A stretch of DNA of 64,000 nucleotides from NCBI GenBank assembly GCA_016875395.1, contig VGRF01000021.1, forward strand, positions 1-64,000, given 5' to 3'. This stretch comes from Deltaproteobacteria bacterium (GTDB taxonomy: Bacteria > Myxococcota_A > UBA9160 > UBA6930). Of the stretch, positions 1-64,000 are shown in pieces (position 1 is the first letter of the stretch; each line of letters opens with the position of its first letter). The position numbers were made by a program, and so were the translations under genes. The notes under the pieces were generated by a model. It was not told the origin of the DNA. It did not search any database and worked only from the letters and a program-made list of their open reading frames with translations.

Positions 1-89
1 CACAGCTCGTCGGGAATCCGCCAGCCCCGGTGAGCCTTCCCTCGTGCAGACACTTCACCCCCGGTCGCCAGTCGGAGGGTCACGGCTTG

Positions 90-764
90 TCAATCATTAA
101 CACCCTGGGCGGTTTTCGGATAGGCTCTAAGGAGTTCGCTGCCATTGATGAGAACACTCATCGCGTTCGCGTCGATTGCGAAACGACGCGTCATGGAAGA
201 CAGGAATTGGTCTCCCGAGATGCTCCGTCGATGCTTTAGGCCGGAGAGCCTTATCCGCGTCCCGTGAGCGAGCGGTTTCCCGGTGATCGGATCCGTGACC
301 GGATCGTCCGAACTAGAAGCCTCGACGACGTAATCCTTGTCGGGCGTCAGCTTTCTGATCGCGTCGTAGTCGAGGCGGAAGTGAGTCACAGAGTTGCAGC
401 TCAACGTCGAGCACTCGAGAATTCTCGCCGTCCCGAACGCCGCGAGTTTCCCGATTCCCTTGCGCCCGTGAACGAGCCGTCCACCGCGGGATTTCACACC
501 GGAGACGAGGCGACGCTTCCTGCCGACGACCAAATAGGCGTCTTGCGCTTCGTCCCGTGTCATCCCGTGACCGTTGTCCGTTACAACGATCTGGCTCCCG
601 GGCGACCACTCTTCCGTGAGTGGAATCTCGACCCAGACCTTCGTGGCGTCTGCGTCCCAGGCGTTCGAGATGAGTTCCGCCACCGTGGCAGTCACGCTCG
701 GATAAAGTTGCGCTCCTAGTTGCTCAACTAGGGACCCGCCGAACTTCAGCACCAAAGGGTCCAC
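90..764 (-). CDS. MutL/MORC-like GHKL ATPase of a restriction-modification-type locus, apparently C-terminally short
   Basis: A GHKL (Bergerat-fold) ATPase of 224 residues. Visible motifs are the N box ELISNAWDADA (residues 30-40), DNGHGM (63-68) and GRKGIGKLAAFG (about 100-111), which bind Mg-ATP. The GTG start at 764 is chosen because AAGGAG lies just upstream, inside the end of the methyltransferase gene; the two genes are two bases apart and so form an operon. MutL-like ATPases of this kind are known partners of C5 methyltransferases in restriction-type operons, usually with a nuclease or helicase. Relatives are generally much longer. Here a TGA at 90-92 ends the frame, yet the same frame then stays open for 29 codons to the window edge, so a nonsense mutation is possible. 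Base composition is less GC-rich than the neighbours, which suggests transfer. Confidence 0.75.
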   Translation of the reverse strand: MDPLVLKFGGSLVEQLGAQLYPSVTATVAELISNAWDADATKVWVEIPLTEEWSPGSQIVVTDNGHGMTRDEAQDAYLVVGRKRRLVSGVKSRGGRLVHGRKGIGKLAAFGTARILECSTLSCNSVTHFRLDYDAIRKLTPDKDYVVEASSSDDPVTDPITGKPLAHGTRIRLSGLKHRRSISGDQFLSSMTRRFAIDANAMSVLINGSELLRAYPKTAQGVND

Positions 765-766
765 GG

Positions 767-1849
767 TTACTCCTTCGGAAGAAGTGTGGACGCTATCCGG
801 CCGAGACTCTCGGCCAAGCGCACTGGCAGTGCATTCCCGATTTGCCGCTCGATCGACCCGTGCGAGCCCACAAACTTGTAGTCAGGCGGAAACGATTGCA
901 GGAGAGCGGCTTCGCGCAGACTGATACCCCTGTGCTGTTCCGGATGGACAAAGGTCCCGCACGCCGGTGTCGTACATCGGCTAGTCAAGGTTGGGGCTGG
1001 CGCGTCCCACTTCATGCGTCCGTATGCACTAGTGGCGGTGCGGCGCCCAAGGCGCTCATGGCAGGCAAGGACGAACTCATCTGGTAGATCGAACCGATTT
1101 CCGCCGACGGGAATGCGTGAAATCCGAGCGAGCGTGTTCGCGGCTGGGGTCCGAAACCGCGCTGCGGCGTCACTTTGCGAAGCGAGAGGCAAGAGAGCGA
1201 ACGCCCCTCGTACGGTCTTTGCACCCTCATCGACGCGGAGCCCTGCCGCTGCGGCGACAAGCGAAGTCGGAAGCGATGCCCTTGGAATACCGCGGACTCC
1301 GAGGATCACCAGCCGACGGCGCTTTTGGGGGACACCGAAGTCGTTCGCATTGATGACATACTCCCGCACGCCGTAGCCCAGGGCGCGGGCCTTCCGCAGA
1401 ACGTCCGCGAGTCGCTGGTCTCGCAGCAGGCCCACAACGTTCTCAACGACGAAGACCCTTGGCCTCAGGCCGCGAATGAAGCGCCAGACTTCAAGAACGA
1501 GATCATTCCGAGCGTCGGCGGAGTCGCGAGTGCCCAACGACGAGAAGCCTTGGCAGGGTGGGCACGCCTTCAGCAGCGAGAGCTCGCCGCTTCGCAATCG
1601 GAGTTCGTCAAGAAGTGCTTCGATCTGGACTCTTCGAATGTCCTGGACGAAAACTCGTACCTCCGGGTGGTTGGCTGAGAATGACCTCGCGGCGTCACCA
1701 TCGAGTTCAACTGCCGCGAGCACGTCATACCCAGCACGCTTGAGCCCGGTTGTCGCACCCCCGGCACCCGCGAACAGATCGATCGAGGTGGGTCGGGTGG
1801 CCGCGCGCTTTGCTGTTGCTCGTACGAACGCCTGCCGGAACTTGACCAT
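767..1849 (-). CDS. DNA (cytosine-5) methyltransferase (Dcm family)
   Basis: Transfers methyl from SAM to cytosine C5 in a specific DNA site. The 360 residues carry the canonical order: motif I DLFAGAGGATTGL (24-36), motif IV PPCQ with the catalytic Cys99, motif VI ENV, motif VIII QKRRR, a variable target-recognition region, then motif X with GNALP near the C-terminus. Length and motifs are complete, so the enzyme should be active; the target site cannot be read from sequence. It is the first gene of a two-gene unit with the downstream ATPase, and no restriction endonuclease is visible inside the window. Lower GC than the adjacent his genes suggests horizontal acquisition. It could also act alone as an orphan methylase. 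Confidence 0.93.
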   Translation of the reverse strand: MVKFRQAFVRATAKRAATRPTSIDLFAGAGGATTGLKRAGYDVLAAVELDGDAARSFSANHPEVRVFVQDIRRVQIEALLDELRLRSGELSLLKACPPCQGFSSLGTRDSADARNDLVLEVWRFIRGLRPRVFVVENVVGLLRDQRLADVLRKARALGYGVREYVINANDFGVPQKRRRLVILGVRGIPRASLPTSLVAAAAGLRVDEGAKTVRGAFALLPLASQSDAAARFRTPAANTLARISRIPVGGNRFDLPDEFVLACHERLGRRTATSAYGRMKWDAPAPTLTSRCTTPACGTFVHPEQHRGISLREAALLQSFPPDYKFVGSHGSIERQIGNALPVRLAESLGRIASTLLPKE

Positions 1850-1902
1850 GGCGGAATGATTGCCTCGTTGCTTCGAGCCTTGCGAGCTAGAAATTCCCCT
1901 TC

Positions 1903-2532
1903 ATGCCCACCTCCCCCCGCATCGCCGTCGTCGACTACGGCGCCGGCAATCTGCGCAGCGTCGCGAAGGCGCTGGAGCGCTCGGCGCTTGCGGTGGAGGT
2001 GACTTCCGACGCGGCGGCGCTCGCGCACTACGACGCGATCGTGCTGCCGGGCGTGGGCGCGTTCGCGGATGCGATGGCGAGCCTGCGCGCCAAGGGGATC
2101 GGCGACGCGGTCGCGGCGGCGATCGCGCGCGGCACGCCGTATCTCGGGCTGTGCCTCGGCCTCCAGTTGTTGTTCGAGTCGAGCGACGAGCACGGCATGA
2201 CTGCGGGCCTCGGCGTGCTGCGCGGGCGCGTCGAGCGCTTTCCGGCGAATCACGCGCTGCACGTGCCGCACATCGGGTGGAACCAGGTGCGCTGGTGCGG
2301 CACGCATCCCGTAGTGGCGAAGCTGCCGCGCGCGGACGCGTACTACTACGTGCACTCGTATCGCGTAGTGGGCGCGGACGCGGCGAACGTGGCGGGCGTG
2401 ACCGACTACGGCGGCGAGTTCACCTGCGCGGTCGCGCGCGGCAACGTGTTCGCGGTGCAGTTCCATCCCGAGAAGAGCCAAGGCGCGGGGAAGCGCGTGC
2501 TCGACGCGTTCGCGGCGTGGGTGCGCGGATGA
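1903..2532 (+). CDS. hisH: Imidazole glycerol phosphate synthase, glutaminase subunit HisH
   Basis: Class I glutamine amidotransferase that feeds ammonia to HisF in histidine biosynthesis. The 209 residues match the family length. The nucleophile Cys84 lies in [11 protein letters not shown], and the His188/Glu190 pair lies in [10 protein letters not shown]. It begins 50 bases after the start of the divergent methyltransferase. Its TGA overlaps the ATG of the next gene (ATGA), indicating translational coupling in a hisH-lipoprotein-hisA-hisF unit. Confidence 0.95.
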
Positions 2533-3155
2533 CGCGCGCGCTCGCGCTGCTGCTCGCCGCACTCTTCGCGACCGCGTGCACCGAGACGGTCGCGACGCAG
2601 GCGCGGCCCGCGCTCGCGGAGCTCGCGGCGCCGATTCGGCGCGTGGCGGTGATTCCACTCGCGGTGTCGCCGCTCGTTCGTCAGGAGGCGCGCGGGACGG
2701 AGCCTCGCGTCGCGGCGCAGTTGGTGTCGCGCTACGTGGCGGAGGCGCTCGCGGCGCGCGGCGTCGAGGTGATCGCGCCCGAGGACGTGGCGGCGACGCT
2801 CAGCGGGGCGAACGCTTCGCGGCGCGCCGCCGAGGTGCTCGCAGAGAAGCACGGCGCGGATGCCGTGTTGTTAGGCGACGTGACGCGTTGGGAAGAGCGC
2901 GAGGGCGAGGCGTTCGGCGCGATGCACGCGGCGGCGGTCGGCTTTCGCGTCACGCTGCAGAGCGCGCCGAGCGGGCAGGCGCTCTGGAGCGCGGAGTTCG
3001 ACGAGCGCCAGCAGCCGCTCGGCGACAACGTGCTGCGCGCAGGCCAGTACCCCGGCGGCGGCACGCGCTGGCTCACCGCCGAGGAGCTCGCGCGCTGGGG
3101 CGCGCAGGAGACGGTGCGCGCGCTGCCGCTCGAGCCCGTGCGGCGCACGCGATGA
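2529..3155 (+). CDS. Putative lipoprotein of unknown function embedded in the his cluster
   Basis: A 208-residue protein with a short N-terminal hydrophobic segment ending in FATAC, a plausible lipobox with Cys17 as the lipidated residue. The rest alternates beta-like segments ([25 protein letters not shown]), reminiscent of GNA1162/LpoB/CsgG-type outer-membrane lipoproteins that present a small alpha/beta domain in the periplasm. That similarity is an impression, not an assignment. It overlaps hisH by four bases and hisA by four bases, so it is co-translated with them although no role in histidine synthesis is apparent. Confidence 0.7.
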
Positions 3156-3880
3156 CGCGCTTCGAGCTGATCCCCGCGATCGACTTGTTAGGCGGGAAGT
3201 GCGTGCGCCTCACGCAGGGCGACTACGCCGCGGCGACCGAGTACGACGCGGATCCGGGCGCAGTCGCCGCGCGCTTCGCGGCGCATCGCATTCAGCGCCT
3301 GCACGTCGTCGACCTCGACGGCGCGAAGCGCGGCGAGCCCGTGAACACGCACGCGGTGCGCGCGATTCTCGCCGCGACGCGCGGCATTCCACTCGAGCTT
3401 GGCGGCGGCATTCGCACGCTCGCGGGCGTCGAGACCTGGCTCGGCCTCGGCGTCGAGCGCGCGATCCTCGGCACCGCTGCGCTGCGCGATCCCGCGCTCG
3501 TGCGCGATGCCGCGAAGCGCTTCCCGGGGCGCGTGGGCGTCGGCATCGACGCGCGCGGCGGCAAGGTCGCCGTGCAGGGCTGGCTCGAGACGAGCGAGAC
3601 CGATGCCCTGACGCTTGCGCGCCAGTTCGAGGACGCCGGCGTCGCGGCGATCGTCTACACCGACATCGCGCGCGACGGCACCGGCACGGGCGTGAACCTC
3701 GCGGAGACCGTCGCGCTCGCGCGCGCGATCTCGATCCCGGTGATCGCGTCGGGCGGCGTCGGCTCCCTCGACGACGTGCGGGCCGCGCGCGCGAGTGGCG
3801 TCGCGGGCCTGATCGTTGGGCGCGCGCTCTACACCGGCGCAGTCGACCTCGCGGCCGCGATGGAGATCGCATGCTCCTGA
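3152..3880 (+). CDS. hisA: Phosphoribosylformimino-5-aminoimidazole carboxamide ribotide isomerase HisA
   Basis: TIM-barrel isomerase converting ProFAR to PRFAR in histidine biosynthesis. It has 242 residues, normal for the family. The first strand [13 protein letters not shown] carries the catalytic Asp; the mirrored half contains [13 protein letters not shown] with the second catalytic Asp; phosphate-binding glycines follow in ASGGVGSL and VGRALY. The start ATG at 3152 overlaps the stop of the lipoprotein gene, and the 3' end overlaps hisF by ten bases. A TTGTTAGG copy of the window-wide motif encodes Leu-Leu-Gly near the N-terminus. Confidence 0.95.
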
Positions 3881-4731
3881 AGCGCATCATTCCCTGCCTC
3901 GACGTCGATCGCGGGCGCGTGGTGAAGGGCGTGCAGTACGTCGACCACGTCGACGCGGGCGACCCGGTCGAAGTGGCTCGGCTCTACGACGAGCAGGAAG
4001 CGGACGAGATCACGTTCCTCGACATCAGCGCGAGCCACGAGGGGCGGCGCACGCTGTTCGACGTGGTGGCGCGCACGGCCGAGACGGTGTTCATGCCGCT
4101 GTGCGTCGGGGGCGGCGTGCGCTCGGTGCAAGACATCCGCGACCTGCTGAACGCCGGCGCGGACAAGACCTCGATCAATTCGGCGGCACTCGACAATCCT
4201 GATCTCGTCGCCGAGGCGGCGCTGAAGATCGGCAGCGCGAACCTCGTGGTGGCGATCGACGCGAAGCGCATCACCGACCCCGAGGCGTTCGCGGCGCGCG
4301 CGGCCGAGCGCGCGAGAACGCACGGCGACCGCACGACCGCGCAGCCTCGCTTCGAGGCGTTCACGCACGGCGGGCGTCGCGCGACGGGCGTCGACGCGGT
4401 GGCGTGGGCGCGGCGCATGGCCGCACTGGGCGGCGGCGAGATCCTGCTGACGAGCATGGACCGCGACGGCACCAAGGCCGGCTACGACCTCGAGTTGACG
4501 CGCGCGGTGGCGGACGCGGTGCCGATCCCGGTGATCGCGTCGGGCGGCGGCGGCACCCCCGAATCGCTCGCAGCCGCGCTGAGCGACCGCCCTGACGGCG
4601 GCCACGCCCAGGCGGCGCTCGCCGCTTCGATCTTCCATTTCAAGGAGCAGACCGTCGGCTCGGTGAAGCGCCGGCTGCTCGACCTCGGGATTCCGGTGCG
4701 GGCGCCTTCGACCGGAAGCGAAGGCGGCTGA
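3871..4731 (+). CDS. hisF: Imidazole glycerol phosphate synthase, cyclase subunit HisF, with an internal insertion
   Basis: TIM-barrel cyclase using PRFAR and HisH-derived ammonia to make IGP and AICAR. The catalytic Asp in CLDVD (near residue 11) and the second Asp in VAIDAKR are present, as are LCVGGGVRS and the C-terminal ASGGGG phosphate site. At 286 residues it is about 30 longer than usual (250-258). The extra residues form an Ala/Arg/Glu-rich stretch after VAIDAKR and before the conserved [10 protein letters not shown], in the middle of the barrel. The AICAR by-product would be consumed by the transformylase at 10033-11190. Confidence 0.95.
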
Positions 4732-4775
4732 CCCGTTTGTTTCGCGCGCAAGTCAAGGTTTTTCTCGCCAACGCG

Positions 4776-4805
4776 TTGACGCTGCGAAAAATCGTGCGCT
4801 AGCTT
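4776..4805 (+). promoter_or_regulatory. Candidate sigma-70 promoter for rpsU-dnaG-rpoD
   Basis: TTGACG at 4776-4781 and TAGCTT at 4800-4805 are separated by 18 bases in an unusually AT-rich patch of the 290-base gap between hisF and rpsU. The remainder of the gap (4806-5011) holds only a weak 61-codon ORF with no ribosome binding site, which is not called as a gene. The assignment is by eye. Confidence 0.4.
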
Positions 4806-5023
4806 GCTTCGCCCGCGCCCATGGCCCCGAACCCCTCGAATTCACTCACTTTTTCGCCTGCCCGCACGCTTTTGCTCGGGGTCCTTCGCACCAGTTTTTT
4901 CGCCACCACCGCCAGGACTGCGCCACTTCCGCAGCGATCCCGGGGTGAGGCGTTCGTCGTGACGGGCGGCGCGGTCAACGATTTGCTGCGCGCGAGCGCT
5001 GCCTAACAAGCTCAGGAGGGCGA

Positions 5024-5221
5024 ATGCCCATCGTCAAAGTTCGCGACAACGAGCCGTTCGAAGTCGCGATGAAGCGTTTCAAGAAGACCGTGGAGAAGGC
5101 GGGCGTGCTCACCGAGCTGCGCCGCCGCGAGTACTTCGACAAGCCGAGCGTGCGCCGCAAGAAGAAGGAAGCCGCGGCACGCAAGCGAGCGCTGAAGAAG
5201 GCAAAGCGGATGGCGCGCTAG
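5024..5221 (+). CDS. rpsU: 30S ribosomal protein bS21
   Basis: Small basic ribosomal protein of the 30S head that promotes initiation. Its 65 residues begin [20 protein letters not shown], and the Lys/Arg-rich C-terminal half is typical. AGGAGG at 5012-5017 sets the ATG. It is the first gene of the classical macromolecular-synthesis operon (rpsU-dnaG-rpoD), which couples translation, replication priming and transcription. A CCTAACAA motif copy lies 15 bases ahead of the start codon. Confidence 0.95.
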
Positions 5222-5260
5222 GAGCACGGGCTCCGAGCGAGACCACCGGGGGCTAGCGCG

Positions 5261-7036
5261 ATGAGCCGAATCCCCGACGACACGCTGAATGCGATTCGCG
5301 ATCGGGTCGACATCGTCGACCTGATCGGTCGCCACGTCGGGCTGAAGAAAGCCGGCCGCACGTGGAAGGGCCTGTGCCCGTTCCACGGCGAGAAGACGCC
5401 GTCGTTCGTCGTGAGCCCCGACCGCGGCACGTACCACTGCTTCGGCTGCGGCGAAGGCGGCAACGTGTTCGGCTTCTTGATGAAGCACGACGGCATGACC
5501 TTCCCCGAAGCCGCGCGCTCGCTCGCCGCGGAGGTGGGCATCGAGGTGCCCGAGCTCGGCGGCGGCCCCGAGCGCGGCGTGCTCGACGAGATCTATCGCG
5601 CGAACAAGGCGGCGCGCGCGTTCTATCAGGCCGAGCTGCGCGGCCCGCGCGGCGCCGCGGCGCGCGAGTACGTGGCGAAGCGCGGGCTCACGGAAGAAGA
5701 CCTCGCGCGCTACGGGATCGGCTACGCGCCCGAGTCGTGGGACGCGCTGGTCAACGTGATGCGGCGCGAGAAGATCGCGCCCGAGGCGGCGGAGCGCGCG
5801 GGGCTGATTCGCGCGCGCGAGCGCGGCGGCGGCCACTACGACTTGTTACGGAATCGCCTCGTGTTCCCGATCGAAGACGCGCGCGGCCGGACGATCGGCT
5901 TCGGCGGGCGCGCGCTCGCGAAGGACCAAGAGCCGAAGTACCTGAACACGCCCGAGAGCCCCGTCTACCGCAAGCGCGAGGCGTTCTACGGCCTCCCCTC
6001 GGCGCTCGAGTCGCTGCGCACGCGCGAGCGCGCGGTGATCGTCGAGGGCTACTTCGACCGCATCGCGATGGATCGCGCGGGCGTCGGCGAAGCTCTCGCG
6101 ACCTGCGGCACCGCGCTCAGCGAGGATCACGCGCGCGCGCTGCGCCGCCGCGTGCGCGACGTCGTGATGTTCTTCGACGGCGACGAAGCCGGACAGCGCG
6201 CGATGCTGCGCTCGCTCGAGATGCTCTTGCCGCAGGGCCTGCGCATCTCCGCGGCGACGATTCCGGGCGGCCTCGATCCAGACGAGTTCCTCGCCGAGCA
6301 CGGCGCCGAGGCGCTGCAAAAGCTGGTGGACGACGCCGAGTCGGCGATTCGCCTCGCGATGCGCCGCGCCGTCACGCCGGGAATCGCATCGCCGCAGCAG
6401 GTCTCGGCCGCCGTCGGCGCGATGGTTCCCATCCTTGCGCTCATCCCCGATCCAGCCGAGCGCGGCGAGTGGACGCGACTGCTCGCGATCACGACGAACG
6501 CCCAACGCAGCGACGTCGACGAGTCGATTCGCATTCAGCGCAAGGCCGCCTCGATGGGGCGCGACTCGGAGGAGGCGCCGGCCGTGCCGCCGCGCAAGCT
6601 CACTGCCGCCGAGCGCCACTTCTGCGACGCGCTGCGCATCCTCGTCGACCACCCCGCATCCGCGCGACTCGTTACTGGCGATCAGCTCGCGGGCCTCGTC
6701 TCCGACGAAACGCTGCGCTCCCTCGCGTTCGCGGTGCACCGCGTGTCGCTCGCGGGGCGAAGCCCGAGCGAGCTCGTCGACGCGCTCGAGGGCGATGCGC
6801 GCGGCCGCTTCCTCGCGCTGGTGAGCGAAGCGCGGCCCGATCTCGAGGACGAGGCGAAGGCCGAGCGCATCTTCCGCGACGAGCTCGTGTGGCTCGCGCG
6901 CGAGCAGCAACGCGAACGTTCCCGTGCGCTGACCCAGAGCGTGATCCTGGGCAGCACCCCCACCGAAGACCTGATCACCCTGAAGCAGCGCGAGCTCGAA
7001 CAGCGCCGCGCTGCGCGAGGATTGCCGCCGGGCTGA
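5261..7036 (+). CDS. dnaG: DNA primase DnaG
   Basis: Synthesises RNA primers at the replication fork. The N-terminal CHC2 zinc ribbon uses Cys39, His42, Cys60 and Cys63 (CPFH ... CFGC). It is followed by the catalytic core with the TOPRIM motif VIVEGYFDRIAMD and the metal-binding FFDGDEAGQRA. The C-terminal region, after about residue 430, would bind DnaB helicase. At 591 residues it has family length. It is the second gene of the rpsU-dnaG-rpoD operon. Codons for Leu-Leu-Arg at 5843-5850 carry the TTGTTACG form of the window motif. Confidence 0.96.
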   Translation: MSRIPDDTLNAIRDRVDIVDLIGRHVGLKKAGRTWKGLCPFHGEKTPSFVVSPDRGTYHCFGCGEGGNVFGFLMKHDGMTFPEAARSLAAEVGIEVPELGGGPERGVLDEIYRANKAARAFYQAELRGPRGAAAREYVAKRGLTEEDLARYGIGYAPESWDALVNVMRREKIAPEAAERAGLIRARERGGGHYDLLRNRLVFPIEDARGRTIGFGGRALAKDQEPKYLNTPESPVYRKREAFYGLPSALESLRTRERAVIVEGYFDRIAMDRAGVGEALATCGTALSEDHARALRRRVRDVVMFFDGDEAGQRAMLRSLEMLLPQGLRISAATIPGGLDPDEFLAEHGAEALQKLVDDAESAIRLAMRRAVTPGIASPQQVSAAVGAMVPILALIPDPAERGEWTRLLAITTNAQRSDVDESIRIQRKAASMGRDSEEAPAVPPRKLTAAERHFCDALRILVDHPASARLVTGDQLAGLVSDETLRSLAFAVHRVSLAGRSPSELVDALEGDARGRFLALVSEARPDLEDEAKAERIFRDELVWLAREQQRERSRALTQSVILGSTPTEDLITLKQRELEQRRAARGLPPG

Positions 7037-7081
7037 GTCGCCCGCACCCGTTTCCTAACAACTCGCAGCCGCAGCCATCGT

Positions 7082-7098
7082 AGGAGCGCCCCCCCCCC
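7082..7098 (+). promoter_or_regulatory. rpoD ribosome binding site followed by a C10 homopolymer
   Basis: AGGAG at 7082-7086 is followed by CG and then ten consecutive C residues (7089-7098) directly before the ATG at 7099. The run sets the spacing between Shine-Dalgarno and start codon, so slippage in it would change rpoD translation. No other homopolymer of this length was noticed at a start site in the window. Confidence 0.6.
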
Positions 7099-8949
<1,851 letters not shown>

Positions 8950-8968
8950 GCCCGCGCTTCTCGAGCTC

Positions 8969-9008
8969 GCGGCCGCGCGCCTTGGGTGGTGCGCGGCCGC
9001 TTTGCTTT
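8969..9008 (+). terminator. Rho-independent terminator of rpsU-dnaG-rpoD
   Basis: A perfect ten-base-pair stem GCGGCCGCGC / GCGCGGCCGC (8969-8978 and 8991-9000) with a 12-base loop is followed by TTTGCTTT. It lies 19 bases after the rpoD stop codon. Confidence 0.85.
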
Positions 9009-9069
9009 GGCCGCGCGCCGGGCTCGCGCGGGATCCTTGGGTGATCGTCGCGTGGCTGCTTGCAAGGGA

Positions 9070-9283
9070 GCCGCGCGGGTGGGGCGGGCGCGGGGCGGAG
9101 GGTCGCGACTCCGGGCCTCGGCTTGTTGGGTGTGCCGGGTTGGGTGGAGGCGAGCGCGCTGCACTCGGGCACGCTTTCGCGCTCACACCGCGCGCAGTGG
9201 CAGCGAGGCGTGCGGCGTGTTTGCCCCGTACCGGCCCTCCGCTGCGACGCCCGTCCGCCCCGCGCCCACCCCACCCGCGCGGC
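9070..9283. repeat. Large inverted repeat in a gene-free region
   Basis: The arms 9070-9099 and 9254-9283 are inverted copies of each other over 30 bases with a single mismatch, separated by 154 bases. The arms are almost pure G/C with long G (or C) runs. No convincing coding frame or ribosome binding site lies inside. The structure resembles a non-autonomous mobile element or a very large cruciform; no target-site duplication was recognised. The interval 9009-9369 contains no gene. Confidence 0.6.
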
Positions 9284-9311
9284 GCGGTGCGCAGTTCTCT
9301 GCTTGGGAACC

Positions 9312-9348
9312 GTGATCTCCGCGGGGTATCGAACCCCGCGGAGATCAC
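9312..9348. repeat. Perfect 15-bp inverted repeat upstream of the 9370 gene
   Basis: GTGATCTCCGCGGGG (9312-9326) and CCCCGCGGAGATCAC (9334-9348) are exact inverted copies with the loop TATCGAA. No T-run follows on either strand, so it is more likely an operator or mRNA leader hairpin than a terminator. It ends 21 bases before the next start codon. Confidence 0.7.
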
Positions 9349-9369
9349 TCCCTCAGCGAGGTGTGCGCG

Positions 9370-10011
9370 ATGCGGTGGCTTCGTTGGGTGCTGGGAATCG
9401 TCGCTTGCGTTGTCGGACTCCTCTCGCTCGCGCCGCTGGCGCTCTATCTGCACTGCGTGCGCTTCGCGAACACTGAGCTCGCGCCGGCGGAAGCAGAGCA
9501 GTTTCCGCGCGCCGCGCTGGAGCTGATGGCCAGCGACTGCGGATGCGACGTGATCGAGCCGATGACGGCGCTGAACCCATACACGTACTTTTCGCGGGGG
9601 ATCGAGGGCGACTGCAGTGAGCGGATCTCGAGCCGCGCTGCTCGGCTGATGGTTCCGAGGAACATCTGGCAGCTCCGCTACACGGCGACTTGGATCTCGG
9701 CGACGATCTGGGTCTCGCGGCACTGGACGACCGAGGAGGCGCTCGCGACGGGTCTCGCGCGCGCTCACTTCTCGCCGGACTCGCCCGGCCTCGAAGCGGC
9801 TGCCCAGCTCTACTTCGCGCGGAGGTCGAACGATCTCACGCGCGAGGAGATCGCGCAGCTCATCGCGACGAGTCGATCGCTGACCCGCTTCAACCCGTGG
9901 TGCGAGCCCACGCGAAACCGCGCTCGCGCGAACCACCTGCTCGGCCGCGACGAAGACTCCCCGATCGAATCACGCCTCGCGCCGGCTCCAGCCGGCTACT
10001 GCGCGAGATGA
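9370..10011 (+). CDS. Membrane-anchored protein with a degenerate glycosyltransferase-51-like domain
   Basis: A protein of 213 residues. A single N-terminal transmembrane segment (about residues 5-28) precedes a domain whose C-terminal half follows the pattern of the peptidoglycan transglycosylase (GT51) domain of class A PBPs: RNIWQLRYTATW, WTTEEALATGLARAHFS, GLEAAAQLYFAR, LTREEIAQLIATSRS and a final FNPWCEPTRNRARANHLL. The family's N-terminal catalytic Glu motif (EDxxFxxHxG) is not seen, so activity is doubtful. The ATG at 9370 is preferred over GTG 9361 because GCGAGG lies nine bases ahead of it. Function is unknown; a lipid II-binding pseudo-enzyme is one possibility. Confidence 0.65.
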   Translation: MRWLRWVLGIVACVVGLLSLAPLALYLHCVRFANTELAPAEAEQFPRAALELMASDCGCDVIEPMTALNPYTYFSRGIEGDCSERISSRAARLMVPRNIWQLRYTATWISATIWVSRHWTTEEALATGLARAHFSPDSPGLEAAAQLYFARRSNDLTREEIAQLIATSRSLTRFNPWCEPTRNRARANHLLGRDEDSPIESRLAPAPAGYCAR

Positions 10012-10032
10012 CGAGAGCGATCGCGGTCTCGC

Positions 10033-11190
10033 TCAGTGATGAAACAGCCTCAGCTTCGTGTGCACGAGCGCGATGCCGTACTCGCGGCAGGCGTCCTCGA
10101 CATCCTTGTCTCGCGTCGAGCCGCCGGGCTCAGCGATGAAGCTGACGCCGTGTTTCGAGGCGTGATCGATGTTGTCGCGGAACGGGATGAAGCCGTCGCT
10201 CACGAGCGAGACGCCGCTGAGTCGCTTGATCCACTCGCGCCGCTCGTCGTCGCGTAGCGGACCCTGGGGCGCGTCGAGCGCGTCGCGCAGCGCGGCTTCC
10301 TCGAAGCGCGTGAGGTCGCCCTCGATGTATCGCACGCGCCAGTTGATGCGATCTTGCTTCTTCACGCCCTTCTTGAAGCGCAGGCCGAGCACCTTCGGGT
10401 GCGTGCCGAGCCACCAGAGGTCGGCCTTTGCGCCGGCGAGCTTGGTGCAGTCCACGCGCGACTGCTGACCCGCGCCGATGCCGATCATCTGGCCGCCGAG
10501 CGCGTAGCCGACCGAGTTCGACTGCGTGTACTTGATCGCGACCAGCCCTAACAAGAGATCGCGCCGCGCCTCGGGCGTGAGCTCGCCGCACACCACTTCC
10601 TTCAGCTCCGCCTCGCTCACCTGCCAGTCGTTGCGGTCCTGCACCATCTCCATGCCGAACACTTCGCGGCGCTCGCGCTGCGGCGCGCGGTAGGCGTCGT
10701 CGGCCTCGATCACGATGAACGCGCCGTTCTTCTTCTGCTTCAGGACTTCGAGCGCCGCCGGCTCGAAGCCGGGCGCGACGATGCCGTCGGAAACGACGCC
10801 CTTCAGGAACTCCGCGGTCGCGACGTCGACGACGTCCGAGAGCGCGGCGAAATCGCCGAACGAGCACTTCGGATCCGCGCCGCGCGCGCGCACGTAGGCG
10901 AGCGCCGCGGGCGTGAGCTCCTTGCCTTCCACCTCGTACGCCTTCGCCAGCTCGGGCGAGAGCGGCACCGCGACGGCCGCGCCCGCTGGCGAGACGTGCT
11001 TGAACGACGCGGCAGCCGGGAGACCCGTCGCGATCTTCGCTTCGCGCACGAGCTGCCACGCGTTCAGCGCATCGAGGAAGTTGATGTAGCTCGGCGTCCC
11101 GCTGAGCACGCGAATCGGCGCGCGGCTCGGATCGAGCGGCTCGATCGTCGCGTGGGCCTGATGCGGGTTGTTGCCGTACTTGAGCTTCAC
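10033..11190 (-). CDS. Stand-alone AICAR transformylase (PurH C-terminal domain homologue)
   Basis: Formylates AICAR with 10-formyl-THF in purine biosynthesis. The sequence opens with KLKYGNNPHQ, typical of the transformylase domain, and contains the catalytic Lys-His pair in SFKHVSPAG plus SNSVGYALGGQMIG. The IMP cyclohydrolase domain of bifunctional PurH is absent, so cyclisation must be encoded elsewhere. The GTG at 11190 is chosen because GGGGGGTGAG precedes it; an upstream GTG at 11220 in the same frame would add ten residues. It may also salvage the AICAR released by HisF. Confidence 0.9.
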   Translation of the reverse strand: MKLKYGNNPHQAHATIEPLDPSRAPIRVLSGTPSYINFLDALNAWQLVREAKIATGLPAAASFKHVSPAGAAVAVPLSPELAKAYEVEGKELTPAALAYVRARGADPKCSFGDFAALSDVVDVATAEFLKGVVSDGIVAPGFEPAALEVLKQKKNGAFIVIEADDAYRAPQRERREVFGMEMVQDRNDWQVSEAELKEVVCGELTPEARRDLLLGLVAIKYTQSNSVGYALGGQMIGIGAGQQSRVDCTKLAGAKADLWWLGTHPKVLGLRFKKGVKKQDRINWRVRYIEGDLTRFEEAALRDALDAPQGPLRDDERREWIKRLSGVSLVSDGFIPFRDNIDHASKHGVSFIAEPGGSTRDKDVEDACREYGIALVHTKLRLFHH

Positions 11191-11229
11191 TGCCTCACCC
11201 CCCAAAACGAACCGGCGCACTCAGAGTTG

Positions 11230-11265
11230 ACTCCGCTCGCCTTCAACTCGCTGCGCGCTTCGCTC
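11230..11265 (+). repeat. Degenerate copy of the dispersed intergenic repeat
   Basis: The sequence around GACTCCGCTCGCCTTC and CTCGCTGCGCGC in the gap between two minus-strand genes resembles the left flank of the repeats at 55834-55917 and 61884-61968. The hairpin and right flank are not recognisable here. A CCTAACAC variant of the window motif follows at 11278. Confidence 0.4.
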
Positions 11266-11298
11266 GGCGCGCCGGTCCCTAACACTTGGCTGGATGGA

Positions 11299-12654
11299 TC
11301 AGGCAAAGCCCGGCGGCGTCACCTTCTCGAGCCAGCTCTTTACGTCGCCCGTGTAGCCGACCGCCTGCTGGCGCTCGCGAACTTTGCGCTGGATCGCGTC
11401 GAGCGTGCTCTGCGACGGCGCCGCGGCCTTGCCGATCGCGGCGGCGATCTTCGCGGCCTGCTCGCTCACCGCGGTGTTGCCTGCGAGCGCGGCCTCGGCT
11501 TGATGCCCGTCGCCGCTCACGCCGAGGTACGACTCGAGCGCCGCGTCGTACACCTCCGAGGCGTGCTTGCGCGAGGCCACGATGTTGCCTTTGCCCGTAA
11601 CGACATTGCCGACGCTGAACAGGCTCGGGTAGCCGTCGATGCGGCCGATGTCCCAGTCGGCGAATGCGAACAGCTCGCCCTTCATCGGCAGCCCCTGGAT
11701 CGGCTCCGGGATCGAGCCGATCGAGCTGATCACGTAGGGCCCGCGCCGCTCGTAGATCTCGTCCGTGTTCACGAGCTTCGTGCCCTCGAACTTCGTGCGC
11801 CGCAGCTTGAGACCCACGACGCGCCCGTTCTCGACCACGAGCGCCTCCGGCGCCGAGAGCGGCTCGACCTTGAAGCCGTACTTCTCCTGCGCCTTCTCGA
11901 GCAGGCGCTTCCGCGCGCCGAGGATCTTCTCCTTGCGCTTCTCGTCCGCGTCGTCCGGGATCTCGGCGAGCGGCATGTCCTCGGGCCGGCGGCGGTAAAA
12001 GAGCGTGCAGCCCGTGAGCCCTAATTCCTGCCACTTGATGCCGTGCTTTTCGAGGCTCTTCGGGATGCCCTTCACCTCGAGCTCGATCATGTCCTGCTGG
12101 ATGCCGCGCGCGCGCAGCTTCGCGCGCGTGGTCTCGAGCATGTGCACCTTCGCGACGTCGATCGAGGCGAGCCCGCCGCCCACGATCAGCGCGCCGTCCG
12201 CGGGCTCGTACTGCTCGCCCGCGTAGCCCTGCTCCTCGAAGTGGTTGAACCAGATGATGAACGGGTTCTGGTAGATGAGGCCCTTGCCGACGTACTGCTC
12301 GGCGCCGTCGACCGGCAGCGGGCGATCGCGCCACGCACCGTTCGCGAGGATCACCGCCGAGAAGCCCCACTCACGCGCGATCGCCTCCCACGCGATGTCG
12401 CGGCCGATCTTGGTGTTCGGGACGTACGCCACGTTCGCGTGCCCGAGCTTCTCCGCGATCGTCTCGTACTCCTTGTGCCGCAGGCCCTCGTGCCAGCGCG
12501 GCAGGCCGTCCTCGATCTTTCCGAACGGGCGCGGGTTCATCTCGAAAACGACGACGTGGTGGCCCGCCTCGGTGAGGCGGCTGGCCACCTCGGCGCCGGC
12601 GGTGGCGCCCCCGATCACGGCGACGATGTGCTGCGAAGAATTGGGCGTGCTCAT
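11299..12654 (-). CDS. FAD-dependent NAD(P)H oxidoreductase (adrenodoxin reductase / GltD-like)
   Basis: A flavoprotein of 451 residues with two dinucleotide-binding folds. The N-terminal FAD site VAVIGGATAGAEVASRLTEAG (about 10-30) is followed by an E at the end of the second strand (VVFEMN). A second nucleotide site ALIVGGGLASIDVAK lies in the middle, and a C-terminal FAD segment SLFSVGNVVTGKGNIVASRKHA closes the fold. This layout fits ferredoxin-NADP reductases and glutamate-synthase small-subunit-like enzymes. The partner is not evident from context. The ATG at 12654 is chosen because the fold starts there; the longer frame to 12711 is unlikely. Confidence 0.85.
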   Translation of the reverse strand: MSTPNSSQHIVAVIGGATAGAEVASRLTEAGHHVVVFEMNPRPFGKIEDGLPRWHEGLRHKEYETIAEKLGHANVAYVPNTKIGRDIAWEAIAREWGFSAVILANGAWRDRPLPVDGAEQYVGKGLIYQNPFIIWFNHFEEQGYAGEQYEPADGALIVGGGLASIDVAKVHMLETTRAKLRARGIQQDMIELEVKGIPKSLEKHGIKWQELGLTGCTLFYRRRPEDMPLAEIPDDADEKRKEKILGARKRLLEKAQEKYGFKVEPLSAPEALVVENGRVVGLKLRRTKFEGTKLVNTDEIYERRGPYVISSIGSIPEPIQGLPMKGELFAFADWDIGRIDGYPSLFSVGNVVTGKGNIVASRKHASEVYDAALESYLGVSGDGHQAEAALAGNTAVSEQAAKIAAAIGKAAAPSQSTLDAIQRKVRERQQAVGYTGDVKSWLEKVTPPGFA

Positions 12655-12749
12655 AGGTGCGGCATTGTGGCCAAGCGGCGCGCGCGGAGAAAGGGCTGGA
12701 TGACTCGGCACCGACGGGCGCAGAATGCGCGGGCGCCAGGAGGTTCACG

Positions 12750-14441
12750 ATGAAGGGTTTCGGCTCTCGTGTTCTCGCGCAGTCGCTTGCGTTCGCCCTG
12801 CTCGCCGCGCTTGCGTGCACCGGCTCGGGCCCCGGCACCGCACCGGCAACGGCCACGAGCACCGCTTCGGGAGCGCCGAGCGATGCGCCGCCGCTGCTCG
12901 AGCTCGGCGCGCACTCGTTCCCGATCTCGTCGAAGGTCGCCCGCGCTCGGTCGTACTTCGACCAGGGCCTCGCCAACACGTACGGCTTCAACCACGCCAA
13001 GGCGATCCGCGATTTCGCGTACGCCGCGAAGCTCGATCCGCAGTGCGCGATCTGCTCCTGGGGCGTCGCCCTCGCGCACGGGCCGAACATCAACGTGCCG
13101 ATGGACACCGAGAACGCGAAAGCGGCGTGGGGCGCGCTACAGGAAGCGCAGGCGCGCGCCGCGAATGCGAACGCGCTCGAGCGCGATCTGATCGACGCGC
13201 TCGCGAAGCGCTATGCCGCCGACGCGCCGGCGGACCGCGCCGCGCTCGATCGCGCTTACGCGGACGCGATGATCGCGCTGCGCGAGAAGCATCCCGACAA
13301 CGTGGACGTCGCCGTGCTCGCGGCCGAGGCGATCATGGACCTCATGCCGTGGAACTACTGGGACGAGAAGCTCGCGCCGCGCGAGCTCACGCCGAAGGTG
13401 GTCGAGTATCTCGAGTTCGCGATGCAGCGCTCGCCCGATCACGTCGGCGCGCTGCACTACTGGATCCATCTGCAGGAGCTGCCCGCGCCCGAGAAGGCCG
13501 AGGCCGCGGCGGATCGCTTGCTGCCGCTCGCGCCGGACGCCGGGCATCTCGTGCACATGCCGAGCCACATCTACTACCGCGTCGGGCGCTTCCAGGATGC
13601 GGTGCTCTCGAACGTCAGGGGCGCGAAGTCCGACGAGTCGCTGTTCGCGCTGTGCTTCCCTAACAACTACCCCATCTACAGCGCGCTCTACTACCCGCAC
13701 AACGTGCACTTCCTCACGGTCTCGGCAGCGGCGCAGGGCGACAGCGCGATGGCGCTCGCGGAGGCGCGCCGGCTCGCGATGGTTTCCGAGGACAAGGTCG
13801 CGATCTTCCCGCCGGTCGAGGACTTCCTCACGTATCCGCTGCTGATGATGGTGCGCTTCGGCAAGTGGGACGCCGTGCTGGCCGAGCCCGCGCCGCCGGA
13901 GGGGCGCATCTATCAGGGCGGCATCTGGCGCTTCGCGCGCGGCATGGCGTTCGCGCGGCAAGGGAAGCATGCCGAGGCAGCCGCGGAGCTCGAGGCGCTG
14001 CGCGCGATTGCGGCAGACCCGAAGGCCGCGGCGCTCAGCGCGAACGGCGGCACCACGAACACCGCCGTACTGCTCTCGGTCGCGGCGGATCAGCTCGACG
14101 GCGAGCTCGCCGCGGCGAAGGGTGACACTGTGGACGCGATCGCCGCGCTCGAAGCCGCCGTCGAGCGCCAAGACGGCATCCGCTACACCGAGCCGCCGCC
14201 GTGGTTCATGCCCACGCGCCAGGCATTAGGGGCGGTGCTGCTGCAAGCCGGCCGCGCAGCGGAAGCCGAGGCGGTGTACCGCGAGGACTTGAAGCACTAC
14301 CCGAAGAATGGCTGGTCGCTCTACGGCCTCGCGCAGGCGCTGAGCTCGCAAGGCAAGCGCGACGAAGCGGCATGGGCGGAGCAAGGCTTCGCGCAGGCGT
14401 GGAAACACGCGGACGTGAAGCTCGCGGCGTCGAGGTTCTGA
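12750..14441 (+). CDS. TPR-repeat lipoprotein
   Basis: A protein of 563 residues. A signal peptide ends in the lipobox LACT, followed by a Ser/Thr/Ala/Pro linker and a mostly helical body of tetratricopeptide-like repeats, for example around FDQGLANTYGFNHAKAI and again in the last 100 residues with AEAEAVYREDLKHYP. AGGAGG directly before ATG 12750 fixes the start. The protein is probably anchored in the outer or inner membrane and facing the periplasm as a scaffold. The function is not known. It is divergent from the oxidoreductase gene, and a CCTAACAA motif (13659) encodes Pro-Asn-Asn. Confidence 0.85.
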   Translation: MKGFGSRVLAQSLAFALLAALACTGSGPGTAPATATSTASGAPSDAPPLLELGAHSFPISSKVARARSYFDQGLANTYGFNHAKAIRDFAYAAKLDPQCAICSWGVALAHGPNINVPMDTENAKAAWGALQEAQARAANANALERDLIDALAKRYAADAPADRAALDRAYADAMIALREKHPDNVDVAVLAAEAIMDLMPWNYWDEKLAPRELTPKVVEYLEFAMQRSPDHVGALHYWIHLQELPAPEKAEAAADRLLPLAPDAGHLVHMPSHIYYRVGRFQDAVLSNVRGAKSDESLFALCFPNNYPIYSALYYPHNVHFLTVSAAAQGDSAMALAEARRLAMVSEDKVAIFPPVEDFLTYPLLMMVRFGKWDAVLAEPAPPEGRIYQGGIWRFARGMAFARQGKHAEAAAELEALRAIAADPKAAALSANGGTTNTAVLLSVAADQLDGELAAAKGDTVDAIAALEAAVERQDGIRYTEPPPWFMPTRQALGAVLLQAGRAAEAEAVYREDLKHYPKNGWSLYGLAQALSSQGKRDEAAWAEQGFAQAWKHADVKLAASRF

Positions 14442-14555
14442 GAGCACGCTGCGGTCAGAGACTCCGCACCCGCGGCTCCGGTTCGCTTCCATAACAACTG
14501 AGGAACTTCTCCGCGCGCACGGGCGTCCGTGCTGCAAATCGCGGAAGGAGTCTCC

Positions 14556-15968
14556 TTGCAATCCGCCTCGTGGTTCAGCTCGCTCCAGCGCTCTCAGGGC
14601 CTGCGTCTGCTCGTGCTCGGCTTTCTCGCACTGCTCTTGTTGATCCCCGTCGGCATGGTGCGCGGCGTCATCTACGAACGGCAGGCGCGGCGCGACGAAG
14701 CCGTGCAAGGCGTGGCGCAGAGCTGGGGCGGCGCGCAGCGCATCGCCGGGCCGCGGCTCGTGGTGCCGTTCATCGTGCGCTGGCGCGAGCCGCTCGCAGA
14801 CGGGAAGAGCATCGAGCGCGAGCGACACGATGTCGCCGTGTTTCTCCCGAAAGCGCTCGACGTGAACGGTGTGCTCGACAGCGAAACGCTGCATCGCGGC
14901 ATCTTCGACGTGCCGGTGTATCGAGCGCAGCTCGCGCTCACTGGCGAGTTCGAAGCGCCGGACTTCGCGCCGCTCGGCGTCACGCCCAGCGAAGTGCTGT
15001 GGGATCGCGCGGAGCTCGTCGTGGACGTGAGCGAGGTGCGCGCGATCGACGAGATCGCGCTCACGTGGGAGAAGACGCCGCGCGCCTTCGAGGCTGGCGG
15101 TGGACGCGCGCTGCCCGCAGCGAATGCCGTGCACGTCCCGCTCGGCGCGCCCGCCGCTCTCGGTGGCAAGTTCGCGGTCACGCTGAACGCGCGTGGCAGC
15201 ACGGCGCTCGCCGTCGTTCCGCTGGGCGCCACGACGAGCGCGAAGCTCTCGTCGACTTGGCGCTCGCCGAGCTTCGTGGGCGCGTGGCTGCCCGCGGAGC
15301 GCGAGATCGACGCGAGTGGATTTCGCGCGAGCTGGGTCGTGTCGTCGCTCGGCCGCGGCTTCCCGCAGAGCTGGCTCGCGGAAGATGAGCCCGTGCGTGG
15401 TGTGCAGGTGAGCGCCCCCGCAGTCGACGCGGGCTTCGCGGAGCCCGCCGCCGCGGTGCACGCCGACGCCGTCGACTTCGGCGTGCGCCTGCTCTCGCCC
15501 GTCGACGCGTATCGCATGGCGGAGCGCAGCGCGAAGTATGCGGTGCTCTTCATCGCGCTCACGTTCGCGACGCTCTGGCTCTTCGAGGTGCTCGCCGCCG
15601 CGCCGCTGCACTCGGTGCAGTACTTGTTAGTGGGCGCCGCGCTGTGCCTGTTCTTCCTGCTCGAGATTTCGCTCGCCGAGCACGTCGGCTTCGGCCTCGC
15701 CTACGCGCTCGCGAGCGGCGGCATCGTCGGTCTGATCGGCGGCTGCGCCTGGGCGGTGCTGCGCAGCGCCGGCCGCGCGGGCGTGGTGGGCGCCGTCGTC
15801 ACCACGCTCTACGCCTACCTGTTCGTCGTGCTCACGAACGAGGACTACGCGCTGCTCGCCGGCGCGCTCGGCCTCTTCGCTGCGCTCGCGGCCGTGATGT
15901 GGCTGACCCGGCGCGTGGATTGGCGCGACGTGGGCGCGAAGGAGCCCCTCGCACCGGCCGCGAGCTGA
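14556..15968 (+). CDS. creD: Inner-membrane protein CreD
   Basis: A CreD-family protein of 470 residues. One N-terminal membrane segment (LLVLGFLALLLLIPVGMVRG) is followed by the family signature RRDEAVQGVAQSWGGAQ and GPRLVVPF, then a large extracytoplasmic domain and five or six membrane helices in the last 150 residues. CreD is linked to envelope stress and beta-lactam tolerance in enterobacteria, controlled there by CreBC; no such regulators are adjacent here. The TTG at 14556 is chosen as start because GGAAGGAG lies five bases upstream; a GTG at 14529 lacks such a site. Confidence 0.9.
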   Translation: MQSASWFSSLQRSQGLRLLVLGFLALLLLIPVGMVRGVIYERQARRDEAVQGVAQSWGGAQRIAGPRLVVPFIVRWREPLADGKSIERERHDVAVFLPKALDVNGVLDSETLHRGIFDVPVYRAQLALTGEFEAPDFAPLGVTPSEVLWDRAELVVDVSEVRAIDEIALTWEKTPRAFEAGGGRALPAANAVHVPLGAPAALGGKFAVTLNARGSTALAVVPLGATTSAKLSSTWRSPSFVGAWLPAEREIDASGFRASWVVSSLGRGFPQSWLAEDEPVRGVQVSAPAVDAGFAEPAAAVHADAVDFGVRLLSPVDAYRMAERSAKYAVLFIALTFATLWLFEVLAAAPLHSVQYLLVGAALCLFFLLEISLAEHVGFGLAYALASGGIVGLIGGCAWAVLRSAGRAGVVGAVVTTLYAYLFVVLTNEDYALLAGALGLFAALAAVMWLTRRVDWRDVGAKEPLAPAAS

Positions 15969-16039
15969 CCTCGACGATCACCGGCGCGTGGCCTAAACAG
16001 CCGCGCGCCCGCACGACGCGCGGCTAACACGGAGACGAC

Positions 16040-16156
16040 ATGGCAACGAGCAAGAACAAGCAGAAGCGCGTCCGCCACAAGCGCGCGGTGCAGCGCAAGC
16101 ATCGCGCCGAGCGCCAGAAGGCCGCGAAGAAGGCGGAGAAGGCGTCGCGCCGCTAG
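16040..16156 (+). CDS. Small Lys/Arg-rich protein (38 residues)
   Basis: An ATG ORF of 38 codons (MATSKNKQKRVRHKRAVQRK ...) with more than half Lys, Arg or His and no acidic patch except two Glu. A GGAGA site precedes the ATG and a terminator follows 22 bases after the stop, so it looks like a complete short transcription unit. The composition suggests RNA or ribosome binding, but no family was recognised. Confidence 0.6.
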   Translation: MATSKNKQKRVRHKRAVQRKHRAERQKAAKKAEKASRR

Positions 16157-16178
16157 CTGCGACCCGCTTCCAACTGAG

Positions 16179-16217
16179 AAGCGCCCGCGAAGTGAAACTC
16201 GCGGGCGCTTCGCTTTT
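16179..16217 (+). terminator. Rho-independent terminator after the 38-residue gene
   Basis: A perfect 12-base-pair stem AAGCGCCCGCGA / TCGCGGGCGCTT (16179-16190 and 16199-16210) with an 8-base loop is followed by CGCTTTTG. It lies between convergent genes. Confidence 0.85.
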
Positions 16218-16226
16218 GTGGCCGAC

Positions 16227-17105
16227 TCAGCTCCCGCGAGCCGCCTTCGCCAGCCGCTCTCGCGCGAGCCTCTTCACCGCCTCGTCCTCGACCTCGAAGC
16301 CCGCTCGCGGGGTGAGCGAAGCGACGCGCTCGAGAATTGCGTGCGCCTCGCCGGCGCGCGCGGGCGCGAGATCCTGCAGCGTCATCGCGAGCAGCACCTG
16401 ATTGCCCGGGTGCTGCGGCGCGATCGCGAGCGCGCGTTCCGCCGCGGGCAGGGCGAGCTTGCGATCCACCCAGCTCGTGAGCAGCGGCACGCGCGGCAGG
16501 ATCGTGTGCATGCGCGCCCACAGCCGGTAGGGACCGCCGTCGTAGGCGTTCGGCGCGAGGTCGATCGCGACGCGCGTGTAGCGATCGAGGCGATCGGTGA
16601 CGCCGCCACGCACGGCGTCGAGCAGGCCCGTCTTCTCGCTCCACGCGCCCACCGCGACCGCGCTCCAGAAGTAGAGCTCGCCGGCATCCTGCGCAGCCAC
16701 GCCCGCGCGCGCGAGCTGGGCGCGGCGCGCCTGTGGCGACAGCGCGTCGAGCCGCGCTGCGCCGACGCGGCTCGTCAGCCGCGCGAGCGCGTCCTCGCCG
16801 CGCGCCATCGCGCGCGCGAACACCTCGCGCTGCGCGCGCTCGCCGTGGGTCGCTAACTCGCCCAAGTAGTGGAGCGCGCGCACCTCGCGCCAGCGCAGCG
16901 CGATGTCGTCGGGCGCGGCCTTGGCCGCGGTCTCGGCGGCGCGCACCGCGAAGCGTGCGGCCTCGAGGGCCGCGTGTTCGCCGCTACGGCCTTCGCTGCG
17001 CAGCGCGTAGGCGGCGTCCACTGCGACGAGATCCGCGGCGAGCGCGCTGCTCGCAAGGAGCAACGCGCCCAGGGCTGCGAGCGCTCGGCGCCTGAGTCGG
17101 GTCAT
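16227..17105 (-). CDS. TRAP-transporter TatT-component-like periplasmic protein
   Basis: A protein of 292 residues with a cleavable signal peptide ending ASSALAADL. The C-terminal half matches the helical TPR-like TatT family, which assembles beside TRAP transporter solute receptors: NAYDGGPYRLWARMHTILP, then SWVDRKLALPAAERALAIAPQHPGN. No TRAP membrane subunits or solute receptor are adjacent, so the usual partner is missing locally. The gene may serve a different envelope assembly. Confidence 0.75.
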   Translation of the reverse strand: MTRLRRRALAALGALLLASSALAADLVAVDAAYALRSEGRSGEHAALEAARFAVRAAETAAKAAPDDIALRWREVRALHYLGELATHGERAQREVFARAMARGEDALARLTSRVGAARLDALSPQARRAQLARAGVAAQDAGELYFWSAVAVGAWSEKTGLLDAVRGGVTDRLDRYTRVAIDLAPNAYDGGPYRLWARMHTILPRVPLLTSWVDRKLALPAAERALAIAPQHPGNQVLLAMTLQDLAPARAGEAHAILERVASLTPRAGFEVEDEAVKRLARERLAKAARGS

Positions 17106-17147
17106 GCGACCGGAATCGGCTGCGGGCAGCGAGGACTGAAGCGCGCT

Positions 17148-18836
17148 TTACGACTTCGAGACGATCTCGCCGCGCCGCGCGTCCGTGTACCCGTCCTTCT
17201 CGGTGTAGGCGAGCGCGCCGCCGATCACGACGGAGTCGATGCCCACCGCAGGGCGCGTCCAGCGCATGCCGCCGCTCGGGAGATCGTGCACCGCGACCTC
17301 GGGGCCGCGATCGATCGTGTCCTGGTCGAACACCACCACGTCGGCGGCATAGCCGGGCCGTAACAACCCGCGCTGGCCGAGGCCCCAGATCGCGACGGGG
17401 TCCGAAGTGATCTTCTTCACCGCGTCCTCGAGCCGCAGCGCCTTCGCCTCGCGCACGAACTTCGAGAACAGGTACCCCGTGTCGCCGTAGGTCGCGAAGG
17501 CGCCGATGTGCGCGCCGCCGTCGCCCGCGCCGATCTGCACGAGCGGATGCGCGAGCATCTCGCCCACTTCCTTCACGTTGCGGTGGCCCACGTGAATGCG
17601 GCCGAACCAGGTGTGGAGGTCGTCGGCGAGCGCGAGGTCGATCATCGCCTCGGCCGTGCCCGTGCCGCGCTCGGCCGCGACTTCGCCGAGCGTGCGGCCC
17701 TCGTACTGCTTGGCGTGATTGCTCTGGCGCACGATGGTGTAGCCGAAGTCGCGGCGGAACGCAGCCGGCACGTTCGGATTCGGCGACGCCTCGGCGACCG
17801 CCTTCGCGCGCGTCGCGGGATCCTTGAACGCCGCGATCTTCGCGGCGCGATCGGGCAAGAGCGAGATCTGGTACCAGGTCGGCATCGCGAGATAGATCAG
17901 GCTGCGCGTGCCGAGCGTGAAGCTGATGTCGATCGGCCGCGTTTGCACCTGCGGCCACACGCGCGCCCCGCGCGCCCATTGCTCTTCCACGCGACCGAGC
18001 ACGCGCGGAACCATGTCCGGGAACGCCTCGTTGTGGAAGAGCGGCGAGAGCGTGGTGGTGATGCCGTGCTTCAGCGAGAGCTCCGCGAGCTGGTCGACGC
18101 GCGCGATGGTGAGCTCGGTGTCGTAGAACTCGTGAACGATCTGCAGGATCTTGTTATGGCGCGCGAGCACCTTGCAGAGCGCGTCGAGCTCCGACGCGTG
18201 GCCCCAGCGGCTCGGCACGGGCTTCAAGCTCTCGTCGATGTCGACGAACGAGGTGCTGAGGCCGACGGCGCCGCCGACCAGCGACTCGTCGAGCACGCGG
18301 CACATCGCGGCGATCTCGTCGGCGGTGGCGACGCGCGACTGCGCCGCGTCGCCCATCACGAACATGCGGATCACGCTGTGACCCGCGAGCGGCGCCACGT
18401 GAATGCCGAGCCCCTTCTTAGTGAGGTACTCGGTCCACGAGGGGAAGCTCTCGCCCCACGCCCAGTCGACGCCCACGCCGAAGTCCTCAGCGGGCATCTC
18501 CTCGATCTGGCGGAACATCTTGATGAAGGCGTCGCGCTGACCCGCGCGCAGCGGCGCGAGCGAGAGCGAGCAGTTGCCGGGCACGATCGCCGTCACGCCG
18601 TGCTCGACCGAGGGCTGCGCGAAGGGGTCCCAGCAGAGCTGCGCGTCGAAGTGCGTGTGCGGGTCGATGAAGCCCGGCGCCACCACCCGGCCGCGCGCAT
18701 CGATCGCGCGCGCGTTCGTCGCGCCGACGTTCCCCACCGCGACGATCTTGCCGTTCGCGATGCCGACATCACCGCGGAAACCGGGCATCCCCGAGCCGTC
18801 GACGACGAGGCCGTTCTTGATGACGAGATCGAGCAT
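17148..18836 (-). CDS. N-acyl-D-amino-acid deacylase-type amidohydrolase
   Basis: Amidohydrolase-superfamily enzyme of 562 residues that would hydrolyse N-acyl-D-amino acids or related amides. It shows the leading strand LVIKNGLVVDGSG, the metal site FIDPHTHFDAQ, a second His in IVHEFYD, and the closing ADVVVFDQDTI sheet. AGGAGA eight bases ahead of ATG 18836 selects this start over longer frames. Two small genes lie just upstream on the same strand, one LysM-like, so a link to cell-wall peptide turnover is possible (inference). Confidence 0.9.
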   Translation of the reverse strand: MLDLVIKNGLVVDGSGMPGFRGDVGIANGKIVAVGNVGATNARAIDARGRVVAPGFIDPHTHFDAQLCWDPFAQPSVEHGVTAIVPGNCSLSLAPLRAGQRDAFIKMFRQIEEMPAEDFGVGVDWAWGESFPSWTEYLTKKGLGIHVAPLAGHSVIRMFVMGDAAQSRVATADEIAAMCRVLDESLVGGAVGLSTSFVDIDESLKPVPSRWGHASELDALCKVLARHNKILQIVHEFYDTELTIARVDQLAELSLKHGITTTLSPLFHNEAFPDMVPRVLGRVEEQWARGARVWPQVQTRPIDISFTLGTRSLIYLAMPTWYQISLLPDRAAKIAAFKDPATRAKAVAEASPNPNVPAAFRRDFGYTIVRQSNHAKQYEGRTLGEVAAERGTGTAEAMIDLALADDLHTWFGRIHVGHRNVKEVGEMLAHPLVQIGAGDGGAHIGAFATYGDTGYLFSKFVREAKALRLEDAVKKITSDPVAIWGLGQRGLLRPGYAADVVVFDQDTIDRGPEVAVHDLPSGGMRWTRPAVGIDSVVIGGALAYTEKDGYTDARRGEIVSKS

Positions 18837-18885
18837 GCGAATTCTCCTGATGCGTGTGGATTCGAACGCCGCGATGCCGAGCGAG

Positions 18886-19134
18886 TCAGGCTCCGTTCGG
18901 AGTCGGAGCGGGCAAGGCGGGCGCCAAGATATCCCAGGGTTTCCCGACCAAATCCTCGATGCGCAGCACGCCTGCAGCCTCGAGCACGGGCTCCGCGGCC
19001 TCTTCGTCGAGCCGCACGCGCGCGCTGGCGCCATTCGCGTAGGCGACCACCACGACGAGCTCCGCGCGCCCGTCGTGCCCGGCCGAGAGCACGGCCTCGG
19101 TGATGCGCGGCGACGCCTCGGCCACCTGGGTCAC
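18886..19134 (-). CDS. Hypothetical 82-residue protein coupled to the LysM-like gene
   Basis: A short alpha/beta-looking protein with a strand-rich centre (AELVVVVAYANGASARVRL) and an acidic patch. Its GTG overlaps the stop of the upstream gene (GTGA), which strongly suggests translational coupling. It is followed after 49 bases by the D-aminoacylase gene. No family was recognised. Confidence 0.6.
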   Translation of the reverse strand: MTQVAEASPRITEAVLSAGHDGRAELVVVVAYANGASARVRLDEEAAEPVLEAAGVLRIEDLVGKPWDILAPALPAPTPNGA

Positions 19135-19367
19135 GCCCGGGGCGCGAGCGGGGGCTCGAGGTAGACGACATCGCTGCCGAGCAGCGAGCCGGGCGGGAGG
19201 TTGCCGAGGGGGCGAATCGCGAGGTGCAGGTTCCAGCTCGTGAGCTGCCGGATCGCATCGTCGGGCGGGAGGGTCGGGAGCTCGCGGGCCGCGACCGAGG
19301 CGAGCGTGTCGCCGGGCTGCGGGCTGGTCCAGCGGCGCTGGTGGGAGAGGGAGGAGGAGGCGGTCAT
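19131..19367 (-). CDS. Small LysM-like / tail protein X-like protein
   Basis: A protein of 78 residues containing the LysM hallmark QPGDTLASVAAREL, then RQLTSWNLHLAIRPLGNLPPGSLL and VVYL, as in LysM domains that bind N-acetylglucosamine chains. There is no signal peptide, so it may be cytoplasmic or act within a larger assembly. It is the first gene of a three-gene unit with the 82-residue gene and the D-aminoacylase, and is divergent from the cyclase gene at 19434. Confidence 0.65.
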   Translation of the reverse strand: MTASSSLSHQRRWTSPQPGDTLASVAARELPTLPPDDAIRQLTSWNLHLAIRPLGNLPPGSLLGSDVVYLEPPLAPRA

Positions 19368-19433
19368 GAGGATGGGAGCTTCGCGCAGGCGCGCGGAGCG
19401 GGGCAAGCGCAGCTCGTGTGCGACCCTCGCCCG

Positions 19434-20084
19434 ATGCCGCTCGTCGACCTCAGCCACACGATCCGCGACGGGCTCGTCACGTACCCCGGCCTCCCGGCGC
19501 CGCGCATCTCGGACCATCTCTCGCGCGCTGCTTCCCGCGAGCGCTACGCGGCGGGCACCGAGTTCCACATCGCGAAGATCGAGCTGGTCGCGAACACCGG
19601 CACCTACCTCGACGCGCCCTCGCATCGCTGGGCGGATGGCGCGGATCTCTCGGGCGTCGCGCTCGAGAAGCTGGCGGAGCTGCCGGCCCTCGTGGTCGAC
19701 CTGCCGCCGGGCGCGCGCGCGATCACCGCGCGCGATCTGCCGAGCGGCGTGCGCGGCTGCGCGGTGCTGCTGCGCACGGGCTGGAGCGCGCACTTCGGGA
19801 CGCCGCGCTACTTCGAGCCGCACCCGCACCTCAGCGCGGACGGCGCGGAGGCGCTCGTGTCCGGCGACGCCGCGCTGGTCGGCATCGACTCGCTCAACAT
19901 CGACGACATCGCGGGCGGTGAGCGCCCCGTCCACTCGCTGCTCCTGCGCGCCGGCATTCCCATCGTCGAGCACCTGACGAACCTCGCGGCGCTTCCCGCG
20001 AGCGGCTTTCGCTTTTTCGCGCTGCCGCCCAAGATCGCCGGGATGGGCACCTTCCCCGTGCGCGCGTTCGCCGCTTTGCCGTGA
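19434..20084 (+). CDS. Cyclase-family metal-dependent hydrolase (kynurenine formamidase / isatin hydrolase-like)
   Basis: A protein of 216 residues with the family opening VDLSHTIRDGLVTYPG and the metal-binding segment NTGTYLDAPSHRW, a variant of HxGTHxDxPxH in which Tyr-Leu replaces the usual His region. The C-terminal EHLTNLAALP and PPKIAGMGTFPVRAFA are characteristic. It would hydrolyse an N-formyl or cyclic amide; the substrate is unknown. The ATG at 19434 begins exactly at the conserved domain. Confidence 0.85.
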   Translation: MPLVDLSHTIRDGLVTYPGLPAPRISDHLSRAASRERYAAGTEFHIAKIELVANTGTYLDAPSHRWADGADLSGVALEKLAELPALVVDLPPGARAITARDLPSGVRGCAVLLRTGWSAHFGTPRYFEPHPHLSADGAEALVSGDAALVGIDSLNIDDIAGGERPVHSLLLRAGIPIVEHLTNLAALPASGFRFFALPPKIAGMGTFPVRAFAALP

Positions 20085-20146
20085 TGCAAACCGAATCCTG
20101 GCCTCGCGTGTCCAACGCAAGCTCGCCGCTCCGGAGCTGATCTCGC

Positions 20147-21521
20147 TTGAACCTGCGCTGCGCCCTAATCACTCTCGCGAGCCTCCCCCTCGCGGGCTGC
20201 CTCGTCGGGCCCGACTTCGAGCCGCCGCCGAGCGCTGCACCGGACGCGTGGCGCGCGCCGCTCGCGAGCGGGCTCAGCAGCGACGCGCCCGCGGACGACG
20301 AGATCGCGCGCTGGTGGGAGGCGCTCGGCGATCCGCTGCTCGTGGAGCTGGAGCAGCGCGCGGCGGCGGCGAACCGCGACATCGCCTCCGCGCAGGCGCG
20401 TCTGCGCGAGGCGCGCGCGCAGGAGCGGCGCGCGTGCCGGGCTCTTCCCGACGAGCCGCGGCACTGCCACCGCGTCGCAATCCGACGGCAGCGGTGCGCT
20501 TTCGGCCGGCATCGACCTCGGCTCGCGCGAGCTCTACGACGTGAGCTTCGACGCGAGCTGGGAGATCGATCTGTTCGGAGGCCTACGCCGCGGGCTCGAA
20601 GCCGCGAAGGCCGATCTCGCGGCGAGCGCAGCGAACCTCGCCGGCGTGCGCGTGAGCGTCGCGGCGGAAGTCGCGGATGCGTACGTGACGCTCCGCGCGC
20701 AGCAGCGGCGGCTCGCGCTCGCCGAGGAGAACGCGCGCGCGCAGGCGGAGACGCTGGCGCTGACGCGCTGGCGCAGCGACGCCGGCCTGACAACCGAGCT
20801 CGACGTCGAGCAGGCGCGCGCGAACCTCGCGCAGACGCGCGCGGCGATCCCGCAGCTGCGCACCGCCGTCGCGCTGAACGAGACGCGCCTCGCTGCGGCG
20901 GGTCCGGTGCCCGCGCCGCCGGATCGCATCGCCGTGGGCGTGCCCGCTGCCGCACTCGCGCGCAGACCCGACGTGCGCGCCGCAGAGCGACTGCTCGCCG
21001 CGGAGACCGCGCGCATCGGCGTCGCGAAGGCGAGCGCGCTGCCGCGCCTCACGCTCACCGGCTCCGTCGGCGTCGAGTCGCTCGCGACGGGCGACCTCTT
21101 CACGAGCGCGGCGAAGGCGACCTCGATGGCCGCCGGCGTCTCGCAGGTTCTGCTCGACTTCGGCCGCGTGAAGGCGCAGATCGACGCGCAGAAGGCCGTG
21201 CGCGATCGCGCGCTCGCCGAGCTCGAGGGCACGCTGCTCGGCGCGCTCAAAGAAGTGGAGGACGCGCTCGTGTCGTTCGCGCAGGAAGAGGCGCGGCGCG
21301 ATGCGCTCGCCGAAGCGGCGGAAGCGGCGCAGCACGCGGCCGCGCTCTCGCGCGATCAGTACGCCGCGGGCCTCGTCGACTTCGAGGCCGTGCTCGCGGC
21401 CGAGCGCGCGCTCTTCACGTCGCAGGATCAGCTCGCGGCGAGCGAAGGTGAGTTCGCCGCAAACTTGGTGCGCGTCTACAAAGCGCTGGGCGGCGGCTGG
21501 CAGAGCGAGGAGGCGCAGTGA
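20147..21521 (+). pseudogene. TolC/NodT-type outer-membrane efflux lipoprotein, interrupted by a frameshift
   Basis: The N-terminal part (TTG start at 20147) has a lipobox and the family start LAGCLVGPDFEPPPSA. It runs in one frame to about 20430. The rest (from AGLFPTSRGTATAS through SWEIDLFGGLRRGLEAAKADL to the stop at 21521) is in another frame. Joining the two gives one continuous protein of about 457 residues with the helical-hairpin repeats of the family, so a one-base indel lies near 20410-20437 in a run of GCGC. The gene heads a MacAB-type export operon and overlaps the adaptor gene by four bases. A consensus error is as likely as true decay. Confidence 0.85.
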
Positions 21522-22750
21522 GCGAGGCGAGACAGAACATCGTGCAGCGCGCGCTCGCGGCGCTGCGCACGCCGCGCGGCCTCGGCATCGCAGCGGGCGC
21601 GCTCGCGCTGCTGCTCGTGCTGCGCAGCTGCGGCGGCGGCTCGGAGATCGTGTTCGAGACGGAGGAAGTTTCGCGCGGCGATCTGGTCGTGCGCGTGACG
21701 GCCACGGGCACGCTCCAGCCCATCAACCAGGTCGACGTCGGCAGCGAGCTCTCCGGCACGATTCGCGACGTGAAGGTGGACTTCAACAGCGTGGTGAAGA
21801 AGGGCGACGTGCTCGCGCGGCTCGACACGCAGCGGCTCGAAGCGCAGGTGCTGCAGAGCGAAAGCGCGCTCGCGGCGGCCGAGGCGCGCATCGAGGAAGC
21901 GAGCGCGAGCCGGCTCGAAGCCGACGCGCGCCTCGCGCGGCTCGAGCGCGTGCACGAGATGAGCGGCGGCAAGGTGCCGAGCGCGGCCGAGCTCGACGGC
22001 GCGCGCGCTTCCGCTGCGCGCGCGAAGGCCGAGGTCGCGAGCGCGAGCGCCGCCGCCAAGCAGGCGCGCGCCACGCTCGACACGCAGCGCACCGATCTCT
22101 CGAAGGCAGAGATCCGCTCGCCGATCGACGGCGTGGTGCTGAAGCGCCTCATCGAGCCCGGCCAAACCGTCGCTGCCGCCATGACGACGCCAATCCTGTT
22201 TACGCTCGCCGAAGACCTGCGCGCGATGGAGCTGCTCGTCGCGATCGACGAGGCCGACATCTCGAACGTCGCCGAGGGCCAGCGCGCGGACTTCACGGTG
22301 GACGCGTGGCCGGGCCGCACGTTCGAGGCCGAGGTGGTGCAGGTGCGCTACGGCGCGGATGCGGCCGAGGGAGTTGTTGCGTACGGAGCGCTCTTGCGCG
22401 TCGCGAACCCCGAGCTGCGCCTGCGCCCCGGCATGACCGCGACGGCGGAGATCGTGGTGAAGCGCGTCGACGGGGCGCTGCTCGTGCCAAACGCGGCGCT
22501 GCGCTTCAGCCCTCCCGAGATCGAAGACACGAACCTGTTCGAGTCGATGATGTCGCGGCCGTGGTGGAACCGGCCGAAGAACGCGGCGAAGAAGGGCGTC
22601 GAGCAAGTCGTGCACCGCGAGAAGAAGGGCGCGCTCGAGCCCGTGGCGATCACGATCGGCTCCACCGATGGCGTTCACACCGAGGTGGTGAAGGGCGAGC
22701 TCGCGCCCGGCGACGCGCTGGCCGTCGCCGCGAAGCCGGCGGCGTCGTGA
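21518..22750 (+). CDS. Periplasmic adaptor subunit, MacA/HlyD family
   Basis: A protein of 410 residues with an N-terminal membrane anchor (about 22-35). The lipoyl-like half motifs (GTLQPINQVDVGSELSGTI and IDGVVLKRLIEPGQTV) surround a long alpha-hairpin coiled coil (about 110-190), followed by beta-barrel and membrane-proximal domains. It would bridge the inner-membrane MacB-like pump and the outer-membrane channel. The GTG start overlaps the previous stop, and its own stop overlaps the ATPase start. Confidence 0.92.
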   Translation: MSEARQNIVQRALAALRTPRGLGIAAGALALLLVLRSCGGGSEIVFETEEVSRGDLVVRVTATGTLQPINQVDVGSELSGTIRDVKVDFNSVVKKGDVLARLDTQRLEAQVLQSESALAAAEARIEEASASRLEADARLARLERVHEMSGGKVPSAAELDGARASAARAKAEVASASAAAKQARATLDTQRTDLSKAEIRSPIDGVVLKRLIEPGQTVAAAMTTPILFTLAEDLRAMELLVAIDEADISNVAEGQRADFTVDAWPGRTFEAEVVQVRYGADAAEGVVAYGALLRVANPELRLRPGMTATAEIVVKRVDGALLVPNAALRFSPPEIEDTNLFESMMSRPWWNRPKNAAKKGVEQVVHREKKGALEPVAITIGSTDGVHTEVVKGELAPGDALAVAAKPAAS

Positions 22751-23436
22751 GCGCGCCGCTCGCCGCGTTCGAGCGCGTCGAGAAGACCTACGGCGCGGGC
22801 GAGACCGCCGTGCACGCGCTGCGCGGCATCGACCTGCGCATCGAGGCGGGCGAATTCGTGGCGCTGATGGGCCCGAGCGGCTCGGGCAAGTCCACGTGCA
22901 TGAACCTGCTCGGCTGCCTCGATACGCCGACCGCGGGCACGTACCGCTTCGAGGGCACCGACGTCGGCACGCTCTCGCGCGACGAGCGCGCGCTGCTGCG
23001 CCGCCGCGCGATCGGCTTCGTGTTCCAGGGCTTCAACTTGTTGGGTAGAACGAGCGCGCTCGAGAACATCGAGCTGCCGCTCGTGTACCGCGGCACCCCC
23101 GCGGAGGAGCGGCGCGCGCAGGCCGAAGCCGCGCTCGCCGCGGTGGGCCTCACCGGCTGGGAGGATCACACCCCCGCGCAGCTGAGCGGGGGCCAGCAGC
23201 AACGCGTCGCGATCGCGCGCGCGATCGTGACCACGCCGCCGCTGCTGCTCGCCGACGAGCCCACGGGCAACCTCGACTCCGCGCGCGCGCGCGAAATCAT
23301 GGAGCTGATCGCGCGGCAGAACCGCGAGCGCGGCATCGCGGTCGTCGTCGTCACGCACGACGCCGCCATCGCGCGCTGGGCCTCGCGCACGATCCACTTC
23401 TTCGACGGCGAGATCGCCGAGGCGGAGCCCACCTGA
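22747..23436 (+). CDS. ABC transporter ATP-binding protein (MacB/LolD-type)
   Basis: A protein of 229 residues with Walker A GPSGSGKST, Q-loop VFQGFNLL, signature LSGGQQQRVAIARA, Walker B LLLADEPTGNLDS and the switch His in VVTHD. All are intact. In true MacB the ATPase and permease are fused; here they are separate genes, as in many LolCDE/FtsX-type exporters. The GTG at 22747 overlaps the adaptor stop. Confidence 0.94.
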   Translation: MSAPLAAFERVEKTYGAGETAVHALRGIDLRIEAGEFVALMGPSGSGKSTCMNLLGCLDTPTAGTYRFEGTDVGTLSRDERALLRRRAIGFVFQGFNLLGRTSALENIELPLVYRGTPAEERRAQAEAALAAVGLTGWEDHTPAQLSGGQQQRVAIARAIVTTPPLLLADEPTGNLDSARAREIMELIARQNRERGIAVVVVTHDAAIARWASRTIHFFDGEIAEAEPT

Positions 23437-23545
23437 TGCAAGCGAAGCGCGCAGCGAGGCGAAGCCGAGCGAAGCTCGAACAGTGGCCTCGGTGTTTGCC
23501 GAAGTCGCCGTGTGCGCTGACCGCGCATCCCGATGGAGGAGCGTG

Positions 23546-24754
<1,209 letters not shown>

Positions 24755-24790
24755 AGCGGGGCGCGGTGATCGAACAGGCGAGGTGAGACG

Positions 24791-24807
24791 TTTCGGCCGG
24801 GCCGAAA
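24791..24807. repeat. Short inverted repeat after the permease gene
   Basis: TTTCGGCC and GGCCGAAA are separated by one base. No T-run follows. It may be an operator or part of a terminator for the export operon. The interval 24808-24987 before the tRNA shows no gene. Confidence 0.35.
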
Positions 24808-24987
24808 TGTCGCAGGGCTGCAGTGCAGAGCGGCCTGATTGCGGCTCTCGCTCGTCCGGCTCGCCGAGTCGCCCTCGCGCGATCCCCGGCGCCCGCAGCG
24901 CGTCGCTCCAGCGGCTCGCGGAACGCGCACTTCGTTGCGCGCGCGCTGCCGCGCGGCGCCGATCTGCGCGTACTCTCCGCACCTCGC

Positions 24988-25060
24988 GGGCCCTTAGCTC
25001 AGCGGTCAGAGCACCCGGCTCATAACCGGAGAGACCCTGGTTCGAATCCAGGAGGGCCCA
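24988..25060 (+). tRNA. tRNA with CAT anticodon (Ile2-like, possibly Met)
   Basis: A 73-base cloverleaf: acceptor arm GGGCCCT/AGGGCCC, D arm GCTC...GAGC, anticodon loop CTCATAA, and T arm CCTGG TTCGAAT CCAGG with discriminator A. CCA is not encoded. The first base pair of the anticodon stem is a C-A mismatch. The acceptor and D arms resemble the minor isoleucine tRNA, whose C34 is modified to lysidine, more than elongator tRNA-Met; this needs identity-element scoring. The gap 25061-25290 after it contains no gene that can be supported. Confidence 0.9.
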
Positions 25061-25290
25061 CGCGTAGGCCTGCGGAGTTGTTGGGTCGTTCGCGAAGTCT
25101 GAGGTGCCCGCTTGTCGCCATTGCGTGAGTCGGGAAGCCGCGAACAGTGACTCCGCGAACTCGCACGGCGGCATTCGTCGTCGGGCGGATGCGAATGCGC
25201 GATCAGCTCTCACGTCCGCGCGTTGTCGATGTCGCCGCCGGCCCCGCGCTCCCCGGCGCGGGCTCCCGAACACCGCGGCCGCTCGGATGT

Positions 25291-25890
25291 CTAGCGCGTC
25301 GACGTACGTGCGGTCTGCGATAGCAATGCCCGAGCCGCGCGCTGCGGGCGATACTCGTCGCCACCCGGAATGCCGCCGAGCAGCTGCTCCAACCGACCGC
25401 GCGCCTGCGCCTCGTCGCTGCGACCGCGAGCGAGCCGGAAGAGTTCGGTCGCTGCCGACAACTGATCGACGAGCGCTCCGTGCGCGCCGAGCAACTCCTC
25501 GGCCTCGCGAAGCTCGAACTCCGCAGTCGCAACGTCGCCTTGCGCGAGCATCACCATGCCCACCGCGTTGCCGCTCGCGACGAGCGCGCGCACCTGCGCG
25601 TGGCCGCGCAGCATGTCGCTGTCTCCACCGACGAAGTAGCCGTTCGGGTGCTCGGTGAACTCGATCGGGCACGGCGCGTGGTACGAAGCCGTGAGCGCGA
25701 CCGAGCCGTTCGGATAGAGCGGGCACGGGAACACCCACACCGGCGCGCGCGGCATCGTGCCAAGCGCGATCGCCAGCGTGACGAGGAGCGGGGCGACACT
25801 GATCGCGATCAACGCCGGCGGATTGCGGCGCAAGCGATCGAGAAAGTCACCGAACCTGTGCGGCTCTCGCTCCGGCTGCTGCTGCTTCAC
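25291..25890 (-). CDS. Hypothetical single-pass membrane protein
   Basis: A protein of about 199 residues. One membrane helix (PPALIAISVAPLLVTLAIAL) is followed by a Tyr/Pro-rich segment with two Cys (FPCPLYPNG, APCPIEF) and a helical, Ala/Glu-rich C-terminal half that resembles TPR-like repeats. The start is uncertain: GTG 25890 is used, and a TTG at 25941 in the same frame is possible. Its base composition is less extreme than its neighbours. Function unknown. Confidence 0.6.
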   Translation of the reverse strand: MKQQQPEREPHRFGDFLDRLRRNPPALIAISVAPLLVTLAIALGTMPRAPVWVFPCPLYPNGSVALTASYHAPCPIEFTEHPNGYFVGGDSDMLRGHAQVRALVASGNAVGMVMLAQGDVATAEFELREAEELLGAHGALVDQLSAATELFRLARGRSDEAQARGRLEQLLGGIPGGDEYRPQRAARALLSQTARTSTR

Positions 25891-25975
25891 GGGCGCTCTC
25901 GGCGTGAGACCCGTCGATGCTATGCGCGCAGCCAGCGCCAAAGATCGTCAAAGTGCGGGGGCCCCGAACTTTGTG

Positions 25976-26014
25976 ACAAGCGCGCTTGCGCCGGTCGGAG
26001 CGCGCTTGTTAGGC
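25976..26014. repeat. Inverted repeat with a GTTAGGC end, in an intergenic gap
   Basis: ACAAGCGCGC (25976-25985) and GCGCGCTTGT (26000-26009) are perfect inverted arms around a 14-base loop, followed by TAGGC. The right end reads TTGTTAGGC, matching both the window-wide motif and an integron-type core (GTTRRRY). It lies downstream of the 26067 gene on its strand but lacks a T-run. Confidence 0.5.
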
Positions 26015-26066
26015 AAGCACGCTTGCGGAGTGGAGCAGCGGGATCGCACCAACGGACCGAACTCAC

Positions 26067-26534
26067 TCACCGCGCCTGACCGCCCTTTGCCGTGCGCGCG
26101 AGCCACGCGTTGAGCGAATCGACGATCTCCTTGGCCGGAGGAAAGCCGCCCTTCGGGAGCGTCACCCACTTCGCCGCGTGCGGCGCGTCGGCGTGGAGCC
26201 TGGCGTAGGCCGTTTCGTTTTTGCCAAGCCTCACCACCTCGAAGCGAGCGATCCAATCGCGCGGCAAGACGCGCTCGCTCAGCGGCCAGCGCTTGACGAG
26301 GAGTACGCGCTCCGTGGCGCGGATCCGCGGGGACCACGGGGTGAGCTTGACCATCGACCAGAGCGCGGCGCCGAGCACGCAAACCCCGAGGAAGCGGGCT
26401 TCGGCCTGGTCGGCGCCCTGCACGGACATCGCCCACGCTCCGAAAGCGACGTACACGAGCACCTCGAACAACGCCTGGCGACGCGCAGGCTTGTACTCGA
26501 GCAGCACGCGCGCGCCGGCCTCTCCGTAGGGCAT
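26067..26534 (-). CDS. Hypothetical membrane protein with a PH-like C-terminal domain
   Basis: A protein of 155 residues. Two membrane helices (about 22-40 and 48-64) are followed by a strand-rich region with the order seen in small bacterial pleckstrin-homology-like membrane proteins (RVLLVKRWPLSERVLPRDWIARFEVVR), ending in a helix. A GAGG site precedes the ATG. Another PH-like membrane protein occurs at 41379. Function unknown. Confidence 0.7.
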   Translation of the reverse strand: MPYGEAGARVLLEYKPARRQALFEVLVYVAFGAWAMSVQGADQAEARFLGVCVLGAALWSMVKLTPWSPRIRATERVLLVKRWPLSERVLPRDWIARFEVVRLGKNETAYARLHADAPHAAKWVTLPKGGFPPAKEIVDSLNAWLARTAKGGQAR

Positions 26535-26640
26535 CGGAACCTCGCGGGGCGCGCTCCTCCTCTCTACACCCGCGCCCGCGCGGGAACAAAGGAATTATCA
26601 GGCTGCGCCGCGCCCTCATGCCTCGGCGTAGATTGCAGCC

Positions 26641-27198
26641 ATGCGCATGCTCTACCTCGCCGGCCCCGACGTCTTTCTCCAGAACGCGATCGAGATTGGC
26701 GCGCGCAAGCGGGCGATCTGCGCGAAGCACGGCTTCGAGGGCCTCTACCCGATCGACCCCGACGTCGAAGCGAGCGCCGACCCGGAAGCGATCTTCCGCG
26801 CCAACTGCGCGCACATGCAGCGCGCCGACGCCGGCCTCTTCAACCTCACGCCCTTCCGCGGCCCCAGCGCCGACGCCGGCACGCTCTTCGAGCTCGGCTT
26901 CATGTTCGCGCTGGGCAAACCCGTCTACGGCTACGCGAGCCGCGCGGGCGCCTACGCCGCCCGCGTGCGCACTCACTACGGGAAGCTCGCACGCAGCGGC
27001 GGGCGGCTGTGGGACCCCAGCGGCCACGCGGTCGAGGACTTCGGCCTGCACGAGAACCTAATGATCGTGCGAGCACTCGCGGCGTCGGAGCGCGAGCTGG
27101 TCGTGGTACAAGAGCGAGGAGCGCAGGCGCTCGCGGCGATGCGGGCGTTTGAGAAATGCGTTGCAGCGCTAGCGAGGCGGCGCACGAAGCGCTCTTGA
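26641..27198 (+). CDS. Nucleoside 2-deoxyribosyltransferase
   Basis: A protein of 185 residues that would transfer deoxyribose between bases or hydrolyse nucleosides in salvage. Motifs are MLYLAGPDVF at the N-terminus, the Asp of RADAGLFNL, and the catalytic Glu in SADAGTLFELGFMFALGKPVYGY. The ATG at 26641 starts directly at the first strand. The gene is monocistronic or paired with the frameshifted gene 12 bases downstream. Confidence 0.88.
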   Translation: MRMLYLAGPDVFLQNAIEIGARKRAICAKHGFEGLYPIDPDVEASADPEAIFRANCAHMQRADAGLFNLTPFRGPSADAGTLFELGFMFALGKPVYGYASRAGAYAARVRTHYGKLARSGGRLWDPSGHAVEDFGLHENLMIVRALAASERELVVVQERGAQALAAMRAFEKCVAALARRRTKRS

Positions 27199-27210
27199 AC
27201 CGAGGTACCC

Positions 27211-27679
27211 GTGGCCGACGACGACGCGACCGACAGTGCGCCCCGCTTGCCCGAGGGCCAGTTCAGAATTCTCAAGGTCGAAGACTCGGCCGACCCGCAG
27301 AACTTCAACATTGAGCCGAAGCGCGACGGCGATGCTGTTCCGCAGGATCAGGCCGCGTTGAATCATCTCGTCTACAGCACCTGGGGCGTGCTCAAACTGC
27401 TCAAGGAACAGGGCGTGTTCCCGGAAGGCCGGCAGCCGAACTACGACGGCCTCGGAGATCGAGCCGACGATCCGCGCAGTGTTCGTCGCTCTGCTGGCGA
27501 TTGCGGTCGCCCTTCTTCTCGATCAAGGCGCCATCAAGATCTGGCTCGGCGGCACGGACCTCGCGCTCTTCGATCGCAATGCATCGATCGCGGTCCTGCT
27601 CGGCATCGTGGCCGGCGTGAGCGAGCGCGCACTTTCGGTGCGCGTGCTGCAGCGCTTTAGCGGGTACGTCGCGAAGTAG
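27211..27679 (+). pseudogene. Small membrane protein of unknown function, interrupted by a frameshift
   Basis: The GTG start at 27211 has an upstream CGAGG. The first frame encodes an acidic N-terminus and a helical part (QAALNHLVYSTWGVLKLLKEQGVFPE) up to about 27450. The second frame then encodes EIEPTIRAVFVALLAIAVALLLDQGAIKIWLGG and a further hydrophobic helix, ending at 27679. Together they give about 155 residues with two C-terminal membrane helices, so a one-base indel near 27445-27455 splits a real gene. No family was recognised. Confidence 0.65.
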
Positions 27680-27682
27680 CGC

Positions 27683-28513
27683 TCACCCCTTCACCGGCAC
27701 CCACACCTCGAGCCCGCCGTTGCCCGTGCGCGGATCGAACGCCTCGTCGTAGCGCTCGAACATCGGCTCGTGCAGCGGCTCGAGCTTCGCCTGCGCGAGG
27801 CCGTGCGAGAAGATCGCCGCGCACGTCGCGCCAACGCTCGAAGCGTGGCCGCGGTGCGGCCACACCGCGTAGCTGCGCGCGGGCAGCTCGATGCGCGCGA
27901 ACTCCTTCGGCTGCGCCGGGAACGCGCGCACCTCCACCGCGCAGGCGTAGGTGAAGTTCACGCCGCTCTCGTCGGAGTCGTACATCACGCCGTAGGTCAC
28001 GTTCCCGATTTGCTCCGCGATCGCGCCGAGGTGCGGCACGAAGCGATCCCACAGCGTGGGAATGCCGGCGTTGCCTTGGCAGCGCTGCGCAAGGCCGAAG
28101 AGCCGCCGCGGCCCGTCGCGCACGATGCGCGGGGCTTCGAGCTTCGAGCTGTTAGGGACGCTCATGCGAAGGGCCTCCTGAAGTGCGAGTCCGTGGGTGC
28201 TCTTGCGCGCGCGCACCTGCTCGGGCGTCGTGCCGAACTGCGCGCAGAACGCGCGCGTGAACGCTTCGTGCGAGCCGTAGCCAGCGGCGAGCGCCACATC
28301 GAGAATGTTCTCGGCGCCCGCAGCGAGCGCGAGCGCTGCGTGGCTGAGCCTCCGCGCGCGCACGTAGCCGCTGATCGTCTGCGCCACGGTGAGCGAGAAC
28401 GCGCGCGAGAGGTGGAAGCGCGAGACGCCGGTGGCGAGGGCGATCTCATCGAGCGAGAGCTCGTTCGAGAGATGGCTCTCGATGTACCAGAGCGTGCGCG
28501 CCGAGATGCTCAC
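27683..28513 (-). CDS. AraC-family regulator with GyrI-like effector domain
   Basis: A protein of 276 residues. The N-terminal third holds two helix-turn-helix motifs of the AraC/XylS type (LDEIALATGVSRFHLSRAF and ILDVALAAGYGSHEAFTRAFCAQFGTTP). The rest is a GyrI/Rob-type ligand-binding domain (RRLFGLAQRC ... RSYAVWPHRG ... GGLEVWVPVK) that binds hydrophobic small molecules in relatives. It is the last gene of a minus-strand array of membrane and methyltransferase-like genes, which it may control. Confidence 0.9.
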   Translation of the reverse strand: MSISARTLWYIESHLSNELSLDEIALATGVSRFHLSRAFSLTVAQTISGYVRARRLSHAALALAAGAENILDVALAAGYGSHEAFTRAFCAQFGTTPEQVRARKSTHGLALQEALRMSVPNSSKLEAPRIVRDGPRRLFGLAQRCQGNAGIPTLWDRFVPHLGAIAEQIGNVTYGVMYDSDESGVNFTYACAVEVRAFPAQPKEFARIELPARSYAVWPHRGHASSVGATCAAIFSHGLAQAKLEPLHEPMFERYDEAFDPRTGNGGLEVWVPVKG

Positions 28514-28573
28514 GGGGCGGAATCTAGGAGCGCGGCGCGGAAGGCGGCTTGATCGCGGTTGCGGAAGTGAGGC

Positions 28574-28984
28574 TTACACGCCCGCGACGACCGTCGGGTG
28601 TTGGCGGCCTGGACCCGGCCGGAACGTGCTGCCGCAGCGCCTGCAGCCGAGCGCGTGCGCGATGCCGATGTGCCCGGCTTCGAGCGTCGCCGTGCCGCAC
28701 GCCGGGCATGGCCTCGCGGGGGTCTCCGGAAACGACGCGAAGTGCGAGATTCCGCTCCCGCGCCGCTCCACCGCCGGAAGGGAAGCGTGAAGCCACACGC
28801 CCTCGCAGCTTCGGCACACGGGCGCCCAGAGCCGAAACTTGCGCGCCCATGCGAACGCGCCGCCGCAGTCGGGACACGTTGCGACCGGCAGCGGATCGCT
28901 CGGCTCCGCCTGGCGCCCCAACAACCACAGTGCACCGCCGAGGCCCGCCAGCGCGAGGAAGCCGGCGAGCCACATCGTGCTCAT
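28574..28984 (-). CDS. Membrane-anchored double zinc-ribbon protein
   Basis: A protein of 136 residues. One N-terminal helix (WLAGFLALAGLGGALWLLG) is followed by four Cys pairs in two sets: CPDC/CRSC and CPAC/CRRC, each of which could bind one zinc. Trp-rich segments sit between them. Its ATG overlaps the stop of the upstream gene (ATGA). The function is unknown; such proteins often act as redox or chaperone modules at the membrane. Confidence 0.7.
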   Translation of the reverse strand: MSTMWLAGFLALAGLGGALWLLGRQAEPSDPLPVATCPDCGGAFAWARKFRLWAPVCRSCEGVWLHASLPAVERRGSGISHFASFPETPARPCPACGTATLEAGHIGIAHALGCRRCGSTFRPGPGRQHPTVVAGV

Positions 28985-29358
28985 CGCCGCGTCACCCACC
29001 ACTGCGCAGCTGCACCACCCAGCTCCGTCGCCACGAACGCCCACATCACATCCGGCAGCGACTCGGTGGCGAGATACCACGCGATCAGCGCGGCGACGGC
29101 GACGCGCCCCATCGCGTCGGCGCGCGCGAGGAAGCGTTCGGGGCGCGCGAGGCGCACCGCCGCCCACAGCACGCCGAGCATGCCCGCGAGGTTGGTGAAG
29201 AACGCGCCGAGCTCGCTGAGCTGCGGCGTTGCGAGGTTGCCGCCGAGCGCGCGGTCGAGCGCGTAGAGCGTGGCGACGAAGATCTTCGCGCTGAAGGGCA
29301 GGGCGAAGAGGCCCGTAACAACCAGGTCGAATGCGGCGCAGGCGCGGATCACGAGCAT
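28981..29358 (-). CDS. Hypothetical four-helix membrane protein
   Basis: A protein of 125 residues, almost entirely four hydrophobic helices (about 5-22, 45-67, 80-95, 101-120), with loops containing Arg/Asp. The start lies six bases after the stop of the methyltransferase-like gene, with GGAG in the overlap region, and its end overlaps the zinc-ribbon gene. Function unknown. Confidence 0.7.
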   Translation of the reverse strand: MLVIRACAAFDLVVTGLFALPFSAKIFVATLYALDRALGGNLATPQLSELGAFFTNLAGMLGVLWAAVRLARPERFLARADAMGRVAVAALIAWYLATESLPDVMWAFVATELGGAAAQWWVTRR

Positions 29359-29364
29359 GCGGCG

Positions 29365-30114
29365 CTACTCCGGGCGGCGGAAGCGGAAGACGAACTGATC
29401 GGTCTTGCCGCGGATCGCTGGGTCGAAGACGCCGAGCTCGAGCGTGTCCGCGGGGTTGCGCAGCGCTTCCGACTCGCCGTCGTACACGAAGCCCGCGGCT
29501 TCGAGCTCGCTGCGCACGATCGCGGGGTCGATGCGGTGCAGCGTGTCGGCAACGCTGACGTCCGCGCCCGCCTTCGCGCGGTGATCGACCACGACGTACA
29601 CGCCGCCAGGCTTCAGCGCGGCGAAGACTTGCCGGTTCACGGCGGCCCAGTCGAGGTTCAGCCGCGCGAGATGCAGGTCGTGGTAGTTCTGCGCGGTGAA
29701 GATCGCGTCGACCGGCTCGGGCACGCTGAGCGTCGCGAAGCTCTGCTGCACGACCTCGACGTTCGCGTACTCGGCGGCGACGGCGCGGATCGGCGGATCC
29801 GTTTGCTGCGCGCCGGGCGGCGGGATCAGCGCGTAGACCCTGCCGCTCGCGCCCACGGCCTCCGCCAGCACGCGCGTGAAGTAGCCGCCGCCAGGAATGA
29901 AGTCGGCGACGCGCTGGCCCGGCGCGACGCCCGCGAACGCGAGCATCTCGGCGGGCTTGCGATCGGCGTCGCGCGCGCGATCGGCCTCGGGCCGCTTCGC
30001 GTGCGCGACCGCGGCGACGATGTGCGGCGAGGCCGCGGTGATCGCGGGCGCTTCGGGTTGCGAGGTGCACGCCAGCGCGAACGCAGCGGCGGTGATCAGG
30101 GCGCGGGCTCTCAT
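29365..30114 (-). CDS. Secreted methyltransferase-like lipoprotein (COG4798-type)
   Basis: A protein of 249 residues. A signal sequence ends in the lipobox ALACTS. The body has a class I SAM-methyltransferase fold: motif I VADFIPGGGYFTRVLAEAVG (an acidic residue and a glycine loop), motif II region VYALIPP, IFTAQNYHD and LKPGGVYVVVDH. A SAM-type fold outside the cytoplasm is unusual because SAM is not expected there; the known family does carry signal peptides and its function is unsettled. A GGAGA site precedes the ATG. Confidence 0.8.
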   Translation of the reverse strand: MRARALITAAAFALACTSQPEAPAITAASPHIVAAVAHAKRPEADRARDADRKPAEMLAFAGVAPGQRVADFIPGGGYFTRVLAEAVGASGRVYALIPPPGAQQTDPPIRAVAAEYANVEVVQQSFATLSVPEPVDAIFTAQNYHDLHLARLNLDWAAVNRQVFAALKPGGVYVVVDHRAKAGADVSVADTLHRIDPAIVRSELEAAGFVYDGESEALRNPADTLELGVFDPAIRGKTDQFVFRFRRPE

Positions 30115-30139
30115 CTCGTCTCCTTCGCGAGTGCGAGCT

Positions 30140-30847
30140 TCACACGCTCGCGCGCGCCGTGCTCGGCGCCGGCAAGCGGCGCACGAACAGGAACATCCCC
30201 GCCGCGCTCGCGGTCGAGACGGCGTAGAGCGCGAAGTGGCCGGGTGTGGTGAACGCGTCGCCGAACCAGAGCGCGGTGGCGGTGAACCAACTCGCGACCA
30301 TCGCGGTGTAGGCGCCCCAGATCAGCGGCGACGTGCCGGCGCGCGTGCCGCGCCTGACGACCATCGCGGCTGCGAAGGGCGGGCCGATCAGGTTCGCGAG
30401 GTGGAAGTAGTTGATGTAGAGCGGATCGCCGATCCACTCCTTCACCAGCTCGAAGCCCAGGGCCATCGTGCCGAGCCACGCCAGCACGAGCGCCGTGAAC
30501 TGCGGCTGCGTGAGGCGCGGCGCGAACTCCTTGCGCCCGAAGCGCAGCGTGAGCCACAGGAACACGAGCTCGTTGATCACGGTGAGCACGAGCGCGGCCC
30601 AGAACAGCTTCACGTACCAGTGGTCGATCTCGACGAACCAGCGCTCGTAGCGCGCCACCATCGAGGCGTCGCCCGCGAGCCAGAAGAGCGTGCAGAAGAT
30701 GGGGATCGGCACCGTCTGATCGCGCAGGCCTTGGCGCACGGCCGCGATGAACCAGGTGTAGTTGCACGCCATCGCGAGCCCGCACAGCGCGAGCACCTTC
30801 CACATGTTCTCGTCGAGCGCGGCGAGCACGGGCGTGGAGTCGTACAT
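30140..30847 (-). CDS. Hypothetical seven-helix membrane protein
   Basis: A protein of 235 residues with about seven membrane helices. Trp/Tyr/Asp residues are conserved-looking at helix ends (ACNYTWFIAAVRQGL, IPIFCTLFWLAGDAS, NELVFLWLTLRFG). The layout is loosely similar to small integral membrane enzymes such as the Pyr4/PaxB-type cyclases, but the resemblance is weak. GGAG lies ahead of the ATG. It sits between a methyltransferase-like lipoprotein and an ICMT-like methyltransferase. Confidence 0.7.
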   Translation of the reverse strand: MYDSTPVLAALDENMWKVLALCGLAMACNYTWFIAAVRQGLRDQTVPIPIFCTLFWLAGDASMVARYERWFVEIDHWYVKLFWAALVLTVINELVFLWLTLRFGRKEFAPRLTQPQFTALVLAWLGTMALGFELVKEWIGDPLYINYFHLANLIGPPFAAAMVVRRGTRAGTSPLIWGAYTAMVASWFTATALWFGDAFTTPGHFALYAVSTASAAGMFLFVRRLPAPSTARASV

Positions 30848-30859
30848 CGGCGGCGCTCC

Positions 30860-31372
30860 CTAATGACTCGCGCGCGGCGGCGTCCAGGGCGTGGCGCGCG
30901 GGATGACGCGCGGCACGTTCGCACAGTACTCGCGGTAGGCGGCGCCAAAGCGGCGCGCGAGCTGCGGCTCTTCCGCGATTGGCAGATAGATCGCATTCAG
31001 CGTGAGGAACGCGGCGGCCCGCGCCAGATGCGGCAGCGAGAGCAGCACGAGCGCCTCGGCGAAGAGCGTCAGGACCACGCCCGAGATCATCGGGTTGCGC
31101 ACGTAGCGATACGGGCCTGCGACGACGAGCTCGCGCGGCGGATCCCACGGCGCGAGCGTGCCGTGTCCTTCGCTCGCAAAGCGCCGCAGCGAGGCGACGA
31201 ACAGCGTGAGCCCGAGCGCGAGCAGCGCCACGCCCACGACCTGCGCCGCCACTACGGCCGCCGAGTCGCCGAGCGCGAGCACGACCCCGTTGCGCCGCAC
31301 GAGCCAGAGCGGAACGAGCACCGCGACCGAGAACGGAAGCAGCGCAATCGCCGCGAGATGGCGCAGCCACAT
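30860..31372 (-). CDS. Isoprenylcysteine/phospholipid methyltransferase-like membrane protein
   Basis: A protein of 170 residues with two helical hairpins, then the family signature GPYRYVRNPMISGVVL and EEPQLARRFGAAYREYCANVPRVIPR, which binds SAM at the membrane surface in ICMT/PEMT relatives. The ATG overlaps the upstream stop by one base (TGATG). The substrate is unknown and could be a lipid or a hydrophobic product of the operon. Confidence 0.85.
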   Translation of the reverse strand: MWLRHLAAIALLPFSVAVLVPLWLVRRNGVVLALGDSAAVVAAQVVGVALLALGLTLFVASLRRFASEGHGTLAPWDPPRELVVAGPYRYVRNPMISGVVLTLFAEALVLLSLPHLARAAAFLTLNAIYLPIAEEPQLARRFGAAYREYCANVPRVIPRATPWTPPRASH

Positions 31373-32070
31373 CACGACCTCGCGCGCGCCAGCCAGCGGA
31401 ACACGAGCACGTGCCCGAAGAGCGCGGCCTGAACGAGGAACGCGGGCAGCCACACGTACGGGAACGTGGTCACGATCGTGTTCGCGGGCTCGTTCATGAA
31501 CACGCGCAGTGGCGTTGGCGCGGAAAGAAACGCGACGGTGACGATCGTCGCGAGCAGCGCGCAGCCGAGCACGTTCCACGCCGCGACGAGCGCGCGGGGT
31601 GCGCGCCCGCGCGCAGCGAGCGCAGCAACCACGAGCGCGCTCACGCCCGTCACGACGTCGAAGTTCATCCCCGACCAGGTCATCTGCACGGGGATCAGCC
31701 CTTCCTCGTAACTCTCGTGCAGAATGATCTCGACCGGGATGCGAAACGCCTGATAACCGACCAGCCACGCGAGCGGAGCGCGCTCCACGAGCTGCGTGCC
31801 GAGCGGCGAGAAGGCGAGCGCGATCGTCGCCGCGGCGTAGCCGAGCACCATCAGCGCGAACGGCGGCGGCATGCGCGAGAGCTCCGCAAGCACGCCGCTT
31901 CGCGCGAGCGCACCCGCGACGCCGAGCCAGAGCGCGACCACGACGACGCCGCGCATGCGATGGCCGAGGCGCGCCTGCGTCACGACGAACAACGCGGCGA
32001 CCGCAGCCACCAACATGAGGAAGCTCTGCTCGAGGAACGTGGAGACTGGCGGCATCGCGAACTCCGGCAT
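31372..32070 (-). CDS. Hypothetical multi-helix membrane protein, first gene of the membrane operon
   Basis: A protein of 232 residues with about seven membrane helices. Notable loops are FRIPVEIILHESYEEGLIP and MTWSGMNFDVVTG, which bring acidic and His residues next to the membrane. The ATG at 32070 with GGAG nearby is preferred to the longer frame. No family was recognised. It opens a run of seven same-strand genes with gaps or overlaps mostly below 30 bases. Confidence 0.7.
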   Translation of the reverse strand: MPEFAMPPVSTFLEQSFLMLVAAVAALFVVTQARLGHRMRGVVVVALWLGVAGALARSGVLAELSRMPPPFALMVLGYAAATIALAFSPLGTQLVERAPLAWLVGYQAFRIPVEIILHESYEEGLIPVQMTWSGMNFDVVTGVSALVVAALAARGRAPRALVAAWNVLGCALLATIVTVAFLSAPTPLRVFMNEPANTIVTTFPYVWLPAFLVQAALFGHVLVFRWLARARS

Positions 32071-32222
32071 CGAGGCTCCGTGAGGCTTTGGCGCGAGGCC
32101 CTCCGTCCCCGCAACACCGGCGGCGGCTCGAGCGGCCGGTGGCGTGGACCGCCCTACTCGCATCTCGAGAAAGCCTGCCACGCAGCGGAGAGGACGAGCC
32201 ACCTCGGACATAGGAGGCTTGC

Positions 32223-33032
32223 ATGCAGACCCTTCCGGCGTTCCTCTTGTTCGCGCTTTCTGGGGCCGCTTCCGCCTCGACCCTCTACATCCAAGGCACC
32301 GCGCCAGCCGCGACCGATCCCCAGCAGGGCGTCACGCTCGGCACGCACCTACTCGCGAACGACCCCAATCACCCGTCGGTCGCCGGCGTCGGCGGTGGTG
32401 GGATCAGCGCGGCCGGCACTGCTCTCGACGGGTATCGCACCTACATCTACGACCTTGGCGCCCAAGCCGACCTAACCGACGGCGTCGCGAACCGGGGTGA
32501 TCCGGGCTTCGCGATGATGATCTGGGACATGGGGCAGGCCTTCGACAGCCTCCGCCTCTACACGCACCAGGATCACTACTCCGGCGGGCCGATCACAAGC
32601 AATTTCACCGCCCAGGACGTGATGGAGTACAGCGTCTGGGGCAGTCACGACGGCGACAACTTCATCCTGCTCTCAGACGTAGTCGACTTCGACCTGCTCG
32701 GAGGCGGCGTCGGCTTGCCCACGTACACGTTCGTCGGAACCGCGCCCTCGGTCGTGTATCGCGGCGGTAGTGCAGAGTTCGGCGTCACGAATGCCTACAC
32801 GCGCGAGTACGTGTTCAGTCAGGCGTATCGCTACTACGGCATCCGCACGAGCCAGGTGTCGTTGACGATCCCCGGTGGCGGCGTCGATGCCGATCCCGAG
32901 ATCGACGGCGTGGGCGCGTTCAACATCAGCACGAGACCGCCCGGTACGCCCGGCGTGCCCGAGCCGAGCCTCGCGGCGCTGCTCGGTGTGGGCGCCATGG
33001 GGCTCGCGGCTGCGCGCCTTCGCTGGCGCTAG
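32223..33032 (+). CDS. PEP-CTERM sorting-domain protein
   Basis: A secreted protein of 269 residues with a signal peptide ending GAASAST, a beta-rich body (many Gly, Tyr, Asp), and a C-terminal tail GVPEPS, a hydrophobic helix and a basic end RLRWR. This tripartite tail is the PEP-CTERM signal recognised by exosortases, so the genome should encode an exosortase and probably an exopolysaccharide locus elsewhere. AGGAGG at 32213-32218 fixes ATG 32223. Its G+C is lower than neighbouring genes. Confidence 0.88.
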   Translation: MQTLPAFLLFALSGAASASTLYIQGTAPAATDPQQGVTLGTHLLANDPNHPSVAGVGGGGISAAGTALDGYRTYIYDLGAQADLTDGVANRGDPGFAMMIWDMGQAFDSLRLYTHQDHYSGGPITSNFTAQDVMEYSVWGSHDGDNFILLSDVVDFDLLGGGVGLPTYTFVGTAPSVVYRGGSAEFGVTNAYTREYVFSQAYRYYGIRTSQVSLTIPGGGVDADPEIDGVGAFNISTRPPGTPGVPEPSLAALLGVGAMGLAAARLRWR

Positions 33033-33063
33033 CGCTCGTATCGAGCCAACTCGCGGCAGCGTC

Positions 33064-33079
33064 GGCACGCGCGCGTGCC
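33064..33079. repeat. Perfect 16-base palindrome between convergent genes
   Basis: GGCACGCGCGCGTGCC is fully self-complementary, in the 65-base gap between the PEP-CTERM gene and the next minus-strand gene. It may contribute to termination; no T-run follows. Confidence 0.35.
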
Positions 33080-33097
33080 CGAACGCCGCCGCGCTGC

Positions 33098-33487
33098 CTA
33101 AGAGCGTCGCAGGCGCGCCGCGATCCACGGCGCGAGCGCCAGCACCAGCATGCCCAGCGCGAGGTAGCCGCCGCGACGCGGATCGTAGTCCTCGGTGATG
33201 CGCTGCCACTCGTAACCGAGGACGAGGCGGCCGAGTGCGACCTCGAAGGCGATCGTGAGCGCTACCCACGACGCGCCGACTTGCAGTTGCTCACGCGCAC
33301 GGCGCGCAGCCAGCCAGCGCGAGCCGAGCGTCGCGACGGCGAGAATCACGAGCGCGCCCGTAACGACCGAGAGCTGGCGCGCGCGCAGGTCGCCGAGTGC
33401 GGGGCGCAGCAGCCACTCGCGCAGCGTGCCGTGCGCCGACTCGGCCGCGATGATCGCGAGCCAGAGCGCGAGCGCGCGGCGCCACAT
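33098..33487 (-). CDS. Hypothetical four-helix membrane protein
   Basis: A protein of 129 residues with four predicted helices and a conserved-looking loop GYEWQRITEDYDPRRGGYLALG between helices 3 and 4. It ends in basic residues. Function unknown. It lies downstream of the PNPOx-family gene on the same strand, 23 bases apart. Confidence 0.65.
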   Translation of the reverse strand: MWRRALALWLAIIAAESAHGTLREWLLRPALGDLRARQLSVVTGALVILAVATLGSRWLAARRAREQLQVGASWVALTIAFEVALGRLVLGYEWQRITEDYDPRRGGYLALGMLVLALAPWIAARLRRS

Positions 33488-33510
33488 CGCAGGCAGCTTC
33501 GCGCGCTCGG

Positions 33511-34125
<615 letters not shown>

Positions 34126-34214
34126 GGGGCTCCTCGTTGGTGACGCGCCTGTCTTGGATGCCCCGAGGTTACGCGCACCTCGCCCGCGCCAGATTCCGCT
34201 GCCACCTTGCGCCC

Positions 34215-34580
34215 ATGCACCACGTCGTCCCAACGCTGCGCGTCGCGAAGCTGGCCGCGAGCCGCAGCTTCTACGAGCGCGGGCTTGGCTTTCGCGTCGA
34301 CTGGGAGCACGCGAACGACGCGGGCGAGCGGTTCGCGCAGCTCTCGCGCGAGGGACTGCTGCTGTATCTGAGCGAGCGCGCGGAGGACGGCCGCGGGGGC
34401 GCGCTCGTCCATCTCTACGTGCCGAGCGTCGACGCCTGGCATGCCGAATTCTTCGAGCGCGGCGTGGACGCGCCCTTGCCCCTCGACATGCCGTGGGGGA
34501 ACCGCGAGTTCCGCGTGCGCGACCCCGACGGCAACCAGCTTTGCGTGTGCACGCCGCTGCACCGCATCGGAGCGAGGTGA
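34215..34580 (+). CDS. Glyoxalase / bleomycin-resistance (VOC) superfamily protein
   Basis: A protein of 121 residues with two beta-alpha-beta-beta-beta units. The N-terminus HHVVPTLRVAKLAASRSFYERGLGF and the closing REFRVRDPDGNQLCVCTPL are standard for the family. A metal site using His and Glu is possible. It starts the small plus-strand unit with the racemase and the acetyltransferase. Confidence 0.88.
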   Translation: MHHVVPTLRVAKLAASRSFYERGLGFRVDWEHANDAGERFAQLSREGLLLYLSERAEDGRGGALVHLYVPSVDAWHAEFFERGVDAPLPLDMPWGNREFRVRDPDGNQLCVCTPLHRIGAR

Positions 34581-34583
34581 CCG

Positions 34584-35282
34584 ATGCCCAGCGCGAAGCA
34601 CGTCGGCATCGTGGCGGTGAGCGCCGAGGGCGCGGCGCTCTGTTACCGAACGCTCTGCGTGGAAGGCGCGGAGCTGTTAGGTCCGCACGCGCATCCCGAG
34701 GTCTCGCTGCACACGTTCCCGCTCGCGGCGTACATGGAGCACTGCAATCGCGGCGACTGGGCCGCGGCGGGCGAGATGCTGCTCGACTCCGCCGCGAAGC
34801 TCGCGAAGGTCGGCGCCGAGCTCCTGGTCTGCCCTGACAACACGCTGCACTAATCGCTCGATCTCGTGCGCGCGCGCTCGCCGCTCCCGTGGCTGCACAT
34901 CGCCGAGGAGGTCGCGCGCGTGGCGAAGGAGCGCGGCGTCAAGAAGCTCGGCGTGCTCGGCACGAAGCTGCTGATGGAGGGCCCGGTGTACGAGCGCCCG
35001 CTCGCCGCGGTCGGCGTCGAGCGCGCGATCCCGAATGCCGACGACCGCGCGAAGATCGACGAGATCATCTTCACGGAGCTCGTCTACGGCCGCTTCGAGA
35101 GCGTCTCGCGCCGCTTCTTCCAGCGCGCGAACCGGCGTCTCGAGAAAGCGGGCTGCGACGCCGTGGCGCTCAGCTGCACCGAGATCCAGCTGCTCGTCGG
35201 CGAAGCGGACTCGCCGCTGCCGGTGATCGACTCGACGCGCACGCTCGCGCGCGCAGCGCTGCGGGAGGCGTGCGCGCGTTGA
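34584..35282 (+). pseudogene. Aspartate/glutamate racemase-family gene with an internal stop codon
   Basis: One frame runs from ATG 34584 to 35282 with a single in-frame TAA at 34851-34853. The upstream part ends in LVCPDNTLH, the first catalytic Cys region; the downstream part continues SLDLVRARSPLPWLHIAEEVA and holds the second Cys in SCTEIQLLV. Reading the TAA as CAA (Gln), the usual residue after NT-x-H, restores a normal 232-residue racemase. A single C-to-T change therefore explains the break. The downstream part could restart at GTG 34866, but would lack the first catalytic Cys. Confidence 0.85.
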
Positions 35283-35773
35283 GCCTCGTCCTGCGCCCGG
35301 CCGGGCCGACCGACTTCTCCGCGATCCTCGCGCTGAACGCAGAGTCGGTGCATTTCCTGAGCCCGCTCGATGCCGTGCGGCTCGCCGCGCTGCATCGCGA
35401 AGCGGCGCTGCGCCTCGTCGCGTGTCGCGCCAACGAAGTCGCGGCGTTCTTGCTCGCGTTCCGCGAAGGCGCGGCCTACGACAGCGAGAACTACCGCTGG
35501 TTCGCGGCGCGCTATCCGCGCTTCCTCTATGTCGATCGCGTCGTCGTGAGCGCCGCGCAACGCGGCCAGCGCATCGGTGACGCGCTGTATGCCGCGCTCT
35601 TCGCACACGCGCGCGAGAGCGAAGTCTCGACGGTCGTGTGCGAGTACGACCTCGACCCGCCGAATCCCGCGTCGCAGCGCTTCCACGCGAAGCACGGATT
35701 TCGCGAAGTGGGCACGCAGCTCGTCGCGGGCGGGAAGAAGCGCGTGTCGATGCAGCTGCTGGAGCTGTGCTGA
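35279..35773 (+). CDS. GNAT-family N-acetyltransferase
   Basis: A protein of 164 residues. The acetyl-CoA site lies in YVDRVVVSAAQRGQRIGDALYAALFAHA (strand 4 and the QRGQRIG loop), followed by VVCEYDLDPPNPASQRFHAKHGF. The TTG at 35279 overlaps the racemase stop (TTGA) with GGGAGG upstream; GTG 35270 is an alternative. The substrate is unknown. Confidence 0.85.
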   Translation: MSLVLRPAGPTDFSAILALNAESVHFLSPLDAVRLAALHREAALRLVACRANEVAAFLLAFREGAAYDSENYRWFAARYPRFLYVDRVVVSAAQRGQRIGDALYAALFAHARESEVSTVVCEYDLDPPNPASQRFHAKHGFREVGTQLVAGGKKRVSMQLLELC

Positions 35774-35776
35774 TCC

Positions 35777-37105
35777 TCAGCGCGAGGCCGAGAAGTAGAG
35801 CTTGTCAGGCGTCGCGGAGCTCGTGCTCCAGCTCGGCATGCTCTCGGCCCAGCCGCCGCTCGCACCCGCGGTGACGTTGATCTCGGTCGTTACGGACGGC
35901 GTCGCGCCCGCGAGGTTCAGGTCGAACACCCACACGTCGGTCGCGTCGCCGCTCGCGATCGTGGAGTCGATCGACCAGAGCGCGAGGCGATTGCCCGCCG
36001 CGTTCCAGCGCGGGAAGAAGTCGGCGATCGTGGCGTCGGGCAGCAGGAACGTGAGCGAGGAGTCCGCGGGCTGCGCGGCGTCGCTGAAGCGGCCGACGAA
36101 CACGTCCCAATCGCCGAACGGGCCGGGCGTGTTCGTGAGGTGGCGGTAGCTCGCGACCCAGTTGCCGTCCGGCGAGAGCTGCGCGTCGTAGTCGCCCGGC
36201 GGGAAGAAGTTCAGCGTGCCCGGAGCCGGATTCGTGCGCTGCGTGACGTTCTCGAGTCGCCAGTTGCTGCGGTTCAGCGTTGCGGTGTAGAGCCGGCTCG
36301 CCTTGGCGCCGCTCGTGATGCGCTCGCGCTTCCAGACGACGCGGTCGTTCGCGCTCCAGTGCGGGTCGCTGTCGAGCTCGTCGCTCGCGGGCGCGTTGCT
36401 CTGGTAGGTGAGCTGCCGCTTGTCGTCGCCGTCGCGCTCCATCACGTAGAGACGCAGCTGGCCGCCGCCGTTGTTGTGGCGATCCGACGCCCAGATCACG
36501 CGCGTGCCGTCGGGTGACCAGTGCGGCGTCACGTCGATCCAGCCGTTGTTGACCCGCGCGCCGGAATCGTCGAAGTCCGTGAGCAGGCCGGGGCGGGAGC
36601 CATCCAGATTCATCAGCGCGATCGCGCTCGCCGTGAAGTCTGCCTCGTCGAAGTCGCCGTCCGCGTTCACGTCCTGCAGGTACGTTTGGTAGAGCAGCAC
36701 GCCGCCGTTGTTAGGCGCCTGCACGATGTGGTTCTCCTGCATGCGCGTCGCGACCAGCTGCGTGCGGCCCGTGCCGTCCACGCTCTGCGTGAACACCGCG
36801 TGCTCCGTGGGCGGCAGAACGTCGCTCGTGCGCGGGCGCGGATCGGCGCGGTCGTCCATGCCGTCGTTGTCGGTGTCGGTGTCGCGCGGGTTGGTGAGGA
36901 ACACGAACGCTTCCTCACCATCCCACACGCGATCGTTGTCGGTGTCGACGTCGTCGGGGTCGGTGCCGAAGTCGCGCTCCTCGCTGTTGAAGAGCCCGTC
37001 GCCATCGTCGTCGTCATCGTTGAACTGCACGCTGCACGCCGCGCTGAGAAGCGCACAGAGCAGCGCGAGTGCAGATACACGCCGAGCGGTCGCGACACTT
37101 CTCAT
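35777..37105 (-). CDS. Lipoprotein with calcium-binding DxDxDG repeats and a TolB-like propeller
   Basis: A protein of 442 residues. The signal peptide ends in the lipobox SAACS. Residues of about 27-90 form thrombospondin type-3-like Asp-rich repeats (DDDDDGDGLFNSEE, DTDNDRVWDGEE, DTDNDGMDD) expected to bind Ca2+. The rest contains WSPDGTRVIWASDR- and LSPDGNWVASYR-type blades like the TolB/PD40 propeller. It is likely surface or periplasmic, with an unknown partner. A GAGG site precedes ATG 37105. Confidence 0.85.
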   Translation of the reverse strand: MRSVATARRVSALALLCALLSAACSVQFNDDDDDGDGLFNSEERDFGTDPDDVDTDNDRVWDGEEAFVFLTNPRDTDTDNDGMDDRADPRPRTSDVLPPTEHAVFTQSVDGTGRTQLVATRMQENHIVQAPNNGGVLLYQTYLQDVNADGDFDEADFTASAIALMNLDGSRPGLLTDFDDSGARVNNGWIDVTPHWSPDGTRVIWASDRHNNGGGQLRLYVMERDGDDKRQLTYQSNAPASDELDSDPHWSANDRVVWKRERITSGAKASRLYTATLNRSNWRLENVTQRTNPAPGTLNFFPPGDYDAQLSPDGNWVASYRHLTNTPGPFGDWDVFVGRFSDAAQPADSSLTFLLPDATIADFFPRWNAAGNRLALWSIDSTIASGDATDVWVFDLNLAGATPSVTTEINVTAGASGGWAESMPSWSTSSATPDKLYFSASR

Positions 37106-37127
37106 ATCTGACCTCGAACCCGCGGCT

Positions 37128-37334
37128 TCAGGGCCGGTTGCGTTCCGCATCGGCCTGGCTGCCGAGCAGCGCGGTCCCAAGACCGAGCAGGATCTCGTCC
37201 GCGAACGGGATCAGGTCCGGCACGACGAGGTCGAGCGCGAAGAGCGCCGCGGTGATCGCGAACAGGCGCGGGAAGCGCAGCTGCGCGATGCGAGACACGA
37301 GCCAGCCGATCAAGAGCGGTCTTGCTGCCATCAT
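37128..37334 (-). CDS. Small membrane protein, DUF6116-like
   Basis: A protein of 68 residues with one or two hydrophobic segments and the sequence DLVVPDLIPFADEILLGLGTALLG, which resembles small proteins annotated as DUF6116. It lies 22 bases upstream of the propeller lipoprotein on the same strand. Function unknown. Confidence 0.65.
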   Translation of the reverse strand: MMAARPLLIGWLVSRIAQLRFPRLFAITAALFALDLVVPDLIPFADEILLGLGTALLGSQADAERNRP

Positions 37335-37437
37335 GGGCGAGTCTACGCCGCAGTCCTCAAAGCGTTCGGCGCCGCAAGCGGCGATTCGCCGCGCGCAGCG
37401 AGGCAGGGCCGAGCCGAGGCAGAACGGGAGTGCTCGC

Positions 37438-37911
37438 ATGCGACGTGTGACGGAGCGCACGAGCCGCAAGAAGTCCGCGCGGGAGGCGCTCGCGTTCGTG
37501 CGCAAGCACGGCGTGGTGCTGATGTCGGCGCGCGGCGACGTGCCTTCGCTCGCGGCGTGGATCGCGGGCGAGCCCATCCGCGGCAGCTGGTGGGCGCACC
37601 CGCGCGCGCACGAGATTTACGCGATCGAGTGCGCGCTCGCGGAGTCGCCCGACGTGGTCTTCTGCAAGCTCGTCGCCGGCAAGCGCACGCTCGTGCACCG
37701 CCGGCTCTGGCCCGCGCTCGCGCGCGTGTCGGATCGCTTCGCGGCGAAGGCGCTCGCGCGCGTCGTCGAGCAGCACACCGAGCGCGGCAATCACGCAGCG
37801 CGCGAGATCGCGCTCGAGGAGTGGCTCCCCGCGGCCGCGCGCGCGGCCTCTCGGAAGCTCACGCCCGAGGCTGCGCTCGCCCAGCTCGCAGCATGCGGCG
37901 TGAGAGGATGA
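37438..37911 (+). CDS. Hypothetical 157-residue protein
   Basis: A basic alpha/beta protein: a Lys/Arg-rich start, HGVVLMSARGDVPSLAAWIAG, a Trp/His segment GSWWAHPRAHEIYAIECALAES, then FCKLVAGKRTLVHRRLWPAL and a helical tail. GGGAG precedes ATG 37438. The gap upstream (37335-37437) contains a degenerate copy of the dispersed repeat on the minus strand. No family name is assigned. Confidence 0.65.
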   Translation: MRRVTERTSRKKSAREALAFVRKHGVVLMSARGDVPSLAAWIAGEPIRGSWWAHPRAHEIYAIECALAESPDVVFCKLVAGKRTLVHRRLWPALARVSDRFAAKALARVVEQHTERGNHAAREIALEEWLPAAARAASRKLTPEAALAQLAACGVRG

Positions 37912-38009
37912 GCCGCGCGGAAAGTTCGGCGCTCTTCAGCGCGCTTTGACGTTCTTTGCCGGCGGCGGCGCGCATAGGCTCGGGCTCCCCTAATCACTCG
38001 GAGGATCCC

Positions 38010-38891
38010 GTGCACGAGCTCCCGTTCCGCCGCGAAGAAACCCCTCGTTCCGTCCGAACGCTCTCGCTTCCCGAGCCGCGCAGCTGCGATGCCTTCGTAG
38101 GCAGCGCCCTCGCGACGCGCCGGCTGCGCGAGCAGCTTGCGAGCGCCGCAGCGCTGAGCTGCCCCGTGCTGATCGCGGGCGAGCCCGGCTCCGGCCGCAC
38201 GCGCGCCGCGCTCTGGCTGCACGCGCAGCGCACGCCGCACGCGTCCTTCGTCGCGCTGCACGGGCTGCCGCCTCGCGCAGGCTCGCTGCTCGGCGGCGCC
38301 ACGCTGTTCGTGCCCGAGCTCGACAGCGCGGCGCTCGTGGTGCAGCAAGAGTGGCGCGGCTGGCTCGAGCACGTGCCCGACGGCGTGCGCGTGCTCGCGA
38401 GCGCGCGCAGCGCGGCGCCGATCGCGAACGCCGACGGCGCACTGTTCGCGGAGCTGCGCCGCTTCGCGCTCGTGGTGCCGCCGCTGCGCGAGCGCGCCGA
38501 AGACTTTGCGGCGCTCGCCCACGACATCGCGCGCGAAGTCGCGCGTGATCGCCGGCGCGAGGCGCTGACGCTCACTGCGGGTGCGGTCGCCACGCTGCGC
38601 CGCGCGCCGTGGCTCGCCAGCGCAGCGGATCTGCGCCGCGCGCTCGAGTGCGTCGCGGGCTACGTGCCGAACGGGCAGCCCGTCACGCGCTCGCGCGCCG
38701 CCGCCGCGCTCGCTGAAGTACGCCCGAACGTGGCGGCGCTGCGCGAAGCCGAGCAGGCGCGCGAACGCGACGAGCTGCTCGCCGCGCTGAGTAGCGCTCG
38801 CGGCAACCTCGCCCGCGCGGCCGCGTTGTTAGGGCGAAGCCGCGCCGCGGTGTATCGCCTGCTCGAGAAGCACGGCGTGGCGCTGCGCTGA
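38010..38891 (+). CDS. Degenerate NtrC-type AAA+ regulator with Fis-like HTH
   Basis: A protein of 293 residues. An AAA+ core has a Walker A (IAGEPGSGRT), a Walker-B-like LFVPELDSAA and the sigma-54-activator order PPLRERAEDFAALAHDIA. A C-terminal Fis-type HTH follows (ARGNLARAAALLGRSRAAVYRLLEKHGV). The GAFTGA loop that contacts sigma-54 and most of its surrounding segment are missing, and the Walker B lacks the usual DE. It may bind DNA without activating sigma-54 polymerase. GTG 38010 follows GGAGG. Confidence 0.8.
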   Translation: MHELPFRREETPRSVRTLSLPEPRSCDAFVGSALATRRLREQLASAAALSCPVLIAGEPGSGRTRAALWLHAQRTPHASFVALHGLPPRAGSLLGGATLFVPELDSAALVVQQEWRGWLEHVPDGVRVLASARSAAPIANADGALFAELRRFALVVPPLRERAEDFAALAHDIAREVARDRRREALTLTAGAVATLRRAPWLASAADLRRALECVAGYVPNGQPVTRSRAAAALAEVRPNVAALREAEQARERDELLAALSSARGNLARAAALLGRSRAAVYRLLEKHGVALR

Positions 38892-38957
38892 GCGCGCGAG
38901 GCGAGAGCGGAGTCCGGCGGAGCCCGCGATACGCTGCGCGCACAGAGGAGGAGCGCC

Positions 38958-39296
38958 GTGGCGGGCGACGACTGGAAGGCGTTCGAGCTCGAACGAGAGA
39001 TCGAGAACCAGCAGGCGACGGGACGCCCGTATCGCGAGTTCCTGCGCGTGCCTGCGCTCTCGTGCGGCATCTACACGCTGCCCACCGGCGCGAAGGATCT
39101 GCAGTCGCCACACGACGAGGACGAGGTCTACCTCGTGGTGCGCGGCAAGGGCCGCATGCGCTTGGGCGGCGAAGAGCGCAAGGTCGGCCCCGGCTCGCTG
39201 CTCTACGTGCGCGCGACTTCGCAGCACTCGTTCTTCGAGATCGAGGAGGAGATCACGCTGCTCGTGTTCTTCGCCTCGGGCGGCCCTGCTCACTGA
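38958..39296 (+). CDS. Cupin-domain protein
   Basis: A small single-domain cupin of 112 residues. Metal-site motifs are SPHDEDEVYLVVRGKGRM (HxE-like ligands) and SLLYVRATSQHSFFE with the second His. GGAGGAG before GTG 38958 fixes the start. It is followed after nine bases by a methyltransferase gene, which suggests a short operon. The substrate is unknown. Confidence 0.85.
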   Translation: MAGDDWKAFELEREIENQQATGRPYREFLRVPALSCGIYTLPTGAKDLQSPHDEDEVYLVVRGKGRMRLGGEERKVGPGSLLYVRATSQHSFFEIEEEITLLVFFASGGPAH

Positions 39297-39305
39297 CGAT
39301 TCGCG

Positions 39306-39971
39306 ATGGAGCGCGTTCCCGAGCCGGAGCTGATGGACGACGCCGCGCAGGCGCTCGCCTATGCGCGCGCGGACTTCGCCGCGCCGCACGACCGCTTCGT
39401 CGCGCTGCTGTGCCAGCGCACGCACGCGGCCGAGCTGCGCGGGCGTGCGCTCGATCTCGGCTGCGGGCCAGGCGACATCACGTTCCGCGTGGGGGCGGCG
39501 CTGCCGCAGCTCGCGATCGACGGCGTGGACGGAGCCGAGGCAATGCTCGCGCTCGCACGCGAAGGCGCCGCGAGGCGCGGCCTCGCGGCGCGCGTTCGCT
39601 TCGCGCGCGCGTACCTGCCCGACGACGCGCCGCCCGCGCGCGACTACGCGCTCGTCTACTCGAGCTCGCTGCTGCACCACCTGCGCGAGCCCGCGGCGCT
39701 GTGGGAGAGCTCGAAGCGCTTCGGCGCACGCGGCGCGCGCGTGTTCGTAGGCGACTTGTTACGGCCCACGAGCGAAGCGGAAGCGCGCGCGCTCGTTGCG
39801 CGCGAAGCGAGCCACGAGCCCGACGTGCTGCAGCGCGACTTCTACGCCTCGCTGTGCGCCGCCTACCGCGAACCTGAAGTCCGCGCGCAGCTTGCCGCTG
39901 CCGGCCTCGGTCACTTCGCGCTGGAGGTGGTGTCGGACCGGCACTGGATCGCGTGGGGTGAGCTGCCGTGA
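39306..39971 (+). CDS. Class I SAM-dependent methyltransferase
   Basis: A protein of 221 residues with motif I ALDLGCGPGDITFRVG, the acidic residue at VDGAEAML, and a post-motif LVYSSSLLHHLREP; C-terminal strands complete the Rossmann fold. The target is unknown. A TTGTTACG copy encodes Leu-Leu-Arg in the catalytic half. The gene ends directly before a two-way terminator. Confidence 0.87.
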   Translation: MERVPEPELMDDAAQALAYARADFAAPHDRFVALLCQRTHAAELRGRALDLGCGPGDITFRVGAALPQLAIDGVDGAEAMLALAREGAARRGLAARVRFARAYLPDDAPPARDYALVYSSSLLHHLREPAALWESSKRFGARGARVFVGDLLRPTSEAEARALVAREASHEPDVLQRDFYASLCAAYREPEVRAQLAAAGLGHFALEVVSDRHWIAWGELP

Positions 39972-39978
39972 AATGGCG

Positions 39979-40018
39979 GAATCGTCCCTTTCGGGGTCAG
40001 ACCCGAGAGGGGCGATTC
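39979..40018. terminator. Bidirectional terminator between convergent genes
   Basis: A 17-base stem GAATCGTCCCTTTCGGG / CCCGAGAGGGGCGATTC (39979-39995 and 40002-40018) pairs with only two G-T positions, around a six-base loop. It fills the gap between the methyltransferase and Nudix genes and directly abuts the Nudix stop codon at 40019. Confidence 0.75.
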
Positions 40019-40513
40019 TCAGTGGAGCTCGATCGCCCAATCGAGCAGCTCGTCGCCGTCGAAGAGAAAGCGCCCTGCGAACGCGCGGCCGGCGAGGAGG
40101 TGCGGGAGCCAGAGCGCGTCGTCCTCCCACATCTCGGCGTACGGGATCGCGTCGAGTCGCGCCCAGAACGGGTCGGCCTCGGGCGTCGCCGCGGGCGTGC
40201 CCTCGAGGCCGCTCGCGCGGAAGACGTGCACGTCGGTCGCATAGCCTTCCGCGAACTGAAAGCGCGCGCGGCCGGCAGCTTCGAGGCCGAGCGGCGCGGC
40301 GCGCACCTCCTCGCGCACTTCGCGCGCCGCCCCGGCGAGGGGTGTTTCGCCGGCGTCGATCTTGCCGCCTGGGCCGTTCACCTTGCCCGCGCCGAGGCCG
40401 CGCTTCTTGCGGATCAGCAGCACCTCTCCGCCGCGCACGACGAACACGAGCGTGCACGGCACGCCGGTCCAGCGAGCCCAATCGATGTCTGCGAGTGTGC
40501 GCGGCGCGGTCAC
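40019..40513 (-). CDS. Nudix hydrolase (8-oxo-dGTP diphosphatase-like)
   Basis: A protein of 164 residues. The Nudix box GKIDAGETPLAGAAREVREEV (GX5EX7REVXEE) is intact, preceded by LIRKKRGLGAGKVNGPGG, which is typical of MTH1-like enzymes that cleanse oxidised nucleotides. GTG 40513 is used, with a G-rich stretch upstream. It is convergent with the methyltransferase gene. Confidence 0.9.
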   Translation of the reverse strand: MTAPRTLADIDWARWTGVPCTLVFVVRGGEVLLIRKKRGLGAGKVNGPGGKIDAGETPLAGAAREVREEVRAAPLGLEAAGRARFQFAEGYATDVHVFRASGLEGTPAATPEADPFWARLDAIPYAEMWEDDALWLPHLLAGRAFAGRFLFDGDELLDWAIELH

Positions 40514-40603
40514 CCCCGCATCGTCCCCTGCGCCTTCGCCGTGGGTCAACTGCGCTCCGCGAACAGCCGAGAACTTCGGGTCGCGCGAGGTTATCCCCAC
40601 CAC

Positions 40604-41395
40604 ATGCCGTTCACGCTGTCGCACGCCGCTGCTGCCGTCCCGCTGAAGCGCGCGCTGCCGTGGACCGTGCTCTCCGCGCTCGTGATCGGCAGCATGACGC
40701 CCGACTTCCCCTACTTCGTCGGCGGCGGCGATCTGCGCTGGCACACGCACACCTTCCTCAGTGTTCTCACCTTCAGCCTGCCAGTCGGCAGCGCGATCTA
40801 CTTCGCGTTCCGGCGCTGGCTGCGCGCGGCGTGGATCGATCTCCTGCCGGCCGCCTTCGCCGCGCGCATTCCGCGCCGCGGCACGCAGGCGTCACTCGCC
40901 GCGATCTGTGCTTCGGTCGCGCTCGGTGCGTTCACCCACGTGGCGTGGGACTCGTTCACACATGAGCACCAAGCGGGCGTGAACCTCGTGGCGCCGCTGA
41001 ACCTCGTGCTGTTCGAGCTGCTCGGCTTCCCCGTGCGCGGCTTCAACTTGCTTCAGCACGTGAGCACCGCCGTCGGTGCGCTGCTGCTCGCGTGGTGGCT
41101 GCGCGGCTGGCTGGCGCGTACCCCGCGCGGCGAGCTGCCGCCGACTTGGATGCGTGCGGCGACCGTGCGCCGCCTCGCGCCGCTCGTCGCGTTCGGCGGG
41201 ATCGGCCCGCTCGCGACGATCGCGGCGGCGATCGTCGCTCCGCCGAGCGCGCGGCTGGTCGACATCCGCGCGTTCATCGGCGCCGCCGTCGTCGTTGCGA
41301 TGAGCGCTGCGCTCGCGCTGCTCGCCGCCTACACGGTGTGGTGGTGGAACGCGCCGAGTCCGCGGTCAGGAGTTCGCAATGCAGTCGCCGAGTGA
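40604..41395 (+). CDS. DUF4184-family membrane protein
   Basis: A protein of 263 residues with the family start MPFTLSHAAAAVPLKR, then GSMTPDFPYF and a helix-loop HVAWDSFTHE. About six membrane helices follow. Conserved His/Asp residues suggest a metal-dependent hydrolase-like membrane domain, as in DUF457-type relatives, but function is unknown. The 3' end overlaps the next gene by 17 bases. Confidence 0.87.
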   Translation: MPFTLSHAAAAVPLKRALPWTVLSALVIGSMTPDFPYFVGGGDLRWHTHTFLSVLTFSLPVGSAIYFAFRRWLRAAWIDLLPAAFAARIPRRGTQASLAAICASVALGAFTHVAWDSFTHEHQAGVNLVAPLNLVLFELLGFPVRGFNLLQHVSTAVGALLLAWWLRGWLARTPRGELPPTWMRAATVRRLAPLVAFGGIGPLATIAAAIVAPPSARLVDIRAFIGAAVVVAMSAALALLAAYTVWWWNAPSPRSGVRNAVAE

Positions 41396-41831
41396 CGTGT
41401 TCGTCTCGAAGCGCGACGGCTGGCTCGTCGCGGTGATCTGGATCGCGAGCGCGGTCGGGCTCGCGGCGCTGCTCCCCGCGCTGTGGGTCTCGCAGCGAGA
41501 GCCGCTCGGCTTCTGGGTCGTGCTCGCGACGATCCTCGCGCTCGGCCTCGGGCCGTGGGTGCTCTACAGCACGCGCTACGCGATCGAAGCGAGCGAGCTG
41601 CGGATCGTCAGCGGCCCGTTCCGCTGGCGCGTTCCGTTCGCCGAGATTCGGAGCGTCGAGCCCAGCACGAACCCGCTCTCGAGCCCCGCCTGCTCACTCG
41701 ACCGGCTCCTCATCCAGTATGGGAAGCGGCGCATCATGATCTCGCCCCTCGACCGGGCGGGCTTCCTGCGCGCCCTCGCCGCCCGCTGCCCCCAGCTCCG
41801 GACCGACGGCGAGTGCCTGCGCCCGGCCTGA
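41379..41831 (+). CDS. PH-domain membrane protein (YyaB/DUF1200-like)
   Basis: A protein of 150 residues. Two membrane helices (about 15-35 and 43-61) precede a bacterial pleckstrin-homology-like domain: YAIEASELRIVSGPFRWRVPFAEIRSVEPSTNPLSSP and DRLLIQYGKRRIMISPLDRAGFLRAL. AGGAG before ATG 41379 sits inside the end of the previous gene, which indicates coupling. Confidence 0.85.
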   Translation: MQSPSDVFVSKRDGWLVAVIWIASAVGLAALLPALWVSQREPLGFWVVLATILALGLGPWVLYSTRYAIEASELRIVSGPFRWRVPFAEIRSVEPSTNPLSSPACSLDRLLIQYGKRRIMISPLDRAGFLRALAARCPQLRTDGECLRPA

Positions 41832-41934
41832 CCTGCAACTTTGCGGCAACGTGACGGCGCGCACAGGGCAGGAGCCGCCGTTGAATAGGCTCCGCCCTCC
41901 GGCGCGTCTCTACGCGCAGCAGGAGGTCGCGACC

Positions 41935-43161
41935 ATGCGCGGCTCGGTTCGCAAGCTGGCTCTCAGTGCTCTTCTGATTGGCGCCACCGGCGCGCTCTCG
42001 GCGTGCGTCGTCACGGGCGACTCGTACGGCCAGGGCGGCGGCTACTACGACGACGATTACGACTACCCGCCGCGCTCGCCGCGCCACGGCTACCGGCACT
42101 CCTACAACAGCGGCGTCACGCTGATCTTCGACTCGGGCCTCGGCCTCTACAGCGTGTTCGGGCATCCCGACTACTACTTCTACGACGGGTACTTCTACCG
42201 CTGGCACTCGGGCTACTGGAATCGCTCGCGCTACTGGAACCGGCGCTGGGAGCGCTGCGACTCGCGCTACTGGCCGCGGCCCGTGTACTACGTGAATAAC
42301 AACTACTACGTGCACGGCCGGCGCCCGCGCTACGACTGGGACAACGACCGACGCGATCATCGCGACCACCGCGATCGCGACCGGCGGCGCGACGACCGCG
42401 ATTGGCGCGACCGAGATCGCGGCGACCACGATCGCCGCGACCGGGATCGAGACTGGCGGGATCGCGACGGGCACGACCGGCGCGACGGCCCGCACGGCAG
42501 CCCGACGCCCGGCGGCCCGCCGGGCGACCGCGATCCCCGCGGCGACCGCGGCGAACCCCGAGAGCGCGGCGAACGTGGCGGCCACAACGGCTGGGAGGGA
42601 CGCGAGCGCCCGCAGCAAGGTCCGCCGGATGAGAGCGGCGAGGGCCGCCGCGAGCGCGGTGAGCCCGACATGGGTCGCGGCCGCGAGCGCCAAGAAGAGC
42701 GGCGCGACGAGCCCCAGCGCGAGCCGCGCGAAGAGCGCCGCGAGCGCGGACGTGGCCGCGACCGCGGCGAGCACGTCGACGCGGCCCCGCCGGGCTGGGC
42801 CGGGCGCGTCGCCGACGATGGCGCCTTCGAGCGTGCGCGGCGTGAGCAACGGGCGCGCGAGGTCGAGTCGCGCCGTGAGGGTGGGCGCGACGAGGCGCAG
42901 ATCGCCGCGCAGCGCGAAGCCGCGCGCGAGATGCGCGCGCAGCAAGCACGCGCGCACGCGGAGCGCGCGGCGATCGAGCAAGCCGCGCGCAATGCGCGCC
43001 GCGACGAGCGACCGCGCGACGACGGCTTCGAGCGCGCGCGGCGCGAAGAGAGCGCGCGCCCCGAGCCCCAGCGCGAAGCGCGCAGCGACGACGGCGGCGG
43101 ACGCGAACGCGCGCGCGAAGAGCACGGCGGTGGCCGGCGCGGGCGCGGCTGGGAGCGCTAG
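41935..43161 (+). CDS. Extremely Arg/Asp/Glu-rich repetitive lipoprotein
   Basis: A protein of 408 residues with three zones. A lipoprotein signal ends LSACVV. Residues of about 25-125 are Tyr/Gly/Trp-rich (YYDDDYDYPP, GHPDYYFYDGYFYRWHSGYW, YYVNNNYYV). The remainder is dominated by Arg, Asp, Glu and Gly in short imperfect repeats such as [19 protein letters not shown], passing into an Ala/Arg/Glu segment likely to be a long single helix. AGGAGG precedes ATG 41935. The composition implies a disordered, highly charged envelope or surface protein; its function cannot be read. Confidence 0.8.
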   Translation: MRGSVRKLALSALLIGATGALSACVVTGDSYGQGGGYYDDDYDYPPRSPRHGYRHSYNSGVTLIFDSGLGLYSVFGHPDYYFYDGYFYRWHSGYWNRSRYWNRRWERCDSRYWPRPVYYVNNNYYVHGRRPRYDWDNDRRDHRDHRDRDRRRDDRDWRDRDRGDHDRRDRDRDWRDRDGHDRRDGPHGSPTPGGPPGDRDPRGDRGEPRERGERGGHNGWEGRERPQQGPPDESGEGRRERGEPDMGRGRERQEERRDEPQREPREERRERGRGRDRGEHVDAAPPGWAGRVADDGAFERARREQRAREVESRREGGRDEAQIAAQREAAREMRAQQARAHAERAAIEQAARNARRDERPRDDGFERARREESARPEPQREARSDDGGGRERAREEHGGGRRGRGWER

Positions 43162-43190
43162 CCTCTGGCAATAACAACTCGAGGCGGCGC

Positions 43191-43412
43191 GTGAAGATCG
43201 AGATCGAGTACTGCGTTCGTTGAAACTATCTCGGTGAGGCCACCAGGCTGGCGGCCGCGATCGAGCGCGAGACGGGGACGAAGCCCACGCTGATTCGGGG
43301 CGATGGCGGCGTCTTCGAAGTCACCGCGGACGGCGCGCTCTTGTTCTCGAAGAAGAAGGCGGGCCGCTTCCCCACGGAAGCCGAGGTGCTGAAGGCGCTG
43401 CGTCAGTCGTGA
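43191..43412 (+). CDS. selW: SelW-type (Rdx family) selenoprotein with in-frame UGA
   Basis: From GTG 43191 the frame reads MKIEIEYCVR, then TGA (43221-43223), then NYLGEATRLAAAIE and on to a TGA stop at 43410-43412, giving 73 residues. Read as selenocysteine, the TGA completes the CxxU redox motif (Cys8, Sec11) exactly where SelW proteins carry it. The rest is a textbook Rdx protein (LIRGDGGVFEVTADGALLFSKKKAGRFPTEAEVLKAL). GAGG precedes the start. A candidate SECIS hairpin follows the TGA. Relatives are thioredoxin-fold proteins implicated in thiol redox reactions. It overlaps the convergent haem-protein gene by ten bases. Confidence 0.93.
43236..43258 (+). promoter_or_regulatory. Candidate bacterial SECIS hairpin
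   Basis: Just after the UGA the mRNA can fold as GGCC-A-CC, loop AGGCU, GG-C-GGCC (43238-43256), extended by a G-C pair below a mismatch. The loop begins 21 bases after the UGA and carries G in its second position, both within the range described for bacterial SECIS elements that recruit SelB. The fold was made by eye. Confidence 0.55.
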
Positions 43413-43876
43413 TGCGCCTCGTGTTCCTCGCCGCCTCCATCGCCTGAGCTCGCGCCGAAGCTCTGGCTCCACGCGCGCAGCACGGCCTTGTCCGCGTCGC
43501 TGAGCTTCGCTTCGGGATGCAGCAGCAAGTACGGCGGCAGCGGCATCTCGCCGTCTTCCACCTCTTCCCACATCTCGCGCGCGTTCTCCGCCTGCTTCTT
43601 GGCGGAGCGCTCACCCCAGGTCGAGAGATTCAGGTGCTCGCGGCCCTCGAGCGTGTCGTACACGACGAGCCACGAGGCCGGCGCGACGTACGCGTACCAG
43701 GGCCACTTCGTCGCGTGCGAGTGGCAGTTCATGCACGCGCGGTCGAGCACGGCCTGCAGCTCGGGCGGCGCGGCGAGCGGCGCCGTCGCCGGCGGATTCG
43801 TGCGCGGGATCGGAATCAGCTGAATCGCGATGAGCGCGACCGCAGCGCCGACCAAGAGCTTGCGACCTCTCGTCAT
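43403..43876 (-). CDS. Haem-binding domain protein (cytochrome c-like CxxCH)
   Basis: A protein of 157 residues. An N-terminal signal anchor (LLVGAAVALIAIQLIPIP) is followed by the haem site CMNCHSH, WPWYAYVAPASWLV, then EGREHLNLSTWGE and MPLPPYLLLHPEAKLSDADKAVLRAW, matching the small periplasmic haem-binding domain family. The C-terminus is Gly/Glu/His-rich. It is convergent with the selenoprotein gene, sharing ten bases. Confidence 0.88.
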   Translation of the reverse strand: MTRGRKLLVGAAVALIAIQLIPIPRTNPPATAPLAAPPELQAVLDRACMNCHSHATKWPWYAYVAPASWLVVYDTLEGREHLNLSTWGERSAKKQAENAREMWEEVEDGEMPLPPYLLLHPEAKLSDADKAVLRAWSQSFGASSGDGGGEEHEAHHD

Positions 43877-44027
43877 GGGAGCCTCCGCGATGGTTGGCTT
43901 CGGCGAAAAGCTCCGTCACCTGCACACCCCAGCGCAAGAACCGCGACGCCACGATTTGCGCCCCAGCACCGGGGCAGCGCGCCACCGCCCGCGCCGTATG
44001 CTGCGCCTCGCGCCGATCGGAGACGTG

Positions 44028-44402
44028 ATGAAGGGCTTCCTGCTGCGCTGGGCGATCTCGGCCCTCGGTCTGTGGCTCGCCGACTTGTTATTGGACGGGC
44101 TGTCTTTCGACTCGCCCGGAACGCTCGCCGCTGCCGCGCTCTTGCTCGGCATCGTGAACGCGATCGTGCGACCCCTCGCGGTCGTGCTCACGTTCCCGTT
44201 CACACTCGTTTCGCTCGGCCTGTTCCTGCTCGTGATCAACGCCGCGATGCTCGGGCTCGTGGCGTGGCTCCTCGACGGATTCCACATCGCGAGCTTCTGG
44301 TCCGCACTCGGCGGCTGGGCGATCACGTCGCTCACGGGCTGGTTCGCAGCGGGCTTCGTCGGCGAGCGCGGCAGAGTCGAAGTGATCGTGGCGCGGCGGT
44401 AG
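44028..44402 (+). CDS. Phage-holin-family-4-type membrane protein (YvlD-like)
   Basis: A protein of 124 residues with four hydrophobic helices and the family pattern GIVNAIVRPLAVVLTFPFTLVSLGLFLLVINAAML. Despite the family name these are common chromosomal proteins and no phage genes are nearby. A CGGAGA site precedes ATG 44028. Function unknown. Confidence 0.85.
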   Translation: MKGFLLRWAISALGLWLADLLLDGLSFDSPGTLAAAALLLGIVNAIVRPLAVVLTFPFTLVSLGLFLLVINAAMLGLVAWLLDGFHIASFWSALGGWAITSLTGWFAAGFVGERGRVEVIVARR

Positions 44403-44411
44403 GGGACTCGA

Positions 44412-45149
44412 GTGCCCGCGCGCTTGCCCCTCGCCGCGCTCGACACGCTCTTCCTCGACGCCGGCAACACGCTGATCTCGATCGACTTCACGATCGTGGC
44501 GCACGAGTTCGCAGCACACGGCGTGCGCGCGGAGTCGAGCGAGATCGCGCGCGCTGAAGCCGCCGCGCGCCCCGCGCTCTCGCAGTGGCTCTCGGGCGGC
44601 GCGTCGCAGCAGGGCGCGGACACGCACTTCTCGTTTCTGCGGAACGTGCTCGATCACCTGCCCGCGGGCCGCGCGCTGCCGCCGCCCGAACGCGCGCGCA
44701 TCGCCGAGGCCGCGAGCGCGCGGATCTATCGCCCCGGCGCGTCGGATGAGCTCTGGAACGTGCCCCTGCCCGGCGTCGCGGACGCGCTCGCCGCGCTGCG
44801 CGCCGCAGGCCTGCGCCTCGTCGTGGTGAGCAACGCCGACGGCACCGTCGAGCGTGGGCTCACGCGCGCCGGCTTGCGCGGGCTGCTCGACGTCGTGATC
44901 GACTCGCACGTCGTCGGCTTCGAGAAGCCGGATCCGCGCATCTTCGCGCATGCGCTCGCCGGGTCCGGCGCGTCTCCTGACAACACGCTGCACGTCGGCG
45001 ATCTCTACGCCGCGGACGTCGTCGGCGCGCGCGCCGCCGGCGTGCACGCGCTGCTGCTCGATCCGCACGACGACTGGCCACCCGTCGACTGCGCGCGCCT
45101 GCCCGACGTGCCCGCGCTGGCGAGGGCGATCCTCGCTGCCCGCTCGTAA
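44412..45149 (+). CDS. HAD-superfamily hydrolase
   Basis: A protein of 245 residues. Motif I LFLDAGNTL (nucleophile Asp), motif II VVVSNADG, motif III Lys in GFEKPDPRIF and motif IV HVGDLYAADVVGA are all present, with a helical cap (about 25-105). It is probably a small-molecule phosphatase. The GTG at 44412 is nine bases after the holin-like stop. The TAA stop forms part of a CGTAACAA motif copy that also precedes the next gene's AAGGAG. Confidence 0.88.
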   Translation: MPARLPLAALDTLFLDAGNTLISIDFTIVAHEFAAHGVRAESSEIARAEAAARPALSQWLSGGASQQGADTHFSFLRNVLDHLPAGRALPPPERARIAEAASARIYRPGASDELWNVPLPGVADALAALRAAGLRLVVVSNADGTVERGLTRAGLRGLLDVVIDSHVVGFEKPDPRIFAHALAGSGASPDNTLHVGDLYAADVVGARAAGVHALLLDPHDDWPPVDCARLPDVPALARAILAARS

Positions 45150-45162
45150 CAAGGAGTCTGTC

Positions 45163-45465
45163 GTGGTCCTCGTGATCTTCCGCAACCGCCTGCGCGGCGA
45201 GAATCCGCCAGGCTACGAAACCGTGGCGAACCGCATGGTCGCGCTCGCGCAGCAGCAGCCCGGGTTCCGCGCGATCAAGACCTTCACCGCGGACGATGGC
45301 GAGCGCGTGACGATCTCCGAGTTCGATTCGATCGAGGCGGTGAACGCGTGGCGCGCCAACGTCGAGCACCTCGAAGCGCAGCGCCGCGGGCGCAGCGAGT
45401 TCTACGCGGAGTACTTGCTGCAGACGTGTGAGCTGCTGCGCGAGAAGAAGTTCAGCGCGAGGTAG
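45163..45465 (+). CDS. Antibiotic-biosynthesis-monooxygenase (ABM) domain protein
   Basis: A ferredoxin-like-fold protein of 100 residues (VLVIFRNRLRGENPPGYETVANRMVALAQQQPGF ... TISEFDSIEAVNAWR). AAGGAG at 45150-45155 fixes GTG 45163. Relatives are cofactor-free monooxygenases or haem-degrading proteins; the substrate is unknown. It is tail to tail with the next gene, with no spare base. Confidence 0.83.
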   Translation: MVLVIFRNRLRGENPPGYETVANRMVALAQQQPGFRAIKTFTADDGERVTISEFDSIEAVNAWRANVEHLEAQRRGRSEFYAEYLLQTCELLREKKFSAR

Positions 45466-45699
45466 TCAAGCCGCGCGCTCGAGCTCGCGAGGACGCGCCA
45501 GCGCGATGACTTCGCCGCGCGGGAGCGGCGCGCGCTGCGGCGTCGGATCGGGCGTCAGCTCGGGCTCGCCGGGCGGCGCCACGTTGCGCTCGCGCCAAAG
45601 CGTGAGCACGCGCTCGCGCGAGCGCCACATCCAGCGCGCCATGCGCGCACCGAGGAACATGAACACGAGCTCCCCGCCGTAGAGGATCATGAGCGGCAT
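45466..45699 (-). CDS. Small single-pass membrane protein
   Basis: A protein of 77 residues with one N-terminal helix (MPLMILYGGELVFMFLGARM), a basic stretch and a Pro-rich tail (PGEPELTPDPTPQRAPLP). GGAGGAG precedes the ATG. Function unknown; it is divergent from the LLM oxidoreductase gene. Confidence 0.65.
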   Translation of the reverse strand: MPLMILYGGELVFMFLGARMARWMWRSRERVLTLWRERNVAPPGEPELTPDPTPQRAPLPRGEVIALARPRELERAA

Positions 45700-45775
45700 C
45701 TCGTCTCCTCCGCCTCGCGGCGCGCCGCGGAATCGAGTAGCAACGGTCTACTCATATCACCGCCGGAGGCCACCC

Positions 45776-46648
45776 ATGCGCTTCACGTTCGCCGAATCGA
45801 TGTGCGAGCCCAAACAGCTGCTAACGCTCGCCGTCGAAGCCGAGCGCTGCGGCTTCGACTCGTTCACGGTGCCCGAGTCGATCATGTACCCGAAGCATTC
45901 AGACTCGAAGTACCCGTACACCGCGACGGGCGGACGCGAGTTCCTGGAAGGCAAGCCCTTCATCGAGCCGTTCGTGCTGATGGGCGCGCTGAGCGCGATC
46001 ACGCAGCGGCTGCGCTTCACCACCTTCGTCGTGAAGCTGCCGCTTCGGCACCCCGTGCTCACCGCGAAGCAGGCCACTTCGGTCGCGGTGCTGAGCGACA
46101 ACCGCTTCGGCTTCGGCGTCGGCCTCTCGCCGTGGCCCGACGACTTCCGCGTGATGAACACGCCGTGGGAGGGCCGCGGCAAACGCCTCGACGAGTGCAT
46201 CGAGATCATCCGCGGCCTCTCCACGGGCGAGTTCTTCGAGTACCACGGCGAAGTCTTCGACGTGGAGCCGATCAAGCTCTGTCCCGCGCCGACCAAGCCG
46301 ATCCCGTTCCTGATCGGGGGCCACACGGACGCCGCCTACAAACGCGCGGCGAAGCTCGGCGACGGCTGGATGCACGGCGGCGGCGGCGAGGCGGCCGACC
46401 TCGATGGCGCGATCGCGCGCATCCAAGCGCTGCGCCGCGAGCACGGCACGGACAAGAAGCCGTTCGAGATTCATGCGATCTCGCTGAACGCCTACTCGGT
46501 CGGCGGGATCAAGAAGCTCGAGGACCAAGGCGTGACGGACGCGATCGTCGGCTTCCGCAACGCCTACGAGCCCGACACCATGCCCCTGCAAACCAAGATC
46601 GATGCGCTGAAAGGCTATGCGGACCGCGTGATCGCCAAGGTCCGCTGA
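45776..46648 (+). CDS. LLM-class (luciferase-like, probably F420-dependent) oxidoreductase
   Basis: A TIM-barrel protein of 290 residues. Characteristic parts are LTLAVEAERCGFDSFTVPES, VVKLPLRHPVLTAKQATSVAVLSDNRFGFGVGLSPW and PFLIGGHTDAAYKRAAKLGDGWM. The cofactor (F420 or FMN) cannot be settled from sequence alone; the fold type is common in F420-making bacteria. GGAGG sets ATG 45776. It heads a plus-strand run of redox-type genes. Confidence 0.88.
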   Translation: MRFTFAESMCEPKQLLTLAVEAERCGFDSFTVPESIMYPKHSDSKYPYTATGGREFLEGKPFIEPFVLMGALSAITQRLRFTTFVVKLPLRHPVLTAKQATSVAVLSDNRFGFGVGLSPWPDDFRVMNTPWEGRGKRLDECIEIIRGLSTGEFFEYHGEVFDVEPIKLCPAPTKPIPFLIGGHTDAAYKRAAKLGDGWMHGGGGEAADLDGAIARIQALRREHGTDKKPFEIHAISLNAYSVGGIKKLEDQGVTDAIVGFRNAYEPDTMPLQTKIDALKGYADRVIAKVR

Positions 46649-46659
46649 CGAGGCACACG

Positions 46660-47094
46660 ATGCCGTTCACGACGCTCGCCTGGAAGCTGTGGGCGCTCTC
46701 GGTGCTCGCGCTCGCGCTGAAGATGCTCGTGCTGGCGCTCCTCACGAGCCGCCAGCGGCTCGCGAAGCGCGTGTTCGCGTCGCCCGAGGACTACGCGACG
46801 CAGGGCATGGCGGAGAAGCGCGAGCGCGATCCCGACGTCGAGCGCTATCGGCGCGCGCACCGCAACGACCTCGAGAACATCCTCCCGTTCTTCGTGGTCG
46901 GCGCGATCTACGCCGCGACGCAGCCGAGCGCGCTCGGCGCATGGCTCTGCCTGCCTGGCTTCGCGCTCGCGCGGGTGCTGCACACCGTGTTCTACCTGCG
47001 CGGCGCCATGCCGCATCGCACGCTCGCGTACGGGTACGCCTACTTCGCGACGCTCTGGATGATCCTCGCCTCGGCGTGGAGCCTCGTCGCATGA
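46660..47094 (+). CDS. MAPEG-family membrane protein
   Basis: A protein of 144 residues with four helices. The family signature ERYRRAHRNDLENILPFFVVGAIY binds glutathione-like thiols in relatives (membrane glutathione transferases, leukotriene and prostaglandin enzymes). It lies 11 bases after the LLM gene and overlaps the Rdx gene by four bases, tying it to thiol chemistry. Confidence 0.9.
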   Translation: MPFTTLAWKLWALSVLALALKMLVLALLTSRQRLAKRVFASPEDYATQGMAEKRERDPDVERYRRAHRNDLENILPFFVVGAIYAATQPSALGAWLCLPGFALARVLHTVFYLRGAMPHRTLAYGYAYFATLWMILASAWSLVA

Positions 47095-47366
47095 AGCCGC
47101 GCGTCAGCATCACGTACTGCGCGAAGTGCAGGTTCCTAACGCGCGCGGCGTGGATGGCGCAGGAGCTGCTGACGACGTTCGCGGACGAGCTCGGAGAAAT
47201 CGCGCTCGTGCCGGGCGATGGCGGCGTGTTTCAGGTGCGCGTCGCGGAGGAGCTGATCGCGTGCCGCGTGCGCGACGGCGGCTTCCCGGAGCTCGCGGAG
47301 CTGAAGCGCCGCATCCGAGACCGCGTGGCGCCGGGCCGCGAGCTCGGACACAGCGATCGCCCGTAA
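47091..47366 (+). CDS. SelT/SelW/SelH-like (Rdx) protein, cysteine form
   Basis: A protein of 91 residues. ITYCAKCRFLTRAAWMAQELL carries CxxC (Cys10, Cys13) where the selenoprotein at 43191 has CxxU; LVPGDGGVFQVRV and CRVRDGGFPELAELKRRI match the Rdx fold. The ATG overlaps the MAPEG stop (ATGA). The window thus holds a Sec and a Cys paralogue of the same redox family. The TAA stop lies inside a CGTAACAA motif. Confidence 0.9.
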   Translation: MKPRVSITYCAKCRFLTRAAWMAQELLTTFADELGEIALVPGDGGVFQVRVAEELIACRVRDGGFPELAELKRRIRDRVAPGRELGHSDRP

Positions 47367-47389
47367 CAACTCGCCCGCGGAGAACTCCC

Positions 47390-47791
47390 ATGACCCGCCT
47401 CGCCTCGCTCACCGCCGCAGTGCTCCTCACCTTCGCCGCTGCTTCAGCGCCCGCCCTCGACTGGAGCGCGCACGCGAGCGCCGACACGGTCGTGATCGCG
47501 ACGACGGACGAAGGCGGCGCCGCGCGCGACACGACGATTTGGTTGTGCGTCTCGAACGGTCAGGGCTACGTGCGCGGTGGCGGTGGGCAGTGGGTGGCGA
47601 ACGCACTGCGCGACGGTGCGGTGACGCTGCGCGTGGGCGATGCGCATCTCGCGCTGACCGCGACGCGCGTGACCGACGCCGCCGAGATCGAGCGCGTGAC
47701 CGCGGACTTCCGCGCGAAGTACGGCTTCAGCGACACGCTCGCGACGCTGATCCGCGGCGAGCCCACGATCTTCCGCCTGACGCCGCGGTGA
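47390..47791 (+). CDS. Secreted split-barrel (DUF2255-like) protein
   Basis: A protein of 133 residues. The signal peptide ends AASAPALDW; the body follows the deazaflavin/PNPOx-like pattern (TTIWLCVSNGQGYVRGGGGQWVANALRDGAVTLRVGDAHL ... VTADFRAKYGF). An export signal on this fold is uncommon. GGAG precedes ATG 47390, and the stop overlaps the next start. Confidence 0.72.
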   Translation: MTRLASLTAAVLLTFAAASAPALDWSAHASADTVVIATTDEGGAARDTTIWLCVSNGQGYVRGGGGQWVANALRDGAVTLRVGDAHLALTATRVTDAAEIERVTADFRAKYGFSDTLATLIRGEPTIFRLTPR

Positions 47792-48216
47792 GCGCCGCGC
47801 TCTTCAGCTACGGCACGCTGATGCTCGCGCCGGTGCGCCGCCTGCACTCGCGCCGCGCGTTCGCGACCGAGCCGGCGACGCTCGCCGGCTTCGCGCGCGT
47901 GGCGCTTCGCGGCGCGAGCTACCCCGGACTCGTCCCCGATGCGCGCGGAGTCGTTACGGGCGTGCTCGTGCGCGGCATCGCGCCTGCGCTGCTCGCGAAG
48001 CTCGATCGCTGGGAGGGCGCGGAGTACACGCGCCAGCCCGTGCGCGTCACGCTCGCGAGCGGCGAGAGCGCGCCCGCGTTCGTCTACGTGCGCGCGCCGC
48101 GCGCGCGCAGCCGCGCACTCGCGCAAGACTGGGAAGCGAGCGCGTTCGAGCGACGTGATCTCGCGCGCTGGCTGAAGACCGCGCGCCATCGCAACGCGAA
48201 GGAGTCTCCCCGATGA
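47788..48216 (+). CDS. Gamma-glutamylcyclotransferase-like (AIG2/GGACT) protein
   Basis: A protein of 142 residues. The substrate loop FSYGTLM at the N-terminus, FARVALRGASYPGLVPD, the catalytic-type Glu in LDRWEGAEYTRQPVRV and AFVYV are typical. It may act on gamma-glutamyl amines or peptides, which fits the neighbouring glutathione-type genes. GTG 47788 overlaps the previous stop; its own stop overlaps a 22-codon ORF. Confidence 0.85.
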   Translation: MSAALFSYGTLMLAPVRRLHSRRAFATEPATLAGFARVALRGASYPGLVPDARGVVTGVLVRGIAPALLAKLDRWEGAEYTRQPVRVTLASGESAPAFVYVRAPRARSRALAQDWEASAFERRDLARWLKTARHRNAKESPR

Positions 48217-48281
48217 CCGACGCGGAGAAGTTCCTCGCGCGCTCCCGCGTCTTCGCGCCGGGGCTGGAGCGGACGAAATGA
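48213..48281 (+). pseudogene. Truncated N-terminal gene remnant (22 codons)
   Basis: AAGGAG precedes ATG 48213, which overlaps the previous stop (ATGA). The 22 codons MTDAEKFLARSRVFAPGLER ... are followed at once by a change to a lower-GC tract on the opposite strand. It looks like the beginning of a gene whose remainder was replaced. It could instead be a genuine micro-ORF. Confidence 0.4.
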
Positions 48282-48330
48282 AGTGCGACCGGCCGGCCTC
48301 AATTGATCCGCTGGATGGTCGCGATCGCTC

Positions 48331-48825
48331 TCAGCGCTCTGCGCACACGAAGACCGCCGCTCCTTCGTGAGCCGCCGTTGCGACATCGGGCAACCGGTGC
48401 GCGTAGAGGTCGCGAAAACCCGAGTCGTCGAAGTGCCACCGCGTGACTTCCTCGAGGCGGATCTCGTTCGCAGCAAACAAGCCAGCGGCGATGGCGTCGA
48501 GCGTCGGCTTGAGGAAGTTCTCGATGTCGAGCGGTCGGTTTCCATGCGACGCGGCGTGGAATGTGAAGCCGAGTGAGATCGCGATGCGCTGCTCGCTGAT
48601 CCAAGGCGCCGGCCCGCGCTGCGCCTTGACGACGCCCGCAACCGCGAGTTTCCAGCTCTTGGTTCGGTTCGCCCCGGGCTTCGATGTCGTGACCGAGTTT
48701 CCAATCAGCGCGCTGGCGAACGCGGAGAGCGTTCGAGCGCTCCGAGCGAACGCGACGACAGGCAAGGTCCACCCGCCGATCCGCTCGAATCGAAGCTCGA
48801 GGCCATGCGTGGTCCCCGAGATCAT
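48331..48825 (-). CDS. RusA-like endonuclease / hypothetical protein on a lower-GC tract
   Basis: A protein of 164 residues. The C-terminal half, GNRPLDIENFLKPTLDAIAAGLFAANEIRLEEV, resembles the PDxDNxxKxxLDAL core of RusA-type Holliday-junction resolvases, in which Asp residues bind metal; here one Asp is replaced by Glu. Base composition is clearly less GC-rich than neighbours, which suggests acquisition from a phage or mobile element. The start ATG overlaps the stop of the DUF2905 gene by four bases. The assignment is tentative. Confidence 0.6.
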   Translation of the reverse strand: MISGTTHGLELRFERIGGWTLPVVAFARSARTLSAFASALIGNSVTTSKPGANRTKSWKLAVAGVVKAQRGPAPWISEQRIAISLGFTFHAASHGNRPLDIENFLKPTLDAIAAGLFAANEIRLEEVTRWHFDDSGFRDLYAHRLPDVATAAHEGAAVFVCAER

Positions 48826-49058
48826 TTCATCCGCTCGATCAGCTGCATCACGAGCGTGACGATCGCGCTCAGCAGGATGCAGCTCGTGATCGGGAAGTAG
48901 AGCGCTAAGCCGTCGCGCTCGAAGCGGACGTCGCCGGGAAGCTTGCCGAGCAGCGGGATGTGCGGCGCGAGTGAGACCAGCAGCCCGAGCGCGACGAGCG
49001 CGGCGCCGATCAGGATCAGCGTGCGGCCGATCGAAACGCCTAGAGCCCACTCCCCCAC
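48822..49058 (-). CDS. DUF2905-family small membrane protein
   Basis: A protein of about 78 residues with two helices flanking the family signature IPLLGKLPGDVRFERDGLALYFPITSCILLS. The start is uncertain: GTG 49058 lies inside the end of the SDR gene and has no clear ribosome binding site. Function unknown in the family. Confidence 0.75.
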   Translation of the reverse strand: MGEWALGVSIGRTLILIGAALVALGLLVSLAPHIPLLGKLPGDVRFERDGLALYFPITSCILLSAIVTLVMQLIERMK

Positions 49059-49816
49059 GGCGTGAACTGCGCCGTGCCCGCGAACACGCCGCCGTCGACC
49101 GGCACGATCGCGCCGTTCACGAAGGACGCCGCGGGCGAGCAGAGGAACACGAGCACCGCGGCGATCTCTTCCGCCTCGCCCCAGCGGCCGAGCGGGATGT
49201 GGCGGCGCAGCTCGTCGTGCACGGGCTGCAGCTGCCGAATCTCCTTCGTCATGCCGGTGTGCGTCGGACCGGGGCAAACCGCGTTGATGCGGATTCCTTG
49301 CTTGCCGAGCTCGAGTGCCGCCGAGCGCACGAAGTTGACGACGCCGCCCTTCGCGGCGTTGTAGGCCCACAGGCCCGGGTCGCCGCCGAGGCCGGAGACC
49401 GACGCGGTCACGGCGACCGCGGGTGCGTCGGCTTTGCGCAGCGCGGGCAGCGCGGCGCGCACGCCGAGCACTGCGGCGCGCAGGTTCACGGCGATCACGC
49501 GGTCGAAGGTCGCCATGTCGAGCTGGTCGATCGCGCCGTTCGCGGGCAGGCCCGCGTTCAGCACGAGCGCGTGGAGGCCGCCGAGCTCCTGTGCGAGCGC
49601 CACCGCCGCGGCGTTCGTGCTCTCCTGCGTGACGTCGCCCGCGAGCTTGCGCACGTTCGCGCCTTCGAGCTGTGCGAGGCCCTTCTCTTCGAGATCGACC
49701 GCGACCACGCGCCCGCCGAGCGCGAGCACGCGCCGCGCCGCTGCGAGGCCGATGCCCGAGCCCGCGCCCGTGATCACCGCCACGCGCCCCGTCCAGTCGT
49801 ATCCGAGATTCGCCAC
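49040..49816 (-). CDS. Short-chain dehydrogenase/reductase
   Basis: A protein of 258 residues of the classical SDR type: cofactor loop TGAGSGIG, VLNAGLPAN (NAG), catalytic Ser in TASVSGLGG and YxxxK in YNAAK, then VCPGPTHTGM. An Asp at the end of strand 2 (VVAVDLEEK) favours NAD over NADP. The substrate is unknown. It is divergent from the second SDR at 49901. Confidence 0.92.
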   Translation of the reverse strand: MANLGYDWTGRVAVITGAGSGIGLAAARRVLALGGRVVAVDLEEKGLAQLEGANVRKLAGDVTQESTNAAAVALAQELGGLHALVLNAGLPANGAIDQLDMATFDRVIAVNLRAAVLGVRAALPALRKADAPAVAVTASVSGLGGDPGLWAYNAAKGGVVNFVRSAALELGKQGIRINAVCPGPTHTGMTKEIRQLQPVHDELRRHIPLGRWGEAEEIAAVLVFLCSPAASFVNGAIVPVDGGVFAGTAQFTPWGSGL

Positions 49817-49900
49817 TCGCTCTCCTTCACGCGCCGGCGGACCAGCCTATCACCCGTGATACGCTCGCTTCTTCCCCAATCTCGATGAAGGAGAACTGCG

Positions 49901-50656
49901 ATGGATCTCGGCCTCAAGGGCAAGAAGGCGATCGTTACGGGCGCGACCAAGGGCATCGGGCGCGCGATTGCGGAGACGCTGGTCGCGGAGGGCGCGGAAG
50001 TCGCGATCTGCTCGCGCAGCGCGGAGTCGGTCGAGGCCGCGAAGAAGGCGCTCGAGCAGCGCGGCGGCAAGGTGTTCGCGAAGGCTGCCGACGTGGGAAA
50101 GAGCGACGCGCTGGTCGCGTTCATCAACGAGGCGGCGGCGGCGATGGGCGGCATCGACATCTTCGTGCACAACCCGAGCGGCGGGAACGGCATGGACGAG
50201 AAGGCCTTCCGCGCAAACTTCGAGGTCGATCTGCTGGGCGCCGTTCACAGCGTGAACACCGCACTCCCGCACCTCGAGAAGTCGAAGGGCGCGGTGATCT
50301 TCATCAGCACCACCGCGGCGATCGAGACGTTCATCGGGCCGACGTCGTACAATGCGATCAAGGCCGCGCTGATCCGGCACGGCAGCGGCCTCGCGCAGGC
50401 GCTGGCGCCGAAGGGCATTCGCGTGAACACGGTCTCACCGGGCCCGATCATGATCGAGGGCGGCTCCTGGGACATGATCAAGACGCACCGCAAGCCCATG
50501 TACGACGCCACCGTCGCCGGCATCCCAGCCGGCCGCATGGGCACCGCGCAGGAGATCGCCGATGCCGTCGCGTTCCTCGCGAGCCCTCGCTCGGGCTTCA
50601 CCACGGGCGTGAACCTCGTGATCGACGGCGGCTTCACGAAGCGCGTCGACTTCTAA
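49901..50656 (+). CDS. Short-chain dehydrogenase/reductase (FabG-like)
   Basis: A protein of 251 residues. The cofactor loop TGATKGIG with Arg in CSRS favours NADP. HNPSGG replaces the usual NAG motif, the catalytic residues lie in [10 protein letters not shown] and YNAIK, and [11 protein letters not shown] follows. AAGGAGA sets ATG 49901. It is followed by a GST gene after 44 bases that contain a CCTAACAA copy. Confidence 0.92.
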
Positions 50657-50700
50657 AGGCAGGCGGCGCGACCCCCTAACAATCACCGAGGAACTCAGTC

Positions 50701-51315
50701 ATGAAGCTCTACGACTCGATCGGGCCGAACCCGCACATGGTCCGCATGTTTGCGGCGGAGAAGGGGTTCGCGTTCAAGGACGTGGTGAAGATCGACATCA
50801 TGAAGGGCGAGAACCGGCAGGCGCCGTTTCTCGCGAAGAACCCGGCGGGCGGCATGCCGGCGGTCGAGCTCGAAGACGGGCGCGTGATCGCGGAGACGAT
50901 CGCGATCTGCGAGCTGATCGAGGAGACGAAGCCGACGCCGGCGCTGATCGGCGCCAACGCCGCGGACCGCGCGGAGACGCGCATGTGGGTGCGGCGCGTC
51001 GAGTGGAAGATCATTCAGCCCATGACGGACGGCTTCCGCTTCGCCGAGGGCCTGCCGATCTTCAAGTCGCGCATGTACACCGCGCCCGAGGCGGCGCCGG
51101 CTCTCAAGGCGATCGCGCAGGAGGGCTACAAGTGGCTCGACGCGCAGCTCGCCGGCCGCGACACGATCGTGCCCGGGCGCTTCTCGCTGGCGGACGTCGC
51201 GCTCTACGCGCTCGCCGCTTTCGGCGCGACCGTCGGCCAGCCGATCGCCCCTAACAACACGAACGTGCTGCGCTGGTTCGAGGCGACGAAGGCGCGGCCC
51301 AGCGCGAAGGCGTAA
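50701..51315 (+). CDS. Glutathione S-transferase-like protein
   Basis: A protein of 204 residues. A thioredoxin-like N-terminal domain (MKLYDSIGPNPHMVRMFAAEKG) carries the cis-Pro region NPAGGMPAVELEDGRVIAETIAI, and a helical C-terminal domain has the FSLADVALYALAAF motif. It conjugates or reduces small molecules with glutathione in relatives. The context with MAPEG, Rdx and cyclotransferase-like genes supports a thiol-detoxification theme. Confidence 0.9.
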   Translation: MKLYDSIGPNPHMVRMFAAEKGFAFKDVVKIDIMKGENRQAPFLAKNPAGGMPAVELEDGRVIAETIAICELIEETKPTPALIGANAADRAETRMWVRRVEWKIIQPMTDGFRFAEGLPIFKSRMYTAPEAAPALKAIAQEGYKWLDAQLAGRDTIVPGRFSLADVALYALAAFGATVGQPIAPNNTNVLRWFEATKARPSAKA

Positions 51316-51328
51316 CGGCGGGAGCGCG

Positions 51329-51910
51329 ATGACCGACGAGCGCGCGCCGTTGCCGTTCGAGGCGACGATGCCGCCGCGCCGCTGGATGGGCGCGGCGGCC
51401 CTCGTCGGCGCGCTGGCGTATGTCCCGCTCCTCGTTCGCTTCAACCTCACCGAGTCGCTCGCCTCGAGCCATCTCGCGTTCACGTTGCTCGACCTGGCCT
51501 TCCGCGCGGGTCTCGTCGTTTTGCTTGCCGCCAATTCGTATCTCGCGTTTTCCCAAGGCCTCGGTGCGCTCGCTCCCTGGACGCTCCGCATCACGACAGC
51601 CCGCCTCGAGTACGTGCCTCCCGCATGGTGGAGCCGCTGGCCGGGGTGGGGCGCGACCTTCGGAATGACGATCGATGCGGCCGACGTGCGGCGCCTCGCT
51701 TGGGACGGCTACGACAACATCGGCATCGAGCTGAAGAGCGGGCAGATCATCCCGATGTACTTTCGGAATCGGATCGCGAAAGACCAGCACGCAGCATCGC
51801 GTCTCGCTGTTCTCGCCTTCGTCTCACAGGCGAGCGGAAATCCGCTCCCAACCCCGCCACTCGACGTCGCGCCCTGGGTTGTGAGGGATTCTTCGCGCGT
51901 TCGCAGTTAG
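51329..51910 (+). CDS. Hypothetical two-helix membrane protein
   Basis: A protein of 193 residues with two N-terminal helices (about 20-36 and 50-70) followed by a strand-rich domain (TLRITTARLEYVPPAWWSRWPGW ... DVRRLAWDGYDNIGIELKSGQIIPMYF) that resembles bacterial PH-like domains. G+C is lower than neighbours. Its stop codon overlaps the stop of the convergent gene. Confidence 0.65.
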   Translation: MTDERAPLPFEATMPPRRWMGAAALVGALAYVPLLVRFNLTESLASSHLAFTLLDLAFRAGLVVLLAANSYLAFSQGLGALAPWTLRITTARLEYVPPAWWSRWPGWGATFGMTIDAADVRRLAWDGYDNIGIELKSGQIIPMYFRNRIAKDQHAASRLAVLAFVSQASGNPLPTPPLDVAPWVVRDSSRVRS

Positions 51911-52278
51911 TCCTCATCGCGCACGGGCAACTTCGCCACGAGCTTCCGCGGCGCGACGAGCCGCCAGCTCTGCTCCACGAGCGCGGCGACCTGCGCCCAC
52001 GGCACGCGGCCGTCGAGGTAGACGCCGACCCAGCCGGCACGTCCGACGTACGGCGGCACGAAGTAGCGGCGCGGGTCGTAAGCGACGAGCGACTCCTGCG
52101 CGCCGGGCGGCGCCTTCAGCCACGCCGTGAGCCGCGCGTCCTCGCTGCCGCACAGCGCGAACATCTTCTCGCGCACGCGTAACGTGGGCACGTCCCAGGT
52201 GAGCTTCTCGCGCGCTTCGGGCAGCGCGAGGCAGAGCGCGCGCATGCGATCGAGTGGCGTGCGCGGCGCGCGCCTCAC
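51907..52278 (-). CDS. MmcQ/YjbR-family protein
   Basis: A protein of 123 residues. The family pattern runs from LCLALPEAREKLTWDVPTLRVREKMFALCG to RYFVPPYVGRAGWVGVYLD and VPWAQVAALVEQSWRLVAPRKL. Members are small DNA-binding-like proteins of unclear role. GTG 52278 overlaps the stop of the TonB receptor gene (GTGA). A GTG at 52290 is also in frame. Confidence 0.85.
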   Translation of the reverse strand: MRRAPRTPLDRMRALCLALPEAREKLTWDVPTLRVREKMFALCGSEDARLTAWLKAPPGAQESLVAYDPRRYFVPPYVGRAGWVGVYLDGRVPWAQVAALVEQSWRLVAPRKLVAKLPVRDED

Positions 52279-54871
52279 TCGTTTCGCCACGCAAAGCCCA
52301 CGCGCACGCCGTACGTACGCGGCGGAAGCAGGCCGATCGATGCGGGGAACGAGCCTGAGAACTCGCCCGTCGTCGTGTTGCGCGCGTAGACGATCTCGTT
52401 CTCGAGGTTCTCGGCGAACACTTCGAGCGTGAGGCGCTCGCTCGCGCTGCGCCACACGAGGCGCACGTCGGTGCGCGTGAATGCGTCGACTCGGTCGCTG
52501 GCGAGCGCGTACGGGCGCAGGAAGTAGTCGCTCGTGTAGGCGAGCTTCACGACGGGCGTGAGCGTGCCGCGCGCGCCGAGCTCGACCTGATAGCTGGCAA
52601 AGAGGCTCGCCTTCCACTTCGGCGCGTCTTCGAGGCGATGGCCCGCGAGGTTGCTCTCGCCACGCCACGGGAAGAGCGGGTCGGGCGCGGGGCAGCCGGG
52701 ATCCGAGACGGGGAGCACCTGCGCGGCGTCGTCGCTGCAGAACTCGTCGAAGCGCGCGTCGAGGAAGCCGGCGCTCGCCTGTAGCGTGAGCGCCTCGACG
52801 GGGCGCGCGACGAGCTCGAGCTCGATGCCGCGAATCGTCGCGGCCGCTGCGTTCTGCGTGAACTGCGTGAGGCCGACCGTCTGCGGCACCTGCAGGTCCG
52901 TGTACTCGGACCAGAAGCCCGTGAGCGCGAGCTGCACACGCCCATCCGCGAGCGACGACTTCAAGCCGAGCTCCCATGCGCGGATCAGCTCCGGGTCGAC
53001 GTCGCGGATCACTCCCGTCTGGTTGTCGGCCTCGAGGTTCCCGCTCTTGTAGCCGCGCGCGAACTTCGCGTAGACGGTGTGGTCCTCGCTCGGGAACCAG
53101 CGCACGCCGAGCTCCCAGGTGTGCTCCTTGAACACGGCGCGTCCCGTCTGCGGGCCGCTCGGTCCAGCCGGGCTCGCGAGGTTCTCGAAGTCGAGACGCT
53201 GGGAATCGCGGTTCCAGCGCCAACCGCCGAACAGCTCGAGGTCGATGCGCGGCTCGCTGCCTGACAACTCGAGGGGGCGCACGGTGACGCTCGTGAACGG
53301 CGCGAAGCCGACCGCGACGCCCGACAGCTCGCTCACGATCGTGCCGAACGGCAGCACGATCTCGTCGAAGCTGCGCTCGGTCTCGCTCCGGAAGTAGAAG
53401 AGGCCCGCGATCCAGTCGACCGCGCCATCCCCTTGCGAGCTGAGGCGCAGCTCACCGGACGCGAGATCGTTCCGATGCGGTCGGAACACGTCGATCAGCG
53501 GGAGCTCGCTGCCGTCGGCGTCGACAGACTGGTTGAAGCGCCCGTGCTCCCAGCCGAACAGCGCGTCGAGGCGCAGCTCGCCGAGCGCGCCGGCGCTGAA
53601 GTCCCAGCTCGCCGCGCCGTCGATGCCATACACGCGCAGGCTCGTGCGATGCCGGCGCCACGCGCTCGAGCGCACCTGCAGCGGGTCGTCAGGGATCGGC
53701 TGCGCCGCGACGCCGATCTGCGCGTTCGGCGCGACCTCCCCGAGAATCGCCGGGATGCCGAGGCCGGGCTCGCCTTGGAACAGAACGAGATCCGTCGCCT
53801 GCGCGAGGCGCTGCGCGCGAGTCCCTGAGAACCCGTACGCGCGTGCGATCAGAAGCAGCAGGTTCTCGCCGGCCGGGATTGCAACGGCGGGTCGTTGCAA
53901 CCCGGCGACGGCGGCATCGCTCCGCCGGAGCACACCCCGATGCCGATGCCGAACGGCAGCTCGCTGCGCATGTCGGCAACGAACGCGGCGTAGCCCTGGT
54001 AGGGATCGAAGTCGACGACGCCGAAGTTGCGCGACTCGAGCACGCCGTCGTCGTCGAACATGCGCGTGTCGAGAAAGCCCGTCGTGTAGTCGCCCACCAG
54101 CGGGCGCGACACGTAGGGATCCGCGTCCGACTGGTTGAAGAAGCCGCGCACGATCAGCTCGACGTTCTCGCTCGGCAGCGAGCGCAGCGTGAGGCGCGAG
54201 TACCACTCGTCCGCGTTGTGCGGATCGTCGCGGCGCCGCGGGCGCTCGAGATCGTTCATGTAGCCGTCGCGCACCTGGCGCTGGACGGCGAGTCGCGCCA
54301 TCAGCCGCTCGTCGCCTTCGCCGAAGAGCGGCGCGTTCACGACGGCGCGCACCTGCACGTGGCGGTAGTTGCCGAGCAGCGCGTCCCCGAGCGCCTCGTA
54401 CTCCGCGTGCGGCTTCTTCCAGACGAAGTTGATCGCACCCGCGGTGGCGTTGCGGCCGTAGACCGTGCCCGACGGCCCGCGCACCAGCTCGATCGCGTCG
54501 AGGTCGTAGTACTGCCCCAACAACGAGTCGAGGCCGAGCTTGAAGAGGCCGTTCACGTGGTACGCGACCGGCGACTGCGAGCTGAACGACTCGGAGACGC
54601 CGCGAATCGAGAAGTTCCCGGTGCGGCTCTCGCCCTTCGTGACCACGTTCGGAATCAGCGTGACGAGATCGGAGGCGCTCTCGAGATTCGCGAGCGCGAT
54701 CGTCTCGTCGGAGAATGCGGTCACCGACGCCGCGACGTCGTGCAGCGACTCGTCGCGCTTCGTGATCGAGACGACGATCTCTTCCACTTCGCCCTCGCGC
54801 TCCGCCGGGGCCTCCTGCGCCGCGACGTGCGCGGCGAGCGCGAGCACGAGAGTGAGCGGAAGGATGCGCAC
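52275..54871 (-). pseudogene. TonB-dependent outer-membrane receptor, interrupted by a frameshift
   Basis: The N-terminal frame (from GTG 54871, signal peptide LTLVLALAAHVAAQ) contains the plug domain (EEIVVSITKRDESLHDVAASVTAF, NFSIRGVSES, ELVRGPSGTVYGRNATAGAINF) and the first barrel strands, and stops near 53850. The C-terminal frame resumes at IPAGENLLLLIARAYGF and runs to the terminal barrel strand RTYGVRVGFAWRNE with its aromatic C-terminal signature. A one-base indel near 53870-53900 joins them into about 865 residues. The protein would import a large substrate with TonB energy. A TTG at 54946 overlapping the tmk stop is an alternative start. Confidence 0.88.
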
Positions 54872-54942
54872 AGCGAGCTCCGCGGGCGCCAGCGAGAATG
54901 CGCGCGGCGAGCGTCTCACGCGCGACGCCGCGGCGTCAACGC

Positions 54943-55545
54943 TCAAAGGCCGACGCGCTCGCGGACCGCGGCGGCGATGCGCGCCTCTACCTCGTCCGCG
55001 CTACCCCGCGCGTCGAGGCGCGCGATGTAGCTGCGCGCGAGCGACGCCATTGCGGCGCGTACGCTCTCGAGAAATGCGCGCTCCTCGAACGCGGGCTCGT
55101 GGGGCTCGCCGCGCGCGTGCGTGCGCTCGAGGCCTTCGTCGACGGGAAGATCGAGCCAGAGCACGAGGTCCGGCGGCGGAAACTCTCGCTCGCTCGCGGC
55201 GAGAATCGCCGCGGCATCGAGGCCGCGCGCGCCTTGATAAGCCGCGGTCGAGATGAAGTAGCGGTCGCTCAGCACGATCTCGCCGCGTGCGAGCGCGGGG
55301 CGCACGACTTCGCGCACGTGTGCGCGGCGCTGCTCGAAGAACCACGCGAGCTCCTGCTCGGGCGCGACGCGCCGGCCCGAGCGCGCCATCTCGCGGATCG
55401 CGCGGCCTGCGCCGCAGTCGTAGGGCTCGCGCGTACGCACGACGCGGTGGCCCGCCGCTTCGAGTCGCGCGGCGAGGCGCGGCAGCTGCGTCGACTTGCC
55501 GCTGCCGTCGGTGCCCTCGAAGACGATCAGCACGCCGCGGTTCAC
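54943..55545 (-). CDS. tmk: Thymidylate kinase
   Basis: Phosphorylates dTMP to dTDP. It has 200 residues with the P-loop FEGTDGSGKST (about 9-19), the substrate-site TREPYDCGAG, DRYFISTAAYQGARG and LDLPVDEGLERTHARGE in the LID area. It starts with GTG 55545. It is followed directly by the TonB receptor frame. Confidence 0.93.
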   Translation of the reverse strand: MNRGVLIVFEGTDGSGKSTQLPRLAARLEAAGHRVVRTREPYDCGAGRAIREMARSGRRVAPEQELAWFFEQRRAHVREVVRPALARGEIVLSDRYFISTAAYQGARGLDAAAILAASEREFPPPDLVLWLDLPVDEGLERTHARGEPHEPAFEERAFLESVRAAMASLARSYIARLDARGSADEVEARIAAAVRERVGL

Positions 55546-55673
55546 GCGCGCGCCACCGACGGGCGTTCACGCGCGCGGCGCTTCGGCGCGATCGGACCCT
55601 GATAACTCCGCGAGAACACGGGGATTTCGGGGCCGGCGTGCATCGGCGCAGAGTGGCACGGGCATTGCCTCTC

Positions 55674-55697
55674 GCAACGCCGACGCCTCGGCGTTGC
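55674..55697. repeat. Inverted repeat in the tmk-atpE gap
   Basis: GCAACGCCGA and TCGGCGTTGC pair perfectly around a four-base loop. The gap 55546-56056 contains no supportable gene; it also carries a CATAACAA motif (55778-55785), the repeat at 55834 and the atpE terminator. Confidence 0.45.
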
Positions 55698-55833
55698 GCG
55701 GAAGAGCCCCTCTATTCGGGACCGGGGGCGAAGCCGCGCCGGAGCCGCCGGGCGCGCACCTCGACAAGCGACGCGGGCATAACAACTAGGGGTGAGACTC
55801 GCGTCGTGTGTGCGCCTGGCGGCTCCACACCTT

Positions 55834-55917
55834 TACGACTCTCCGTTCGCCTGCGGCTCACTGCGCGCCCGCTGCGGCGCGTTGCGCCGCTGGCGGGCTT
55901 GCGCTTCGCGAGCCGCG
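55834..55917 (+). repeat. Dispersed intergenic repeat, copy near atpE
   Basis: The left flank TACGACTCTCCGTTCGCC and the right flank ending GCGCTTCGCGAGCCGCG match the copy at 61884-61968. Between them is a hairpin (left arm about GCCCGCTGCGGCGC, right arm GCGCCGCTGGCGGGC). GCGGCTC in the left flank can pair with GAGCCGC in the right flank, giving an outer stem. Confidence 0.65.
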
Positions 55918-56000
55918 TTCGGGCGTCTCAGCGAGTAGCCGCTCGAGCTTCGTGGCCCTCTCGCACGGGGCGCTGCCGGCGGCGCGCCGCAAGAACGCAA

Positions 56001-56034
56001 GAAGGCCGCGCGACCTTGCGGGCGCGCGGCCTTC
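56001..56034 (-). terminator. Terminator of the atp F0 operon
   Basis: Stem GAAGGCCGCGCG / CGCGCGGCCTTC, 12 perfect pairs with a ten-base loop, 23 bases after the atpE stop. On the minus strand it is followed by TTGCGTTCTTG. Confidence 0.78.
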
Positions 56035-56056
56035 GTTCACTCCGCTGGGGCGATCC

Positions 56057-56374
56057 TTATTGGATCTTGCCCTGCAGCAGGAAGCCGATCACGAGGCCGT
56101 AGATCGCGATCGACTCGATCAGAACCATCCCGAGGATGTAGTTCGTGAACATGCTGCCCGCGGCGCCCGGGTTTCGGGCGATGCCGGCGGTGGTGTTGCC
56201 CGCCGTGAGGCCCTGGCCGATGCCACAGCCGAGCCCCGCGAGGCCGATGGCGAGACCCGCGCCGAGCGCGTAGCCCCACGAGCTGTCGCTGGCGCCCGCG
56301 TCCTGGGCCAGCGCGGCCATCGGGACGAAGAGCGCGGCGAGGGTCCAGAGGGCGACCTTTCCGATCTTTCGCAT
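56057..56374 (-). CDS. atpE: F0F1 ATP synthase subunit c
   Basis: A protein of 105 residues. An N-terminal signal-like extension (LWTLAALFVPMAALAQDAG) precedes the two-helix hairpin, as in several deltaproteobacterial c subunits. Helix 1 has GLGCGIGQG and the polar loop ARNPGA; helix 2 has the ion-carrying Glu in VLIESIAIYGLVIG. Gln, Glu, Ser and Tyr occupy the ion-ligand positions described for Na+-type c rings, while the fifth (Thr) is Ile, so the coupling ion is open. A TTGTTAATGG motif copy lies just upstream of the ribosome binding site. Confidence 0.94.
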   Translation of the reverse strand: MRKIGKVALWTLAALFVPMAALAQDAGASDSSWGYALGAGLAIGLAGLGCGIGQGLTAGNTTAGIARNPGAAGSMFTNYILGMVLIESIAIYGLVIGFLLQGKIQ

Positions 56375-56420
56375 GACGTTTCCTTCCTTGTTAATGGCAA
56401 ATCCGCCGAGTGGGCCGCGC

Positions 56421-57164
56421 CTAGTGGGCTTCCTCGAGGGCCAAGCCGATGTAGATCATCGAGAGCAACGAGAACACGTAGGCCTGCAGGAACGCGACCA
56501 TCACGCCCAGGCCCATGAACACCGCCGGGATCACGAGGGATGTCAGCGTGATCCACACCGACACGACGAGGTGGTCGGCGAACATGTTGGCGAGCAGCCG
56601 CACCGCGAGCGTGAAGAGCCGCGAGAGGTGCGAGAGCAGCTCGATCGGCGCATACAGCGGAGCGAGCGCCCGCACGTGGATGTGCTTTCCGCCGATGTGG
56701 AGGTCGAACAGGCTCGGCCCGAGGAAGTGGTTGACGTACGAGAAGCCGTGCTCTTTGATGCCGACGTACTGATGAGCGAGGAACGAGATCGCGGCCCACG
56801 CCCAGGTGACGTTAGCGCTGCGCGTCGCGCCGCCATCGGCGTCGCCCTGGCCGGCGACGAGGCCAGGAATCAGGCCGATCAGGTTCGCGGTGAGGATGAA
56901 GAAGAAGATCGAGCCGATGATCGGGAAGTAGCGCCGCCAGTGCGGGCCCATGTTCTGTTCGGCGAGGCCCGACAGCATCTCGACGAGCAGCTCCGCGAGA
57001 TTGCGCACGCTGAGGCCTTCGTCCGGGAGCAGGCCGCCATCGGCACGCGCGAGGCGCGAGCGCACCAAGAGGCCCATCGCCAAGAGCACGACCACGACGA
57101 GCAGCGAGCCGACCACGACGATCGGCAGGTGCGTTGCATCCGCAATCAGCTTCGGAAGCGTCAC
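56421..57164 (-). CDS. atpB: F0F1 ATP synthase subunit a
   Basis: A stator protein of 247 residues forming the ion half-channels. Helices include FPIIGSIFFFILTANLIGLIPG, and the essential Arg lies in LFTLAVRLLANMFADH. An insertion-like loop with Gly/Asp (AGQGDADGGATRSAN) follows helix 2. It overlaps the upstream subunit I gene by four bases. Confidence 0.95.
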   Translation of the reverse strand: MTLPKLIADATHLPIVVVGSLLVVVVLLAMGLLVRSRLARADGGLLPDEGLSVRNLAELLVEMLSGLAEQNMGPHWRRYFPIIGSIFFFILTANLIGLIPGLVAGQGDADGGATRSANVTWAWAAISFLAHQYVGIKEHGFSYVNHFLGPSLFDLHIGGKHIHVRALAPLYAPIELLSHLSRLFTLAVRLLANMFADHLVVSVWITLTSLVIPAVFMGLGVMVAFLQAYVFSLLSMIYIGLALEEAH

Positions 57165-57634
57165 AGCGAGTCCTCGGAGCGTTCGGTCTCACGCTCGCGC
57201 GCGAGCCAAGGGCTGTATTGATCCCAGCTCGGATCGTCGGGCGCCAGCGCCGGGAGCCCGCTGACGTCGGCGGCGGCGCGCGGGCGCGCCTGCCAGGCCG
57301 CGACGACGACCGCCGGTACGAGCGTCGAGAGGCCGACGAGCAGGCCCGCTGCATCCACGCCGGCGCGGATCGCGAAGAACAAGAGCGCACCGAGCAGTGG
57401 AAGCCGCAGTGCGAAGCCGCTCGCGGCGCGCGCCTCGTTCGCGAAGGCGGCCTGCGCGAGGCCGAACAGGCCGCGGAAGTTCATCGTCTGCAGCGCAGCG
57501 CCGAGTAGAAGGGAGAGCGCGAACGCCGGCGTCGCGAACGCGAACGCGGCGAGCGCTCCCGCAGCGACGAACGCGAAGTGCCAGGCGAGCACTCGCATCT
57601 CTCGAATCGGCTCGTTTGCTGCGGTCTCGCTCAC
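57161..57634 (-). CDS. atpI: ATP synthase subunit I-like protein
   Basis: A protein of 157 residues with four helices in the AtpI-like arrangement (WHFAFVAAGALAAFAFATPAFALSLLLGAALQTMNFRG) and an acidic C-terminal tail. Members help c-ring assembly or Mg2+/Ca2+ handling. Position between atpZ and atpB supports the call. GTG start. Confidence 0.75.
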   Translation of the reverse strand: MSETAANEPIREMRVLAWHFAFVAAGALAAFAFATPAFALSLLLGAALQTMNFRGLFGLAQAAFANEARAASGFALRLPLLGALLFFAIRAGVDAAGLLVGLSTLVPAVVVAAWQARPRAAADVSGLPALAPDDPSWDQYSPWLARERETERSEDSL

Positions 57635-57658
57635 GACTCTTCGCTCGCTCTCGGCCCG

Positions 57659-57895
57659 TCACTTCTCGTTCGAGCCGTCTGTCCCGGACGCGTCATCCAC
57701 CAAGCTGCGCATCGACACGAGTCGCCGAACGAACGCTGCGAAACCGAAAGCGGCGCCGACCACCATGCCGACGGGGCTCGAATCGAGCCGACCGTCGACG
57801 AAGTACCCGATGCCGATCCCGATCGGGATCGCGAGGACCGCTTCGACGGCCCGCTGATAGGCCTTCCCTGCGCGTCCATCGAGCCCGTTCTTCAC
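57659..57895 (-). CDS. AtpZ/AtpI-type small membrane protein
   Basis: A protein of 78 residues with two helices around IPIGIGIGYFVDGRLDSSPVGMVVGAAFGFAAFVRRL, the pattern of the F0F1 gene-1 (AtpZ) family that supplies or gates Mg2+ during ATP synthase assembly. GGAGG before GTG 57895 selects this start over the Arg-rich longer frame. It is the first gene of the F0 block. Confidence 0.8.
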   Translation of the reverse strand: MKNGLDGRAGKAYQRAVEAVLAIPIGIGIGYFVDGRLDSSPVGMVVGAAFGFAAFVRRLVSMRSLVDDASGTDGSNEK

Positions 57896-57986
57896 GACTC
57901 GCCTCCGCCGGCGCCGCAAACCTGCACCGCCGAATCGAAAGCGGCGCGCACGCTAGCGGACCCCTTCGGGCGACTCCACGGATTTT

Positions 57987-58024
57987 CGCGCGCGAAACGC
58001 TCCGAAACCGGGGTTTTGCGCGCG
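57987..58024. repeat. Imperfect inverted repeat between hemL and atpZ
   Basis: CGCGCGCGAAAC (57987-57998) and GTTTTGCGCGCG (58013-58024) pair with one mismatch around 14 bases. No T-run follows on the minus strand, so it is not a clear terminator for hemL; it may be a regulatory dyad for the atp block. Confidence 0.35.
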
Positions 58025-58028
58025 TTCG

Positions 58029-59383
<1,355 letters not shown>

Positions 59384-59384
<1 letters not shown>

Positions 59385-61879
59385 TACGCGTCGCCCGCGG
59401 CCGAGTCGTCTTCCGCGAGGCGCGCCATCCCGACGAGCTTCTCGCCGGCGCCGAGGTCCATCACGCGCACGCCTTGCGTCGCGCGGCCCATGGTCGAGAT
59501 GCTCTTCACTTTGCAGCGCAGCACTTGGCCGCCGTCCGTCACGAGCATGACCTGGTCGTCGTCCACCACCTGCGCGATGCCGATCACCTTCCCGTTTCGG
59601 TCCGAGGTGCGGATCGTGATGATGCCGAGGCCACCGCGGTTCTGGACGCGGTAGTCGTCGAGCGGCGTGCGCTTGCCGAAGCCGTTCTCGGTGACGGTCA
59701 AGACGGTGGCGCCCGGCGTGAGGATCTCCATGCCGACGAGCTCGTCGCCGTCGCGCAGGTCCATCCCGCGCACACCCGTGGCGTTGCGGCCCATGCCGCG
59801 CACCTGCTCCTCGGGGAAGCGAATCGCCTTGCCGTCTTTGCTCGCGAGGATGATCTCGCTCGTGCCGGTGGTGAGCTTCGCGGCGATCAGCTCGTCCGTG
59901 TCGTCGAGGTTGATCGCGATGATGCCTGCGCGGCGCGGGTTCGAGAACGCGTCGACCTCGGTCTTCTTGATCGTGCCCTGGCGCGTCACGAGCACGATGA
60001 ACTGGCTCGCCTGCGCCGCGAAGTCGCGAATCGTCAGGGCGGCCTGGACCTTCTCGCCCTCTTGCAGCGAAAGCAGGTTCACGAGCGCCTTGCCGCGCGC
60101 GGCGCGACCGCGCTGCGGCAGCTCCCAGACCTTCTTCCAGTACACGCGCCCGCGGTTCGTGAAGAACAGCACCGTCGAGTGCGTGGACGCCACGAACAGG
60201 TGCTCGACGAAGTCTTCCTCCTTCGTCTGCATCCCGATCAGGCCCTTCCCGCCGCGGCGCTGCGCGCGGTACTCGGTGACCGGATTGCGCTTCACGTAGC
60301 CCGCGTGGGACACGGTCACGACCATGTCCTCCTCGACGATCAGGTCCTCCGCTTCGAGGCCCTCGACCGCTTCGGTGATCTGCGTGCGGCGCTCGTCGGC
60401 GTACTTCTCCTTGATCTCGGCGAGCTCCTCGAGGATCACGGCGAGGATCTTCTCGTCGCTCGCGAGCAGCGCGCGCAGCTCGTCGATCGTCGCGCGCACC
60501 TGCGCGAGCTCGTCGAGCACTTGCTGGCGCTCGAGCGCGGTCAGCGAGCGCAGCCGCATGTCGAGGATCGCCTGCGCCTGCCGCTCGCTGAGACCGAAGC
60601 GCGCCATCAGCTGCGCGCGCGCCTGATTCGCGTCGGCCGCGGCGCGAATCACGGCGATCACCTCGTCGAGGTGATCGAGCGCGATCGCGAAGCCTTCCAA
60701 GATGTGCGCGCGCGCTTCGGCCTGCGCGAGGTCGTACGCGGCGCGGCGAGCCACCACTTCGCGGCGGAAGTCGAGGAAGTGCTGGATCGCCTCCTTGAGC
60801 GAGAGCAGGCGCGGCCGGCCGCCGACGAGCGCGAGCATGTTCACGCCGAACGTCGTCTGCAGCGGCGTCATCTTGTAGAGCTGATTCAGGATCACCTCTT
60901 CGGGCGCTTCCTTCTTCAGCTCGATGACGAGGCGAATGCCGTGGCGATCGCTCTCGTCGCGCAGATCGCTGATGCCGTCGATCTGCCCTTCCTTGACGAG
61001 CTCCGCGATCCGCACTTCAAGCGCGGACTTGTTCAGCAGGTACGGAATCTCGCTGACGACGATCAGCTTGCCGCCGCGCTTGGTCTCCTCGATCTCGGCC
61101 TTCGCGCTCACGGTGATCGAGCCGCGGCCGGTGAGGTACGCCTGGCGAATTCCGTCGCGACCGCAGATCAGCGCGCCGGTCGGGAAGTCCGGTCCCGGAA
61201 TCCTCTCGAGCAGCTCGTCGATCGTGCAGTCGGGGCTCTTCGCGACGAGCGTGACCGCGTCGATCAGCTCGCCGAGGTTGTGCGGCGGGATGTTCGTCGC
61301 CATCCCGACCGCGATGCCCTGCGAGCCGTTCGCGAGGAGATTCGGGAAGCGCGCGGGCAGAACGCGCGGCTCGACGCGGTTGCCGTCGAAGTTCGGCTGG
61401 AAGTCGACCGTCTCGCGATCGATGTCCCGTAACAACTCCGTCGCGATCGCGCGCAGTCGCGCTTCCGTGTAGCGATACGCGGCCGGCGGATCCCCGTCGA
61501 TCGAGCCGAAGTTGCCTTGGCCGTCCACGAGCGTGTACCGGAGCGACCACGGCTGGGCCATGCGCGCCATCGCTTCGTAGATCGGCGCATCGCTGTGCGG
61601 GTGGTAGTGCTTGATCACTTCGCCGACGACGCCCGCGCTCTTCGAGTACGGGCGATTCGGCTGCAGGCCCTCGTCGTGCATCGCGTACAGGATCCGGCGG
61701 TGCACGGGCTTGAGTCCGTCGCGCACGTCGGGCAGTGCGCGGCTCACGATCACCGACATCGAGTAGTCGAGGAACGAGGTGCGGACCTCGTCCTCGATGT
61801 TCACCGGCTGCGCGGGCGCGCCCGGACCCTGCGGCGGCGGCGCGGCGGTGTCGTCCTCGGGTCGCTTCTCGTCGGCCAT
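59384..61879 (-). CDS. gyrA: DNA gyrase subunit A
   Basis: A protein of 831 residues. The breakage-reunion domain has the catalytic Tyr137 in AAYRYTE; the C-terminal beta-pinwheel carries the GyrA box QRRGGKG, which separates it from ParC. The quinolone-region sequence reads [10 protein letters not shown] where E. coli has HPHGDSAVYD, so positions equal to Gly81 and Ser83 are Ser and Ala. The N-terminal 25 residues are Pro/Ala-rich. It is downstream of gyrB, separated by 116 bases holding a dispersed repeat. Confidence 0.96.
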
Positions 61880-61883
61880 TCTC

Positions 61884-61968
61884 TACGACTCTCCGTTCGC
61901 CTTCGGCTCACTGCGCGCGGCCTGCGCCGCTCGCGCGGCGCTGGGCCGCTTGCGCTTCCCGAGCCGCG
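61884..61968 (+). repeat. Dispersed intergenic repeat, copy between gyrB and gyrA
   Basis: Flanks TACGACTCTCCGTTCGCC and GCGCTTCCCGAGCCGCG match the copy at 55834-55917 in the same orientation. The hairpin between them differs in sequence (arms GGCCTGCGCCGC and GCGGCGCTGGGCC) yet still pairs, so the arms have changed in concert. Confidence 0.65.
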
Positions 61969-61995
61969 ATCTGGCGATGCGTTGCCTCTCCCCGC

Positions 61996-64000
<2,005 letters not shown>

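Follow-up and report, generated by a model that had tools for sequence, protein, structure and literature searches.

Sequence evidence for a SelW-like selenoprotein gene with a conserved in-frame UGA and SECIS hairpin in a deltaproteobacterial genome

In bacteria, the decoding of UGA as selenocysteine (Sec) by SelB and Sec-tRNA at a hairpin is well established. SelW-like proteins were the most abundant selenoprotein family both in the Sargasso Sea set (48 genes; PMC1088965) and in the GOS survey (427 genes; PMC2398784), and the bacterial versions are listed as high-confidence predictions (PMC13188914); their genes are often overlooked by annotation (PMC1088965, PMC4607533). The gene at positions 43191-43412 (+) of the window, i.e., the whole 64,000-nucleotide stretch of contig VGRF01000021.1 analyzed here, is an ordinary, well-supported member of this family, which has been described since at least 2005. 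It is best read as encoding a SelW-like (Rdx, PF10262) selenoprotein, with UGA specifying Sec, a reading to which a probability of roughly 0.97 is assigned. With the bacterial SelW-like selenoproteins already reported (PMC1088965, PMC2398784) it shares the family, the size, the CxxU motif, the in-frame UGA and a SECIS just 3' of it, and it differs from them only in the host lineage and in the exact motif, which is CVRU here and CGRU in some relatives of the same order. The SelW of Campylobacter and other epsilonproteobacteria (PMC4607533, NF041051) is likewise a Sec form of Rdx that annotation often misses; however, against the corresponding NCBIfam equivalog, the Campylobacter-type seleno model NF041051 (SelTWH_Campy), the window protein scores 81.1 bits, below the cut-off of 88. 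Eukaryotic selenoprotein W (2npb) also belongs to the Rdx family and carries CxxU, but its SECIS lies in the 3' UTR and its sequence match to the window protein is weak (E 0.7). The locus provides sequence-level confirmation of a gene type that ordinary gene calling tends to lose, in an organism that very probably uses UGA to encode selenocysteine.

The gene starts with GTG, at the same codon as the start (ATG or GTG) of its aligned relatives, and direct reading of the sequence reveals a possible Shine-Dalgarno site, GAGG, 6 nt 5' of the GTG (43181-43184, +). With UGA translated as Sec, the frame yields a product of 73 residues (VKIEIEYCVRUNYLGEATRLAAAIERETGTKPTLIRGDGGVFEVTADGALLFSKKKAGRFPTEAEVLKALRQS), in which the redox motif CVRU occupies residues 8-11, near the N-terminus, and Sec is residue 11, such that the UGA at 43221-43223 (+) corresponds to the second catalytic position of CxxC/CxxU. 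The read-through protein is recovered by the Pfam Rdx model PF10262 (2.6e-19, 69.6 bits against a cut-off of 22.6, positions 1-73 of 74) and by NCBIfam TIGR02174 SelT/SelW/SelH (57.3 bits, cut-off 34.2), and its membership in the Rdx family is already evident from the sequence. Among proteins of solved structure, 2fa8 (Atu0228) and 2ljk (C17orf37) are both clear relatives; several SelW-related bacterial proteins and the above-mentioned, weakly matching 2npb complete the picture. The translation and the PF10262 match uphold what a sequence-only reading of this stretch had proposed, namely these coordinates and this frame, with CVR-TGA-NY at the CxxU position between two halves of Rdx sequence.

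A second Rdx-family gene with an ordinary CxxC (CAKC) and no Sec (47091-47366, +; PF10262 1.9e-26) lies 3.7 kb from the Sec-form gene. Its proximity lends some plausibility to a scenario in which the UGA is a true stop, the first gene being a decayed Rdx pseudogene or the result of a sequencing or assembly error, with the CxxC paralogue doing the work. Inspection of an alignment of 31 Rdx genes, nearly all from distinct genomes and six of them from a separate collection, renders this scenario extremely improbable: the same codon is TGA, never TAA or TAG, in all 31 genes, the same hairpin follows it and covaries, and the downstream frames are intact. This conservation was the ground for rejecting a pseudogene, an error of sequencing or a change of code, and a search for relatives with a normal stop or a frameshift found none. 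Additionally, the two codons directly 3' of the TGA are AAY TAY (Asn-Tyr) in 30 of the 31 genes.

The alignment with SelW proteins that had been suggested as a check places the Sec or Cys of the SelW/Rdx homologues at the UGA codon, in keeping with a Sec-encoding UGA. Cys takes the place of Sec in the paralogue at 47091-47366 and in a set of Rdx genes from the relatives; going by scores, these Cys-type genes look like subfamilies separate from the Sec type. By a count of the listed entries, 60 of 80 genomes from this order carry an Rdx gene that contains TGA in frame, as do 28 of 41 related genomes, the own genome included. A contig scan also uncovered homologues of the Sec form in MAGs whose labels read Acidobacteria, Alphaproteobacteria, Proteobacteria, Planctomycetes and Phycisphaerales. 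The presence of SelA (37 of the 41 relatives) is poorly matched to that of the TGA-containing Rdx gene (28 of 41), as is expected if other selenoproteins exist, and co-occurrence is therefore not used as an argument.

On the strength of its fold, its covariation and a covariance search of the own genome, the hairpin downstream of the UGA is a bacterial SECIS, as the sequence-only reading had supposed. Its upper part spans 43238-43256 (+), with stems formed by 43238-43241/43253-43256 and 43243-43245/43249-43251, an A.C mismatch at 43242/43252 between them, and a three-nucleotide loop, GGC (43246-43248), closed by an A-U pair. The earlier description, of a hairpin with a G-bearing five-base loop starting 21 bases after the UGA, holds for the hairpin and for the G in its loop; however, it is the loop that begins 21-22 nt 3' of the UGA, whereas the stem begins 15 nt 3' of it, and five bases (AGGCU) are obtained only if the A-U pair is counted as open. 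A lower extension, pairing 43230-43235 with 43260-43265 (+), is predicted in the window sequence and is absent from the consensus fold of the relatives. A scan of the window at the Rfam gathering cut-offs returned only a tRNA; to our knowledge, Rfam holds no general bacterial SECIS family.

The published bSECIS model specifies a loop of 3-9 nt, an upper stem of 4-16 bp, a spacing of 16-37 nt and a G at loop position 1 or 2, with G or U as the usual next base (PMC13188914), and an MFE <= -7.5 kcal/mol serves as a further limit; compared with these constraints as stated, the hairpin falls within all of them, including the energy limit. In E. coli, U17 and G23 have been described as needed for SelB binding (PMC8659212). 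The window hairpin resembles the E. coli fdhF SECIS in having 3 bp between an interruption of the stem and a small loop bearing the key G. It differs in that the fdhF stem is interrupted by a bulged U, in place of which the window has the 1x1 mismatch 43242/43252, in its loop (GGC as opposed to GGUC), and in the distance of that loop from the UGA, which is about one codon greater.

The fold of the single sequence is modest evidence when taken alone: the 45 nt from 43221 to 43265 fold at -18.3 kcal/mol (z -2.0), and 7 of 200 shuffles fold equally well. The comparative evidence, on the other hand, is strong. Across 30 distinct sequences, 88% of the cells in the 43238-43256 hairpin are paired, as against 27-49% for slid versions, compensatory double-sided changes are seen at five of its eight pairs, and the covariation score is reached by none of 500 shuffles, a control that ignores the kinship of the sequences. 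RNAalifold recovers the core of the hairpin unprompted, and the column 43242/43252 is mismatched in 17 of the 30 sequences, the window included. Further, the loop G is invariant in the aligned genes (31/31), the next base is U in 29 of them, and the loop codon is AGT, GGT or CGT in the same number (29/31). The rest of these genes have only about 10% T at third codon positions, and AGT accounts for just 2 of their 74 Ser codons elsewhere, a disparity by virtue of which the choice of T-ending loop codons most likely reflects a constraint at the RNA level. The compensatory changes in the 31 aligned SECIS elements and their codon bias, for which such a constraint is the best explanation, constitute clear comparative support.

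The window and one relative (L041) depart from this pattern in carrying AGG (Arg) as the loop codon, which gives GG in lieu of GU and a GGC loop. As GU is found in the other 29 homologues and in E. coli fdhF, it could be argued that Sec is inserted poorly here and that most of the product is truncated. Such a scenario is a variant of the selenoprotein reading, with which its confidence overlaps, and it appears unlikely: the published consensus permits G[G|U] (PMC13188914), and AGG is seldom used for Arg in this organism (5 of 146 Arg codons in the sampled own genes), hence the loop letters themselves look selected. In the covariance search of the own genome, the hairpin ranks first, scoring 49.2 bits where the next match has 16.2, in a model that includes the window sequence. 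No second clear SECIS emerged below it, a result that says little regarding other families as the model carries SelW-specific codons around the UGA.

The sequence-only reading had predicted that the organism possesses selA, selB, selC and selD, and all four were found in its genome, which is 96% complete; a search for a lack of selB or selC thus came up empty. SelB is a protein of 643 aa, with a GTPase domain and two SelB winged-helix (SECIS-binding) domains; tRNA-Sec (selC) scores 71.3 bits and has a UCA anticodon; SelA scores 515 bits. SelD (262 bits) is an Ndh-SelD fusion (L049 283-2511) with an N-terminal pyridine-nucleotide disulphide oxidoreductase and with Cys (CGGC) rather than Sec; this fusion type has already been described from marine metagenomes (PMC2398784).

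The own genome was sampled for in-frame TGA in the Rdx, Fdh-alpha, AhpC-TSA and CMD families and in SelD. TGA codons were recovered in five AhpC-TSA (Prx-like) and two CMD (AhpD/CMD-like) genes (L085-L091, on contigs C29, C3, C1 and C9), in all seven at or beside the expected catalytic Cys (W-U-GC twice, FG-U-xxCR twice, DW-U-PF, CGF-U and CDT-U). The formate dehydrogenase-like matches of this genome lack TGA, and none of them reaches the Fdh-alpha cut-off. With SelW included, this partial sampling of families points to a selenoprotein-rich genome with at least eight likely selenoproteins. The sole mildly unusual aspect emerges from comparison with a 2006 survey in which every bacterial selenoproteome contained FdhA or SelD (PMC1794560), whereas neither the sampled FdhA-like genes nor the SelD gene of this genome has Sec. 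It is an evenly balanced proposition, from the families sampled in the own genome, that the order as a whole is a selenoprotein-rich lineage in which small thiol-redox selenoproteins (SelW, Prx-like, AhpD/CMD-like), in place of a Sec-containing FdhA or SelD, account for the Sec trait.

These observations also bear on the notion that an ordinary amino acid is inserted at the UGA, be it Trp as in code 4 or the result of near-cognate read-through. The frame would indeed be open under any sense reading. However, the Rdx homologues have Cys, and not Trp, at the aligned position, the gene's own terminal stop (43410-43412) is also TGA, TGA occurs only at specific redox Cys sites with most of the searched family members lacking it, and tRNA-Sec, SelA, SelB and SelD are all present. 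Decoding as an ordinary amino acid is hence most improbable.

If the UGA is indeed read as Sec, SelD would supply the selenophosphate that SelA would use to make Sec-tRNA-Sec, and SelB together with Sec-tRNA-Sec would bind the hairpin at 43238-43256, such that the ribosome, as suggested by the conserved anatomy of the locus, would read 43221-43223 as selenocysteine. The product would be a small protein with a predicted thioredoxin-like Rdx fold, probably functioning through its CVRU motif as a thiol/selenol oxidoreductase.

The surroundings of the gene offer two further observations. Upstream lies an open frame (41851-43161, +) whose 436 aa include a high share of Arg, Asp, Glu and Gly and which has no Pfam match, while the long frame opposite to it is probably a high-GC artefact. 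Downstream, a convergent Haem_bd (PF14376) cytochrome-like gene (43403-43876, -), with a CxxCH-like motif, CMNCH, overlaps the final 10 bases of the selenoprotein gene.
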